Of a stretch of DNA of 64,000 bases, positions 1 through 64,000 are shown piece after piece. The notes under the pieces were generated by a model. It was given only the letters and a program-made list of their open reading frames with translations. It did no database searches and was not told the origin of the DNA. The position numbers and the translations under genes are program-made. Position 1 is the first letter of the stretch, and every line of letters begins with the position of its first letter. The DNA is from Bombyx mori (taxonomy: Eukaryota; Arthropoda; Insecta; Lepidoptera; Bombycidae), in contig NC_085116.1 of NCBI RefSeq assembly GCF_030269925.1, forward strand, positions 1,116,001-1,180,000, written 5' to 3'.

Positions 1-565
1 ACACAGCTTTTATTTGTTGTACATCACACAGCTTTTATTTGTTGTACATCACACAGCTTTTATTTGTTGTACATCACACAGCTTTTATTTGTTGTACATC
101 ACACAGCTTTTATTTGTTGTACATCACACAGCTTTTATTTGTTGTACATCACACAGCTTTTATTTGTTGTACATCACACAGCTTTTATTTGTTGTACATC
201 ACACAGCTTTTATTTGTTGTACATCACACAGCTTTTATTTGTTGTACATCACACAGCTTTTATTTGTTGTACATCACACAGCTTTTATTTGTTGTACATC
301 ACACAGATTTTATTTGTTGTACATCACACAGATTTTATTTGTTGTACATCACACAGATTTTATTTGTTGTATATCACACAGCTTTTATTTGTTGTATATA
401 ACACAGCTTTTATTTGTTGTATATAACACAGCTTTTATTTGTTGTATATAACACAGCTTTTATTTGTTGTATATAACACAGCTTTTATTTTTTGTATATA
501 ACACAGCTTTTATTTTTTGTACATCACACAGCTTTTATTTTTTGTACATCACACAGCTTTTATTG
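1..565. repeat. 25-bp tandem minisatellite, about 22 units
   Basis: A head-to-tail array with unit acacagcttttatttgttg followed by tacatc (25 bp) runs from the window edge to about 565, so its true left end is unknown. Variants occur in blocks: units with cagatttt at about 301-375, units with gtatata replacing gtacatc at about 366-510, and units with an extra T run (attttttgta) at about 485-560. The left 300 bp is nearly invariant. Because 25 is not a multiple of 3, the array stays open in all three + frames. That open frame is a by-product of the repeat, not a gene. Confidence 0.97.
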
Positions 566-3500
566 TTAACTGATGCAGCCTCTATCCTGAAATAGTTTGA
601 TTTTGTTTTATCAGATACTTGCAATTCTGAGTCAGTAGATTGGTCAAGTATCATAACGTTCATACTACTTTGTAGACTCATTTTTATTAGTAATAATTTC
701 CACGCGTGCTTATTAATCAATTATGTTTCCATTCAATGATTTTGTCTCAGATATTAATTATTTTTAAAAAGCAATCTTTCGACCTTACATGTCCACCCAA
801 AAGTACATAGGACATGCAGCCCAGCTCAAAATATACAGAATTCATAAGAAATGTTTCATTAGTGTTAATATTGAGAAACTTGTACCAAAGCAGCACTTTA
901 CTGTGATATTATACAGCTGTGTCCTAAATACATCGGACAAGTCTGTCTGTAATTTTATTTCACTAAGAGTACTATTAAAAGTTTCACTACTACCCACGAA
1001 TTTAACAGAATTTTGTGATATTGATATTAATCATTGATTCTCCGATTATTAAATCTATATCAGCGATGTCGTAATTCGTTATTTCCACAAAGCCACAATA
1101 ATGTTGTCTATATGAACATTCACGGGGATGTTCCTAAAGAGGTCGACGAGTATGAGCCTCCAAAACCTCTCATTGTAACCACGGAAGACAATCTTTAATT
1201 TTTTAACTTATCAGCATATGCCCTCCCCTCTTGCAAATGGTCCCTCTTGCAAATGGAGCATCAGCACCTTCTCTTCTCCATGTGGTAGCCATTCGCGGAT
1301 GTGTAGTATAGTTGCGGTGGTGTATCGCACAATCCCTAGCCGACCCACGAAGACATATCTGCATGATGAACTGGCAGTCTTTGTTGTCCTATCCATATAC
1401 GTGATCCAACTGGTCGATCTTGTGCAGCCATCCCTTGACGTTGCTAGATTTTTCATCCGGCCGGAACGTTGGAATAACCTCCGCATCGGTTTGGGTGACA
1501 CGTCGCATTTTGTATCGCCTGTGTTTCTCAGCGGTCTCAAATCCGTCAATGCATGGGCCTGGCATAATCCCGCTTCTGAAGTATAAACGGATCCTCAGGG
1601 TGGCGGCGACAATTGAGACAATTTACATCCACACGAAATAATATATTCTCTTTAGTACACGTTATGGTGGGTAGAATACGAATGCAACAGAGATATGCTA
1701 ACCGTCGGTATTTATACAATCATCTTGACCTATTTTAATACAAACTGAGTAGGTAATATTTACGTACAATTATTATTTAATAATATCGAATTATGTAACA
1801 AATAACATTAAGGCTTATTGCGCCGGAAGCTGTCAAGCGGAAGGCGCCAATAAAATATTATAAGTATAAAGAAAATATGAATGAACTATTTACTTGATTA
1901 TGAAATTACTAATTATATTATAAGAATAATAAGTTCTATATATTTCCTAAGTTCGTAAATAATTTATTATGTGAGGCCGGAAGAGTTGCTCGATAACACT
2001 ACGTTTCCACAAACTTACTTTTATTTTTTTGGCCAACCTATTTAGACATTGGGGACGAATTTGGGAGGGCTGTAACTAACTACATCGAATGTTTGACTCG
2101 CAAAGTTTTCTAATCTGATTTTACAGGATGATTTCAGACGTTGCATTTTGGTTCCTGGATCGGTTAAATATGAAATATAAAAATAAAAAAGATGATTACT
2201 AGTGAAAAGCACTTTCATATAGGCTTGAGAATGTAGACGTCACTTGATACCGAATATTCTGGAAAACACTAATAGGCGACCCCGGATTTTTGTAACATCC
2301 CGGTTTTGTTAATTCCTCCTGAAATCTCCGAAGCATAAGTGTAGCAGAATATCAATTTCTACATACAATAACTTATCATCAAATGATCAATTAAGTCCTC
2401 TACCTCTCAATGCAATCTCAATGCAAATTAAGAAACATTTAACAAAGAATCAAGAATATTTCACTAAATATTAACATAATAGGCATTGCTGATATCCATA
2501 AGTGATAATTATCACTTATAGATATCTTAAAGTTTCATATGGTTGTCTGTCTGCCAATAAATTACCGTTAAATATCATGTAAAATGTAGCTTGTTAGTTA
2601 TTATCAGCGGCAAGTAAAGAATAAAAAAATATTATTATTGATCCAGAATATTAATTAATTCAGTTAAATAATATATTGATGAAACCTTACATATAATAAC
2701 AGAATAGTTGTTATACACTTATATAATAGTACAACTATATACTTATATACTTGCGACATGTGAAGACGCTTCGAATAACAATGCATTTGACAAGATACTG
2801 TAAGTACTTTACAAGCTATGAGGGAATAGCTATGGTATTTCCACATTATTTTCTTACATAAAATGTTAGCTGACAATTTATTAGCAACTTATTACATACA
2901 TTATTAATCGCATAGACGATTTCCACATTCAACAATAATTCCAGTTTCAAACACACATAAATTCATCTTCCGCTCTAGGTTAATAAAACAAAACAAACAA
3001 CAGTATAAATAACCTAAGGTCATCCCTAAACAATACCTTAAAAATCCAAAATGACATCACTCCACTGAACTTCGAAGCAAAAAAAAAAAGCAACGAATTT
3101 GGCATGCGTTAGTCCCGGTAAGGCATTCGGATTCCACGCCAACAAAATATCGCACCCGAATTCCGCTGTTGACGTTTCGAAAAAGAAAACACGGTGTCCT
3201 CTTAGCCCCTCCCACGTGAGCACGCGCAGAAGACAGGTGAATCGAGGTAGCTGCCATCTCTGATTTGCTGTTTTCTTTTCAATACCACAAATATATTCAG
3301 CATTGATATACAATAGGCGAGATGTCAAAGCGTGCACGATATCTTTAACGTGTTTCGAACGTCTGTTGTTTTATTTTAAATGTTTGTTTCGTTCATAACT
3401 GAATTTATAATTATGTATTTTGATTAAAAGTGCGTAACTTCTGTGTATTGATTTGCTGTGGTAGATTCGAAGTCCAGGTAATTCGTGCAATATGAGCTTA

Positions 3501-4403
3501 CCGCTGGACAACACAAAAGCGGTGTAATTAGACAATTAGATCAATGACAATTTATCTTGTATGTATTGAATATTTGTATATTTTATATTTTAAATAAAAA
3601 TACCCACATACAGTAAACGTTGCCCACAATATGACGGTGTTATAAATCACAACTCTCTAATGTGTCTTCGCGTAGTGGCGTGACAACACATGGTATGTTT
3701 GACACGGCATTTATTATATCATAAAGTGATGTGTATTTTTTGTATTGTTGAATCACAGTCACAGATTATATATTTTTGTATTCGCTAATTAATTTTTAAA
3801 TTCGCTTTTCACCAATACATATGACATGCTGTCTGTTACTTTTACTATAAAAACCAAAGCATTGATAAAATTTCAGTAAAACATCTAAAGACAGATACAT
3901 GAAAAATAATATATATTTAAAGGCAGTCTCTCGCAATAAAAATCTAATAATCTAAAATCTGCTCACGCACAGAGCTTGCTGCAAGGTCCTCTTATCTACA
4001 CTCGTGTATGCAAAATACTGTGAGTAAGAGAAAGACATAAAACAATGAACAATGGAAGCATAAATCAGTATAATTAGTTTAGCTCAGACGGAGTTGAATC
4101 ATTGGTCAAAACAGTTCGGCTGGTCCCGCCCATGCGTGCGCTAGAGTTGAATTGTATCGAACACGACTACCGCAATGAGAATTACATTGATTTTTATCTT
4201 GTATATATCAAAATAATGGTTTTTAAAATTTATTGCGTTATTTAAGATTACTTTAATTATGTTTGTGTTGTCAGTTCAGAGGTCATAGATAGAGATGATA
4301 GGGGCTAACACGGTAATACTGTCTTCGGTTATTTATCAGTTAATACACTGGAATCCTGACCAGTTGCGAACTGCTACTACTAAATCTTAACAATCTATAT
4401 AAA
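566..4403. other. AT-rich intergenic DNA, no gene recognised
   Basis: Mostly AT-rich sequence with short chance frames. Two stretches are more GC-rich than their surroundings: 1210-1640, open on both strands for about 110-120 codons without a recognisable domain and possibly an old mobile-element fragment, and about 3100-3260. A long palindrome is listed separately. I recognise no SINE or LINE in this interval. Confidence 0.6.
2491..2526. repeat. 36-bp near-perfect palindrome
   Basis: The core ATAAGTGATAA followed by TTATCACTTAT (2498-2519) is a perfect 22-bp palindrome. GATATC lies outside each arm (2491-2496 and 2521-2526), separated by one mismatched base on each side, which gives 36 bp with a single mismatched pair. 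No spacer separates the arms, so it could form a cruciform or bind a dimeric factor. Confidence 0.9.
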
Positions 4404-4828
4404 TTAGAGGTCCCGCAGTAGTCGAAATTCGACTATAATTAATTGGAATTCTAAGTTTTTACACTATTATGATTGTAATTTATACTTCTATAAATTTCAC
4501 AAATTTCGCCAAGGCTACACTATAAAAAATATTAATAAGGACAAACAATCTTTAATCTATTCTCAATTTGACAACAGACGTCAAGAACAAAAGTTTGACA
4601 ATAAATAGTATGCATGCGTGTGTGCATCAAATACATGGTATGTTGTGTGTGTAATGTTTTCTTTATTGATTTAATGTATCTTCTAAGCATTATTAAAAAA
4701 AAAAAAAAATAGCATTGTGCACTTCTTCTCTATGTTCTGTATAAGTGTGGAAAATTTCATACTCCTCCGTCCGCGCAATTTTCGTAAAAAGGGATACAAA
4801 GTTTTTGCTTCACGTATTAATATATAGA
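4404..4828 (-). mobile_element. Non-autonomous Helitron-like element, copy 1
   Basis: Read on the minus strand it begins TCTATATATTAATACG after a host A and ends CTCTAA before a host T. This is the Helitron pattern of 5' TC, 3' CTRR and insertion between A and T without target duplication. About 15 bp before the 3' end lies a hairpin (AGTCGAA and TTCGACT arms), as expected of a Helitron terminator. It is 425 bp with no coding capacity. Three further copies lie in this window. Confidence 0.8.
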
Positions 4829-4950
4829 TGGTAACAGAACAAAATATAGAAATAGACAAAACTTTAAGTTACTACAACTTGTACCAGTGAGCTTCCTTTT
4901 CAATCCTCATTTATAGAACGAAATGTGATAATGATCAAGAAACACAGTAA

Positions 4951-5190
4951 AGGTTTATTTATTTATTTTATTTTTTATTGCTTAGATGGGTGGACGAGCT
5001 CACGGCCCACTTGATGTTAAGTGGTTACCGGAGCCCATAGACATCTACAACGTAAATGCCGCCACCCACCTTGAGATTTGGGTTTTAAGGTCTCAACGGC
5101 CGCCCCACCTTTCAAACCGACACGCATTACTGCTTCACGGCAGAAATAGGTGAAGACTCACAAGAGGTCCTACCACCAGTAATATATACA
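4951..5190 (-). mobile_element. Bm1-type SINE, 5' truncated
   Basis: Minus-strand copy. The + strand shows the reversed tail (T-rich, then attgcttagatgggtggac), the central cacccaccttgaga block and the caagaggtcctaccaccag block. The tRNA-like head is absent. The + strand sequence departs from the family at about 5185. Confidence 0.85.
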
Positions 5191-5754
5191 AGTAGGTGAG
5201 TTGAGAAGTATTTTAGTAATTTGTTATTAATCGTAACCCTGAGTATACTAACGTAGTGTCTTCAATTTATTTTACTCGGCTTCATCTGTTCTTCCGTTGA
5301 GCGCTTTTGAGACAGGGATTAGGAGCATTCAGCATACCCTACGACTCGTTGATGCTGGCTGTGTAATGTCTCTATTGTCATTCGTCTACTTCTGCCGCGA
5401 AACCATAGCGTGGTATATAAGGCGGTACAACTGTGGTTTAGATGCACTTGAGGCTTCGTTCTAGTCTGTGAGTAAGGCAGCATCATCTGTAAATTATCCG
5501 TCAAAGCCTAACTCGATCAGAGCTCCTCAAAACACTTTGAATAATACAATTTTCTTTTCAATTCCAACAAGGTTGTATGATTAACGAGTGAAGAATTGTC
5601 CTCGAAAAGATCCATATCCTAATTTCAAAACCAAAACGACCGACTTCCTTATAAGGTCATAAGCGCTTAATAACGAACCTATCACAACAAGAGAGACGTT
5701 ACGTAACTGCTCCTAAACGATTTACTCATTCAAAGATGTATTTAAAACAGGATT
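5191..5754. other. Unassigned intergenic DNA
   Basis: No repeat or gene recognised. A 61-codon minus-strand frame at 5319-5504 has no recognisable feature. Confidence 0.5.
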
Positions 5755-6030
5755 TAATAAAATCATCATTCATCATTCTCCTGCCCTTCTTCATCTCCTT
5801 CCATACTTCTCTATCATATAACATTTCTTAGCTCACTCCCTTCTTACACATATCGTCATTCACGGAATTCATCCATTTCTCCTTAGGTCTACCTCTTCCT
5901 CTATATCCTTCCACATTCATAGTTAACACTCTCTTACCAACCTCATTTTCATTTCGTCTCATCACATGTCCATACCATCCCAAACGCGCACTTCTCAAAT
6001 TCTCTGTCACAGGTGCCACTTTCAGACTTT
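5755..6030 (-). pseudogene. LINE reverse transcriptase C-terminal remnant
   Basis: The minus-strand frame (5828-6019) carries the signature found after the polymerase domain in insect non-LTR retrotransposon ORF2 proteins: LGWYGHVMRR, then GKRVLTM and RGRGRPKEKWM, ending in a DDMCKKGVS-type segment. Only about 60 residues remain. There is no endonuclease or polymerase core, so it is dead. The clade (RTE/CR1-like or other) cannot be settled from this fragment. Confidence 0.8.
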
Positions 6031-7334
6031 CTGTAATATATATAAAAGGATTTTATAAAAAAAAATCAGGATGTAATAAAATAAAAATTAAAATTGGTAG
6101 TGCTAAACTCAACGGAACTTTAGTTGTTTTTCTTTTGACCAAGACATCGTTAGATCGAATATGTTCGAGCCTCCAGTATCCAAGATTATACACATGTATA
6201 TAATAACAACGTAAAAAAATATGAAAATAAATTACGAATTTATTAAAGATTAACGAAAACATTATCATAATTTACAATCGGCAGTTGATTATTTAATGTT
6301 CTTATTATTTATTAGAAATGATAATTCTATTATATAGGTTGCTTATATTCATATTAATTAATTAGCTAAATCAATAACTTTTGATATTAAATTACAAATA
6401 CAAAGCCGTTCTGTTCCAGTTTCACGGAACCGGTTCATGTGGTGTCAATAAAAGATTAACTGTTTTTAAAGTGATTATGTTAATATTATGTTCTTTTTTA
6501 ATTGAATAACAAGCTCACAGTTCAATAGTTGAGGCGTTTGGTATGTTATTGTCGAGCGATATGGAACCTGGGGTAGGTTAGGATTTTTGTAAAGTTAATC
6601 GTTCATCCGCTTCTCTGCAACATTATACTCTCTCTGCAATATATCGTCTTTTCGCATTAAAAGTGTACAATTTCCAAAAATATTCGAAATTGAGTTAATA
6701 TGCGGAACCATTTGGTGTCATCAGCATTTTTCTAATAAATACTGTCAAAAGAGCGTAGTTTAGTTTTAGTTTTTTTTTTTTTAGTTTACCTATGTTTTGA
6801 CTACTATTAACAAAATTAATACATAACTTTTATCTTACTTTAAAAGACAAATAATTTAACTGGTACAAAATAAAAAAAAAAGATTTGCAAAGATAGATAG
6901 AAGATATTAAAAATACCACATGTTAAACCTTTAAAACACTCTCCTGTAAAATTAGTAAGTTCCGACATTAAACAGTTTTAATGCGAGAAGACGATATAAT
7001 GTTGATACTAAATTGACTAAATAGAGTCTCCTGAAAATCGAGGCTCAGACCTTCTAGTCGACATTAGTACAAATCGACATACGTCGGTGGTTAATGAAAA
7101 TGATGTCCGTACGTCGACGCTGCGACAAATACGGATCGACGAGGTCTGTCCCGGGATTTTTCACGCATTCCGAGGGATTACCGGGGTCGGATCGGCCCAT
7201 CCCGATAGATTCGCGCGTCCGAAGGGCTCAGCCTTATGAAGATTGGCAGCGCTTGTTCATTTTTTAAATTTCACCAGTTTATTTCTCGAATTCCCAACTT
7301 TAAAATATTGTTTAAAATACTTAATAGTAAGTTT
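6031..7334. other. AT-rich intergenic DNA with a GC-rich patch
   Basis: No gene recognised. About 7020-7230 is distinctly GC-rich, with many CG dinucleotides (cgtacgtcgacgctgcgac, then tcccgatagattcgcgcg). It does not resemble the SINE or LINE families of the window. It could be a regulatory element or an untranslated exon; I see no coding evidence. Confidence 0.5.
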
Positions 7335-7430
7335 CATTACCGTAGAGACGAGCTCACGGCTTACCTTGTGTTAAGTCGTGGAGAGCACACGTGAATGCCA
7401 TCGCCTACATTGAGAAAAGAGGTCTATTAA
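7335..7430 (-). mobile_element. Diverged Bm1-type SINE fragment
   Basis: The + strand has gacgagctcacggcttacc, then a weakened cgtgaatgccatcgcctac and ttgaga, in the order expected of a reversed Bm1 3' half but with many substitutions. Confidence 0.5.
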
Positions 7431-8117
7431 TGGGGTCGGTAATCACGATTGATCTGCTCATCAAACCGGACTCAGGAACGCTTCGTTGCCAAAAGATACA
7501 GAATGCTCCTGTATTCTGTTTTTCTGTCTATTCTCTTTGAAAATAAGAATATTTTCAAGGTCTATATTTAACATGTTCTTCAGTGAACATGATTGGAGCA
7601 AAGTAATTTATGTCAGTTGCCGTTGGTATTCCACTATCTTCTATTTGGTAATCGATAGGAACCGAAAGAATATCTCCTTAAGGAACTGAAGGGTGTTCAT
7701 AACAATGTTATTACCATTAATTTGCATCATCTATTCATTAAACGAATACGTCTTTTACGTCTTAATCCATAAATCTAAATAATACAAGCAGTGTTAATAT
7801 ATAAATGTAATAATCTTTCAACTTCGTCCTTGCCTATAACTTATGCAAATACATCATTTGTAAAACAATGAGACTAAAAAAATGTTTGATAAATAGCCAA
7901 AACCACTTAATAAGTCTTAAGAGGGGACCTTCGATTGACATTCCGTGAATCATTGACAAATAAACTAAAATATCAGTTGCGGCACACCGCAAATGTCATT
8001 CATAGGTATGTTTGTATTTTGTTTATTGATGAGGGCCGTTTTTCTGTGGACAGATAAAATGATGTGACGTAAAAACCTCGCGTCTTATTAACAAATGTCA
8101 ATAATTAACTATCAAAT
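7431..8117. other. Unassigned intergenic DNA
   Basis: AT-rich. A 67-codon + strand frame at 7486-7689 shows no recognisable domain. No repeat family identified. Confidence 0.5.
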
Positions 8118-8240
8118 ATTTTTTTCCTACCTATGCCTTGATAGCCTTGAGAGGCTATTTCAGCTTCTCTTTGATGTGTAGGTGAGCTCACGGGGCTCAA
8201 GCCGGGAGTGTTGCTAGCATCGGCCATAGCAAAAGCAGTA
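8118..8240 (-). mobile_element. LINE 3' end (family B), first half of a split copy
   Basis: The reversed poly(A) (T run) is followed by cctacctatg, gatagccttgagaggctatt and ggtgagctcacggggctcaa, the antisense of an abundant silkworm LINE 3' end that may be the BMC1 type. The match stops at gcaaaagcagta and resumes at about 8657. Confidence 0.75.
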
Positions 8241-8479
8241 TAGCATCTCCCCTCGACTTCCACCAAACCATATTAAGAGCTCGTATCTCATACCTTTAGT
8301 AGCCGACTTCAATTATTTCTTTAAAGCGTCTATGAAACATAATCATGTTACTTACTGAAGGTTTTGCTGTGGATGAATACGACATCAGATCTTTGGCACT
8401 ACTATAAAACGTCACTACATGTAATAATTTGTACCCTCTTAGAAAAAGGAGGTAGTTCTGAATTTGACTTTTTTTTTCT

Positions 8480-8650
8480 TGGTGTTTTTTTTTTATTGCT
8501 TAGATGAGTGGACGAGCCCACAGCCCACCTGATGTTAATTGGTTACTGTAGCCCATAGATATCTACAACGTAAATGCGCCACCCACCTTGAGATATAAGT
8601 TCTAAGGTCTCAAGTATAGTTACAACGGCTGCCCGTGCAAACGCATGTTG
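8480..8650 (-). mobile_element. Bm1-type SINE, 5' truncated
   Basis: Minus-strand copy. A reversed tail, tattgcttagatgagtggac, is followed by the cacccaccttgagatataag block and the start of acggctgccc. The rest of the head is missing. The copy lies inside a 416-bp interval that splits a LINE 3' end. Confidence 0.85.
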
Positions 8651-8656
8651 CTTTTT

Positions 8657-8745
8657 CTTCGCAGAGTCTACCACCGGATAGGAAACGCGGCCCACAGAGA
8701 AGTTGCGGCGAGAAACTCAGTGTGCTGTGACTATCAATCGTGAGC
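8657..8745 (-). mobile_element. LINE 3' end (family B), second half of a split copy
   Basis: Begins cttcgcagagtctaccaccg and ends ggcgagaaactcagtg. This is exactly the part that follows gcagtg in unbroken copies (compare 38809 onward), so it continues the fragment ending at 8240. Confidence 0.7.
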
Positions 8746-9820
8746 AGTCGTCGCGGCAATCGTTCTGTATGTCCCAGAGCGTGACGATGTAATGGCGCTA
8801 GCTACTATAATGTCGTTGGTAGATTTATTCGATACGAGACAGTTATTGCAAAGTATTACTCTCTTATGTCTCAGCAGAACAGGCAGGACGGTTGCACACT
8901 GTAGCTGTGATTGAACCCATACGCTTCAAATTCGTCTACAAGTTCTAAAGGATACTGGAGAATGTTAGAATGTTTGTAATAAACATTAATAGATGCATAT
9001 TTTGGCAAATATAACAATAATATTGCCAATAGTACCCCGCAACATGCCTGTTATTTCTTTATCTTTTCTAAAATTTCTGTAAATTAAACGGGTGTCTGGA
9101 AGAGATCGCTTTTAGCGATAAGACAGCCTATTGTACAAATATATCTCCGTGTTGACTGTTTTTAATGTTAATTGTGTTTGGTGTGCAATAAAGTGTATTC
9201 TCTAAGATTAGAACCAATAATACCTACCTAAAACTTCTAGTGAGGTGTTTTTTGGAATAAATAAAAAGTGATTTCAATTTAATATTGCGTTTGATACCAA
9301 AAAAAGTTAACATAGAACACAATTCATTATCATTGTATAATTATAAAAAAATGTTTGTGATAACCATAATAAGAAATGCAGTTCGTTGGAAAGTGCGTCA
9401 TTTCGGAAAAAAACATAACCTAATTGATAATTTGGCATTACTCTTTTGACCATATCTGCCAAAGAAAAATTATCGGTAAGGATATTTTTTTTAAAACACA
9501 ACCGCCACGTACGAAATATGACCTTCCAAACTTCCAAACAACGAAAGGTCATATATAATTATTGATTCTAATATCATAAATATCAATCAACGTCACGGGG
9601 CGAAGTTAAATTAATATTCCGATGAGTCGTGTCGCTTCAGATCAATCAACTCGAGAATTTGATAGATTGCTGATGTAGTACCTTCCAAGTGTAGACGGCA
9701 TCTATCATGATGAAGGAGAATAACGAATTTAATTTAAGCACGTATTTTGTTAAGTGAATGTTAATAAGCTTTGTTTGAAAATAATCACAGAAATATTTAT
9801 ATTAGCTAGTAATTTTTTTT
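8746..9820. other. Unassigned AT-rich intergenic DNA
   Basis: No gene or known repeat recognised. The 81-codon minus-strand frame at 9307-9552 shows no domain I know. Confidence 0.5.
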
Positions 9821-10220
9821 GAAGTCGTCGTGGCCTATCGGATAAGACGTCCGGTGCATTCGTGTTGAGCGATGCATCGATGTTCGAATCCCAGGCGGGT
9901 ACCAATTTTTCTAATGAAATACGTACTCCACAAATGTTCACGATTGATTTCCATGGTGAAGGAATAACATCGTGTATTATAAATGAAACCCGCAAAATTA
10001 TAATTTGTGTAATTACTGGTAGTAGGACCTCTTGTGAGTCCGCGCGGGTGAGTACCACCACCCTGCCTATTTCTGCCGTGAAGCAGTAATGCGTTGCGGT
10101 TTGAAGGGTGGAGCAGCCACTTGAGACCTTAGAACTTTATCTCAAGGTGGGTGGCGCATTTACGTCGTAGACGTCTACGGGCTCTTGTAACCATCAATCA
10201 ATAAAAAAAAGAAAAAAAAA
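9821..10220 (+). mobile_element. Full-length Bm1-type SINE
   Basis: Starts gaagtcgtcgtggcctatcg, a tRNA-like head with an A-box-like segment, and continues to gttcgaatcccaggcggg, a B-box-like segment (internal RNA polymerase III promoter). The body (aataacatcgtgta, aattataatttgtgtaatta, cacccaccctgc) and a tail of gcaataaaa type followed by A-rich sequence are present. About 400 bp, the reference copy for this family in the window. It encodes no protein; known SINEs depend on a partner LINE. Confidence 0.92.
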
Positions 10221-10601
10221 GAAGTACTTAGATGCTTACATAATGTTATTAAAACAGATCTAAACTGAATTTGACGATTTTGAAAAATAAAACATAATAG
10301 TGCTTTGAAAATACTCCGTCAAGTCCAATACTAGGTATAGACATTACTAGTTATTATTGAGAGCTACGCGATCGTACTTCATTCGAATAGATTTAACGAG
10401 CTTGTTCATTATCTTGTGACTTGTCAGCGAAGAGAGGTCGACGCGCACTGGGCTGCCAGGTTTGAAAAGTTGCTTCTGAAAATATAAAATCGACTTACGG
10501 TTGTTACACTTTTTGACTATTATCATATTATTGATTGTCATCGGGACTGCTCTTGACACTTATCACGGACACAGAGTACTTTGTATCGCTGTAAAAAAAA
10601 A
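10221..10601. other. Unassigned intergenic DNA
   Basis: No gene or repeat recognised. Confidence 0.45.
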
Positions 10602-10893
10602 CACGTGTGGCACGCGGGGACTGCCGCGGTAAAGCTATTGCATAGCATTTTTATCAACTTATGCAATTATAATTAGACAATAATAATTTAATATTAAAAC
10701 AATAATACCACGCTATATTTATAAACATTAACAAAAGACTACACAAAAACACTACACAAGCGCAACGTGTAAATGTGTTCAACGCGAGCTACATGGTAGG
10801 CGGAGTAGGGGGTGTTAGGTTTTATTTTTGTTACGGAATTTCTTGATTCGGTCGCCGCGCTCAAAGCCCGCGATAAAAGCTATGCAACAGCTT
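10602..10893. mobile_element. Interspersed repeat with internal inverted repeats
   Basis: Begins cacgtgtggcac and ends gcgataaaagctatgcaacagctt. The segments AAGCTATTGCATAGC (10632-10646) and GCTATGCAACAGCTT (10879-10893) are inverted copies with one mismatch over 15 bp. A second copy lies at 56651-57130, sharing actacacaagcgcaacgtgt and the same end. The inverted ends suggest a MITE-like DNA element; the superfamily is not determined. Confidence 0.65.
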
Positions 10894-11239
10894 ACAAACA
10901 TTAATCTGATTTTTGTGTTTTATTGTCTGCTTTACTAAATTAAATTACCAAAGATCGAGCACTTTTTTTTTTATTTCCCTAAAGCGATTTCAATTTTCAA
11001 TATGCAGCCACCCTGTTAACGTGCAACAAGTTTCTCCCGAACGCTCGTCGCGGGCTTGACGTTCAGTTGATCTAATGTTTGTAGAATGGAGAGGCATGAA
11101 TGGTCACACGCAATGACGTTTAAATAAACCCTAAATGCTGCGTAATTCGATGGTAGCCCACGCTTTATTTACGAACAGGATTTGTGGATTGTAGATAAAT
11201 CAATAAAATAATTGTCAATCAGGTAGGGCTGAGTTTCTA
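10894..11239. other. Unassigned intergenic DNA
   Basis: No gene or repeat recognised. Confidence 0.45.
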
Positions 11240-11412
11240 ATGGAGTGTCGGTGGGTCGCGATTTCGATCTGGTGGTAGATTCTGAGAAGCACTGCTCTTG
11301 CTAGGCTTGTTAGTGTTAGCAAATTCGCCAGGTTGAGATCTGTGAGTTCGTCTAGTTGCTCGATGAAGATGGCATAGGCCCTCGAGATTAGCAGCATAGG
11401 TAGGCAAAAAAA
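11240..11412 (+). mobile_element. LINE 3' end (family B)
   Basis: Sense-strand fragment: gggtcgcgatttcgatctgg, then ggtagattctgagaagcact and gctcttgctagg, ending cataggtaggc with an A run at about 11405-11412. Diverged and strongly 5' truncated. Confidence 0.75.
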
Positions 11413-11502
11413 ACTGGATTTCAGCAGTAATCATCTAGTGACACTATGATGAGATAACCTTTAACAACTCATCTATTTTGGTTACACTTTGGTTAACTAT
11501 AT

Positions 11503-11645
11503 TTGAGACCTTAGAACTTATATCTCAAGGTGGGTGGCGAATTTTAAGTTGTAGATGTCTATTAGCTCCAGTAACCATTTAACACCAGGTGGGCTGTGAG
11601 CTCGTCCACCCATCTAAGCAATAAAAACAAATTAAAAAAACAAAG
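11503..11645 (+). mobile_element. Bm1-type SINE, 3' fragment
   Basis: Sense-strand 3' third of the family: gagaccttagaacttatatc, tcaaggtgggtggc, ccaggtgggctgtgagctcg, ending catctaagcaataaaa with an A-rich tail. Confidence 0.88.
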
Positions 11646-12108
11646 CAACCCTATGGTTTATTGGATAGAGTGCGTTCAATGGAAACCTAATAACTTTATA
11701 TCTCAAACTTATCTCTAACGAAAATAAATAAATTGAGAAATCCTAATCATAACGACTTGAAAAAATATTAATCCCACCAGAACTAACGGCCCTCGAAATG
11801 AGCCGCAGTTAAATATAACTAACAAAACGTTAGTATTCGACAGGTATCGTTATCGGTTCAATAACAGTAACATTATCAAGTCATCCATCACCGGGCAGAT
11901 GGTAGCTCTAATCCTGATAAGGGCTGATAAGCCATTTGTAGTTATATGCGTTCATATCAATTAAGCTTAACACAAAATCGTTCAAGCCATTCATAACATA
12001 GTATAGCTCAAAATCGAAGCATATATTCTATTGGCGAAATATTTGGTGATCCTAACTATTGTACCCAAGGGCCAAGACTCGGTTTCCAATCTTAACTAAA
12101 AAATCTAA
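11646..12108. other. Unassigned AT-rich intergenic DNA
   Basis: No gene or repeat recognised. Confidence 0.45.
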
Positions 12109-12364
12109 TTGAATATGCAATTTCGAAAAGGGCACATCTCTGAAAATGTACAATTTTCAGGAAATAAAAAAAAACTGCTTATTTTCTAAAGCAGTGTAAA
12201 ATTTAAAATATTAACTTTTGAGATATATTTTAGTGTTAATTAACAATTGAAAATTACTGGAATTATTATAAAATGGGTGTAGGTAAGCCTCAAAATTAAT
12301 GTATATGAAAAAACGTATTTGACAAAATATGCTACATGTGCCCTTTTCGAAATGGCATATTCAA
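12109..12364. mobile_element. MITE-like element with 29-bp terminal inverted repeats
   Basis: The left end (12109-12137) reads TTGAATATGC, A, ATTTCGAAAAGGGCACAT. The right end (12336-12364) is its reverse complement with a single mismatch (28 of 29). The 198-bp interior is AT-rich and non-coding. No unambiguous target-site duplication is visible, so the exact outer boundary and superfamily are open. Confidence 0.75.
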
Positions 12365-12860
12365 TTTCAATTAAAAAGTATATAAGATTATGAAAATAAA
12401 AAATTACATTTTATGTTGCCGATAATTTCATAAAAAAAGTAAATTTAGATCTGTAATTTTGTGATTTGCACTCAAAATCCACTTTCATTAATCGAAACAA
12501 AATAATCAAATTCACAATCTAAGCTTCGATACAATAACATCGATAACGGACGAAACGAGTCGAATCGATTTGACTTGTCAACTCTAACAATAGTTCTGTA
12601 ATCGATAAATCGATTTAATGTCGATGTCACGGCGATTTTTCGGTAAAATCATTGACCATTCATTCGTGGATTGTTCGATAATTTTAACTTTGATTAATTT
12701 TTGATAAAAATTAAGAATTTGATTTTTCGAAAGCTCTTTATTTATCGGGGAATTTTGACGGCGCCTTTATTGCACTTGTATATTTTACCTGATTACAACC
12801 ACCGAACGTAGTGTCATAAGTGGGATGAGTCATAACATATGTGACTTCATATTCATATCA
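12365..12860. other. AT-rich DNA with an ATCGAT-rich patch
   Basis: About 12525-12625 contains four ATCGAT-type motifs (acatcgataacgg, gaatcgatttg, taatcgataaatcgatttaa). These resemble DRE/BEAF-type sites of insect promoters and boundaries. No transcript evidence is visible. Confidence 0.4.
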
Positions 12861-13128
12861 ACGGCCGTCTGGAGTAGTGGTAAGTGACATGGTCACTACA
12901 CAAGGGTGTCGCGGGTTCGAATCCCGCCAAGGGAAGATATTTGTATGATAAATACAAATGTCTTTTCCAGGGTTATGGATGTATATTAAATGTATGTATG
13001 TGTATAATAAAAATCTTACATTTATATCCGTTATCTGGTACCTGTAACACAAGTTCTTTACGAACTTATCACGGGACCAGTTAACGTGGCGTGATTGTTA
13101 GTAAATATTTATTTATTTATTTATTATA
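12861..13128 (+). mobile_element. tRNA-like SINE, second family, copy 1
   Basis: Head acggccgtctggagtagtgg is followed by an exact B box GGTTCGAATCC (12914-12924). The body includes ccagggttatggatgtatat and ggtacctgtaacacaagttc, and the tail is (TTTA)n. About 265 bp, unrelated to Bm1 apart from the Pol III promoter. Two more copies lie at 36555 and 43817. Confidence 0.85.
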
Positions 13129-13461
13129 TTGAAACGAATTATGATTATTTACAAAAAAAAAGTATATTGTCCATTTTATTACTTAATAAAAGACAAAATT
13201 AATAAATATGGATTAACTAGTGATGTAAATTTTATTTATTACGCCACAGTACTGAGAGATGACGTAATTACTTAAAGACCGACAACAGTATGTGTGAAGT
13301 AGACAGACGTCATGTGGGACAGGAAAATGCATCCTAATATCAAAGGGCACATGTACAATACTAACATCTACTCAACCTGCTATTCTATAAGTATCAAAAT
13401 GGTGGATTAATACTTCAACTATTTATACATATAATGCAGATATTCAGATGTGGTTACTATA
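13129..13461. other. Unassigned intergenic DNA
   Basis: No gene or repeat recognised. Confidence 0.45.
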
Positions 13462-13894
13462 TTCCCTACTAGCGGCAGGCTTCGCACGGGCCTTTAAAAA
13501 AAATCAACGATATTTGACATTGTTTTATTTAAAAAAATAAAAGAACACTTATTGCGGCATAACTATAATAGATAGACATATACTGTGCGACACTTTTTGT
13601 AAATAATAATGTGTTCTACAAAGTCGTAGTACATTATTTTATTCTATCATCAATAGTTTTCGCAGGGCACGCGATATAAAGAATATTTTAGGTAATTTTT
13701 TACACCTTGGGTTACATTATTGGAGTTTTAGTAAGGATACCTAATTTTTTTCAAAACAGATTATAGCCTATGTCACTCGGGAATAGTGTAACTTACAAAC
13801 AGTGAAAGAATTTTTCAAATCGGTTCAGTAGTTTCGGAGCCTATTCAATACAAACAAACAAACAAATCTTTCTTCTTTATAATATTAGTATAGA
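13462..13894 (+). mobile_element. Unclassified lepidopteran interspersed repeat
   Basis: Begins near ctactagcggcaggcttcgc and includes aacacttattgcggcataac. It ends aatcggttcagtagtttcgg, then a (CAAA)n stretch and ctttataatattagtataga. The opening part recurs at 63885-64000. The simple-repeat tail suggests a non-LTR or SINE-like 3' end, but the class is uncertain. Confidence 0.6.
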
Positions 13895-14127
13895 AGACGA
13901 AAACAGGTACGGGAGTTAGCAAATTAACTTAGAATTCAAAATTTTCTCGCAGTGCTCATAAGATTATCGTTAAAATGCATAATTTCACATACACCAAAAT
14001 TCTCTCGGTACCTTCCACACTAACAAATATGTACCTACAGAGTTTTATCTAAAGTGTTACCTTGTTATTTGAACACCAATGTATCTATGGTGTTGGATGC
14101 CCTTGGCTTGTTTCATAACATATTTTT

Positions 14128-14727
14128 AGTGTTTTTATTTTTTTTATTTTTCTCATGGTTTGACGAGTTGTCGGCCCATCTGGTGTTAAGTGGTTAAGGA
14201 GCCCATAGACCTCTACGACGTAAATGCGGCCACCCACCTCGAGACATGAGTTCTTAGGCCTCAGTTTCTACAGTACAACGGCCGCCCCACCCTTCAAACC
14301 GAAACGCATTACTGCTTCACGGCCGAAATAGGCAGGTTGGTGGTATCTACTCGTGCGGACTCAGAAGATGTCCTACCACCAGTAATTACGCAAATAATAA
14401 TTGTGCGGGTTTGTTTTTTATTACACGATGTTATTCCTTCACCGTGGAAGTCACTCGTGAACAATTGTCAAGTGCGTATTTCATTAGAAAAATTGGTACC
14501 CGCCTGCGGGATTCGAACACCGGTGCATCGCTAGCTACGAATGCACCTTAGGTCTCCTTCGGAGGTGCTCGGGCAGCTGTTAGCTAATCACACCGCTCCT
14601 GGCTGAGCCTTTCCTCGCCCACCTGTCTTGGTGAAACTGGAAAGGTCTTAAGGCCACCAGTAATCCTTCAATCATAAAAAAAAAAAACGATTGCACCGGA
14701 CGGGTCTTGTCCTTTAGGCCACGATGA
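14128..14727 (-). mobile_element. Full-length Bm1-type SINE interrupted by a LINE tail
   Basis: Minus-strand copy. The reversed tail (14128-14170), body and B-box region gggattcgaacaccggtgca are present up to 14547. The tRNA-like head then resumes as caccggacgggtcttgtcc and gccacgatgact at 14693-14727. The 140 bp between is a younger insertion, annotated separately. Confidence 0.88.
14548..14687 (+). mobile_element. LINE 3' end (family A) inserted in a Bm1 SINE
   Basis: Sense sequence ttaggtctccttcggaggtg to gccaccagtaatccttcaat, catA(n). It is flanked by a 10-bp duplication with one mismatch, CGAATGCACC (14538-14547) and CGATTGCACC (14688-14697). Poly(A) and target-site duplication together mark a 5'-truncated retrotransposition. 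Confidence 0.85.
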
Positions 14728-14980
14728 CTAGATGTACGATATGTTTCTACTCGTCCCAATTACGATCTATGTGCAAGCGTTATGAAACGTCAGTGGCAAG
14801 GGGCAACAACAAAGGGGTAGCACAAAGAACGTTACTGCGACGCCCGGGGCCGCATCCAGACTGCGTCTTTCCATACACAAACCGATTGATGTATTGCATT
14901 TTCAGGGAACGATTTCACTATCAACAATTAGTCGCTTCTCAATGTCGAGTGAAGTCGACATTTCTTCGTCTTCTTCTTTT

Positions 14981-15381
14981 GAAGTCGTCGTGGCCGAAAG
15001 GATCAGACGTCCGGTGCATTCGTATCGAGCGATGCACCGGTGTTCGAATCCCGCATGCGGGTAGCAATTTTTCTAATGAAATACGTACCAAATGTTCAGG
15101 ACTGACTTCCACAGTGAAGGAATAACATCGTGTAATAAAAATTAAATTTGCGTAATTACTAGTGATAGGATCTCTTGTGAGTCCGCACGGGTATGTACCA
15201 CCGCCCTGCCTATTTCTGCCGTGAAGCAGCGTTTCGGTTTGAAGGGTAGGGCAGCCGTTGTAACTATACTGAGACCTTAGAACTAGTATATCAAGGTGGG
15301 TGGCGGCATTTACGTTGTAGATGTCTATGGGCTCCAGTGACCACTTAACACCAGGTGGTGTGAGCTAAGCAATAAACAAAA
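14981..15381 (+). mobile_element. Full-length Bm1-type SINE
   Basis: Head gaagtcgtcgtggccgaaag, B-box region gttcgaatcccgcatgcggg, all body blocks, and a shortened tail gtgagctaagcaataaac that lacks the cgtccacccatc segment. Confidence 0.9.
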
Positions 15382-15809
15382 TCATTTAAATTTACGTTTA
15401 TCTGTTTAAAGTATTTAAATCGAAAAATCGTCGATAAGTGCAGTCCACGTGGCAGAGTAACCGCCTCCATCGATCAATTAATTCATCATAATCAATAAAA
15501 TATCATTCTGATATCACGACGCGATGAGCTGGCGACGTTGCAGTGCAAATAATCTAAATGTAGTTACTAACCGAAATTATTGTTAATTCGAGCTTTAAGA
15601 ATATTCAAAGAAAAGTTCAAAATGCCGAGCGAATTACATTTTTATCTAACGTGTAGGGACAAACACTAGCTTCACAACAAAAAAAAGTTTGAAAATTTGT
15701 ATGAATAAATTTTTCTTTTAGGATTACATTGGGCCAGTTAGTGGCGATTTATTTTTATAAACTCTTTCCGTTTGTTGTATAATATGTTTCTTTATACAAG
15801 TTTTCATTA
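15382..15809. other. Unassigned AT-rich intergenic DNA
   Basis: No gene or repeat recognised. Confidence 0.45.
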
Positions 15810-16069
15810 TTTTTTTTTGTTATTGCTTAGATGGGTTGACGAGCTCACGGCCTACCTAATGTTAAATGGTTACCGGAGCCCATAGACATCTACAATGTAA
15901 ATGCCGCCACCCACCTTGAGATATGAGTTCTAAGGTCGCAGTATAGTTACAACGGCTACCCCACCCTTCAAACCGAAACGCATTTTTGCTTCACGACAGA
16001 AATATACAGGATGGTGGTACTTACCCGTGCGGACTCACAAGAGGTCTCACCAGTTATTACGCAATATCC
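15810..16069 (-). mobile_element. Bm1-type SINE, 5' truncated
   Basis: Reversed tail tattgcttagatgggttgac, cacccaccttgagatatgag and caagaggtctcaccag blocks in order. The tRNA-like head is missing. Confidence 0.88.
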
Positions 16070-16119
16070 GTTCTTAGATCTAGGAGGTGTAATGACCAGG
16101 AGTTCGACAGTGTAAGTAG

Positions 16120-16330
16120 ATTTTCAGTAAAACAACGCCATCTAAAGGCTTAGATTAGAGCCGAATGGTCGCGGGGTTCGCGGGGCAATTCGCCGTCAGT
16201 GGAAACGGGGTATTAATCAATTAGTGAACAGCGCTCGGTTCACCGGTTCACAGACCAGTGGACAGTGACAGTGGATAAGCCGGCCCACCGCGGCGCGGTT
16301 TTCGGCAATATCCGATTTCAAAACCTTTTT
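16120..16330. other. GC-rich single-copy patch upstream of tsh
   Basis: Unlike the surrounding AT-rich DNA, this stretch is GC-rich and CG-rich (ggtcgcggggttcgcggggc, ccggcccaccgcggcgcggt). It could be an upstream promoter, an untranslated exon or a regulatory element for the long tsh isoform. An ATG at about 16174 opens a short frame, but no donor site there gives the phase needed to join the 22414 exon. Confidence 0.35.
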
Positions 16331-18299
16331 TTTTTTTCGGTTTTCGCTCGATAACTTTATAATCGAGACGAAAGTTGCTCGTCTTTTTGCGAGAGAACTT
16401 TTTGTTTTAGAGACCTTAGTGAAGGGTGATTTTAGCAGCTTCTAATATGTATTGTGTAAAAAAAAAAACTTTGTTATAAAAGTCCATTGAGCGTCCAATT
16501 TATAGCTAATTCTATTTAGTAATAAAACGTGGATACTGTCACCAACTTTATATGTTCGTGTGAATTATATTCACATTTAAGTTGGGTAGATTTGGAAATT
16601 CACTCTATCTTTAATTCTCTTCATATTTTACCTTTCATTTGCAGATATTTTGGCTAAAAGCTTTCAGTGTAATTTGAAATAAATAAAATAAGATTAAAAC
16701 CATCATTCAAGTTATCATAGTAAAATATAATAGTACAGAAAACGTATAGAATTTTTTACTCAAATTCTCCCGAGGGACCTTGGAGTTTTACTTCATAGGT
16801 ATTAGTAAAGTGGTTATCAACAAATGTAGGTACATACGATGTCGATTGTACATATTTCAAATTATATAATTCGATAAAAGATGATAATTATAATAATATC
16901 AACGGGGATGTCTTCTACGTAAAAAATCTATCATAAAACAAACTATATTTACTATCTGATAAAATATATATAGCAACCATATCATCATCAAATAAAAATT
17001 AAATCAATTGATAATAGGACGATTAACACCAGAATTTACAGTTTTCAAGACGCGAAAGCTGTATTAGTGTTTACAAGTATATTTTATGACTGGCTGTGTT
17101 ACTAAATAAGAAGATTACCAGAATCGTTTATCCCGAATAAAGAAAATGTATAAATAATTATTTCATGTTCAACACTCCCAATCTGCAATTACCTCTAGAA
17201 TTATATCCAGGGATTCCCCAAATATCATACCAACTTCCACGGAGAATCTCTTGAGCACGCAGGACAGTAGGGTTAGCAACCAAGTGATGAAATAACATTT
17301 AAAAAACAATTCCTAAAGAGCAAAGTACAAAAACAAACAATGACACAACTTTGACTATCATCTAATTAGGTGATCTCCGATAAGGCGATAAGTTGGCCGG
17401 TGTTAGTTCGATTTATCGCCAGGAATTATGTCAGTCGATAGCTAAACTTTGAATAATTGATCTGCTGCGGTTGGTGGGTTTCAAATCAATCAATCGCTTT
17501 ATTTGCACGACACACTAGTGGAGCATGTGTGTACATTATATTGGACTTATTATCTGTATTTTTCCGTGGCGTTCTTTCGCTATTTAATTATAAAATTCAT
17601 GCTCCCTATTTATTTATTGTTGTAACTATTATCGGCAACGAAAATTTTCCTGCTGCTTTTTAATTAAGGACGTATATAATAATGTTACGTTGTTTTATTG
17701 TTATCGTTGGCAAAAGGCCCTAGAACCTTTCCTAGTCAGAGCCAATGTACATTTTTCACAAGAATTTTGCAGATTTGATTCTCCTTCATAGAAGTCGCTG
17801 AACACGCGTTAATTATGCATTTTTTTGGAGAAATGATAACAGCCTACATCAGGCGCCTTCTTCTTTAGGCCACGAACATTACAAAACACCGCTAGACCTA
17901 TTTATGTCCCGGTGGAGGCGGAGTCTACACAATAAAAACATAAATGATTAGGACCGTAATCGTAATATGGGATTGCCGAGTTAGCATGGCGCCATTTCAA
18001 AAAAAATATATAATGATTAGTCGGAATTTGTACAGGTATTATCAGTTCTATAGAAACAAATAGTACCGAGAATCGCAATAAAATGATAATAGTTGTTATG
18101 TTTGATAATCCGTAATTTCCTTCGTACCAACCTCAATACAAAGTACAATCCTCACTATCATGATGAATTGCTTTATAACTCGAACGACATCCATATTATT
18201 GATAATTAAATGATTTCTTTAGATATCTTACAAAGAAATCTAGTGCGAATTTAATATATAACGCATACACGTGCATATACACAGAAGTTTACAGTCGAC
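16331..18299. other. AT-rich DNA, nothing recognised
   Basis: About 2 kb without a recognisable repeat or gene. Short chance frames only (for example 68 codons at 17457-17663). It would be intronic or upstream of the long tsh isoform. Confidence 0.5.
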
Positions 18300-18440
18300 A
18301 TGATGTGAAGTAATTCTTGGAGCCCATAGATATCACATTATGAGCGCCGGGACATGAATCGAACGAGATGCTTACAATGTTAATCTTGAAATATTGAAGT
18401 CTCACTTGTATTGTTACAATGACTATCCCTCCTACTTCTT
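18300..18440 (-). mobile_element. Very diverged Bm1-type SINE trace
   Basis: tggagcccatagatatcaca and later ttgaagtctcacttgtattg, then ttacaatgactatccctcc, parallel the order of reversed Bm1 blocks with heavy divergence. Confidence 0.4.
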
Positions 18441-18444
18441 ATTT

Positions 18445-18840
18445 CTCCTGAGAGAGAGAAGAAGGATCGATGCATTAGAAATGTGGTGCTGGAGAAGGAT
18501 GCTCCTTATATCTTGGACTGAGCATCGCAAAAACGCCTCGATCCTAAAAGAACTAAATATCTCTCAAAGGCTGTTGTCAACAGTGCAATCCAGTCTATTT
18601 TGTACACGTATCGCGACGGCCAGCAGATTCTATCGAGAAACTTGTTGTTCAGGGTAGGGTCAATGGTAAGAGATCTCGTGGACGAATCCCCACGCGCTGG
18701 ACTGATCAGGTGAAAGACCTTACTGAAACCCCACTTAACGAGTGCGGGCGCCGGGCCTCGGTTCGCAAACTATGGAAATCATCTGTCAAGGTTTTCATAA
18801 GCAAGAATTTCACATGACCACTATGATGATCCCTCTTGCC
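18445..18840 (+). pseudogene. LINE ORF2 C-terminal remnant
   Basis: The + strand frame encodes EMWCWRRMLLISWTEH, then ILKELNISQRLLSTVQS, the region just after the reverse-transcriptase core in many lepidopteran LINE ORF2 proteins. A frame change near 18600-18660 leads into RSRGRIPTRWTDQVKDLTET, the conserved C-terminal GRxPTRWxD module. There is no endonuclease or catalytic core and the frame is broken, so this is a dead copy. Confidence 0.82.
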
Positions 18841-18974
18841 AAACCGGGGCGCATGACTTATCCACTACTGAAATAGAAAGGTCCGCTGGTGTTCCGGGAT
18901 ACCCCGCTGGACCAAGACCAGTCTACTAGATCGGACAAGATACCCTGCCAATCACTCGCTCTATCATATGAATT

Positions 18975-19221
18975 TTCCTGGTGGTAGGACCTCTTGTAAG
19001 TCCGCACGGGTAGGTACCACCGCCCCGCCTATTTCTGCCGTGAAGCAGTAATGGGTTTCGGTTTCTAAGGGTGGGGCAGCCGTTATAACTATACTGAGAC
19101 TTTAGAACTTATATCTCAAGGTGGGTGGCGCATTTACATCGTAGACGTCTATGGGCTCCAGTAACCACTTAACACCAGGTGGGCTGTGAGCTCGTCCACC
19201 CATCTAAGCAATAAAAAAAAG
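18975..19221 (+). mobile_element. Bm1-type SINE, 5' truncated
   Basis: Starts ctggtggtaggacctcttgt and runs through all 3' blocks to cacccatctaagcaataaaa and an A-rich tail. Confidence 0.9.
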
Positions 19222-19707
19222 AAAACGCTACAGTGCTGTTAACTACCGCTTAGCACCAAGCGATACGACGCCAACAATAATTGCAGCTTACGTCTGTTTC
19301 ATTAAAAATCTACTGGAAATTTTCCATTATTATTTATAAGAACATGTTTTTTGTAGATGTGTATCGATCCATTAATTATTGTCAATCATTTATTAGATAT
19401 TGTATTTTTATTGATAATTTTATCATTCTCAGACAGCGTTTAATCGATAAATAAATTAGGGCCCATAGATTTCATTTAGCGGTAGATTAGACCGACCTAG
19501 CCTAGTTTCATTATTGAGTTGACAGACGCGTTTTTTACATATTTAAATGAATGCACGGACAATCTAAATATTTTAATCGTGTTGCGTATTATTTTGTTGT
19601 TTTCTAAAGATTTCGTTTTCGCTATTTATATTTTTTATACGCTTTCTACATAACTTAAAATTAGAAAAGTATTATCAACTTCTTTTATTAATTTAAATGT
19701 AATAAAA
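19222..19707. other. Unassigned AT-rich DNA
   Basis: No gene or repeat recognised. Confidence 0.45.
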
Positions 19708-20108
19708 TCTATATATTAATATGTGAAGCAAAAACTTTGTATCCCTTTTTACGAAAATTGCGCGGACGGAGGAGTATGAAATTTTCCACACTTATAGAGA
19801 ATATAGAAAAGAAGTGCACAATGCCAATATTTTTTTAAAATAAAGCATAAAAGATACTTTAAATCAATAAATAAAACATTACACACACTAAATACCATGT
19901 ATTTGACGCACACAGGCATGCATTCTATTTATTGTCAAACTTTTGTTCTTGACGTCTGTTGTCAAATTGAGATTAAATATTGTTTGTCTTTGTTAATATT
20001 TTTTATAGTGTAGTTTTGGCGAAATTTGTGATTAAACAATCATAATAGTGTACAAACTTACAATTCCAATTAATTATAGTCGAATTTCGACTACTGCGGG
20101 ACCACTAG
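19708..20108 (+). mobile_element. Non-autonomous Helitron-like element, copy 2
   Basis: Host A, then TCTATATATTAATATGTG at the 5' end. The 3' end reads AGTCGAATTTCGACTACTGC, gggacc, ACTAG, then host T. The hairpin arms AGTCGAA and TTCGACT lie just before the end. 401 bp, non-coding. Confidence 0.82.
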
Positions 20109-20578
20109 TTCTTCATAATTTTTGAAATGACAACGAATAACGCCTTTGTCGCCCGTGACACGAAGACTGTGATATTCGAAATAGCGAAAGTAATATGATG
20201 GCAAAAAAACAACCCTAAAATTGGTTTTAGTTATAAAAATTTTTAAATACATTTTCACCCAATCTTAACTGTAACCTTCATCGTTGACAAACAAACATTT
20301 GTCGGTTAATCGCGGCTTATTCTTCTAAAAATGTTTATTAGTAGAAATTTACAAAAATATTAGTAACGGGTACTTATGATGGCACTTGTGGGCGCCTGAT
20401 GGTGGATAGTGTTGCCGTGTGAAAACACATTTTCCACGTGACACATTTGGCGTAAGAAGCTATCTCTGCAGTATACTTATTGTGTTAATTTTTTTGTTTA
20501 CATGTCCTCGTAATCTATTCCGTTCTCTCAACTTAAAAGACAAGAAAATTATTATCAGCAAAAGATACAATATTATAA
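20109..20578. other. Unassigned AT-rich DNA
   Basis: No gene or repeat recognised. Confidence 0.45.
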
Positions 20579-20812
20579 TTTTTTTTATTACTTAGATGGG
20601 TGGACGAGCTCGCAGCCCACCTGGTGTTAAGTGGTTACTGGAGCCCATAGACATCTACAACGTGAATGCGCCACCCACCTTGAGATATAAGTTCTAAGGT
20701 CTCAGTATAGTTACAACGACTGCCCCTTCAAGACGAAACGCATTACTGCTTCACGGCAGAAATAGGCGGGGTGGTGGTACCTACCCGTGCGGACTCACAT
20801 GAGGTCCAGTAA
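20579..20812 (-). mobile_element. Bm1-type SINE, 5' truncated
   Basis: Reversed tail tattacttagatgggtggac, then all 3' blocks to gactcacatgaggtcc. About 12 bp are lost near the gctgcccc block. Confidence 0.9.
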
Positions 20813-21395
20813 TAAAAACATGAGTACAGAAGATCATTTGCATAGCATTTTTTCTGCACTTATTTTTCAATGATATTGAATCGAAACTAAAAACTTGTAC
20901 TAATTTAATAAATAATTTGGTAACATGAGAATTTGTGTCATTAAGAGTATTATTTTCCTACCTAAGCTGATTGTCTAGACAGACCATATCAACGTCACCG
21001 GGCTAGGTGTGTTTTTGAGATGTTATATTTTACAAGTTTATTCAGATCTATTGTTGTAGTTGACTGATTGCTAAGAATAATAGTATACTATTTATATCTG
21101 ACCACTGATAATAAACAAAACAATGAAAAATCATAATTTAGCACATTACGGCGGTGATAATTAGTAATATAAAACAATAAAATAATGATAATATTAAATA
21201 ATGAAATGAAAACATTAAAGGCGAGATAAACATTGATAATAGTAAAGGTAGATAAATATCTACGAATCGCGAAAAGCGAAGAAAATACTTTACTGATTTA
21301 GCCAGTAGTAGAAGTAGAGAAGACATTCTAAATGCTAAAAGAAGGTGAACGCTGTACCAGATCTTAGAACAAGTAGATCTGTAGGACACAGACTG
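20813..21395. other. Unassigned AT-rich DNA
   Basis: No repeat recognised. The 83-codon minus-strand frame at 21138-21389 is AT-rich and hydrophobic, with no recognisable domain, and is probably chance. Confidence 0.45.
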
Positions 21396-21641
21396 TTTTT
21401 TTATTGCTTTGATGGGTGGACGAGCTCACAGCCCACCTGTGTTAAGTGGTTACTGGAGCCCATAGACATCTACAACGTAAATGCGCCACCCACGTTGAGA
21501 TGTAAGTTCTAAGGTCTCAAGTATAGTTACATCGGCTGCTCCACCCTTTAAACCGAAACGCATTACTGCTTCACGGCAGAAATAGGCAGGGTGGTGGTAC
21601 CTACCCGCGCGGACTCACAAGAGGTCCTACCACCAGTAAAC
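21396..21641 (-). mobile_element. Bm1-type SINE, 5' truncated
   Basis: Reversed tail attgctttgatgggtggacg through to caagaggtcctaccaccagt. Well preserved, and sits about 0.8 kb upstream of the tsh exon at 22414. Confidence 0.9.
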
Positions 21642-22142
21642 CACCAGGTTTTGTCGGGATGTGATCGTGTTTCTGATTGGAAGCTTACGATAGCCTTTGT
21701 ATTAACACCAAACATATCATAACGGGTCAAATGAACCATTTTGAATTATTGCATTGAAAATGCACGTATCATCTTATTGTTCTTGCATATTTGACCTCAT
21801 GAGTTTTTCTTAACAATAAATCTACAGTTATTATACTTTTTTTGGATTTGTTTATTTTGAGTAATACTTGTCTACTTATCTACATGCTATGGTAGAAATA
21901 GGCACCAGTAAGTGTTGGTATGATTAGTATTAACCGCCATTTGTATCAGTCGGGACTTTGATGTCAAAGTGCGGAGTGACATTCACAATGATCTCTATGG
22001 GCTCGTCAGGGCGTTGAGATCTCATCCGTCCACAGCTTAGAGCCCCGTGAGTTCACCTACTGGCTCGGTGAATCTAGTATAGCCCTGAGAATCGAACGCT
22101 CTGAGATCATGGTCAATGAATGATAAAAAAATATGTTATTTT
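21642..22142. other. Intergenic DNA with a trace of LINE family B
   Basis: About 22035-22100 (cagcttagagccccgtgagt, ttcacctactggctcgg) resembles the 3' end of LINE family B at low identity. Nothing else is recognised. Confidence 0.4.
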
Positions 22143-22144
22143 TT

Positions 22145-22236
22145 GTACGTTATTACAAAGTTAAGTCGTAGACTGTGTGCATTACTGATTTGTACGTAAT
22201 TACAAAGTTAAGTCGTACACTGTGTGCATTACTAAT
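22145..22236. repeat. 47-bp tandem duplication
   Basis: Two adjacent copies of a 47-bp unit (gtacgtTATTACAAAGTTAA and following to gtgtgcattactgat) differ at only a few positions. It ends about 180 bp upstream of the tsh exon acceptor. Confidence 0.85.
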
Positions 22237-22413
22237 AAAAATCTTACGTTACGGACGTTTTTTCCCGGTTAGGATACCCCTCCGCATCGTCCCATAAGGA
22301 ACTTCGTTCCAAAAAATATCTGCAAGCTACAACTAATCAAAGGACCCTCAAATCAAATCACCCTTAGCTAATTTATGATTCTCCATCTGATTTTAGTGTC
22401 TCTTTGTCTACAG

Positions 22414-22597
22414 AGGAGGAGAACAGTGCAGAAGGCGGTGTGAAGGATCGTAGCGAGGGCGGGGAGGGGCCCGACCGTGAAGGTGACGCATCCAGGTCAG
22501 CGTCGCCGGAATCCAGGGCCTCTCCCGCGCCGGACGACAGAGACGACATTGAGCACAGCATCCCGGCAACCCTGATACAGGATCCCAATGTTGAGAG
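22414..22597 (+). CDS. tsh: teashirt (tsh) upstream coding exon, long isoform (partial)
   Basis: A 184-nt exon bounded by an acceptor with a pyrimidine-rich tract (tctctttgtctacag) and a donor (GAGAG then gttggt). It starts after the first base of a codon and ends after the second base of an AG+G codon, the phase needed by the acceptor at 31915. The join reads through as DPNVER-ESPR without a stop. It encodes about 62 residues, mostly acidic and Ser/Pro-rich (EEENSAEGGV, SASPESRASPAPDDRDD), plausible for the acidic N terminus of teashirt-family proteins. It contains no ATG, so at least one more upstream coding exon exists. I could not find it in the window. Assignment to tsh rests on strand, phase, splice sites and composition rather than on an aligned homologue. 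Confidence 0.78.
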
Positions 22598-22756
22598 GTT
22601 GGTATTTACAGATTATTTACCTAATTTAATTAAAAACTAAATTAATTGTCTATAAACATATAGACAAACATTTAAAAATAAATCAAGGCACACAGAGAAC
22701 ACGTAAACTAAGTCGCTGATATTTCTATCTATCCGTTTGTGTATCACGGAGCATTT

Positions 22757-22886
22757 TTTTTGCATATATGAATGGATGAGCTCACAGCCCACCTGGTGTT
22801 AAGTGGTTACCGGAGCCCATAGACATCTACAACGTAAACGCCGCCACCCACCCTGAGATATGAGTTGTAAGGTCTCAGTATAGTTC
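22757..22886 (-). mobile_element. Bm1-type SINE fragment in the tsh intron
   Basis: Reversed 3' blocks: ggatgagctcacagcccacc, tctacaacgtaaacgccgcc, ggtctcagtatagtt. It starts only 160 bp beyond the tsh exon donor. Confidence 0.85.
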
Positions 22887-23837
22887 ATGATAGATATTTA
22901 AATTATATTTTTATACGTGTGTAATTAAAAAAATATAATGTGCTAATTGTCATATCCGATCCGACCATTGATTATAAACTATCAGAAACATGGTGATAAG
23001 ATGAAAGAAAAAAAATATGATCAATATATAGTAGAAAAATCTTTGACATAACAACCGTCTAAGACTGATGCAGTACTGTCAAAGGCTTTGACGGTGGTCT
23101 GTGCTTTATACCGTCAACTTAACGATACCATTGTTTACCCTACACGATTGTCAACTGGCATAAACCTTTACAGTGGTGCAAGTCAAACTGTGCTTTTGCA
23201 GCAAGTCTTAAGGCTTATTTTGTAATGTGTACTTTAATTTTAAGATGTAAAAGAAAAATGAATTTATCTTCAGTTACGACAGCTGGTTTTGTGTGACTTT
23301 TAGGCCTTAATGATGGACTGTATACTGTGTTTTACATGTCATTACTTATAGTATACCATATAAGTCATGGGTGTAGAGAGATTAAACATTGACAATACAA
23401 TGAAAGTGAAATAAATATATTATTATGTAGTTTAAAAACAAAAAAAAATCTCACTTAAATTGAAGCTGTACTAACAATCAAATCATTATTGTGCCTTGCG
23501 TTCCTAGTTTTCTTTCCCCTGGTGATGATTGTCAGGCTTTTAAGAATAAGAAGTAAAATTGTTGGGTTGTCTTCCATACTTGATATGTGCCTAAATTTTC
23601 AAGATAAGAAGATGACTGAAAATATAAATTTTAAGAATTAAAATACGTGCTTTAATAACAAACTGAACTAACTATTGATTTCATGTTTTTTATCCTTTTA
23701 ATACTTTGAAGTTATATTGTATTGTGTTCGGAACTTGATGCGTTTGCAAATTATGAACCTAAGCGGGTGTCTTAAAGTCAGTAAAAACGATGTTCAATTA
23801 TTTCGTTACACACAATCAAACATGTTTACAACGATCG
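22887..23837. other. Intronic AT-rich DNA
   Basis: No repeat or exon recognised. Confidence 0.45.
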
Positions 23838-24083
23838 CCATGCCCGGTCATCGTTCTCGTCGACCAGTCGCTTGCGACCAACAGACGCAGCCCGCTGAGT
23901 TTCTCGCCGGATCTTCTCAGTGGGTCGTATTTCCGATCCGGTGGTAGATTCTGCGAAGCACAGCTCTTGCTAGGGTTGGTGTTAGCAACGACGTCGGATT
24001 TGAGCCCCGTGAGCTCACCTACTAGTTAAGGCTACGCTGAAATTGTCTCTCAAGACCATCAAGCTTAGGTAGGGAAAAAAATA
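23838..24083 (+). mobile_element. LINE 3' end (family B)
   Basis: Sense copy: gtttctcgccggatcttctc, agattctgcgaagcacagct, gagccccgtgagctcaccta, ending aggtagggaaaaaaat. 5' truncated. Confidence 0.82.
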
Positions 24084-24333
24084 TTGCCATGCGTTTCACA
24101 CATTGTTTTCATAATATGTGTGTTAATTATTTTATTGAAAGAAAGGCTATTTGGATTAAGCGACATTTTTGCAACATTACAGGAGAGCCATTTAAAGCTT
24201 AAAATTTGGAAATAATATCAAAACCAAGAAACTTCTTCAGCTATTTAAATGGAGTAAACTTAATTGAAGTTCAATTAGAAACATCGAACTGTTGATGCTA
24301 ATACCAAATAAAACGCACCTTTAATTACAAAGA

Positions 24334-24746
24334 CTAGAGGTCCCACAGTAGTGGAAATTCGACTATAATTGGAATTGTAAGTTTGTACACTATTATGATT
24401 GTATTTTATACTTCTATAATCACAAATTTCACCAAGGATACACTATAAAAAAATATTAATAAAGACAAACAATATTTAATCTATTCTCAAGTTGACCACA
24501 GACGTCAAGAACAAAAGTTTGACAATAAATAGTATGCATGCGTGTGTGCGTCAAATACGTGTGTAGTGTGTGTAATGTTTTCTTTATTGATTTAATGTAT
24601 CCTTTATGCATTATTTAAAAAAAAATTTAGCATTGTGCACTTCTTTTCTATATTCTGTATAAGTCTAGAAAATTTCATACTCCTCCGTCCACGCAATTTT
24701 CGTAAAAAGGGATACCAAGTTTTTGCTTCACGTATTAATATATAGA
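24334..24746 (-). mobile_element. Non-autonomous Helitron-like element, copy 3
   Basis: On the minus strand it starts TCTATATATTAATACGTG after host A and ends CTCTAG before host T. 413 bp. One arm of the terminal hairpin carries a substitution (gtggaaattcgac), so this copy is partly decayed. Confidence 0.8.
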
Positions 24747-25194
24747 TAAATATAGCGAAATGTCGCTTAAACGAAATAGCCTTTCACCTCTCCTTATATC
24801 ATTGAAATTTGAAACAAATTGGAACAAATTCTAGAGATTTCTACGTCGTCTGTGCATCTTGTGAGTGAGTATTTTCTTAGATAATTTCTAAAGTATCGCA
24901 ATGCAAGGCTGATGCGATTGCGATTCACCCGATCTCAGTAGCTACCGTTTCTCCTGGTCATCAATAACAGACAAGGCACGGTTAAGTTCCTGTCGAAATA
25001 TCAGAGTATAACCAGGCCACTACTACTTCGTGCCAGAAATAGGCAAGACGGCCGTACCCACTTGTGCGGTATCTGAATAACTACTGGCCAAAACCACCAA
25101 AACGTTGCGTTTTATATTTTTGTTCGCGCGGCAAAAACCCTGCCGAATAACTACTGTATAGGACTCCGCCCTAACATATTGCTCGGTAGACCGA
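24747..25194. other. Intronic DNA, nothing recognised
   Basis: No exon or repeat identified. Confidence 0.45.
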
Positions 25195-25560
25195 CGGTCC
25201 AAATGATTGAAGGATTACTGGTGGCCCGGAGGCCTTTCCAGTTTCACCAGGACAGGTGGGCGAGCAAAGGCTCAGCCAGGAGGGGTGGGATTTGCTAACA
25301 ACTGCCCGAGCGCCTCCGAAGGAGACCTAACAACTCAAGAGCAATTGCTTCGCAAATGAATCTACTACCGGATCGGAATCGCGACCCGCTGAGAAGATCC
25401 GGCGAGAAACTCAGCGAGCTGATTCATGGGTTAGGTTGCAGGGCGAACTCTTTGTCGAGTTCGACGGGTACGGTTATCGAGGTCCCTAAGCCTGCTCCTA
25501 GTGTTAGAGCTGAAGGCGTCTAATGCAAAGGTTATTGGATCTGATGGATCCGTAAGGACG
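25195..25560 (-). mobile_element. LINE 3' end (family A), longest uninterrupted copy
   Basis: Antisense copy: attgaaggattactggtggc, gtttcaccaggacaggtggg, gcctccgaaggagacctaac, gagaagatccggcgagaaac, then ggtccctaagcctgctccta. Families A and B share the gatccggcgagaaactcag core, so they are related 3' ends of one LINE lineage. Confidence 0.8.
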
Positions 25561-25777
25561 TGTCTAGGGCGTCGACGGTGACTGGCTCCTGCGTGATCAG
25601 GATTCGGGGAGTAGTCAGCGGCGGCAACGATAAGGCGATTATCATGACGCGGTCCAAATGTTGTTGTTGGGAACTTGTATATATGCGAGCTTATCTTGAA
25701 AATGTCGTAAGCGAGATTCAGGCATCTGTCAAATATCTTGCGTTGTATGATGGCTACCCGCCACAGTTATGTTTTTC
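25561..25777. other. Likely continuation of the LINE copy
   Basis: GC-rich sequence (gtctagggcgtcgacggtga, gcggcaacgataaggcgatt) directly abuts the LINE family A end and is open for 79 codons on the + strand. It is probably more of the same LINE in antisense; I cannot align it to another copy here. Confidence 0.4.
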
Positions 25778-26217
25778 ATTTTTTTTATTGCTTAGATAGG
25801 TGGACGAGATCACGGCCCACCTGATGTTAAGTGGTTACTGGAGCTCATAGACATCTACAACGTAAATGCCGGCACCTACCTTGAGATAATGGTTGTAAGG
25901 TCTCAGTTTTTACAGTACAATGGCTGCCCCACTCTTCAAACCGAAACGCATGCTTCACGGCAGAAATAGGTAGGGTGGTGGTGCCCACCCGCGCGGACTC
26001 ACAAGAGGTCCTACCACCAGTAATTACGCAAATTATAATTTTGCGGGTTTGATTTTCATTACACGATGCTATTATTCGCATTATCGTGGAAGTCAATCGT
26101 AAACATTTGTTATGTGGTATTTCAATAGAAAAATTGGTTAGCGCGTGCGGGATTCGAACACCGTTGCATCGCTAGATACGGATGCACCGGACGTCTTAAC
26201 CTTTAGACCACGACTAC
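25778..26217 (-). mobile_element. Full-length Bm1-type SINE
   Basis: Reversed tail tattgcttagataggtggac, complete body, B-box region gggattcgaacaccgttgca, head ending cctttagaccacgactac. A few bases are lost near gaaacgcatgcttc. Lies in the tsh intron. Confidence 0.9.
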
Positions 26218-26447
26218 GTCGGAGTTAGATAGGTAGATACTTGCAATCGATTCTGGAAAAACCAGATCGAATTCATTTATTGATAATATGATACGAATCT
26301 TTACTTAATTAATCACTGTGTTATGATATCAGCACTATGATTGATGTTTTAGTGATTGAACTGTTGCCGGTTGGCGGTTCCGGGTTGCGATTTTTTCGGA
26401 TTTGTTATTTGTTTAAAGTATTTTACACCTTATTTATAATGTCGATA

Positions 26448-26565
26448 AGTTTGCCTATCTCTGTCGCCATGCGTCTGGGTTTGAAGGGTGTAATAGTCGT
26501 TAAACAGACTTCAACCATATCTCTCAAGATGGAAAGCGCAATTTGCGTTGCAATGCCTGTTTTAG
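26448..26565 (+). mobile_element. Ancient Bm1-type SINE trace
   Basis: gtttgaagggtgtaatagtc, ccatatctctcaagatgg and caatttgcgttgcaatg keep the order of Bm1 blocks (gtttgaagggtggggcagcc and so on) at low identity. The 79-codon frame across it is therefore not a gene. Confidence 0.5.
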
Positions 26566-28250
26566 TTTTAGTCTAGTGTTTGCCCAAAAATGTACACGTA
26601 GTACCTGTTTAGGAGTAGATTAGAAAAAAAATTTAAAACCTATTTAATTTATAAATGGATTTTGAAAATTTAATAATGTACTCCGTTAATATTTAATTAT
26701 GTATGTAACACGCAATAACTTGGAAATTTTAGTTAATTTATGACAACAAAAAAAATATACATATTTATAATCATTTCTCGCAAATTGTGTCAACATTAGC
26801 AAGAATTGTTTGATTGTGTTTTACATAAGCAAACAGAAGCCGAGCCGTTATACGGAATGATAAATTAATGATCATTAAATTATGTTCGTGAACGAATAAA
26901 TTATCTGGTGATACTAACACAGTTAAAACAATAAAGTCGTAGCTGACCACGAAAACTGTGAAACAACGAAAATAATAAACGCTATATAAAATAATTAAAG
27001 TATTTTAATCAAAAGTACATAGGGAAGCTATTGATAACTCCAGAGAGAAAACATACACACACGCACACACACTGATCGTACCGTACACTGCTAGTTATGA
27101 TGGGTTATGATGGGTCGTCTGCTGGTGAGGGGGAAAATTAAAGGGAGAGAGAGTGTTAATTAGGTAAATAAGATGAAGAGGTCATACAAGAAGGTCAGCT
27201 TCATTTGATTCGTTAATACGGACATAAAATAAAGGAAGAGGACGTTATAGAATCAATGAGTGTAGTTGCTAGTATACATTACATATATATAATTACCGGT
27301 ATTACACTAAATTAAAAAATATTGATTAATTTATTTTATTTTACAATTTGACGAGATTTTTGAGATAATATAAGAATTTAAAATTAAAGCCACAATATTT
27401 TTTATGTATAATGTTACTTTCAAAATATATGTTCCTAATTCTTATCTAAGGTCCGGTGCATCAGGTGCCTTTCTAACATTAATATCGTCTCTGAATGCAT
27501 TTTTCATTGCATTCCCGACTTTATGGCCACAGTTATACGGTTCCCAAATGTTTTCAGCGATAACTTGCTCAGCAGCCCAGAATATTCCATCAGTGTCAAT
27601 TAGCTACAACGTTGAGACGCGATCAATCATAAAACCGACTCCGAGAGCTTCGTTTCAACAATCTTTTGTGTTTTTGAGATTCGAAATTCGCATTTAAAAT
27701 TATTATTTTCGTTTTCTTTTCGTTAACATTACATTTGCACAGAGCTTAAAGTGGTAAGGTTTAGGAGGAAGTTATCACAGAAAGTAACAGTACAGAGGTT
27801 GAAAGGCTACGATACGTTTTTACGATGCATGACCAACTCATTATCAATTGGATTGCGACTTAATGCAAGGTTAACATAAACCAATATTCGCAACTAGGAT
27901 AGTAATAATCTTCAATCTTTCTATCGTGCCTGGTAACAATGATATTCCCTGAATTATCAGAAAAGGGTCCGTCCTTATAGCAGTGGTTACGGCGATTACA
28001 CACAAATTGAAAACACGTGCAACATTGTCTTATTCCGTTGCTTATCTTTTAGCTTTAGCCCAGCACCAATCTATCAACTAGGTATTATATTGTATCAGCT
28101 TGTAATTACCTGAATATTGGTTTAATTCAATTCTGGGAAATATTTAATAAGAGAAAACCGTGATTATTGACGCGAATTTAGAGAGGACTATCAATAGTAT
28201 GATAATGATGATGATAATGGTAAAATAGCTTTTTAAGGTGTAGATATTTT
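26566..28250. other. Intronic AT-rich DNA
   Basis: No recent repeat. A short CA microsatellite lies at about 27053-27073. The 97-codon frame at 27404-27697 has no domain I recognise and no splice-site support. Confidence 0.45.
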
Positions 28251-28254
28251 GTAA

Positions 28255-28330
28255 CTAGCGTCCCGTCTACTGAGTCACAGGTACGATGACTGCTTCACTC
28301 AGAAATATGATATATAATAGTATTACCAAA
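28255..28330 (-). mobile_element. Ancient Bm1-type SINE trace
   Basis: gatgactgcttcactcagaa and atatgatatataatagtatt follow the spacing of the reversed Bm1 actgcttcacggcagaaata segment with heavy divergence. Confidence 0.35.
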
Positions 28331-28828
28331 GGCCATTGGCATCACCGCCTTAAGACTAGAAGCTTAATTGATTTGAATCATATGGAACCAAGAAAATCAG
28401 AGTGTGTGCTTACATTTACCTTACATAACACAAACAGACAATGGTACCAACAAGCTTCATAACCGCCACAATTCTACATCCCAAAAAGAGTCGCCAAACA
28501 TTTTAAAAAAAATATTAAACTATAGCAACTATTGAAAATTCGACAATAGAGCCTGCAAATATAATACTTGATAAAGATTAATGCAATCAAAATCATTGTT
28601 GCTGATATGTGTCGCCAAGGCGGTTTTTGAACGATAAATCAATTTGCAATACTGTTGCTATGATTAATTAATTTAGGTCGATGATTATTATAAATATCAC
28701 AATTGGACAGAATTCAACTTTGCACGGTCACTTTGTAAGAAACCTTGTCTACCTTCGTCTGCAATGATTTTTTGCGTGCGTCCATCGACACTACCGAGTT
28801 TTTTTCCTTGTGACGCTGTTGGTTTCGG

Positions 28829-28890
28829 GTTACTACTTAACACTGGGTGAACCGTCAGCTTCCCTACCCATCTATACCAAAACAAATAAA
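28829..28890 (+). mobile_element. Ancient Bm1-type SINE 3' trace
   Basis: tactacttaacactgggtga and ccctacccatctataccaa resemble the Bm1 3' end (accacttaacaccaggtggg, cacccatctaagcaat). Confidence 0.4.
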
Positions 28891-29879
28891 TCTACAATCT
28901 ACCAGATGTTAGGTTGTAACCTAAATCATGAGTTCAAAGTTTCGATAACAATGTCACTTGCAATTTATGTACCCACTTCAGTCGCAAGTATTCAAACTTG
29001 TGATCCCGCATATTATTAGCATTAAGGACAAGTTGGGTAGCTTGTTTGTCTGCTAATAAAAAAAAAAAACTAATAAAAAATTTCCCCGGCAATAAATTTT
29101 GCTGAAACGCACATTAATTTTTAACCTTTCTGATAACAGCACATGTTAATGGTCGTAAAGTGCCCGCACGATGCACAACTGACGGTTGATGTGCAAATGC
29201 CAACGGCGTTCCAATTCTGAGCTGTCACATCACAAAACGATTATAGCACAGAAACTATTGCTTTGAAACTTTCATCATATGCCTTAGACTTAAATAAAAT
29301 GTGTGAAATAATTCGACATGTGGTCAGATTCCGTTGTTGCGAACATTACTTCGAATTCGAACTAAGATTAAAGATTCGTCAAACTTGAAAGTTTTTGTTT
29401 TTGTTTAACTGTAGAAAGAGACAAGCATAGTTGTCACGTAAACACGAGTGATTGATGGACCCGCACTTCACTAATGGTGATAAAAACCATCGACAGTTGG
29501 AGCCCCAAACACAAAGGTCGGAATTGGATCTTTGGAACGCTTATTGCCAAATCGTGGTCACAGATGTTCTGATCAAAACGTGTTAATAATTTTGTTTGAT
29601 ATTCTTTTGTATATTTCAATTAACATGTAGGATATATATAAAATTAGTTGAAGGATAACTTGAACGAAATATTAATTAGAAACGGAAGATCAAAAAAAAA
29701 AGTAGATTACATTGATGACATTTTCATGTTTTCCGCGTATCGTGAGCACAATAGAATTCGTTTCGCCTGACTAACATATTGTCAACGACAGACATCGTCC
29801 TGCATTTCCAGTGAAACTAAATAAACCCGAAAGAAATATTTTCCTTTGTCAAAGCAGGAAATCTGTTCATGATACGCGT
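28891..29879. other. AT-rich DNA before the tsh internal promoter
   Basis: No transposable element, exon or RNA gene recognised. GC content rises from about 29870. Confidence 0.5.
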
Positions 29880-30598
29880 AAATCCGTCCGCGTCCCCTGT
29901 CTGTCCCGGAGACGTTAAAAGGACTCGTCTCGGCATTTTGTTAACGCGCCATTTCCTTGTCAACGCCGTCAGCCACGTCAGGCTAATCTCCACTAAGCCT
30001 CGGGACTTCTTCGCTCTAGCGGAGTGAACATATAGACCGAATAGGTGAACGTCTCGTTAGAGCGGTGCCGCGCTCATTGGCCGTCATGGATGCTCGGTAC
30101 ATTTTTCATTGGCGTTACGAGTCTGAGTCGGCCGTGCTGAACGGCTGGTCGTGTCAGACGGCTGTCATCGGCACGATCGCCCGTCACTGCACGTCCACCT
30201 CGCGCATCGCACGCACGCTTGCATTACGCAGCACCACCCCTCGAACTATCGTACCGATAGTCGTCTCTGTCTTCGCTGTCGATTCGTTGATCGCGGGAGC
30301 ACCTGTCTCGCTCTAACGAGGGGCGTGCGGGGCGGGGGCGCTGCAGGCGGGTCGTAAATCACGCGGCATCTCATTCCACGCGGGACCGTCGTTGCTGCCG
30401 CAGGCACCGCGCACTTCCTTTCCGACCGCTGAGATCGCGGTGCGTCTTTCGCGACGTGTTTACGTTTACAATATTTTACTGAAAGCCAGTTTTGTTATAT
30501 TTGTTGAAGTGTTAAGTCGATTCTGGTGTTCGTTTTGATGGATCCAATAGTTTTTTGACGTTCTACGTTCAAGATACATTGAAAACATTTCGTCTAGA
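29880..30598 (+). promoter_or_regulatory. tsh: GC-rich promoter and 5' UTR region of the short tsh isoform
   Basis: About 700 bp of GC- and CG-rich DNA, with a GC-box-like run ggggcgtgcggggcgggggc at 30320-30339, directly precedes the short first coding exon, in contrast to the AT-rich DNA on both sides. An initiator-like TCATTC lies at 30371-30376. A 12-bp inverted repeat (CTCGTTAGAGCG at 30053-30064, CGCTCTAACGAG at 30309-30320) brackets part of it. The transcription start cannot be placed from sequence alone. An 83-codon frame here (30065-30316) does not look like a protein gene. Confidence 0.6.
30538..30558 (+). CDS. Short upstream ORF in the tsh 5' leader
   Basis: ATG GAT CCA ATA GTT TTT TGA encodes six residues and stops 40 nt before the predicted tsh start at 30599. 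If included in the mRNA it could reduce initiation at the main ATG or allow reinitiation. There is no evidence that it is translated. Confidence 0.35.
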   Translation: MDPIVF

Positions 30599-30624
30599 AT
30601 GATTGTCGAGCCCGACCACGTGAG
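30599..30624 (+). CDS. tsh: teashirt (tsh) alternative first coding exon, short isoform
   Basis: ATG ATT GTC GAG CCC GAC CAC GTG AG ends at a near-perfect donor (AG followed by gtacgt). The ATG has A at -3. The exon ends in the same phase as the 22414 exon, so splicing to 31915 gives MIVEPDHVR-ESPRCLS with no stop and a total of 1007 residues. It therefore replaces the acidic N-terminal exon by nine residues from an internal promoter. The start choice rests on the consensus donor, phase match and the GC-rich region just upstream. At 26 coding nt it is too short for standard ORF calling. Confidence 0.72.
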
Positions 30625-31914
30625 GTACGTTTTATTTGTTCAGTTGTTTAGTTATTTTCGCGTAACGTATCAACTTTGCCATTGTTTCCGTAAATACTAA
30701 TTATTTTCTATTATCTGTTATTTATTGATACATCGACATGTCTTAATTCAAAAATAAAATGTTAAAGTTGTCAAAGTTTGAAATTTGATATTCGGAGTTC
30801 GTGATTCGGATCCTGTCTCCAATTCGAATACGTGATGTCCCCAGTGTGTGTATCAGTTTCGAAAACGTCGACAGTGTAATAAATAACGCGGTGTTAGACA
30901 GAAAGTGTAATTTAGTATTTTTCAAACAACCATCAGAGCTGAATACGAATACTAATCACCTTATTAAAATGTTTGTACGAAAATTATGCGAAAAATAAAC
31001 TAATTAAATGCTCAAAAGTCTACTTTACCAACCTTAATGGTTCTTTTGACACAGATCCCTAAATGGTAATTCATCGTTTTCCGATTATGAACCTAACCGA
31101 AATTCAACAAAATATATCGTTTTAGAAACGCTAAACCTACTCTTTCACTTTTTTCGTGCTAATCAAACCAGTTCTGAAACACTTTGTGTGCATTTTATTT
31201 TGTTGTAAATCACTGATAAACAATCCTTTTTCGGCCATTCTATCTTTGTCATTATCTTCTATTATAATCGCAATAATAATAACAATATTATTTTTTGCCT
31301 TTCACCAAGAAAAACTTAAATGTTTATAGGCAAATAAAAAATTATAAAGGAAAAAGCAAAAGAATATAGATGGTTCAGCTGATGCTCTGAAGTGGATTAT
31401 CATGATTCTTTCTCTATATTACTGTATCATATTATAAATTGTTAAATGTTTTAAGCTGTCCTTACTACGGCCATAAATCGTTTACAGATGAATGTTATTG
31501 CCATTATTGTTGTAATTTCTGTGAACTCACTCCATCGTGTTTCTGATTTTCATTTGGACCTACAGTCGCCTAAGATTTATTGCCGATTATTAGCCTCGTC
31601 ATTGAGTAGTCATTGAGGTGCCTACAGGGTGTTTATTTTTATCGTAAAACGTTTTTTACTCTTCTATTTTAGACACCAAAATAATATACAGACCACCGCG
31701 TTGTCATACAAAAATAACACATTGTTTTTGCATCGAAATTTAAACTATTATTCAAGAAGTACTACTATGAGTACACTACTATTCAAGAAGGACACGTTAC
31801 TTCTAAATAAACAACGTAAAGCATTTTAGTGCTGTCTCGGTTAGCTTGTAATGTAACCGGTTTCTGTTGAGTTTTGTCAATTAAAACTAACGTTTGATGT
31901 TTTTTTGTTGCCAG
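30625..31914 (+). other. tsh: tsh intron before the main exon
   Basis: It runs from the gtacgt donor to a strong acceptor (ttttttgttgccag, ending at 31914) with a branch-point-like actaac about 25 nt upstream of the AG. There are no recognisable repeats or other exons. The short frames at 30743-30998 and 31629-31829 lack support. Confidence 0.7.
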
Positions 31915-34912
31915 GGAGAGCCCGAGATGTCTTTCGCGGGAGTCGTCGGGTGCGCCGCGATGTCCCTCCAATGACTCGGTGTACTCCGGACGTAGCGGGG
32001 CTGGCCTTCCTCTGCCCGCCGCGCTCACCGCCGCTCTACCAGCCGCACTGCTTCCACCTCACTCAGCAGCGGTCGCCGCGTACCTCGGCGCAGCAGCCGC
32101 AGCCGCCGCCCAGCAACGTTTGCTCATGTCCTGCCACGAGGACCTCACTGACCCCGAACGTGCAGATGCCGTACTTGACTTTAGCACAAAACGTAGCGAC
32201 TCGCCCCACGACGACGAGGATATAGAGGATGCCGTCAACCTCAGCAAAAACGAAAACGGTCCTCTGGACCTTTCGGTTGGGACGAGAAAAAGGGGACCAG
32301 AAGACTCGCCTTCACCTGTTCCCATTAGAAAAAGTTCTAGACCTGCAGAGTACAAACCAACCCCGTCTCCGTGGTCTACGCCTGTCGCCCCTCATTTACC
32401 TTATTTTGCCGCTGCAGTTGCTGCTGCCAGTCTGTCGCCTAAAGGAGGTGTTCCTGCTGACTGGAATGGTAAACTGAAGCACGGCGGCCCTACACCGAAC
32501 GACGCAACTAAAGCATTAGAAAAAATGAGTGAACTTAGCAGACTCGGTGGGGAAGAACTCTTCCGATCAGTACAAACAGCTGCTTTAGGTGCCGGCTTGG
32601 CTCCGAACGCAGCCGCCAGACATTCGGCTTGGCAATCTCATTGGCTCAACAAAGGAGCGGATCAAACGAAAGATGTACTTAAATGTGTGTGGTGTAAGAA
32701 GAGCTTCAATTCTCTAGCAGATCTTACAGTTCACATGAAAGAGGCCAAGCATTGTGGTGTAAATGTGCCAGTGCCACCATCTACAGGTGCACCGATCCCA
32801 CCATCCTTACAAACTCCCACTAGTTCACCATCGACTCCATCGCACAATTCATCTTCTTCTAGCGGTTCTTCGAAACCGTCACAAAGCGATTTAAATATGT
32901 TAATTAAAGAAAACATGCCGATTCCTAGAAAGCTAGTTAGGGGTCAGGACGTTTGGTTAGGTAAAGGCGCTGAGCAAACTAGGCAAATATTGAAATGTAT
33001 GTGGTGTGCAGAAAGTTTTCGTTCTTTAGCTGAGATGACGAGTCACATGCAACGCACTCAGCATTATACGAATATTATTTCTCAAGAGCAAATTATTTCA
33101 TGGAAATCATCTGAAGACGGAAAGGGCTCCAACGCAAGCGGTCCGGGTACTAATAATTCAGTTCCACCTACTACGGGCACCAGTAGTCACGTCAGCGCCG
33201 TTCTCACTTGTAAAGTTTGCGATCAAGCATTCAGTTCATTGAAAGAACTAAGTAATCACATGGTCAAGAACTCTCATTACAAGGAACACATAATGCGATC
33301 GATTACCGAAAGTGGAGGTAGACGACGCCAGACTCGTGAGAAGCGAAAGAAATCATTGCCAGTCAGGAAACTCCTTGAATTAGAAAGAGCCCAGCATGAA
33401 TTTAAAAACGGAGACGGTAACGGCGTGCCTATGGGTAAACCAATTCGTGATTATGGCACCGGAAGCCGCATCACGTGTGAGAAATGTGGGGACAAAATCG
33501 AGACCGCAGTATTTGTGGAGCACATTAGGCAGTGTATCGGAGCACCGGTTTCTAACAGTCAAAGGAATTTTCTGAAGAGCGCATTAATGTCGAACAACAT
33601 AATTCCTCCAGACGTGCCGGGACACATTACCCCCACCAGCCGTGATGGACGCAAAAGCATCAACGAAGAACTGCCTTCCCCTGGGTCCGCACACCACCGA
33701 TCTCCTTCGTCGGTTAATGATTCATCTCCCTGTTCCAAAGATCCCAATGTGAACATGGACAAGAGCTCATCACCATCGGTACTTAACGCCATAGAACAGC
33801 TGATTGAGAAGAGTTTTGACACTCGATCACGACATTCAGTACCGGGAATGCCCGGAGGCGCATCTCACGCTCCGATAGGATCAAGTATCCTTAAGCGCTT
33901 GGGCATAGACGAAAGCGTTGATTATACAAAACCTTTGGTTGATGCTCAAACAATGAACATGCTCAGAAACTATCACCAGCAGTCCGGTTATGGACGGCGA
34001 GAGCGCAGCGGTAGCGAATCTAGTTCTATGTCTGAAAGAGGTGGCAGCAGGGTTGAGTCTCTCACACCCGATAGAAAGCTAGATTCATATCACATGACAC
34101 CACGCACCACTCCTGATACTCGCGGCTCACAGACTCCAGCTTCCGAAGATCGACATGAAATACGGATAAAAAAAGAAGTAGACGAAGAGGATCAACGAGA
34201 AAACGGCGTAGATTTGAGTAATCAACCAGTGCGGGTGAAGACTGAGATGGAAGAAGAAGAGGAACCTCTACGACCAAGGAGCTCTACGGAAGAAGATATC
34301 AAACCAGTCGTACCCAAACGCGAGAGCGAGGGTCCCAGCCCAGCCGCTAGCCCCCGCAGTCCGTCCAGTGATCGCTCAGGCAACACTCCGGGTGCTGATA
34401 GGAAACCGGCTTCTAGTTTAGGGGCTCTTTCCTCTATGTTCGATAATCTTGCGGGAGGCGGACCGTCTAATGAGCCAAGTTCTTCCCGGCGCGGTGGCAG
34501 CCATCCTCTGGCCGCACTACAAAAGCTGTGCGACAAGACCGAGAACACACCGGCACGTGCATCTGCGCCGGCGCAATCTCCGGCCGGGCCGCCCAGCATC
34601 CTCACCTTCAGCTGGGCCTGCAACGATGCCGTCGTCACAGATTCCGTTATGAAGTGTGCGCTGTGCGATACTCCATTCATTTCGAAGGGTGCATATCGCC
34701 ACCACTTATCGAAAATGCACTTTGTGAAGGACGGTGCCTTGCCGGAGCCGGTGCCTCTGAAGGCGGGGTCGCCGGCGCCGCACAAGCCTGGCTCGGCGGC
34801 TGGCTCCCCGCAGGACCCCCGCAGCCCCGCGCAGACCTTCGACGAGAGCCCGCACTCCAAGTTCCTCAAGTACACGGAACTGGCCAAGCAGCTCTCCAGC
34901 AAGTACGTGTGA
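31915..34912 (+). CDS. tsh: teashirt/tiptop zinc-finger transcription factor, main exon
   Basis: This 3-kb exon encodes nearly all of Teashirt, a nuclear C2H2 zinc-finger regulator that in insects patterns trunk, proximal appendages and eye. Residues are numbered on the 1007-residue short isoform. An Ala-rich N terminus (about 41-74) is followed by PLDLS at 125-129, the CtBP co-repressor motif. Three widely spaced family-type fingers follow: C266/C269/H282/H288, C370/C373/H386/H392 and C441/C444/H457/H463. The first two are each preceded by a W-L-x-K-G-A-x-Q-T segment. A basic stretch (477-505) may be a nuclear localisation signal. A CCHC-like module lies at C530/C533/H545/C549, and a C-terminal finger at C923/C926/H939/H944. 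IKKE (760) and VKTE (783) fit SUMO sites. No homeodomain is seen, unlike vertebrate TSHZ. The frame stays open 5' to the acceptor-derived ESPRCLS; a GTG at 31979 is not the start. Stop TGA at 34910. The C-terminal finger is more tiptop-like, consistent with the single tio/tsh gene of most insects. Confidence 0.95.
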
Positions 34913-36500
34913 GGCCGCCGCGTCCCTCCCCCCGTTCGTACCATATCTTGCTACGTTAAACCTTGCTAGGGTTAGGTCGCCGAGTGTTTCGAAACTCTTT
35001 GCCAATTTAATTATTTAGGTAATTATCTTTAGATCACCGCAGCGTTCGGTTAGTGTAATTAAAGACTAGCGACTAAGTATACGCCAAACGTGTTACGTTC
35101 GTATTAGATTTTAAGATGATATTTTCAAAATATTGCCTTTAGGTGATCGGTCGCCGGCCCCAGCGCCCGCGGCTTCTCTTCCACACTACTTGTAATTCCA
35201 TTTCGATAATTGTAAATATAAGTCACGGTAAGTCATTAAATGTTCGATTCGATCTCTTTGTAAATGTATATTTTTTGCTAATAACTCTAAACAAAAAACG
35301 TGGTAAAAATAATTACTTTTGTAATTTTGATTGCGAATCGCCTTGCGTGTGATCGATCGAGGACTCTACAGGACGTGGCGGCATTGAATTTCAGTATTTT
35401 AATGGAGAAAAAAAAAACGTTGCAATATAATTTTATTTCGTGTTACTTAATTATGTTTTATGTAAATCTGATTATAGTTTTAATGCGTCTCTTAGTTTAT
35501 GTATATTTTGATATGTTTTTTTTTTTGGTAATTTTCTAATGTTTGATTGTGAATAAGGGATTCCCGCGCTGCCTATAATCTCGGAGATCCAATCTCATCA
35601 TTCAGTTACGATGTACATACTATATACAGTATACAATATAGGTTGCAATATACATTATAAATCTCCTTAGTGTAAATTTTGCTGTAGTTCGCTGTCACTG
35701 CGAAGATGCTATTTATTACGTAGTGTTAAGTATAATATAAGGCGACTTCGTCTGTGAACACTTGTATACCATTATATCAGCGCACGGTTGTATTTCCAAC
35801 CGTATATTTAAAAAAAAAGGTGATAATATTCGTTATACAGTCATTTTTCTTTGTAAAGAAGCGACTACAAATCATGTATACGTTCAGATGTACTGAGAAA
35901 TATCTTCCAATATAACGAAAAGCTATACGATTATGTATATACGGTAATTTTGAGTGAAACAAAACTCTTTTATATTTAATAATAATAATATTAATAATAA
36001 ATAATGTAAACTGTCTATTATGTAAGTTTCAGAGATATCAGTAACTGGAACTAATTAAAATTAAATCAATTTTTGTAATATCATTTATTTTTAAAATTAT
36101 TTTGTGTTCGAAAGACATTTATTTATTTTTAATTCAGAATTTCGAATTTTAAATTTTGTTTTCTTGCTGAACAAATTTTCACCTGTCCAAGTCTAATTTT
36201 AATTTTAAATGACGTTACGAAAATTGAATTAATGGCAATGAATGAAAATGAAATAAAAAACTGATAATCATTTTAACCTTAACAATGGAATCATACGAAA
36301 AAATATGTATACGCTAGCTCTGACGAAGAGACTTTTTGCTCATTCTTAAAAATGGTGTTGAAATAAATAAATAAAAAAAAATGATTTACCAAATTTAATA
36401 ATCTTATTTAATATTTTATGTTGTATTTCAAAATGCAATTAAAAGCTCAAAGAAATATATATGTTAAATACTTTAAAATTATTTTTTTATTTCTCGATTA
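34913..36500 (+). promoter_or_regulatory. tsh: tsh 3' UTR (end not determined)
   Basis: AT-rich, free of recognisable repeats, and follows the stop codon directly. Candidate poly(A) signals AATAAA lie at 35996-36001, 36252-36257 and 36362-36367. Three copies of the Pumilio-type consensus TGTANATA occur, at 35211-35218, 35612-35619 and 35934-35941, which suggests post-transcriptional control. Several short + strand frames (35143-35539) are probably chance. Confidence 0.6.
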
Positions 36501-36554
36501 CCCTCAATCGACGCACGGACCTCTACTAACACACAAACACAATATACAGAACCT

Positions 36555-36838
36555 CTTTGAAATAAATAAATAAATAATAAATAAATATAAATATTTACTA
36601 ACAATCACGCCACGTTAACTGGTCCCGTGCTAAGTTCGTAAAGAACTTGTGTTACAAGTACCAGATAACGGAAATAAATATAATATTTTTATTATACACA
36701 TACATATATTTAATATACACCCATAACCCTGGAAAGGCATTTATATTTATCATACAAATATCTTCCCTTGGCGGGATTCGTACCCGCGACCCCCTTGTGT
36801 AGTGACCATGTCACTTACCACTACACCAGACGGCCGTT
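36555..36838 (-). mobile_element. tRNA-like SINE, second family, copy 2
   Basis: Antisense copy: an (AAAT)n-type tail, actggtcccgtgctaagttc, ccataaccctgg, B-box region gcgggattcgtacccgc (one change from the consensus) and the end ccagacggccgt. It marks the end of the repeat-free tsh core. Confidence 0.85.
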
Positions 36839-36869
36839 TATGGTGGTTCACTAAAAATGTACTGTCAAG

Positions 36870-36965
36870 TGGCGGCATTTACGTAGTGATTGTCCATGGT
36901 CTCCGATAACCAGTAACATCTGGTGTACCGTAAGCCCGTTTATTCATCTAATTAGGAAAAAAAAG
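36870..36965 (+). mobile_element. Diverged Bm1-type SINE 3' fragment
   Basis: caagtggcggcatttacgta, ccagtaacatctggtgtacc and attcatctaattaggaaaaa match the Bm1 3' end with many changes. Confidence 0.5.
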
Positions 36966-37445
36966 GAAAGTTAAACGCCCGTGAGCTAGGATTGACTCCT
37001 GTGTAACACGTGAGTGTGAGAAACTGACAGACACAAGACAAGATCAAATATATATGTACATAATAATATATATAATAATATATCTACCACGACTACTGTT
37101 TTCATTTTTACAAATACTGAGTACAAGCCCTAAGGCACAGTAGTCTAACAATAAGGCCAGTCACAGTTTATTTTCTGCAAGCTTAGTCTTGAGCAAATAC
37201 AAGCTCATTGATAGCCGAGGTTTGAAAGGATCTACCGGTGGGTTGTGACTTCAGTCTCTGACACAGTTGAGGACCACTAGCGAGCACCACATATCCTGTA
37301 AATTAATTTGCCTTCGATGCCGAAATGTCAACAAAATTATAAAGAAGTAAAAAATATATAGGTATATATCCAATAGGCAAAAATAAAACAGATATACAAT
37401 ATTCCCCTGTGTGTAAAACACCGATTTTCTTTTTTTTGTTGTCAA
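36966..37445. other. Unassigned AT-rich DNA
   Basis: No gene or repeat recognised. Confidence 0.45.
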
Positions 37446-37705
37446 GTAGTTTTTTTTTTAATTTTTTTATTGCTTAGATGGGTGGATGAGCTCACAGCCC
37501 ACCTGGTGTTAAGTGGTTACTGGAGCCCATAGACATCTACAACGTAGACGCGCCACCCACCTTGAGATACAAGTTATAAAGTCTCGGTATAGTTACAACG
37601 GCTGTCTTACCCTTCAAACCGAAACGCATTACTGCTTCACGGCAGAAATAGGCAGGGCGGTGGTACCTATCCGCGCGGACTCACAAGTGGTCCTACCACC
37701 AGTAA
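37446..37705 (-). mobile_element. Bm1-type SINE, 5' truncated
   Basis: Reversed tail tattgcttagatgggtggat, all 3' blocks to caagtggtcctaccaccagt. Confidence 0.9.
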
Positions 37706-38693
37706 TAACATTAAGTAAGTAAGTAATCTTATAATGTTAAGTTTTATTAGACAATGTTTTTTTCAAAATGTCAATAAAAGTAAAACGTAATAAACCTCAT
37801 ACGAATGAATGAAATTTATTGAAATTAATCTAAATCTTAAATGTCTGTCTTTAAGGTAGATTTTCGACTGTCGAGTGAAAGTTAGCACCTTATTAATTTT
37901 TTAAACATAATATTCAGTTTAAACTTAAATAAATTAAACATGTCGCATAATAATGGTTTAGTAGATATTATGCGGACATTTCAGAACTAAAAAAAAATGG
38001 TGCACATGAAAAAGTGAAACTACTTTTAAGGTTTGTAGTATTGTGGTTTACTTCATTTTTCATCCTTAAATGAAAATTCTCTTTTTATAAAAGGAATCCT
38101 GTGTATAAGAAAAACGACCTAACTCCCTTTGTCCTTTCCCTCTCTCCACGGTCGAGCGGTTCGCGAGACGCTCTGTCTATTTTCTCACTCTCGCTCTTCC
38201 TAAATTGTATCTTTTCTCTCTAGCCGTAACGAATCTGGCGCGTGTTAAATTTTACTCACAACGCGCCTAAAGAAGTTTCACTTCAAAATTAAACACTGAC
38301 TCAGAATATAGTATACACTTACTGGTCACGATCCGATTAATTCATTTAATGACTATAGTTAAATCTGTGGCTGACAAAAAGTGACCTCAAACGATTGGGA
38401 CACTGGGTTCATTTTTGCATGGAAGGATATTAATTTGTTTTCATTAGACGACTTGAGTCCGCAAGGGTTAGTACTGTTGTTCTGGGTGTTTCTGCATCAT
38501 TCACCTGACGGAGTCTGGTTTGAAGAGACACTAACGCAATTAAGACAACAACTTCACGGTCAAAACGTAGCATCTACATTCAGGTGTCGTTCGGAATCGT
38601 ACAAATGCTGTTATGAAATTGTTCTAAATGGCCCATTGATAGCTGCCACCGTAGACATATTATGATGTACGATCGAAGTAGCAATTGTAGCCT
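37706..38693. other. Unassigned DNA with a CT-rich patch and an old Bm1 trace
   Basis: 38125-38230 is pyrimidine-rich and CG-containing (ccctctctccacggtcgagc). 38440-38530 (gacttgagtccgcaagggtt, gtctggtttgaagag) looks like a very diverged + strand Bm1 copy, so the 94-codon frame at 38381-38665 is not a gene. Confidence 0.45.
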
Positions 38694-39085
38694 TTTTTTT
38701 TCCTACCTATCTGATAGCCTTGAGAGGCTATTTCAGCTTCACCCTAACGTGTAGGTGAGCTCATGGGGCTCAAACCGGAGTGTTGCTAACACTGGCCCTA
38801 GCAAGAGCAGTACTTCGCAGAATCTACGACCGGAAACGCGAATCTACCACCGGAAACCCGACCCACTGAGAAGATCCGGCGAGAAACTCAGTGGGCTGTG
38901 TCTATGGGTTAATTCGCTCGTCGAGCCCTTCGTCGCAAGCGACGGATTCGACGAGCACGGTGACCGGAATTGTAGCCGACAACGTCTGTTCGTCCCAGGC
39001 ATCAAATCTAAGCGCTGCAACGATTCGCGTCAGAAATATTCCGAGAAGCGGTGCCTACAGCCGCGGGAACACAGCTTTGTCGCGG
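38694..39085 (-). mobile_element. LINE 3' end (family B), long copy
   Basis: Reversed poly(A), cctacctatctgatagcctt, ggtgagctcatggggctcaa, gatccggcgagaaactcagt, then gcgacggattcgacgagcac. A local duplication (accggaaacgcgaatctacc) is inserted near 38830. Confidence 0.8.
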
Positions 39086-40361
39086 AGAAAAGTTGTTAAC
39101 AAAGTGCTTCTTTTTTTTGTAACTGTAATATGGAAATTTACGATCCTGAATTAAAAAAAATAATACTATTTATAAAAAGGGAACGTACCTATGTAGTAAA
39201 TTTACTACGAATTTAAAAGAGTCCGTAAAGGCCTATTTGAATAAAAAACATTTTGATTATATTTACATATCTAATTAACATATTCGACGTCGGAACAGAT
39301 TTAAATTTATGGTATTGGTAAATTATTCGAGAAGCCCTAGTAAGGGCCGGTCGTGTCGAGGACTAATAAGCTTTACAAAGGTGAACTAGACAAGCGAAGG
39401 GCCCCCTTACAATCACATGGACCCGCACATCAGTCAGTGGAACGTCTCAACTCTACGCAACCTCGCGTTAATCATTATAACGACATCATTCATCGCCGTT
39501 CGCACACTTTTCCTACAATTTACCTACTTCACGACATGATAGTGTCGCGTTGAACGCTGTACATTGCTGGTTATTTTATAATTTAAAATAATTTATGTCA
39601 TTTTATTGGTGCGATCGTTGGCACGTGTATTACAAATGTCTCCACAATGAAATAATATTGTGCAATAAAACCAGACTTAAAGGATAAAATTCTCGGTGAT
39701 ATTATGTACAAATTTTAAGGCGTCACCTCGTGCTATCTGGTTTTAAGGGTGGATATAAGATTAAATTAGAATTTCTACTTCATGTCTTAAGATGGATGAT
39801 ATTCACGTCTTGATGTTATTAATGCATGAAATACAAATTCAGTAACTACTTAACGTTGTGTGATCCGTGCACTCGTTCCCCTCTTATGCAATACAAATAT
39901 GTTGATCTCTATAATGGCCGAACCAGTTCAAAGCTGGGTTCGATTGAGATAAACCTCAACAACTTACCTATGTGGCGGTCAAACGTTAATGAGGACTCCT
40001 AGAATTAGGTGATCGAATCTGGAGCAAACTTATTTGAACAGGAATCACAAATTGACAACTCAAATTATTAAATTGCCCGGAAGCATTCGAGCTCGAGAAA
40101 TAATCGAGCCATGGCCGAATTTATAGATCTTCAGGCTGTTCTTACTCTAGCCCGCCTTATATTTAAAAAACCCGATGCGATGCAAGCGTCAACATATAAG
40201 CAATTTAAAACTAATTAATAGTGAAGATACAACCAGATTTTAATGAAAAGTGCACAGATTATTTACGACCTATTTGATATTAAGGTGGCTACCGAAGTCC
40301 ATAGGCATGAATGCGTGATTTCCATGTGAAAAATTCCACTTTGGAAGACGATATTGAAATT
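39086..40361. other. Unassigned intergenic DNA
   Basis: No gene or repeat family recognised. Confidence 0.45.
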
Positions 40362-40605
40362 TCAGTTTTTTTTTTTTTTTATTGCGTCTACGATGTAGAT
40401 CCATGAGCTCAAGGCGCGTCTGGTGGTAAGAGGTTAACTGAGTGATAACATCACAACGTGGATACCGCCATCCAGCTTGAGAGATAAGGTCTAAGACCCA
40501 ACTGCATAGTATAACAGCAGTCCCGCCTTTTAAATGAGAATGCGTTACTGCTTCACAGAACTAGACAGAGTGCTGGGATAATGCTCTTGCGGTTTTACAA
40601 GACTG
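40362..40605 (-). mobile_element. Diverged Bm1-type SINE
   Basis: A long T run, tattgcgtctacgatgtaga, ccatgagctcaaggcgcgtc, ccatccagcttgagagataa and gcgttactgcttcacagaac keep the reversed Bm1 order with moderate divergence. Confidence 0.75.
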
Positions 40606-40899
40606 TCTTTCTTTACAAACCAGAAGAGATTTCTGTTACGCGATAGAACTAGATCGGAGGGTAGATCATCCGATCACACAAAACGACTTTATAATTATGT
40701 GCTTAAAGAACTTATTTGAAAGCCAGTAATGTATAGCGTGCAGTATTAAACAGCTACTGATCTTGACTGACGGGCCGTCAGTAGCCTAAACCATTGTCGC
40801 TCCCAGGTATGAGAACACACGGGAACGAAAAATGTCGTGTACTTTATTTTTGAATTTATTTATAGAAATTTACTAGCTTTCGTGATAGTCTTAGCTCCG

Positions 40900-41062
40900 A
40901 TCCGGTAGCAGATTCATTCGCGAAGTAGCTGCTCTCGAGTTGTTAGGTCTCCTTCGGGTAGCTGTGTCTAATCACACTGCTTCTGGCTGAGTGTTTGCTC
41001 GTCCACCTGTCCTAGTGAAACTGGATAAGCATACAGTCTACCAGTGACCCTTCAATCAAAGA
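40900..41062 (+). mobile_element. LINE 3' end (family A)
   Basis: Sense copy: gatccggtagcagattcatt, gagttgttaggtctccttcg, gtccacctgtcctagtgaaa, ending ccttcaatcaaagaac. A decayed copy with an internal deletion. Confidence 0.78.
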
Positions 41063-42028
41063 ACAAAAGATAGCCTTAACATTGGCTTGTCGTCATCTAG
41101 TAATAAAGTCGAATATGTATATTTTGCAATAAGAGTTATTACAAATACTTTAAATGAAATCACGGACTTTACTAACAGTTCCCGTAACACTCCGCCATTG
41201 AATTGCATTGTTCTAGCACATGGTGGAGCATTGTGGTCTTTTGGAGGCAGCCTACAAGTCGGCATGTAAGAAGATCTGAAATACTTAGAAATCGACTGAT
41301 TTTAAACTCTACCCTTCGCTCGACGGTGAGAGGTCGACGAGGAGAAAGAAGAGTTTTATCTGTCTATCGCACTCTCTAGTTTCTGTATTTCTTCTAGTAA
41401 GAACTTGCAGAGTATTCTAAAAAGAATGTTTTGAAGTGGACATAGTTGGTTACCAATTGAGCGTTTTAATGCAAAAAACACTGACGCGAGCGCCATCTAT
41501 CGTTGAACGCAATAAGACAAATACCCTTAATCAGAAATTGCACAATGTTTTCGCGTTAAGCAGTTACCCGAATCTATTCATGCAGGCTTTAGAATATTCT
41601 TTCATCGTAGCAGCGTTTGTCAATACTCACGATTTAGTTATTAAAAGTCAGATATAACAGTAGGAAATATTTATAAAAAAAGTGAAATTTGTTTGTCACA
41701 ATGACATGTTGGATGCCATTTTTATTAAAGATAGAACGTACATACTAAAAAATACAAGCAAACTATAATTAAATTAAAACTAAGATACAAAATTTTCAAA
41801 TTAGGCACGTACTGACAAATAGAATTTTAGGTTTATATTTATTTATTGATTGATATCTTGCTATAAACTTGTTTACAAAAAAAAAAAGTGGTAGTTTACC
41901 TCAAAGTTGGAATTCCATCAATGACGCATCATTCGATACAACTAAACATAATGTATTTCAAACACATTCACATCTTTGCGTATGTGTGTATTGAATCTAA
42001 CACGGGTATGAAAATATAAAGCGGTAAC
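41063..42028. other. Unassigned intergenic DNA
   Basis: No gene recognised. 41430-41560 (acactgacgcgagcgccatc) may belong to another dispersed repeat; I see no second copy in the window. Confidence 0.4.
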
Positions 42029-42285
42029 AATTTTTTTTATTGCTTATATGGGTGGACGAGCTCACAGCCCACCTGGTGTTAAATGGTTACGGGAGTCCAT
42101 AGACATCTACTAAATGCCGCCATCCACCTTGAGATATGAGTTCTAAGGTCTCAGTACAGTTACAACGGCTGCCCCGCCCTTCAAACCGAAACGCATTACT
42201 GCTTCACGGCAGAAATAGGCAGGATGGTGGTACCTACCCGTGCGGATCCACAAGAGGTCCTACCACCAAACTCACAAGAGGTCCT
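42029..42285 (-). mobile_element. Bm1-type SINE with a duplicated end
   Basis: Reversed tail tattgcttatatgggtggac and all 3' blocks. The end segment acaagaggtcctaccacca is followed by a second copy, ctcacaagaggtcctacc, a short local duplication. Confidence 0.88.
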
Positions 42286-42667
42286 ACCAGGTATTCAGTA
42301 ATTTTTCTACTTTGAAAACATAAAATGAAAATTGTCCCGTATGTTTTCCAGTCGCGCCTCCACAGGCTATACATCCAAACCCACCCAACGCTGTCTGTCA
42401 CTCCACCTATAATAATGGCGACTAATTAAAATGACGTTTTGTTTTATATCATCAAATTAATGAGGACCACAACCCCCTGTTAGGGGAGGGGGCTGTTCCC
42501 GCGATTTACGACCGGGCCTTACCAGACCCAAGATTGATAGTTTGATTTACAATCCGTTTATCATATTTTATGTCTTCAAATGTAATAATTTTTATTCGTG
42601 TAATTGTAATCGACGAAACAAAAGTTTCAGATATCAACATAGTTGTAAGAGGGGTTTTTTTATTAAT
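42286..42667. other. Unassigned DNA
   Basis: No gene or repeat recognised. Confidence 0.4.
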
Positions 42668-43092
42668 AGGCATTACTGGAGGTGCAGAGACCTTTTCAGT
42701 TTCACCAGGACAGGTGGGCGAGCAAAGGCTCAGCCAGTAGGGGTGGGATTTGCTAACAGCTGCCCGAGCACCTCCGAAAGAGACCTTTTTTTTTCGGGCC
42801 GGGGTCCGAACCTCCTACGAGGTCCCCGCGCTGAAGGGGCGCGCGGGGTATGTGAGACTCAACGATCTGCATGGTGTTGTAAGCAGACCGCGGGCCCAAG
42901 GATTTTAGGGCCCACCCACTAAACGACTCCCCTGCACTCTTACACCCGACGTCCGATCCCCTTCGAGAGCAGAACCCGGATGAGGTAGGGGGGCTACCGC
43001 GGTCAACACTACAACCAGACGGCGCGGCTCACCCCAAGGACGCTCAGCCGAAAGAGACCTAACAACTCAAGAGCAACTGCTTCGCGAATGAG
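42668..43092 (-). mobile_element. LINE 3' end (family A) split by a younger insertion
   Basis: Antisense copy: ggcattactggaggtgcaga, gtttcaccaggacaggtggg, cacctccgaaagagacc up to 42785. It resumes at 43061 with aacaactcaagagcaactgc. The interruption is a 13-bp-TSD insertion. Confidence 0.85.
42787..43047 (-). mobile_element. GC-rich retroelement 3' end nested in a LINE
   Basis: Flanked by an exact 13-bp duplication CCGAAAGAGACCT (42774-42786 and 43048-43060). The + strand begins with a T run, so the element lies on the minus strand with a poly(A) tail. The 261 bp are GC-rich (gggccggggtccgaacctcc, gcgctgaaggggcgcgcggg) and match no other sequence in the window. Truncated non-LTR retrotransposon; family unknown. 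Confidence 0.85.
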
Positions 43093-43816
43093 GTAAGAGG
43101 GTATTGATTGATGAATGCCTACCTATATTAACTTACGATAAGAATGCTTGACCACACGTCTAAATCAGTGAGCCATTGGGCTGTTTATCATATGAAGTGA
43201 ATAGAAAATCGTATGAAAAATGTGATTTAAACATTTAAGCATTTTTTATGTATTCTTGCATGAGTTTACATTTCAATTGCCGTTAACTCTTTTACAATGG
43301 GGTCTTACTGAAAAGTATTTTTAACAGGTACATACATTTAAGTAAATTATTTGAGCCGCTTAACGATAGAACGCTGCGACTTAACATGAAATATTTATTA
43401 CGCTGTTCAATACCAATATTAACATAATGTAATTAATTAGTAAATTCGTGACATTTAATTACATTTTAAAACATATGAACATTTAATTACTACCTATACG
43501 TGTTGTATTATTATCACTTTATAATTTATTCGTCTGAGGATAATAAAACATTATACAATTGTTCGAAGGCTGAGTGTCGTCGCAGTGATGGCTGACAGTC
43601 AGCCCCTTAAATTATTGCTTGGTCAGAACGAGTTTGAGCAGCTGAACAATTATTGTCTCGACGCCAATCGATTCTCTGACGTTCTGAAAACATAATATCT
43701 TCGTCTACGCTCTGAATATTTGTCTATTTAAGTTTGAATTCGCTTCAGACCTTTTTAAAGGAGTCACTATTAGATGTACTCGTAGAGTATAATAGATTTC
43801 TTAAGGTTTTTAAAAC
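43093..43816. other. Unassigned AT-rich DNA
   Basis: No gene or repeat recognised. Confidence 0.45.
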
Positions 43817-44057
43817 TACAATCACGTCGCGTTAACTGGTCCTGTGCTAAGTTCATAAAGAACTTGTGTTACAGGTACCAGATAACGGAAATAAATGAAA
43901 GATTTTTATTATACACATACATATATTTAATATACATCCATAACCCTGGAAAAATCATTTAATATTTATCATACAAATATCTTCCCTTGGCGGGATTCGA
44001 ATCCGCGACACCCTTGTGTAGTGACCATGTCACTTACCACTACACCAGACGGTCGTT
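43817..44057 (-). mobile_element. tRNA-like SINE, second family, copy 3
   Basis: gcgttaactggtcctgtgct, ccataaccctgg, B-box region gcgggattcgaatccgcgac and the end ccagacggtcgt. The tail microsatellite is missing on the left. Confidence 0.85.
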
Positions 44058-45104
44058 TGATTTGAATTGGCTGAATTTTAATGCATTGGCACGTGCTTCT
44101 TTCAAAAAACAATTGAATTATGAAAGCAAATAAACAGTAGTATCATCTATTGAGAATAAATATAAACTCGGCGATTTTAAGTCGACAATTGACGGTGCAC
44201 TCAAGAGTCGAGCCGTCAGCATTACTGAACAAAAGTGTCCCGCTATCGGGCTGAGTGATGGGCCCCACCGACCCCGCCGTTGAGTAAATAGCCAGATCCG
44301 GATCACACAATAAATGATTTACTTTCAGGTCGCTGTAATAAGTAGAGTGATGTCGAGTCGACGCCTGGTCATTTGTCTCCCACTCGGCTGTGGAGGGTTG
44401 AACAGATGTTTTTTCTTTTTCGTTTTTTCGTTTTTCTTTCAGGAACGCGAACGTAACAAGTGGGGTCGGAAATCTTTGGTTAATGTTTAGATTGTTACAA
44501 TTGGTTAGATTTTTGTTTTGCGTTAGAAAATTAGGTATCTTTGATAGATCAAAACTTCATTTTGATTAAAAGAAAAACATTATCGTGCTCTTTCTATGAG
44601 GTTTAATACGTAGCACTGTAATCCATTTATTATTATTAACAATACTTAAAAATGTAAGTTTTATAAAATTTATTGAAACTTAGTATTCAAACTTACGATT
44701 AATGTGTAACAAGAGTCGCTTTATCGCGATAAAAGTAAAAGTATATCAGTCTTCGTCTTGTAAGCTCTCCTCTCAATCGCGTCGATTCGTTTCCCAGTTG
44801 CTGAGTGATATAAGGACAAACCAACAAGCTTCTTATTTTACTACAACTAAATAATTTGTAATTTTAATGTTGTGTGCTACAATAGCTTTAGTACTAGAAA
44901 CACTTAGTTCAGTATTGTCGTAATATGTTAATATTTCAATTGAATTTGGTAACAATAATTAATACTCAGACTTTTGTTAATACAATTAGTAATTAAATGA
45001 CATAGATTGAAAACAGATATTCGGAATACACTGAACACTTAGAGAGGAGCTAATGGCTTACCGGGTTCTAAGCCGTTACTGGAGCTCATGCTCACTAAGT
45101 CACT
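44058..45104. other. Unassigned DNA
   Basis: No gene recognised. 44180-44300 is more GC-rich but shows no domain or second copy. Confidence 0.4.
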
Positions 45105-45262
45105 CGCGATTTCGATCCAGTAGTAGTAGTAGATTAAGCAAAGCACTGTTCTTGCTAAAGCAGTTAGTAAATTCTTTCAGGGTGATCACCGTGCTCGCTC
45201 TCAAGTCAGGATGAAGCCAGAATAGCCACTTGAGGCTACTGGGGGTTAGGTAGTTTAAAAAA
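45105..45262 (+). mobile_element. LINE 3' end (family B), decayed
   Basis: gcgatttcgatccagtagta, agcaaagcactgttcttgct, cagaatagccacttgaggct, ending gggttaggtagtttaaaaaa. The gta triplet near 45121 is expanded. Confidence 0.65.
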
Positions 45263-45531
45263 TAAATAATCCGATACACGTCACTGCGTGAATACCATCA
45301 CCAACTTACTTACTTAACTATCGGCGACGAACCCCATCAAGTTGGCCGTAAGTTATTCTGTAGAGGCAATAAAAAAAACCACAATATTACTAATCTAAAT
45401 TTTTCGACCCCTTTTTAACTTTTACATTAGTTTCACATTGTTGTCCTTGGCTGTTACAAATAATCCGAGTAAGTTATACATAGTTAGTAATAATCACTGA
45501 AATTTTAGTTTCATTACATAACATACTCAGG
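45263..45531. other. Unassigned AT-rich DNA
   Basis: No gene or repeat recognised. Confidence 0.4.
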
Positions 45532-45806
45532 ATGCACCGGTGTTCGAATCTCGCAGGCGGGTACCAATTTTTCTAATGAAATACGTACTTAACAAATGTT
45601 CACGATTGACTTCCACGGTGAAGGAATCGTGTAATAAAAATCAAACACGCAAAATTATAATTTGCGTAATTACTGGTGGTAGGACCTCTTGTGAGTCCGC
45701 ACGGGTAGGTACAACCACCCTACCTATTTCTGCCGTGAAGCAGTAATGCGTTTCCGTTTGAAAGGTGGGACAGCCGCAGCTTAGCTCGTCCACCCATCTA
45801 AGCAAT
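45532..45806 (+). mobile_element. Bm1-type SINE with an internal deletion
   Basis: Starts at the B-box region (gatgcaccggtgttcgaatc), so it lacks the A-box head. It runs to gaaaggtgggacagccgcag, then jumps to cttagctcgtccacccatct, losing roughly 100 bp of the usual 3' body. Confidence 0.88.
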
Positions 45807-46237
45807 AAAAAAGAAAACTCACTTTATGAATCAGTCTTTATTTTTATAAAATTATGTTTTCAAAGTTAACATACCAAAGGGAGCGTATGAAAGACATCTT
45901 CAACTTTCATATATTGAAGTCTGATCGATAAATCTGTTCATTCGGCATCTGTCGTGTCTGAAGTCTGATGGATGTCGGGGCATATGTCCATTACAAAGCC
46001 CGGGTGCACTACACAAAGAACGCCAACTTGTTAATAGGATCATTAATCAAATTTTATGCGATTTTTGGCTTAATGGTGTCGTAGTTTTGGGGGTAGTTTT
46101 TTTGTTAAAGCGTAGATGTACGAGCGAGTCCGCGTCCGCGGCTCACTTGATCGTACGCGGTCATCAGAGACCTTAGGATGTCATTAGTTTGCGGGTAGCC
46201 GAAATGAGAACGGAATTAAAGACAACTATGTACTGGG
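45807..46237. other. Unassigned DNA
   Basis: No gene or repeat recognised. Confidence 0.4.
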
Positions 46238-46425
46238 CTTCGATTTTTTTTATTGCATTTGTAGGCAGACGAGCATACGGCGCACCTGGTTAGTGGTTAC
46301 CATCGCCTATGGACTTCAGCAATGCCAGGGGCAGAGCCAAGCCGCTGCCTTTTTTTTTTTTTTTAACGCTGCCTTCCCTTAAGTACTCTCCACAAGCCTC
46401 GTTTGAAGAAGGATATGTCAATCGA
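46238..46425 (-). mobile_element. LINE 3' end (family C) with a pure T-run insertion
   Basis: tattgcatttgtaggcagac, gagcatacggcgcacctggt, gacttcagcaatgccagggg, then ctccacaagcctcgtttgaa. The same family is at 52068-52215 in the opposite orientation. A (T)15AA block at 46350-46366 is flanked by CGCTGCC on both sides. Confidence 0.8.
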
Positions 46426-46475
46426 TATTGAATATAAATATACTAATAATTCACACTTTTTTAAGAATGAAAGAT

Positions 46476-46528
46476 CACTAGTGGTCCGGGGGCCTTTCTG
46501 ATTTCACCAGGGCAGGTTGGCGAGTGGC
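46476..46528 (-). mobile_element. LINE family A end fragment
   Basis: tcactagtggtccgggggcc and tttcaccagggcaggttggc match the antisense 3' terminus of family A. Confidence 0.6.
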
Positions 46529-46796
46529 TTTAGACTAAGTTGGAGAATTATTATTAAAAAATAGTTTTTTTTTCGCTGAGTTCGCAGTAAATAAATAAGG
46601 AGAACGGTCGGTAAGATTGATAAGCTTAAAAATTATAAAAAAAAAAACAATCCGCTTGACATACCTGATGATGACAGATCGCAAGCGGACATCTAGTGAG
46701 CTCTGCGCGGGACAGCGACAGATATAAACCCGTCAATCAACGTGACGTTGACAGGTCAAAGCATTTCAGTACTTTGATCTGTATTGTTTAATCTAA
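46529..46796. other. Unique DNA with a hairpin
   Basis: TCCGCTTG (46651-46658) and CAAGCGGA (46682-46689) form an 8-bp stem with a 23-nt loop; it could be chance. No gene recognised. Confidence 0.4.
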
Positions 46797-47228
46797 TCTA
46801 TATATTAATACGTGAAGCAAAAACTTTGAACCCCTTTTACGAAAATCGCGCGGACGGAGCAGTATTAAATTTCCCACACTTATAGACAATATAGAGAAGA
46901 ATTTTAATATTTTTTTAAATTATGCATAAAAAAGACATTAAATCAATAAAAAACAATCATTACACACACTATCATGTATTTGACACACACACGCATGCAT
47001 ACTACATATTTGTTTATTGTCAAACTTTTCTTATTGACTAAAGTCTGTGGTCAAATTGAGAATAGATTAAATATTGTTTTGTCTGTATTAATATTTGTCT
47101 GTAGTGTAGTCTTGGCAAAGTCTGTGATTATAGAAGTTTAATAGTCTTTGACAATAGAACAATGATAGTGTACAAACTTATAATTTCAATTAATTACAGT
47201 CGAATTTCGACTAGCGTGGGACCACTAG
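46797..47228 (+). mobile_element. Non-autonomous Helitron-like element, copy 4
   Basis: Host A, then TCTATATATTAATACGTG. The 3' end has AGTCGAATTTCGACTAGCGT, gggacc, ACTAG and host T. 432 bp with an intact terminal hairpin. Confidence 0.82.
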
Positions 47229-47330
47229 TATAATTAAAAACCCTTTATCAGTTATTACACGCAAAAAACTCGTCTCAGAGGTGTTCGAAGACTTTTTACA
47301 ATACAAAGAAAGAATACCTACTTTTTAATT

Positions 47331-47752
47331 TTTTTTATTACTTAAGTGGTTGGGTGAGCTCACGGCCCCCCTGGTGTTAAGTTGCTACCGGAGTCCATAG
47401 ACATCTACATGCCTATGGGCTCTGGTAACCACCACCAACCACAACGTAAATGCCGCCACCCACCTTGAGACATGAGTTCTAAGGTATCTGCCTCACAGCT
47501 AAAATAGGCAGGCAGGGTGGTGGTACCTATCCGTGCGGACTCACAAGACGTCCTACCACCAGTAATGACGCAAATTATAATTTTGCGGGTTTGATTTTTA
47601 TTACACGATGTTATTCCTTCACCATAGAAGTCAATCGTGAACTTTATTAAGTATTTCATTAGAAAAATTGGTACCCACCTGCGGGATTCGAACAGCGGTG
47701 TATTGTAAGATACGAATGCATCGGACGTCTTATCCTTTAGGTCAAGACGACT
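47331..47752 (-). mobile_element. Full-length Bm1-type SINE with a small insertion
   Basis: Reversed tail tattacttaagtggttgggt to head tcctttaggtcaagacgac. Near 47409 an extra segment (gcctatgggctctggtaacc) reads like a reversed piece of the same SINE, a local inverted duplication. About 50 bp are missing around 47485. The 150-codon minus-strand frame across it is SINE sequence, not a gene. Confidence 0.88.
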
Positions 47753-48051
47753 TTGTGGTAGTGTTACTGTTAGCTTGGGTCGTGGCACAATACTGTCCTG
47801 CCAAAAGTGGGCAAACCTGGTGCAATCACGCATCATGACGTCAATACCGCCGTCCACCTCATTAGATCGAGTTAGGACGAAGTCTTAATTGTATGGTAGA
47901 CTGCTTGTAGGCCGACAGAAGTAGGATGCGAAGTGACTCAAAATCCTCCCTAACATCGCCAATTACGTTAATTACTACAATTTTGCAGTTTTAATTTTAA
48001 AATAAGGAATAAAATTGTATAATAAAAATCAAAACCTGTCAATAACTTATT
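47753..48051. other. Unassigned DNA
   Basis: No gene or repeat recognised. Confidence 0.4.
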
Positions 48052-48290
48052 TTGCGTAATTGGTAGGGCGACTTGTAGGCCCGCACGGGTAGGTACCACC
48101 CACCATTGCCTTTTTCTGCCGTAATGTGTTCCGGTTTGAAGGGTAGGGCAGCAATTTTACTGAAGAACCGAGACTTAGAACTCATGTCTCAAGGTGGGCG
48201 ATGGCATTGACATTTTTGATGTCTATAGGCTCCGGTGACCACATAACACCAGGTGGGCCGTGAGCTCGTCCATCCAACGCATCAATAGAA
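48052..48290 (+). mobile_element. Bm1-type SINE, 5' truncated, diverged
   Basis: gcccgcacgggtaggtacca, ggtttgaagggtagggcagc, catgtctcaaggtgggcgat, ccaggtgggccgtgagctcg, tail catcaatagaagaaaa. Confidence 0.85.
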
Positions 48291-49631
48291 GAAAAACTCC
48301 TTCGCCGTAGAATAATACTAATTGCAAATAGCTTTTTTCTGATAAAAAATGCTCTGCCGTCTTTTCAACGCCAGCATAGTCCCCTAATCGCATTACACTT
48401 ATATAAACACAACGGGCGTCTTGACTAATGGCCCATTGACGCTCCAAACGCCCAATTATGCCAATTATATAATTGACCAAAAGAATAATACGACCTCACA
48501 TCACAAGTCGGGCTGCGACATTACTTACTTTAAAATATCCTATGTTCTCTAGGAACATTCGACGTTTGCGGAAGACGGTCCGTAACATGATATTTAAATA
48601 AAATCCCACAAAAAAAACTTTCCGTCTCTTCGACTTCAACTCGTAACACTTGACGGTGATGGAAGACAGTTGACAGATCAGTCGGACGCGCGCCGGGCCG
48701 TGGGGGGAGGGGGGAGGTGCGTCGAATATATTCCTCTCCATCAATCCGAAGTGACAGTGACGGGTTGCACAGAACGTCTTGGGTATTTTCGACCGATCGT
48801 TTTAGTTCTGTTTTGAAGGGTTAGGGCTTATTAGAAATATATTATTGCAGTGCAATGTCGTCTTGCGTTAAGTAAAACGTAGCATTGTTTACTCAGAATT
48901 TGTGAGTAGGGATCTCTTTTTAGCCCTTCAAAGCTGATGAGCATAAATAACAACTGACGGTGAGCGATACCGTCGTTAACAAAACAAAGTTATAAACTTA
49001 ATAATTTATCACAAATCTGATCTTATTGTTTCGGCAAATGGGTTTCATTTCCTTATTAATTTTCTTTAATAGATCGAGTAAATTAAAATACGCTTGCGTT
49101 TTTCATAAAGAGTGTAATAATTGGAATAAGTAAAAACAATGACAGACACAAGTGACACAATGACGGTAGTCCATTAGTCATACATAAAAAAAATCAAATT
49201 ATTAATTAATTCTTAAGGCTTAACGTTTATCGCGCGAACACTTGTAAATACAAATGAGTCAATAAATAACAATAATTGATGTATACAGATTTAGGACATT
49301 TACGTCTGAAGCCAAGGTTTGAATGTCTAAGCTGACAGGCCAGAATTAAGATTATGACAATAATTCTAGGTTAAACCTAAGCTAAATCCAAATGTTTTGT
49401 TTTTACTGCCCACTACTGCCGTACGTATCACACTATACTGCTTATTACTGACAGGCGGGAGGGTATTTGAATGCATTAGGGACCGGCAGTCATGTCTCGT
49501 GGGAAGCTGTAATTGCTTATGTGAATTACATATACGAGCTCAAATACCCATTTAGTCATATAAAAACGTATGAGTGATAGTCATAGCAGTTAAAAATAGA
49601 AAAGACTCAACGTCTGTCCACAACCTGCCTA
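48291..49631. other. Unassigned DNA with a GC-rich patch
   Basis: 48650-48760 is GC-rich (gcgcgccgggccgtgggggg, then aggggggaggtgcg) and contains one TGACAG; it could be a promoter or regulatory patch. No coding evidence. Confidence 0.4.
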
Positions 49632-49880
49632 TAAAGAATATTGCGGTATTTTGGTCATGTTGCACGCAGGGATACCGGCACTTTGGAACGCCTTGTAGTG
49701 ACCGGTAAAATCGGGGAAAAGACCTAGGGGTAGAGGTCCCGAACGATGGTCGGACCAAATAGCGGAGGAACTGAAAATACTTATCCGCGACGCACTCCAC
49801 TAAGCTACAGAATGGGATCGATGGAGACAGCTAGTTGACGGAATCTGACGGAGTCACGATCCTCAATGAGGGACCCATTG
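49632..49880 (+). pseudogene. LINE ORF2 C-terminal remnant
   Basis: The + strand encodes RYFGHVARRDTGTLERLVV followed by TGKIG, then, after a frameshift near 49713, KRPRGRGPERWSDQIAEEL and DRWRQLVDGI before stops. This is the conserved RPRGRxPxRWxDQ C-terminal module of insect endonuclease-reverse transcriptase LINEs. Frameshift, several stops and loss of the catalytic core make it non-functional. A (GA)n run follows at about 49879-49897. Confidence 0.82.
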
Positions 49881-50151
49881 AAGAGAGAGAGAGAGATAGT
49901 CATAGAACTTAGTAGCAAAACAACAGAATGTAATGTAACATTGTAAATGTGAACGCTCGTATTTTTGTTTCTCAATTACGCAAAGACGTCTGAAGGGAAT
50001 TTTTGGGTAATTTTGCACAAAGATATTTTGTGATTGGGAATGGACACATAGGTTACTTTTTGTTATGGAACATGACCCGGGAAACGCCAAGTATATCTGC
50101 TATAATACGATAGTTTGGTTCTTGGTTTCATTTACTAATATATCTTTTTAT

Positions 50152-50392
50152 TTTATTGCCTCGGCGTATGGACGAGCTCACAGCCCACCCTGGTGTTAAG
50201 TGGTTACTGGAACCCATAGACATCTACAACGTAAATGCACCACACACTTTGAGATATAAGTTCTAAGGTCTCAATATAGTTACAACGGCTGCCCCACCCT
50301 TCAAACCGAAATGCATTACTGCTTCACGGCAGAAATAGGCGGGGCGGTGCTACCTACCCGTGCGGACTCACAAGAGGTCCTACCACCAGTAA
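50152..50392 (-). mobile_element. Bm1-type SINE, 5' truncated
   Basis: Tail variant tattgcctcggcgtatggac, then cacagcccaccctggtgtta and the usual blocks to caagaggtcctaccaccagt. Confidence 0.88.
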
Positions 50393-51727
50393 TAACCAAT
50401 CGATTGGTACTTTATGGACACAGAGAGTGACATAATCGATCCTTTATCTCGGGTAAACTCCACGTTCTCTTTTTTTTCTGATTAACAAATAAACACCAGT
50501 GAAATAGCACGTCTAATAGTTTTATAAAATATTACATCGAATTTCACGATATTGATTTTACGTCAATAGGCATTGAGGCAGGTTGAGGCCTGTCTGAGTG
50601 TTGATTGATGGCTGACACAACGCGACCCTCCCGCTATTTATTCAAAATGAAAAGCTCGGGAATATTGATTGGTTCACGCCACCAAACTTACTGGTCGTAC
50701 TTAGTTTCTGTTCGTAGTATTGTGAGCCCGGATAGGCGCCATCCTCCTGTTAATTGCTGCTTCGAATGCTATGGCACTGCTGGTTAATGTAAGATACCCT
50801 CTTAGGAGCGTAAATAACTGCGCAGCGTAATATGTTTGATACTTGTTATCTTATTTTAAGATAGAAGTAGACAACCATTTCGAATTCGCCATAAAATTTT
50901 CTATGAGTTAATAAAATTTTATCCAGAATAGAAGTGAAGGTCAATTGGTTTTGATTTAGCTCACGGACGCACCGCTAATATCTAAGGCTATTGAACTAAT
51001 GCGATAATAGTTGGTATTAGTGTACAATATTATATAGGAAAACAAAGGAAAGGCTGCTTTTGAAACAATTACAATTAAATGACTCAGTTATATACTACAT
51101 CCATTTTTGAGAAATATTTATAAAAAAAAAAACCTAAGAGTCTCTGCATTGATTGTCATTTAAAAAATATTTACGAATAATTATTGTATTTATATAATTT
51201 GAAACAAAGTTTACCTTCCCAATCACATCATAATACATATTTTTAAGCTTTTATACTCTTGGAATTGAATTAAAAAACATTTTAAACTTTGTTCACTCGT
51301 TTTTACTCAAATAAGTATTATAAAATCCCACAGATATACCTAGCAGAAGCTTATAAAATACTACATAATGGTTATTTAAAATGGAACTAGGAAGAAGAAT
51401 TAGGAAGGATTATGATACCTGCCGACTCCTATTCGCATCACCACGATTATTACACATACACATGTACTCGAAGCAAAATGATATGTTTTTGTTCATCTTG
51501 TACATATTTAATTTTTCGTCTTAAATCTGTTTTATATCACAGATGGTCACGTAAGACAGCGTGCAAGAGGATAGTTCTGGAAGACGCAGCGGCTGCACAC
51601 ACAACTAGCCGGATGTAATTAGAAAATAATAAATAGTAACGAAGCTATAAATCAAATACTTTGTGGGTGTGATCATCTAGTGAGGATGAGAGTGAGTATT
51701 TTGTGCAATGCTACACCGAATCTAGTG
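50393..51727. other. Unassigned AT-rich DNA
   Basis: No gene or repeat recognised. Confidence 0.45.
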
Positions 51728-52050
51728 TATAGATTTTTTTCTCCTGCCTATGCTGATAGCCTTGAGAGGCTATTTTAGCTTCTCCTTGACGTGTAGGCGA
51801 GCTCACGGGGCTCAAACCGGGAGTGTTACTAACACTGGCCCTAGCCAGAGCAGTGCTTCGCAGAATATACCACCGCATCGGAAACGCGACCCACTGAGAA
51901 GATCCGGTGAGAAACTCAGTGGGCTGTGTCTTTGGGTTAATTCGCTCGTCGAGCCCTTCGTCGCAAGCGACGGGTTCGGTGAGGACGGTGACCGGTGCTT
52001 GTGGTACCTAAAAGCACTATTAATGGATCGGGAGGATCCGTAATGACGTG
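51728..52050 (-). mobile_element. LINE 3' end (family B)
   Basis: Reversed poly(A), cctgcctatgctgatagcct, ggcgagctcacggggctcaa, gatccggtgagaaactcagt, gcgacgggttcggtgaggac. The right boundary is approximate. Confidence 0.8.
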
Positions 52051-52067
52051 TTTAGGGTGACACTTTG

Positions 52068-52215
52068 CCATGTCTTTCAAACGAGGCTTGTGGAGAGTAC
52101 TTAATGGTAGGCAGCGGTTTGGCTTTGCCTCTGGCGTTGCTGAAGTCCATGGGTGACTGTAACCACTCACCATCAGGTGGGCCGTATGCTCGTCTGCCTA
52201 CAAGGGCAATAACAA
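52068..52215 (+). mobile_element. LINE 3' end (family C)
   Basis: tctttcaaacgaggcttgtg, gagagtacttaatggtaggc, gttgctgaagtccatgggtg, accatcaggtgggccgtatg, ending tacaagggcaataacaaaaa. Abuts the antisense family B copy head to head. Confidence 0.8.
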
Positions 52216-54475
52216 AAAAGATGAGGAATGACATCAATGGTTTCAAAGGTCATAGTTTCCGGCAATTGTTTGGTCGGACCCTTTAATCTGAGATAAGATA
52301 AGCATCAAGATTCGCTCTATTGTTTATATTCCGTGAGTCCGTAATCACAAGTCAGCTGTCTCAGTCGCTTTCGCGTGTCATCTGTTCTTACAATTATGTT
52401 ACGACTACATTGCATGCAAGAAAATAGTGAAAGAGCTTTAATAAAAACATTATTTTTCTTTTAATGTTAAGTACATTAAACTATTAACTACTAATGTGAT
52501 TGACGATTCAATTAAGTTCAATTCGATTTAAAAAGAGCATATTTGATTAGTATTTCCTGTCATATTCAAATGCGCTTGTTGTTCAAGGGCAGTACTTGCC
52601 TCTCCTATCGACTGAGTTAAAAGTTCAATTCAACTTTAAATAATATGACGACGCTTGCAGCTGAAAGTAAGTATTGTACTTTTTGACGAAGCATGTTGCT
52701 GATAACTTTATTTCTGTAATCTGACGAAGCATGTTGCGGATAATAACATGTACTTTTAGGTTAGGAATATTGTGTTCTTTTTTTATAATAAATAAATTAA
52801 TTATGTGAAAACTTTAAATAATTAGTTGGGTACTTTTAATTAACTCACGGAATTTTTAGGGTCTCTGTTTTTTAGAATGTCGTTTCTCTTTTCTACCACC
52901 AGACCACCATCCAACGGAGAAAAGTTTATTTCTACCACCCACAATTACTATGGTTTTCGACAGTGGCATTTAAGGTATAACTTTTGTCAAGTATCTTTCC
53001 ACAGAGTAGCAATCCAAATTGTTCCTTGTTGTCACACGTCGTTTTTAAACAAGGTTTGAAGCGGTAGGCGACGGGTCGGCTATGTCCTTGCCATTGCTGT
53101 TATTATCCTTCCGATGCCAACTATATACAATCAAGCTGGCTTCGTACTTGCCTGCTTAATTACAAACTAAATCTATCAATAAGTCAATTCCGAAATCTTT
53201 CAATTTCAGTTTTTTAATGTAATATTAAATGTTTATAGCCTTATTCAAATGACCGTTGATCGATTGGCTTTGGCGTTAAAGAATTATATAAAGTACGCTT
53301 TATTATACGCCAATGTATAATAAACACAAAGGAAAAATCCATATATAATTATTTACTTTCATATTTTCCACATGAGAAAGGAATGAAATATACGACACAT
53401 ATATATGTGTTGTACCCCGTACACGAAAACATAACTAATTTCTCCGTTGTTTTAAATTTATCAGTCACAGGTTTGGACGAATAATATACAAATAAATATA
53501 GCTTCTCAAATTTATCTACGGACTCGGAGTGAAAGTGCAAAAATAAAACTTGTCCCCTTTAAAATAAGTTCGAGTGCGTCCCTGTACATTGTCCCTGAAA
53601 TATGAGTGGTACAGTCACCGCCAACAGTGATTGATGTCCGCTGACTGACGTGTGCACGAAAGTGGGGTGCGGCGTTATCGGCACAGAGCTGAGTCATAAG
53701 CGGCAGCGTTTATTGTATATAATTAACAATAAATTGTCGGTGTATGTTTTATTGAATCGCCTTCGTTATAGGTTGCGATAAGATAATCTTTTACTATCTA
53801 GAATGTTATGGGTTAGGTATGTGAACTATAGGTTTTCCGGTATAGTAAATACAAGTCCGTCGTTCGATGGTAATTTGTTTTGCTTTAATAAGAAGTATTT
53901 TTACATTATTTTATACAGTTAAGAACTACAAAACGAAATGTTAAAGGCTAATTAAAAAAATATTCAAATCGCTTCCTCTCGTGAATGTTTCTTATACATT
54001 AAGGGTAGTTATAGGAAAGTAAGCGCGGCCATTACCGCGGTGACCTGGACTCTTTTAGTTTCAATTTTCGAACCAGTATCGATTTCCCTTTATTTGACGT
54101 GGCTTTAGTTTCATTTAACGAAGCTTAATTGAATATTTTTTAGCAGTGACAATGTTAATGGTCATTCTAGTGTTACGTCGAACTTTATTGACCCGGAAAA
54201 GAGAAGCGAGGTCATTGCAATGATGCTGATGTCCAGATATGTCCATGTTTAGTTTTAGATGTGCGTTTAAGGCATTTTAGGTAAGTGGTTATGCATCAGA
54301 TTCTTCCAGCATATATATGATTTAAATGTTTTAATCTTTGGGGGCTTAATTAATGGTCACGATGTCGCCCTGTAATTCTACTTACAATATTAGGCTTATC
54401 AATTAACATACAAACAACTACAATTCGATAATAAGGCTAGAAGACATTGCCCGATGTTCTTTGAGTGCCCTGCGA
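52216..54475. other. Unassigned AT-rich DNA
   Basis: About 2.3 kb with no gene recognised. 53055-53130 may be a decayed LINE family C trace. 53510-53720 is slightly GC-richer. Confidence 0.45.
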
Positions 54476-54560
54476 GGTGTAATGACCTCGTAAGTGGTTA
54501 CCGTTGTCCATAAAGGCACGTAGCAAGGCCACTGGCTATCAGCTAAGGACTCTGTTTATA
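54476..54560 (-). mobile_element. Decayed LINE family C trace
   Basis: cgtaagtggttaccgttgtc, cataaaggcacgtagcaagg resembles the reversed family C end at low identity. Confidence 0.35.
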
Positions 54561-56473
54561 CTTCGCTTGAACAAAGACATCATAGCGCTGGGCAAATATT
54601 GATGTTCATTCAAAATTCGTTACGTCTACTCATTCTAGAAGTTTTGTTTTTCAAAAAGGAAAGGTAATCGTCAATTTTGTAGGCTTAGAATAAAAGTAGT
54701 CTTGTCCTCTATCATATGTAGCTTAGGGCTATCAAGAAAATATGAGATAATATCAAGACCGGTGACCAGTCAGAGAGGTATCGTAAATATAATAAAATAA
54801 TGCAACAATTAACATAATCGAATGATAGATTCATCAATTCAACGTAAAAGATTGCTCAAGATAGAAAGGGATAGAAAATGGTTGATTAGTTTTTCACTCA
54901 GTGAGGCATCCATAATGTGGAACAATGAAAACCAATAATATTCTTGATGGTCTCTCAGTACTGTTCGTCGACCATTGCTGAAAGTGAAATTAAAATTAAT
55001 ACGCACCCCGAACTCTCGAAAACACATTTCCAAGATAACAAGCACTTAAACGTATCATTTACTGTTCGTATTAGTTTGGTAACCTTCACGTGTGGTGTAT
55101 GAGAGTCGGGAGGATCCCACGACAGTGTCGCGACGTCAGCCACTTGGACTTATTAAGCGGCGTTTGTTTGATTACGCACTAGTTAAGTCAGAGTTAGTAT
55201 GGATATGCCCTTATCATTTTATAGGTCATCCCCTTACCCAAGGTGGAATGCTTTAACATGTCTAATCTAACGGTTAATCAGGAGTAAAGTCGACCCAATG
55301 CAAATCGAGCTACCACTATTACTAATAATATTCTCAGGTTATTTCCTAATTTAAACATTCCACTACGTTCCAACATGCCAATACCAAACGGCATTTCAAA
55401 AAAAGATTAACACCAGAAAACTAGACGTCACATCAAAGCTATAGCTATATGTATACCAAACGATAAATAGTATCATAATGAGGACATATATTATAATGTT
55501 GAGTGCAATGACACGTAAAATCTATATCTGTATCTATATCTATAATAGATATTGTAGTATTCACTATACTACAGTAATTTAAACGACATTCTCGTACGTA
55601 AGCAATGAATAACGAACTTCCGATGTCTTATTTGTCACAGCCGAAACACATCTACGATTTATTCGACAAATCAGTTGTGTTTAATAGAAAATAGCTTACG
55701 AAAAACAAAAGTACAGAGTGTACTTGAAGTAGAAGCTTTCACTTTCACCACGAATCCCAAACACGCACTCAACTATTGTTTGAATAGATTCATTGTGCGA
55801 GGTAAAATATGGATGGAGTCGGAGATAAAATTTTCAATTTCATGCCAGAGGCTTAGTAATTTTGATTCGAATCCCTGAACTATTATGGAGACAATTATTC
55901 AATTTCTAGTTTGACAGGAGTATTAAGCACCTTACATAATAAGCAGTATATTTTAGTTTTAAAAAACATTTACATAACACAAATTATTACAAAAAGTTTT
56001 GTATTAACTACTATTGTTATGTACAAGATTCTGGGATGAATGAAGTTTTTAGTTTTAACAACTTGTTAGTGTTAACAGAATATAATATAGAACATAATAT
56101 AACAGAATAGAAATATAATAGAAAATATATAACAGAATAGAAACTTTTTAGTTTTAACAGAATATATATATATATATTGTTAAAAGAGATCCATGTTAAG
56201 TCAACTCTAAGGCATTACTCTCGCGAGATTACTGAGCCGGTGCTTTGACAATTGATTTATGTCCGTCACGTCTCGTCAGGGCGGCGCGGGCGCATCTGTG
56301 CGACTCAACTACTCGCGGCCAAAGATTATAAACAGTAGAAGTTCCTATTGTATAAAATGACATAAGCTTTCTTTGAATTATTATTGTTTTCATACTATAT
56401 ATCGTGTTATTGTTTATTTACTAAAGTAAACATGGTGACCTTTATTTCTATATCATTCTATACCATATCATTT
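54561..56473. other. Unassigned AT-rich DNA with low-complexity stretches
   Basis: TCTATA-type microsatellite at 55520-55555. AT-rich stretch with repeated aacagaata motifs at about 56070-56180. No gene recognised. Confidence 0.5.
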
Positions 56474-57393
56474 AAGTCGTCGTGGTCTAAAGGATAAGAC
56501 ATCCAGTGCATTCGTGTTGAGCGATGCACCGGTGTTCGAATCCCAGGTGGGTACCGACTTTTCTAATGAAATCTTTTCTAATGATATACGTACTCAACAA
56601 ATGTTCACGATTGATTTCCATGGCGAAGGAATAACATCGTGTAATAAAAAAAGACGTGTGGCACATGGGATAGAGACACGCCTTTGGATGCTAGTTCTAA
56701 CTCTCATTCGCCCAGAATCAACGGTTTAGCTAGTTTATTTTTAATGCCACTCCAATCACTGAATGAGTAGTAGGAGTAGTAATAAAATTCTTCGACTAAG
56801 CGATAGAAAACGGCTTGTCCAACGCATTGTAATGTGATATCATTTTCTATTTTACAATTCCGTTTGTCGCCGATAGATAGCGCTTGACGCAAAAGCTGAA
56901 TCGCGCTATCGTTGTGTTACCCATGAAATTATATCACATATTTTGATTGTACATAAATTGGTGTATAGACTTCTTACTTTAAACACTACACAAGCGCAAC
57001 GTGTGAATGTGTTGAACGCGAGCTACATAGTAGGCGTAGTGAGGGGTGGAAGGTTTTTTTCGTTACGGAATTTCATGGTTCCGCTCTCAAGCCGCGCTCA
57101 AGGCCCGCGATAAAATCTATGCAATAGCTTAAAATCAAACACGCAAAATTATAATTTGCGTAATTACTGGTGGTAGGACCGCTTGTGAGTCCGCGCGGAT
57201 AGGTACCACCACCCCGCCTGTTTCTGCCGTGAAGCAGTAATGCGTTTCGGTTTGAAGGGTGGGGCAGCCGTTGTAACTATACTGTGACCTTACAACTTAT
57301 ATCTCAAGATGGGTGGCGCATTTACGTTGTAGATGTCTATGAGCTCCAGTGACCACTTAACACCCGGTGGGCTGTAAGTTCGTCCACCCAAAA
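56474..57393 (+). mobile_element. Bm1-type SINE split by a second element
   Basis: The 5' half is 56474-56650: head aagtcgtcgtggtctaaagg, B-box region gttcgaatcccaggtggg, through cgtgtaataaaaa. The 3' half resumes at about 57131 with aaaatcaaacacgcaaaatt and continues to ctgtaagttcgtccaccca. The intervening 480 bp is a foreign element. A 14-bp imperfect duplication (ttttctaatga) lies in the 5' half near 56561. Confidence 0.88.
56651..57130. mobile_element. Interspersed repeat, second copy, inserted in a Bm1 SINE
   Basis: Begins gacgtgtggcac and ends gcgataaaatctatgcaatagctt, sharing cactacacaagcgcaacgtg and gttgaacgcgagctacat with the copy at 10602-10893. A TAAAA repeat at both junctions may be the target duplication. 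The middle (56680-56970) differs from the other copy, so this one has its own internal insertion or represents a longer form. Confidence 0.7.
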
Positions 57394-57934
57394 ACAAAGA
57401 AACATATATGACCAGTTAAATGAAGCTTGTCAAAATAATAAAAATTTTAAAAAAATAAACACTGGCACTGCGTCACCTCTTATCGCGTGCAGTAATTATT
57501 GTAATCAGTTAAATACGTTTAATAAATACGTATCGTTTTGTGCTTGATAGATTAATGGCCTCGCTGTGTGATTGATTCGTGTAATTGCTAAGGATGTTTC
57601 AATGATAATTCGCTTATCAACGTAATGGAATGTCACTATGACTGATAGTACGTGTCGGTGTTGGTATTTCGTTTCATTATTGATATGAATTCGTGGCCGC
57701 GGCTTCACACGCGCAAAAACTTGTATTATAAATTACGTATGTCGCTAATTTTCTTATCTTTTGATTCGTAGACAAAAGTATACTATTACGTCGTTAGATA
57801 ATGTAACAAAAAATTGTAGATTTATAGACAAAATATAATATTTCTGCTCGGTTAGTCATCAGGATCTAATCGCGACTGCGAGTACCACTAGACGTTTTAT
57901 TAAAATAAATATAAATGTATGTTTTTTATTAAAA
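57394..57934. other. Unassigned AT-rich DNA
   Basis: No gene or repeat recognised. Confidence 0.4.
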
Positions 57935-58310
57935 AATAGGAGCACGATCTCCCATCATCTCAGCCTGTCCACTGTCCATTGCTGAACATAGGCCTCTCCA
58001 AGTGATTTCCAGTGCGGCCGGTCCGTTGTCACTTGCATCCAACGTGACCCAGTAACTGACCCATCGGCCGTCCGATCTTCGCGCTATGTGGCCTGCCCAC
58101 TGCCACTTCAGCGTGCTAATCCTATGGGCTATGTCAGCAACTTTGGTTCTTCTACGGATCTCCTCATTTCTGATTTGGTCTCGTAGAGAAATACCAAGCA
58201 TAGCCCTCTCCATAGCTCGCTGCGCGACACTAAGCTTCCTAAAAAGATCCCTTGTGAAGCACCACGGCTCGGAACCGTAAGTCATCACTGGTAGCACATC
58301 GATAGGTAGT
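57935..58310 (-). pseudogene. LINE ORF2 C-terminal remnant
   Basis: The minus strand encodes LPVMTYGSEPWCFT, VAQRAMERAMLGISLRDQIR, RRRTKVADIAHRIS and LKWQWAGHIARRSDGRW. This is the segment following the reverse-transcriptase core in a widespread insect LINE. The frame departs from the expected C-terminal module after GRW. The element's 3' end is recognisable from the antisense of cagcctgtccactgtccatt followed by gctgaacataggcctctcc. It is 5' truncated and has no catalytic residues. Confidence 0.85.
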
Positions 58311-59087
58311 ACGATCTCCCGTTACTTATATTTTCTTTTCATTCTATCCATTCTCGCATATAGCAGCCTTACATTCCTGTTTGAAGGATACAGAGCCGTT
58401 AAAAACAATATTGAATTCTATAGACGCCAAAAGAAAGAAAAAAAAAAAAATTTAAACGTTACAAAATATTGTTGACATATTAGTATTTATATTATATCAA
58501 TTGCACGATATTCATGATTAATTGTCAAAGTTATGGTAAAGTACGTTCTTTACTTTGTATTTTACCTTGAAAGTGTTTAATAGATTAGATGTACAGTCAC
58601 CCGGCAACATGCGGTTACCGGTGAGAGTATTCTGCTATACTTCTATATAGGCAAGATTGTAGTGCCTCTTTGCGTGTCTTTAGCACGTACCTCTCCACAG
58701 ATTCCCACTGCCCAACGACCGTTCTGTTCGGATACTCTGTGACAACTAAGCTTGAAGCTTTTGAAGCGAAATTATAAATCATTACAAACTGTAAATAGAC
58801 GCGGCGTGTTCGCGGGAGCGTATGCAGCGAAAATACGTGATATTTTATATTCATTATTATTAGTATTGGTAACATCTGTCGTTTACTTTAACTTTGACAT
58901 GATCCTTGTAAATAGATCTTAATTGTTGACGTATTATGATGCTGTATAAAAGTTTGTTAAGAGGCGACTAACTAAAAAGGCTCATTCGAAATAAATGTAA
59001 CTATTTTCTCGAGTTAAACCATTAGTTGATATGTAAATCTAATGTGTTTGATGACCGCACAAATAGATAGATACCGCCCAGAGCATC
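58311..59087. other. Unassigned AT-rich DNA
   Basis: No gene or repeat recognised. The 86-codon minus-strand frame at 58615-58875 has no known domain. Confidence 0.45.
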
Positions 59088-59240
59088 ATTCCGCCGAGTT
59101 TTTTACTGGATCTTCTCTGCTGGTCGTGTTTTCGATCTGCTGGTAGATTGATTCAACTAACTGCCCTCGAGATGTTAGGCCTCCTTCAGGAGCGTTCGGA
59201 CAGTAATTACCAGCAAGCCTTCCCCCTCTGGTTAAGGTCT
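59088..59240 (+). mobile_element. LINE 3' end (family A), decayed
   Basis: ccgccgagttttttactgga, tcgatctgctggtagattga, ctcgagatgttaggcctcct, agcaagccttccccctctgg follow family A order with many substitutions. Confidence 0.65.
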
Positions 59241-60867
59241 CGTGTTCACCCTCCCCAACTGCGAAATAATTGCGACTTTTACGGCGAACAGTGGCCTTCA
59301 ACTTTATAATCAGTACCTGATAGTGAATGGTCCGCTGTCCGAGTGGACATTGACAATAGCAGTGCTACATCCATGTTGCGCTTACCACCGAGGACTACAT
59401 TCAATACTTATTTCATTTATTAACCGAGCGACGCGCAAAAATTTTTCTAGGCGCGCACTGTGGATGGGCTCTGTGGTTTCAGATAGTAGATATAACCTTG
59501 TCTTGAAGGCAGATGGTGGTTAAGAAAGGTGTTTCCGCATATTTTGGCACTATGCTCCTACTTAATCCGCCGCAAAGACATTTTTTATTTCCTTAAGATA
59601 GATGTAATTTTACTTACTTACTACTTAATTTATGCCTAACGGTGAAATGCGTTGTCATATCCATGCAGGTTTCAGTTTATAACAGTCATGTGACCATATT
59701 ATGTACTCATATCTGTAAAAATATTATCAAAAACAATTTAAGCTTCATAAAACATTTCAATCATTGAAACATCAATTTTACATTACGAATTAACAGTTAA
59801 TGATTATGAACAAAGCGAGAATGTAAACAAAACACCTAAAAATACACGTTACAATATAATTAACGGACTGTCACTCGACGGGTTGACAGTTGACAGGTGA
59901 CAGATGACGTGACGAGACGTGACAGTGACGCGACGTTCGCGCGCGTAATGATATTGTGACGCTGACGAGTTCTTGGCGTACAAGGCACGGTGTTTGAGCG
60001 ATTTATGACGATTTTTTTCCGAATTAACTTAATTTTAATTCGTACGCATGTGTTTTGTGTACTTTGTTACTTCCTGATCGAGGGTTTCTAGTAGAGTACA
60101 GTGAAATTAGGTCAAAAGAATGAGATAAGCGGGCCCCGTAGATTCCGGGGCACAAATTCCAGAGGCAGGTACCGTATGTTTCTACTTAACGTATGTGTCG
60201 ACGAACGGATTCCGCGAAGGACATCGTATATTAAAAATTAAATTCGCAACATTTATTAATTTTCACAATTAGTGGTGGTTTAACATATTGTGAACCTATA
60301 CGACTGTGTAGAGTATTCGACAGAAGTACCAAACATCCACCCACATTGTAGAAATTTTGTTGCTGATACTAATCATGAGCGTTTTTGAGTTATTTAGCGA
60401 TAATGTCCCGATAGACACTACGGCTCGGTTGCTTCTGCCCGACAAGAGTCATAAGATTGAAGCAATAGTTCGACTTATGTCCTTCTATCTTTCAAACAGT
60501 GGGTACATCATTTAAAGCATAGGGTACAAATAATTATCTAAATTGCGTCGGGTGGTGGTTTCCTGAAATACCAATTCAACTGACATGGAATTTAATATTT
60601 ATTAGTTTTTCAGCCCACGTAGCATAAGCTTACAGCGATTTATAGTTTTTTTTTGTTTTTTTTTTTCATGACTCGTGATTCATGCTTATCGGCGCGTGTC
60701 AAGGGTACGTACTGCCGACTTGGCTAATTATACCGTTAAGCATTCATGTGTTCTGGTTTGTAGAGAGGAACAGGCGCCATTACCTATATTAGGTATTGGT
60801 AATAGTGCTGTGAGCGAGCGAATACTGCTGGTAAGTACCACCGTCTGTCTTTAAGGCTGTTATACAT
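59241..60867. other. Unassigned DNA containing a TGACAG cluster
   Basis: No gene recognised. The GC-richer stretch about 59860-60000 holds clustered TGACAG hexamers, listed separately. Confidence 0.45.
59868..59925. promoter_or_regulatory. Cluster of five TGACAG hexamers
   Basis: TGACAG at 59884-59889, 59891-59896, 59898-59903 and 59920-59925, with the reverse form CTGTCA at 59868-59873. TGACAG is the core motif bound by the TALE homeodomain proteins Homothorax/Meis/TGIF. Homothorax works with Teashirt in insect proximal appendages and eye, so an enhancer role is an inference worth testing. A degenerate TGAC-rich tandem repeat is the simpler alternative. Confidence 0.4.
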
Positions 60868-61222
60868 TCGCACGTCCTTACGGATTCATCAGATCCAGTT
60901 ACCCTTGCATTAAACGTCTTTAGCCTTAACACTAGGAGCAGGCTTAGGGACCCCGGTAACCGTGGCAAAGAATTCCACGTGCAACCTAACCTACACATCT
61001 GCCCATTGAGTTTCTCGCCGGATCTTTTCAGCGGGTCGTGATTTCGATCCGGCAGTAGATTCATTCACGAAGCAGCTACTCTTGAGTTGTTAGGTGTCCT
61101 TTGAAGGCACACGGGTAGCTGTTAGCAAATCCCACCCTTCCTGGCTGAGCCTTTGCTCGCCCACCTGTCCTGGTGAAACTGGAAAAGCCTCCAGGCCACA
61201 AGTAATCCCTCAATCATAAAAA
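60868..61222 (+). mobile_element. LINE 3' end (family A), long sense copy
   Basis: gcacgtccttacggattcat, actaggagcaggcttaggga, gagtttctcgccggatcttt, tgagttgttaggtgtccttt, cccacctgtcctggtgaaac, ending tccctcaatcataaaaaaaa. Sense orientation with poly(A). Confidence 0.82.
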
Positions 61223-62159
61223 AAATCATTCGCATGGTTCCAACGCTAGGTTCAGCCGAGACCTCATCTCTCGTGATGGGTTGCGGAACTCATAAAATTT
61301 ATGGACACCAGTGGCCACCAGTAACCAAACAGATAAGCTGGTGCATTAGTTTTATTATAAAGCCGAATATGATATTCAAACAAGTGTGTTCTTCTCAACA
61401 GTCTAAAGGATTACTATCTATTCTTCTCTTCTATTTTTTTTCTAATACCCCTACAACCAAACAAGTGGGATAGTTCTGTTCTAAGCAAACCTCCGAATCT
61501 TCAATATCAAAAAGAAAATTCGCTACCACCGGGCCACCAACAAAATGTGAGCGTATTATTTCACAATATCATTAATAATCCAACAACAGTGATACCTGAC
61601 TGACAGTGACGGAACACTTGACAAGATGATCTTTGTCGTAATTGAATAGTGCTCCTGTACAAAAGAATAAGAACGTAACTCCATTTCTAAGTTTATGTTA
61701 TTTCGGGCTTTAGCAGTGTGGTCCTAAGGCGAAATTTGTCTGCTAGATTTCTCAGCTCATTGTGTATTGGGTTTCTAATAAGACATTTCTAACGGTCTGT
61801 GACACTGATGTGCGATGAGTATCGTCAATATATTCGTTAGTAAGGTTTTATGAAATTTAGTGATAGTATTTTTTTCTCGAAGTTGGAATACCCAGAGACA
61901 CCCACTCGAAGACGACTGTTTTACAAAAATCAGCTGATTAAAATAAAAAGTGGTCATCTGGTCCGTAACAAGGATTTTCTGTGCTATGGGACCATTTCCC
62001 ATATTGATATAGAAATCCACACAAGATATGCACCTACTCAATGTGTCGGTATTGAGTGATGCGTATACAAGAGTATTTATTTATTCAATTATACTTCATA
62101 GCACACAAGTCGCGATAAACCAGCTATGTAAAAGGATGATTGAGACGCTGTAAGTACAA
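61223..62159. other. Unassigned AT-rich DNA
   Basis: No gene or repeat recognised. The overlapping frames at 61775-62059 share no known domain. Confidence 0.45.
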
Positions 62160-62422
62160 ATGGCACTGCCCACTGCGTTTCTCGCTGGATCTTCTCAGCG
62201 AGTAGATTCTGCGAAGCACTGCTCTTGCTAGGTCTTCTTCTTCTTCTTATCAGCCCATAGACGTCCACTGCTGGACAAAGGTCTCCCCCAAGCCTCGCCA
62301 AAAAGACAAAAATTTCTTGCTAGGTCTAGTGTTAGCAAATTCTCTCAAGTTGAGCCCGTGAGCTCACCTACCCGTCCGGGCATAGCTGTAATAGGCTACC
62401 AGAGAATAGGCAGGGAAAAAAA
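62160..62422 (+). mobile_element. LINE 3' end (family B) with an 80-bp nested insertion
   Basis: actgcgtttctcgctggatc, agattctgcgaagcactgct, CTTGCTAGGTCT, then after the insertion agtgttagcaaattctctca, gagcccgtgagctcacctac and gcagggaaaaaaaaaac. Confidence 0.85.
62236..62315 (-). mobile_element. 80-bp LINE tail flanked by a 12-bp target duplication
   Basis: Bounded by CTTGCTAGGTCT at 62224-62235 and 62316-62327. The insert reads tcttcttcttatcagcccat, agacgtccactgctggacaa, aggtctcccccaagcctcg. On the minus strand that is a LINE 3' terminus with an (AAG)n tail, the same terminus type as the element at 57935-58310. Confidence 0.88.
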
Positions 62423-62586
62423 AAACAATTGGCAGTCTTATGATTCACAAAAAAATCGATGATGGAGTAAAAGTACTGAATGCGAATCGTAAACTACTCC
62501 ATATAATATTAGTATAAGCAAGACCGAAGCGGTAATTGAAGAATTGTTTCATTGTGCAGACAGGAGAATGAGCCCACTTGGTATAA

Positions 62587-62942
62587 TTTTTTTTTATTGC
62601 TTAGATGGGTGGTTTAGCTCACAGCCCACCTGGTGTTAATGTTTACTGGAGCCCATAGACATCTACAACGGCTGCCCCACCCTTCAAACCGAAACGCATT
62701 ACTGCTTCACGGCAGAAATAGGCAGGGCGGTGGTACCCACCCATGCGGACTCACAAGAGGTCCTACCACCAGTACCTAATTACGCAAATTATAATTTTGC
62801 AGGTTTTATTTTTATTACACGACGTTATTACTTCACCGTCAAAGTCAATCTTGAAAATTTGTTAAGTACGTATTTCATTAGAACAATTGGTACTTGCCTG
62901 CGGGATTCGAACACCAATGCATCGCTAGATACGAATGCAGCT
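62587..62942 (-). mobile_element. Bm1-type SINE with a precise internal deletion
   Basis: Reversed tail tattgcttagatgggtggtt, body, B-box region gggattcgaacaccaatgca. The head stops at gatacgaatgcag. Between catctacaacg and gctgcccc about 65 bp present in other copies are missing; in those copies ACAACG borders the segment on both sides. Confidence 0.9.
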
Positions 62943-63884
62943 TCGAGGGTAAGTCCGTCAAAAAAAAACACCACTACCCAAAAGCTTGAGCAGTTCTAGA
63001 ATACAGCGAGGGTGCTGTTGTCGTATAGAGCTTTCCATAAAACTTTATTTGGAAAAAGACATATCATAAATTTGAGGGATCGTTATGATGGAATTTAAGT
63101 ACCATCATTCACAACTTAATAGTTCGTTGAATGCAACTAAGACCTTTTACTCTTCACGTCATATGGTAATCTTCACGACCAACCGGACTCACCTGCCGGT
63201 ACTATGGTAATAGTATCGGCAATACTTATGGTAATTCAAAGCACCCAAAGCTTATTATTATCAAGAGACAGTTTTTATTGCACATCTTATTTTAATGAAT
63301 CCAGACATGCTCATATGTATATATTTTTAAATATTAAAATTTATAAATATGACTAATGATTTAGTGACTAATGTAAATAATAATAAATTATTACCAGGGC
63401 TTAATATTCTAATTATTTAAAAACTCAATCTTACCTATGTTGAGGTTGAATTAGGGATAACACAACAAATCAAAAGTCCTGATTTATTAGCAAAAGCAGC
63501 GAGTGAATCCATTTTCACGTGATTCAGAACACCTTGAAAATTAAATAAAAACCTCCCGGGAACCAATCCTACGTTAATTTACAGGCGAAAGCTTAATTAA
63601 TTGCGCAATTTTTCAGTTGAGCCCTGCAGCTTTGCGGGCATTTGTCGGCTGTCAGTCCGGCTGCTGCCCGCCGACAACTGTCATCTGTCAGTCGCGAAAC
63701 GTCAGACAAAATTGACACGCGGTTACTAATTTCTGCGGTTCGGAAATTATGATTTTGGTAGTTTTTTTTTGTTTTGTTTTTAAGATTAACCGTTTCTTTG
63801 GTCAAGTGCTTGGTAATTGTTAGTAATGTGTGGTAGTCTACGCTAGACTTCAGGTGTAGAGTCCGGTCGAGGGCAATTTATTTG
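62943..63884. other. Unassigned DNA with hairpin and CTGTCA cluster
   Basis: A hairpin GCCGGTACTAT, GGTA, ATAGTATCGGC (63195-63220) has 10 of 11 pairs. CTGTCA occurs at 63649-63654, 63678-63683 and 63685-63690. No gene recognised. Confidence 0.45.
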
Positions 63885-64000
63885 TGACAAGCAGCTCGCT
63901 CCGGCTCCGCTCGGGTCTTTAACAAAATTTTCAACGATATATGACGTTTTTTATTATTTAAATTAAAGAACACTTATTGCGGCATAACTGTAATAGTTAG
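63885..64000 (+). mobile_element. Unclassified interspersed repeat, copy 2, cut by the window edge
   Basis: ctccggctccgctcgggtct, ttcaacgatatatgacg and gaacacttattgcggcataa match the beginning of the repeat at 13462. The rest lies beyond the window. Confidence 0.7.

Follow-up and report, generated by a model that had tools for sequence, protein, structure and literature searches.

In insects, the tiptop/teashirt (tio/tsh) gene functions in patterning of the trunk, the wing base and the renal tubules. The layout of its protein, as set out in the account of the family in PMC8173736, comprises five zinc fingers, of which the fourth (ZF4) is of the C2HC type and the fifth (ZF5) lies near the C-terminus. 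That account describes the gene as single copy outside Drosophila, with one gene in most arthropods and two in Drosophila, where Teashirt is a derived three-finger paralog with ZF4 and ZF5 missing (PMC8173736). The closest described systems are the NCBI lepidopteran models named 'protein tiptop' or 'protein tiptop-like', isoform X1 or X2, which carry two different N-termini on the same zinc-finger protein. By label, the X1 models are from B. mandarina, Ostrinia, Colias, Pieris and Cydia, and the X2 models are from Hyposmocoma, Papilio, Leptidea, Aricia and Battus.

We analyzed a stretch of 64,000 nucleotides from Bombyx mori (contig NC_085116.1, positions 1,116,001 to 1,180,000), hereafter the window, in which positions are counted from the first letter. 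Its two N-termini are the same as those in the NCBI models, such that both exons are already in public gene models and nothing essential differs; the window adds the exon positions, a CpG-rich stretch and a predicted intron longer than 22 kb ahead of an acidic exon. We consider it highly probable, as one joint explanation, that the window holds the 5' part and the main exon of the silkmoth tiptop/teashirt transcription-factor gene with two alternative N-terminal routes, and that two transcription starts feeding one zinc-finger exon are the likely mechanism, with both promoter use and function predicted. Having two conserved N-termini, a single gene could, in a testable manner, carry out functions that are split between tsh and tio in flies.

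The main exon encodes a five-finger tiptop/teashirt ortholog

31915..34912, + strand, main coding exon of both forms, split arginine followed by 998 codons and TGA
32261..32275, + strand, PLDLS motif, in both forms (motif match)
32684..32752, + strand, zinc finger 1, C2H2 (pattern match)
32996..33064, + strand, zinc finger 2, C2H2 (pattern match)
33209..33277, + strand, zinc finger 3, C2H2 (pattern match)
33476..33535, + strand, zinc finger 4, C2HC (pattern match)
34655..34720, + strand, zinc finger 5, C2H2 (pattern match)

The main exon is preceded by ..TTTTTTTGTTGCCAG and is open from 31915 to the TGA at 34910-34912. Pattern matching placed fingers in the order C2H2, C2H2, C2H2, C2HC, C2H2 at residues 257, 361, 432, 521 and 914 of 998, which is the five-finger layout of tio/tsh with a C2HC ZF4 and with ZF5 near the C-terminus. 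The gene had been named teashirt in the preliminary description. Since it has five fingers, the fourth of the C2HC type, it is instead a tiptop/teashirt ortholog, and a Drosophila-type Teashirt paralog is ruled out by the presence of both ZF4 and ZF5. A query consisting of the acidic and main exons gave 564 matches at E ≤ 0.001, 120 of which were listed, with full-length similarity to insect tio/tsh proteins; the best-named among the matches listed included a Tribolium 'teashirt-like' protein (P0038) and many annotated as 'protein tiptop'. We take the PLDLS motif to be a putative CtBP-type site.

Two upstream exons join the main exon in frame

22414..22597, + strand, acidic coding exon of the long form, 184 nt, phase 1 in and phase 2 out, 60 whole codons
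30599..30624, + strand, first coding exon of the short form, 26 nt, MIVEPDHV plus AG of the common arginine codon; 14 of 120 matches listed start MIV[E/D]

The acidic exon is preceded by ..TTTGTCTACAG and followed by a GTTGGT donor, while the 26-nt exon reads ATGATTGTCGAGCCCGACCACGTGAG and is followed by GTACGT. The coordinates, lengths and phases originally given for the two exons hold, and both joins to 31915 create an AGG arginine, after which 998 codons are open. The start that the window lacks is supplied by the Bombyx mandarina 'protein tiptop-like isoform X1' (P0001), which is identical to the acidic plus main exons at 1056 of 1059 residues (3 differences) and has a further exon encoding MRSKQQPRPAYRWLNSNEN. 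This closeness agrees with the Bombyx origin assumed in the preliminary description. The long form is thereby 1079 aa. Its extension, correctly recognized as acidic but previously put at 62 residues or more, amounts to 80 residues before the common arginine, the first 19 codons being outside the window. The start peptides of P0001, Ostrinia and Phlebotomus were compared with both strands of the window, and a distal exon within it was rejected because the best match (E 0.24) was not homologous-looking. Since neither strand yielded MRSKQQPRPAYRWLNSNEN, an intron longer than 22 kb is expected upstream of the acidic exon.

The conserved part of the acidic exon is the block DDIEHSIPATLIQDPNVE within its last 18 residues. 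In five other lepidopteran-like proteins 14-16 of 17-18 residues of this C-terminal block are kept, as are 14 of 18 in a sand fly protein (P0036). Residues 1-125 of the sand fly protein, when used as a query, gave 7 matches, five of them lepidopteran-like long forms (E between 2.1e-8 and 2.7e-5); P0001 was absent from the 7. A Pfam search with the acidic peptide returned 0 families up to E 1.

The short form, as computed from the window, is 1007 aa. For the window species, a protein record was found for the long form only, and the short form rests on orthologues and the window DNA. An in-frame stop lies at 30548, upstream of the ATG at 30599, with no in-frame ATG between them.

Homology rather than phase supports both exons

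The splice sites had been described as good. An approximate donor model, built from general knowledge, scored 3817 GT sites on the window's + strand. The short-exon donor came 31st and the acidic donor 181st, which makes the latter mediocre rather than strong. By pyrimidine content the acceptors of the acidic and main exons are equal (12 of 17), sharing rank 125 among 1657 YAG sites. The agreement in phase, once regarded as unlikely by chance, is weak evidence since AG before a donor is consensus and a phase match of two exons is about a one-in-three event.

The convincing support for both exons comes from homology. Among the 120 matches listed, 14 have a MIV[E/D] start running into the main exon (13 lepidopteran or lepidopteran-like and one caddisfly) and seven start with MRSKQQ (six lepidopteran-like and one sand fly). 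Another 78 fell in neither start class, being incomplete, starting at an internal Met or seemingly reading through an intron, and were left out. The isoform names denote automatic models, and among the matches listed they separate the two N-termini: all five lepidopteran matches labelled X1 begin with MRSKQQ, and six of the seven lepidopteran or trichopteran matches labelled X2 begin with MIV, the exception being a Vanessa X2 model (P0004) that fits neither start class. These observations bear out the earlier proposal of two N-terminal isoforms with a common zinc-finger exon. Joined forms are also encoded on short contigs of up to 5298 bases for the long form (P0002) and of 4635 and 4383 bases for the short form (P0007 and P0029, respectively), which suggests that they derive from spliced RNA. 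Because related moths and butterflies carry both versions, both exons are very probably real in the silkworm.

Alternative transcription starts as the likely mechanism

29751..30598, + strand, CpG-rich region with the probable promoter and 5' leader of the short form (predicted)

An open frame crosses each join, and relatives share these two N-termini, attached at the same residue. We propose that the choice between them is made by alternative promoters and that both forms are expressed in the window species. In the long route, a distal exon lying beyond the window (MRSKQQPRPAYRWLNSNEN and one further base) would come first and be spliced over more than 22 kb into 22414-22597 and from there to 31915, such that the distal start would yield MRSKQQ and the acidic region in the protein of 1079 aa. 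In the short route, transcription would begin shortly upstream of 30.6 kb, within the CpG-rich stretch, and skip the MRSKQQ and acidic exons, and translation would start at 30599 (MIVEPDHV) in an exon spliced to 31915 to give 1007 aa. The short protein would keep all five fingers and PLDLS, and it would be without a presumed cofactor-binding N-terminal module consisting of the basic start peptide and the conserved IPATLIQDP block.

The putative internal promoter is favored by CpG o/e values of 1.46-1.61 in 500-base stretches at 29751..30598, where the peak of 1.61 at 30151-30650 is the highest in the window among 500-base stretches with GC above 0.5. One initiator-like match occurs at 30371. 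Under a single distal promoter, the short exon would instead be spliced from a far-upstream noncoding exon, making this a case of alternative splicing rather than of alternative promoters. Such an arrangement would be in keeping with the TCTAG directly before the short-exon ATG (30593-30597) and with a search of 29751..30598 for TATA-like matches that found none; it is at odds with the position of the CpG peak and with P0029, where the open frame continues unbroken for 14 codons or more ahead of MIV, which speaks against an acceptor immediately before the ATG of that species. We consider it improbable.

Alternatively, the 26-nt exon could belong to a 27-nt cassette (30598-30624) that is inserted in frame into the long form, after the acidic exon and ahead of the main exon. 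The three segments do stay in frame (R MIVEPDHV R), itself a one-in-three event, but we reject this very improbable reading as the insert is absent from all seven MRSKQQ proteins among the matches listed, and a non-initial MIVE was seen only at residue 15 of P0029 among the proteins compared. That one or both exons are chance open frames is the least probable explanation: the phase agreement alone, at one in three, and nine comparable ATG mini-exons in the window by pattern would allow it, but both peptides occur in relatives' proteins joined to the first residues of the main exon. In that scan (ATG..≤90 nt..AG|GTRNGT, open; both strands), four of the nine were of phase 2, and the mini-exon at 30599 was the only + strand match between 20 and 32 kb.

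N-termini of other insects and NuRD-type motifs

An N-terminal NuRD interaction motif, RRKQxxP, is described for FOG-1, SALL and BCL11 (PMC11602157, PMC6644156), and for the ZNF512B motif the second Arg, the Lys and the Pro are given as essential (PMC11602157). The moth long form likewise has a short basic peptide at the extreme N-terminus of a zinc-finger protein, although in Bombyx MRSKQQPRP a Ser replaces the second Arg and the Pro is shifted. The long forms of Tribolium (P0038), other beetles, a termite, a lacewing and a stink bug resemble that of the moth in having an acidic stretch N-terminal to the main region they have in common, but they begin with M[P/T]RRKQxCPKRMKW, which contains RRKQxxP. 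A start with RRKQxxP was found in 14 of the 120 matches listed (P0038 to P0117) and in none of the top 34, which are moth-like. The motif is absent from P0001 and from the window, where M[P/S/T/A]RRK, the pattern for a MPRRKQ exon, had no match; an RRRKQ at 13895 was rejected as such an exon because it has no Met and has stops on both sides. No solved structure matched the very short beetle start peptide up to E 10.

Mosquito tiptop models (P0048, P0060 and P0082) run from a short N-terminus straight into the main region without an acidic part, like the moth short form. Drosophila Teashirt starts like these mosquito models. The similarity of the mosquito start peptide, MMLHEAVMLEIYRQALHA, to moth MIVEPDHV is not detectable (shuffle p 0.76-0.83), and kinship of MIVEPDHV with the MLHEA peptides was rejected. 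Comparison of MPRRKQDCPKRMKW with MRSKQQPRPSYRWL gave a shuffle p of 0.046, which is suggestive only. For MRSKSVP and MRSKQQP the whole-peptide p was 0.12; RSK..P at the same places gave p 0.0003, a post hoc value that is not relied on.

A broader reading, rather unlikely when all its parts are taken jointly, is that start switching in insect tiptop/teashirt is ancient and that the N-terminus chosen determines NuRD repressor recruitment. The MPRRKQ start would then carry the RRKQxxP motif intact. In the MRSK start, known as moth and sand fly MRSKQQP or leaf beetle MRSKSVP, the motif would have decayed. The third start, which is proximal and represented by MIV (moths, caddisfly) and MLHEA (mosquitoes), would omit the N-terminal module altogether. 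Knockdowns that target both isoforms would have blended two activities if corepressor recruitment depends on the N-terminal start. In this scenario the strong motif would be lost from moths, leaving them at most the following internal sequence, which fits the internal NuRD-motif pattern RK(x)xxPxK/R given in PMC11602157.

33344..33367, + strand, RKKSLPVR, fits RK(x)xxPxK/R (pattern match, lead only)

RKKSLPVR, a candidate motif, was present in all seven sequences scanned, namely the window main exon, P0001, P0036, P0038, P0110, P0035 and P0048.

Two upstream exons in phase with a large coding exon

Three exons of one gene were read from the window sequence, and both upstream exons were recovered where the preliminary description had placed them.

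22414-22597 (184 nt), + strand: acidic upstream exon
30599-30624 (26 nt), + strand: short upstream exon
31915-34912, + strand: large coding (main) exon, an open frame

As described earlier, each upstream exon ends with AG, two bases into a codon, and the G at 31915 completes an arginine codon (AGG); with either exon, 998 open codons follow this junction. The earlier argument that such phase agreement is unlikely by chance is a weak one, since any two exons have a one-in-three chance of sharing a phase and AG preceding a donor is the consensus. A mechanical scan of the 64 kb on both strands for ATG-started open mini-exons of ≤90 nt ending in AG/GTRNGT returned nine, of which four are in phase 2; from 20 to 32 kb, the + strand has a single match, at 30599. 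Under an approximate donor model, the donors of the short and the acidic exons ranked 31 and 181, respectively, among the 3817 GT sites scored.

The ATG of the short exon is preceded by an in-frame stop at 30548, 17 codons upstream, with no ATG in between. The first two bases of the acidic exon complete a codon begun in another exon. When the frame of the acidic exon is extended upstream into the intron, it meets a stop at 22365, 17 codons ahead of the first complete codon, and a further upstream exon is therefore needed.

Homologues of the long and short forms

The reality of the two exons appears to be settled by homologous proteins. A protein search with the acidic and main exons as query, in which only the 7977 candidates with the most words in common with the query were scored, gave 564 matches at E ≤ 0.001, and N-termini were examined among the 120 matches listed. 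The top match, the Bombyx mandarina "protein tiptop-like isoform X1" (P0001, 1079 aa), shares 1056 of 1059 residues with the translated window exons from its residue 21 onward. Its N-terminus reads MRSKQQPRPAYRWLNSNENE. Given the split codon at the start of the acidic exon, the missing exon would code for MRSKQQPRPAYRWLNSNEN plus one base. This distal first exon was not found on either strand of the window, so that the intron 5' of the acidic exon would exceed 22.4 kb, provided that this exon is located upstream in the same orientation. The long form has 80 residues (19 acidic, 10 basic) ahead of the shared arginine versus 8 in the short form, and the two differ at the N-terminus only; the earlier description had put the acidic extension at 62 residues or more.

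Conservation of the long-form N-terminus relative to P0001 is uneven. Of the 19 residues of exon 1, five other lepidopteran-like proteins keep 16-17 and a sand fly protein (P0036) keeps 15. The acidic middle is variable (20-29 of 31-43 kept in five lepidopteran-like proteins; 13 of 42 in the sand fly), and of the last 18 residues (DDIEHSIPATLIQD..VE), 14-16 of 17-18 are kept in lepidopteran-like proteins and 14 of 18 in the sand fly. With residues 1-100 of P0001 as query, 198 candidates yielded 8 proteins at E ≤ 0.001, the named ones all lepidopteran. With the first 125 residues of the sand fly sequence, 463 candidates yielded 7 at E ≤ 1: five long forms of lepidopteran-like proteins (E 2.1e-8 to 2.7e-5) and two sand fly proteins; P0001 was absent from these seven.

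The short start is also supported by relatives' N-termini, as judged from their sequences. The 120 matches listed include 7 that begin MRSKQQ (as the moth long form does), 14 MIV[E/D], 14 M[P/T]RRKQ, 3 MLHEA (mosquitoes) and 4 MRSKSVP (leaf beetles); the remaining 78 were left out of these classes as starting at an internal Met, partial or apparently reading through an intron. Eleven of the 14 MIV proteins are lepidopteran (Arctia, Manduca, Diatraea, Hyposmocoma, Papilio, Leptidea, Aricia, Battus, Plutella, Eumeta and Phthorimaea), two are lepidopteran-like by identity, and one is from a caddisfly (P0035), with the longer start MIVECDRRLRGLAAHTHR. The MIVEPDHVR start proposed earlier occurs exactly in 7 of the 14, preceded in one (P0029) by 14 extra residues. 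Among the isoform-named lepidopteran and trichopteran proteins of the 120 listed, X1 begins MRSKQQ in 5/5 and X2 begins MIV in 6/7; Vanessa X2 (P0004) differs, its start apparently falling within the intron preceding the acidic exon. Two forms of one species cannot appear side by side, because the collection was clustered at 90% identity. Four leaf beetle proteins (P0066, P0074, P0075 and P0102) share an extra start, MRSKSVPVNIFIRKINT.., that continues into the acidic part and is perhaps another alternative first exon.

Short contigs of source "lgn" encode a long form (P0002; longest 5298 bases) and the short forms P0007 (4635 bases) and P0029 (4383 bases). These joined proteins probably derive from spliced RNA, because three others of that source (P0006, P0019 and P0021) apparently continue from the ends of introns straight into the main exon. 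Automatic public gene models in Lepidoptera already include both isoforms, which leaves little that is new in the exons themselves.

Gene identity and a putative proximal promoter

The gene had been named teashirt; tiptop/teashirt (tio/tsh) fits better. Pattern matching gave five fingers in the order C2H2, C2H2, C2H2, C2HC, C2H2, the tio/tsh layout in PMC8173736. According to that paper, Drosophila has both tsh and tio, whereas a single tio/tsh gene is present in the other panarthropods investigated. Fingers 4 and 5, which it describes as missing from Drosophila Teashirt, are both present in the window gene.

We propose that two routes converge on one zinc-finger exon. A separate promoter most likely serves the proximal, short route, because CpG o/e peaks at 30151-30650 (1.61; window mean 1.14), the highest value among the window's 500-base stretches with GC >0.5. 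Between 29700 and 30640, no TATA-like match was found, and the one strict initiator-like match, at 30371, is so short that it proves nothing. Both proteins would carry the five fingers and PLDLS, which we take to be a CtBP-type site.

A possible NuRD-binding motif

RRKQxxP stands at the protein start in 14 of the 120 matches listed (beetles, a termite, a lacewing, a stink bug and two more) and in none of the top 34, all lepidopteran or lepidopteran-like. According to PMC11602157 and PMC6644156, it is the N-terminal motif through which FOG-1, SALL and BCL11 bind RBBP4 of NuRD. The moth MRSKQQPRP differs in that the second Arg is Ser and the Pro is shifted. The second Arg, Lys and Pro are reported to be essential in ZNF512B and the first Arg dispensable (PMC11602157), whereas loss of the first Arg also cut BCL11B binding about tenfold (PMC6644156). 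The MRSKQQ and MPRRKQ exons show weak similarity (p 0.046), and MRSKQQ may either have decayed from an MPRRKQ exon or be a first exon in its own right. The main exon also encodes RKKSLPVR, a candidate match to the internal motif RK(x)xxPxK/R that is present in 7/7 sequences scanned. This match speaks against NuRD binding having simply been lost, and both isoforms might still bind RBBP4. A literature search, mostly at listing level and with subscription literature thinly covered, found no account of moth tio/tsh isoforms and nothing on NuRD recruitment by insect tio/tsh.

Other elements in the window

An Rfam mir-2818 match (12921-12980, + strand; 91.6 bits, gathering score 90, whole model) is a candidate microRNA precursor within the expected first intron of the long form. 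A tandem array of a 25-base unit (1-564; 22.6 copies, 98% matches) extends past the window start, and a 47-base unit occurs twice at 22142-22233 (95% matches), about 180 bases upstream of the acidic exon. Near-identical text (..CCCACCTGRTGTTAAGTGGTTAC..ATAGACATCTACAACGTAAA..) at 22780-22860, directly 3' of that exon, and at 25800-25880, in the intron, suggests a dispersed repeat. GC content is high (0.502) across 25001-26000. An open frame of 130 codons on the - strand (57929-58321), containing ..VMTYGSEPWCFTRDLFRKLSVAQRAMERAMLGISLRDQIRNEEIRRRTKV.., looks like the terminal part of a reverse transcriptase from a non-LTR retrotransposon.
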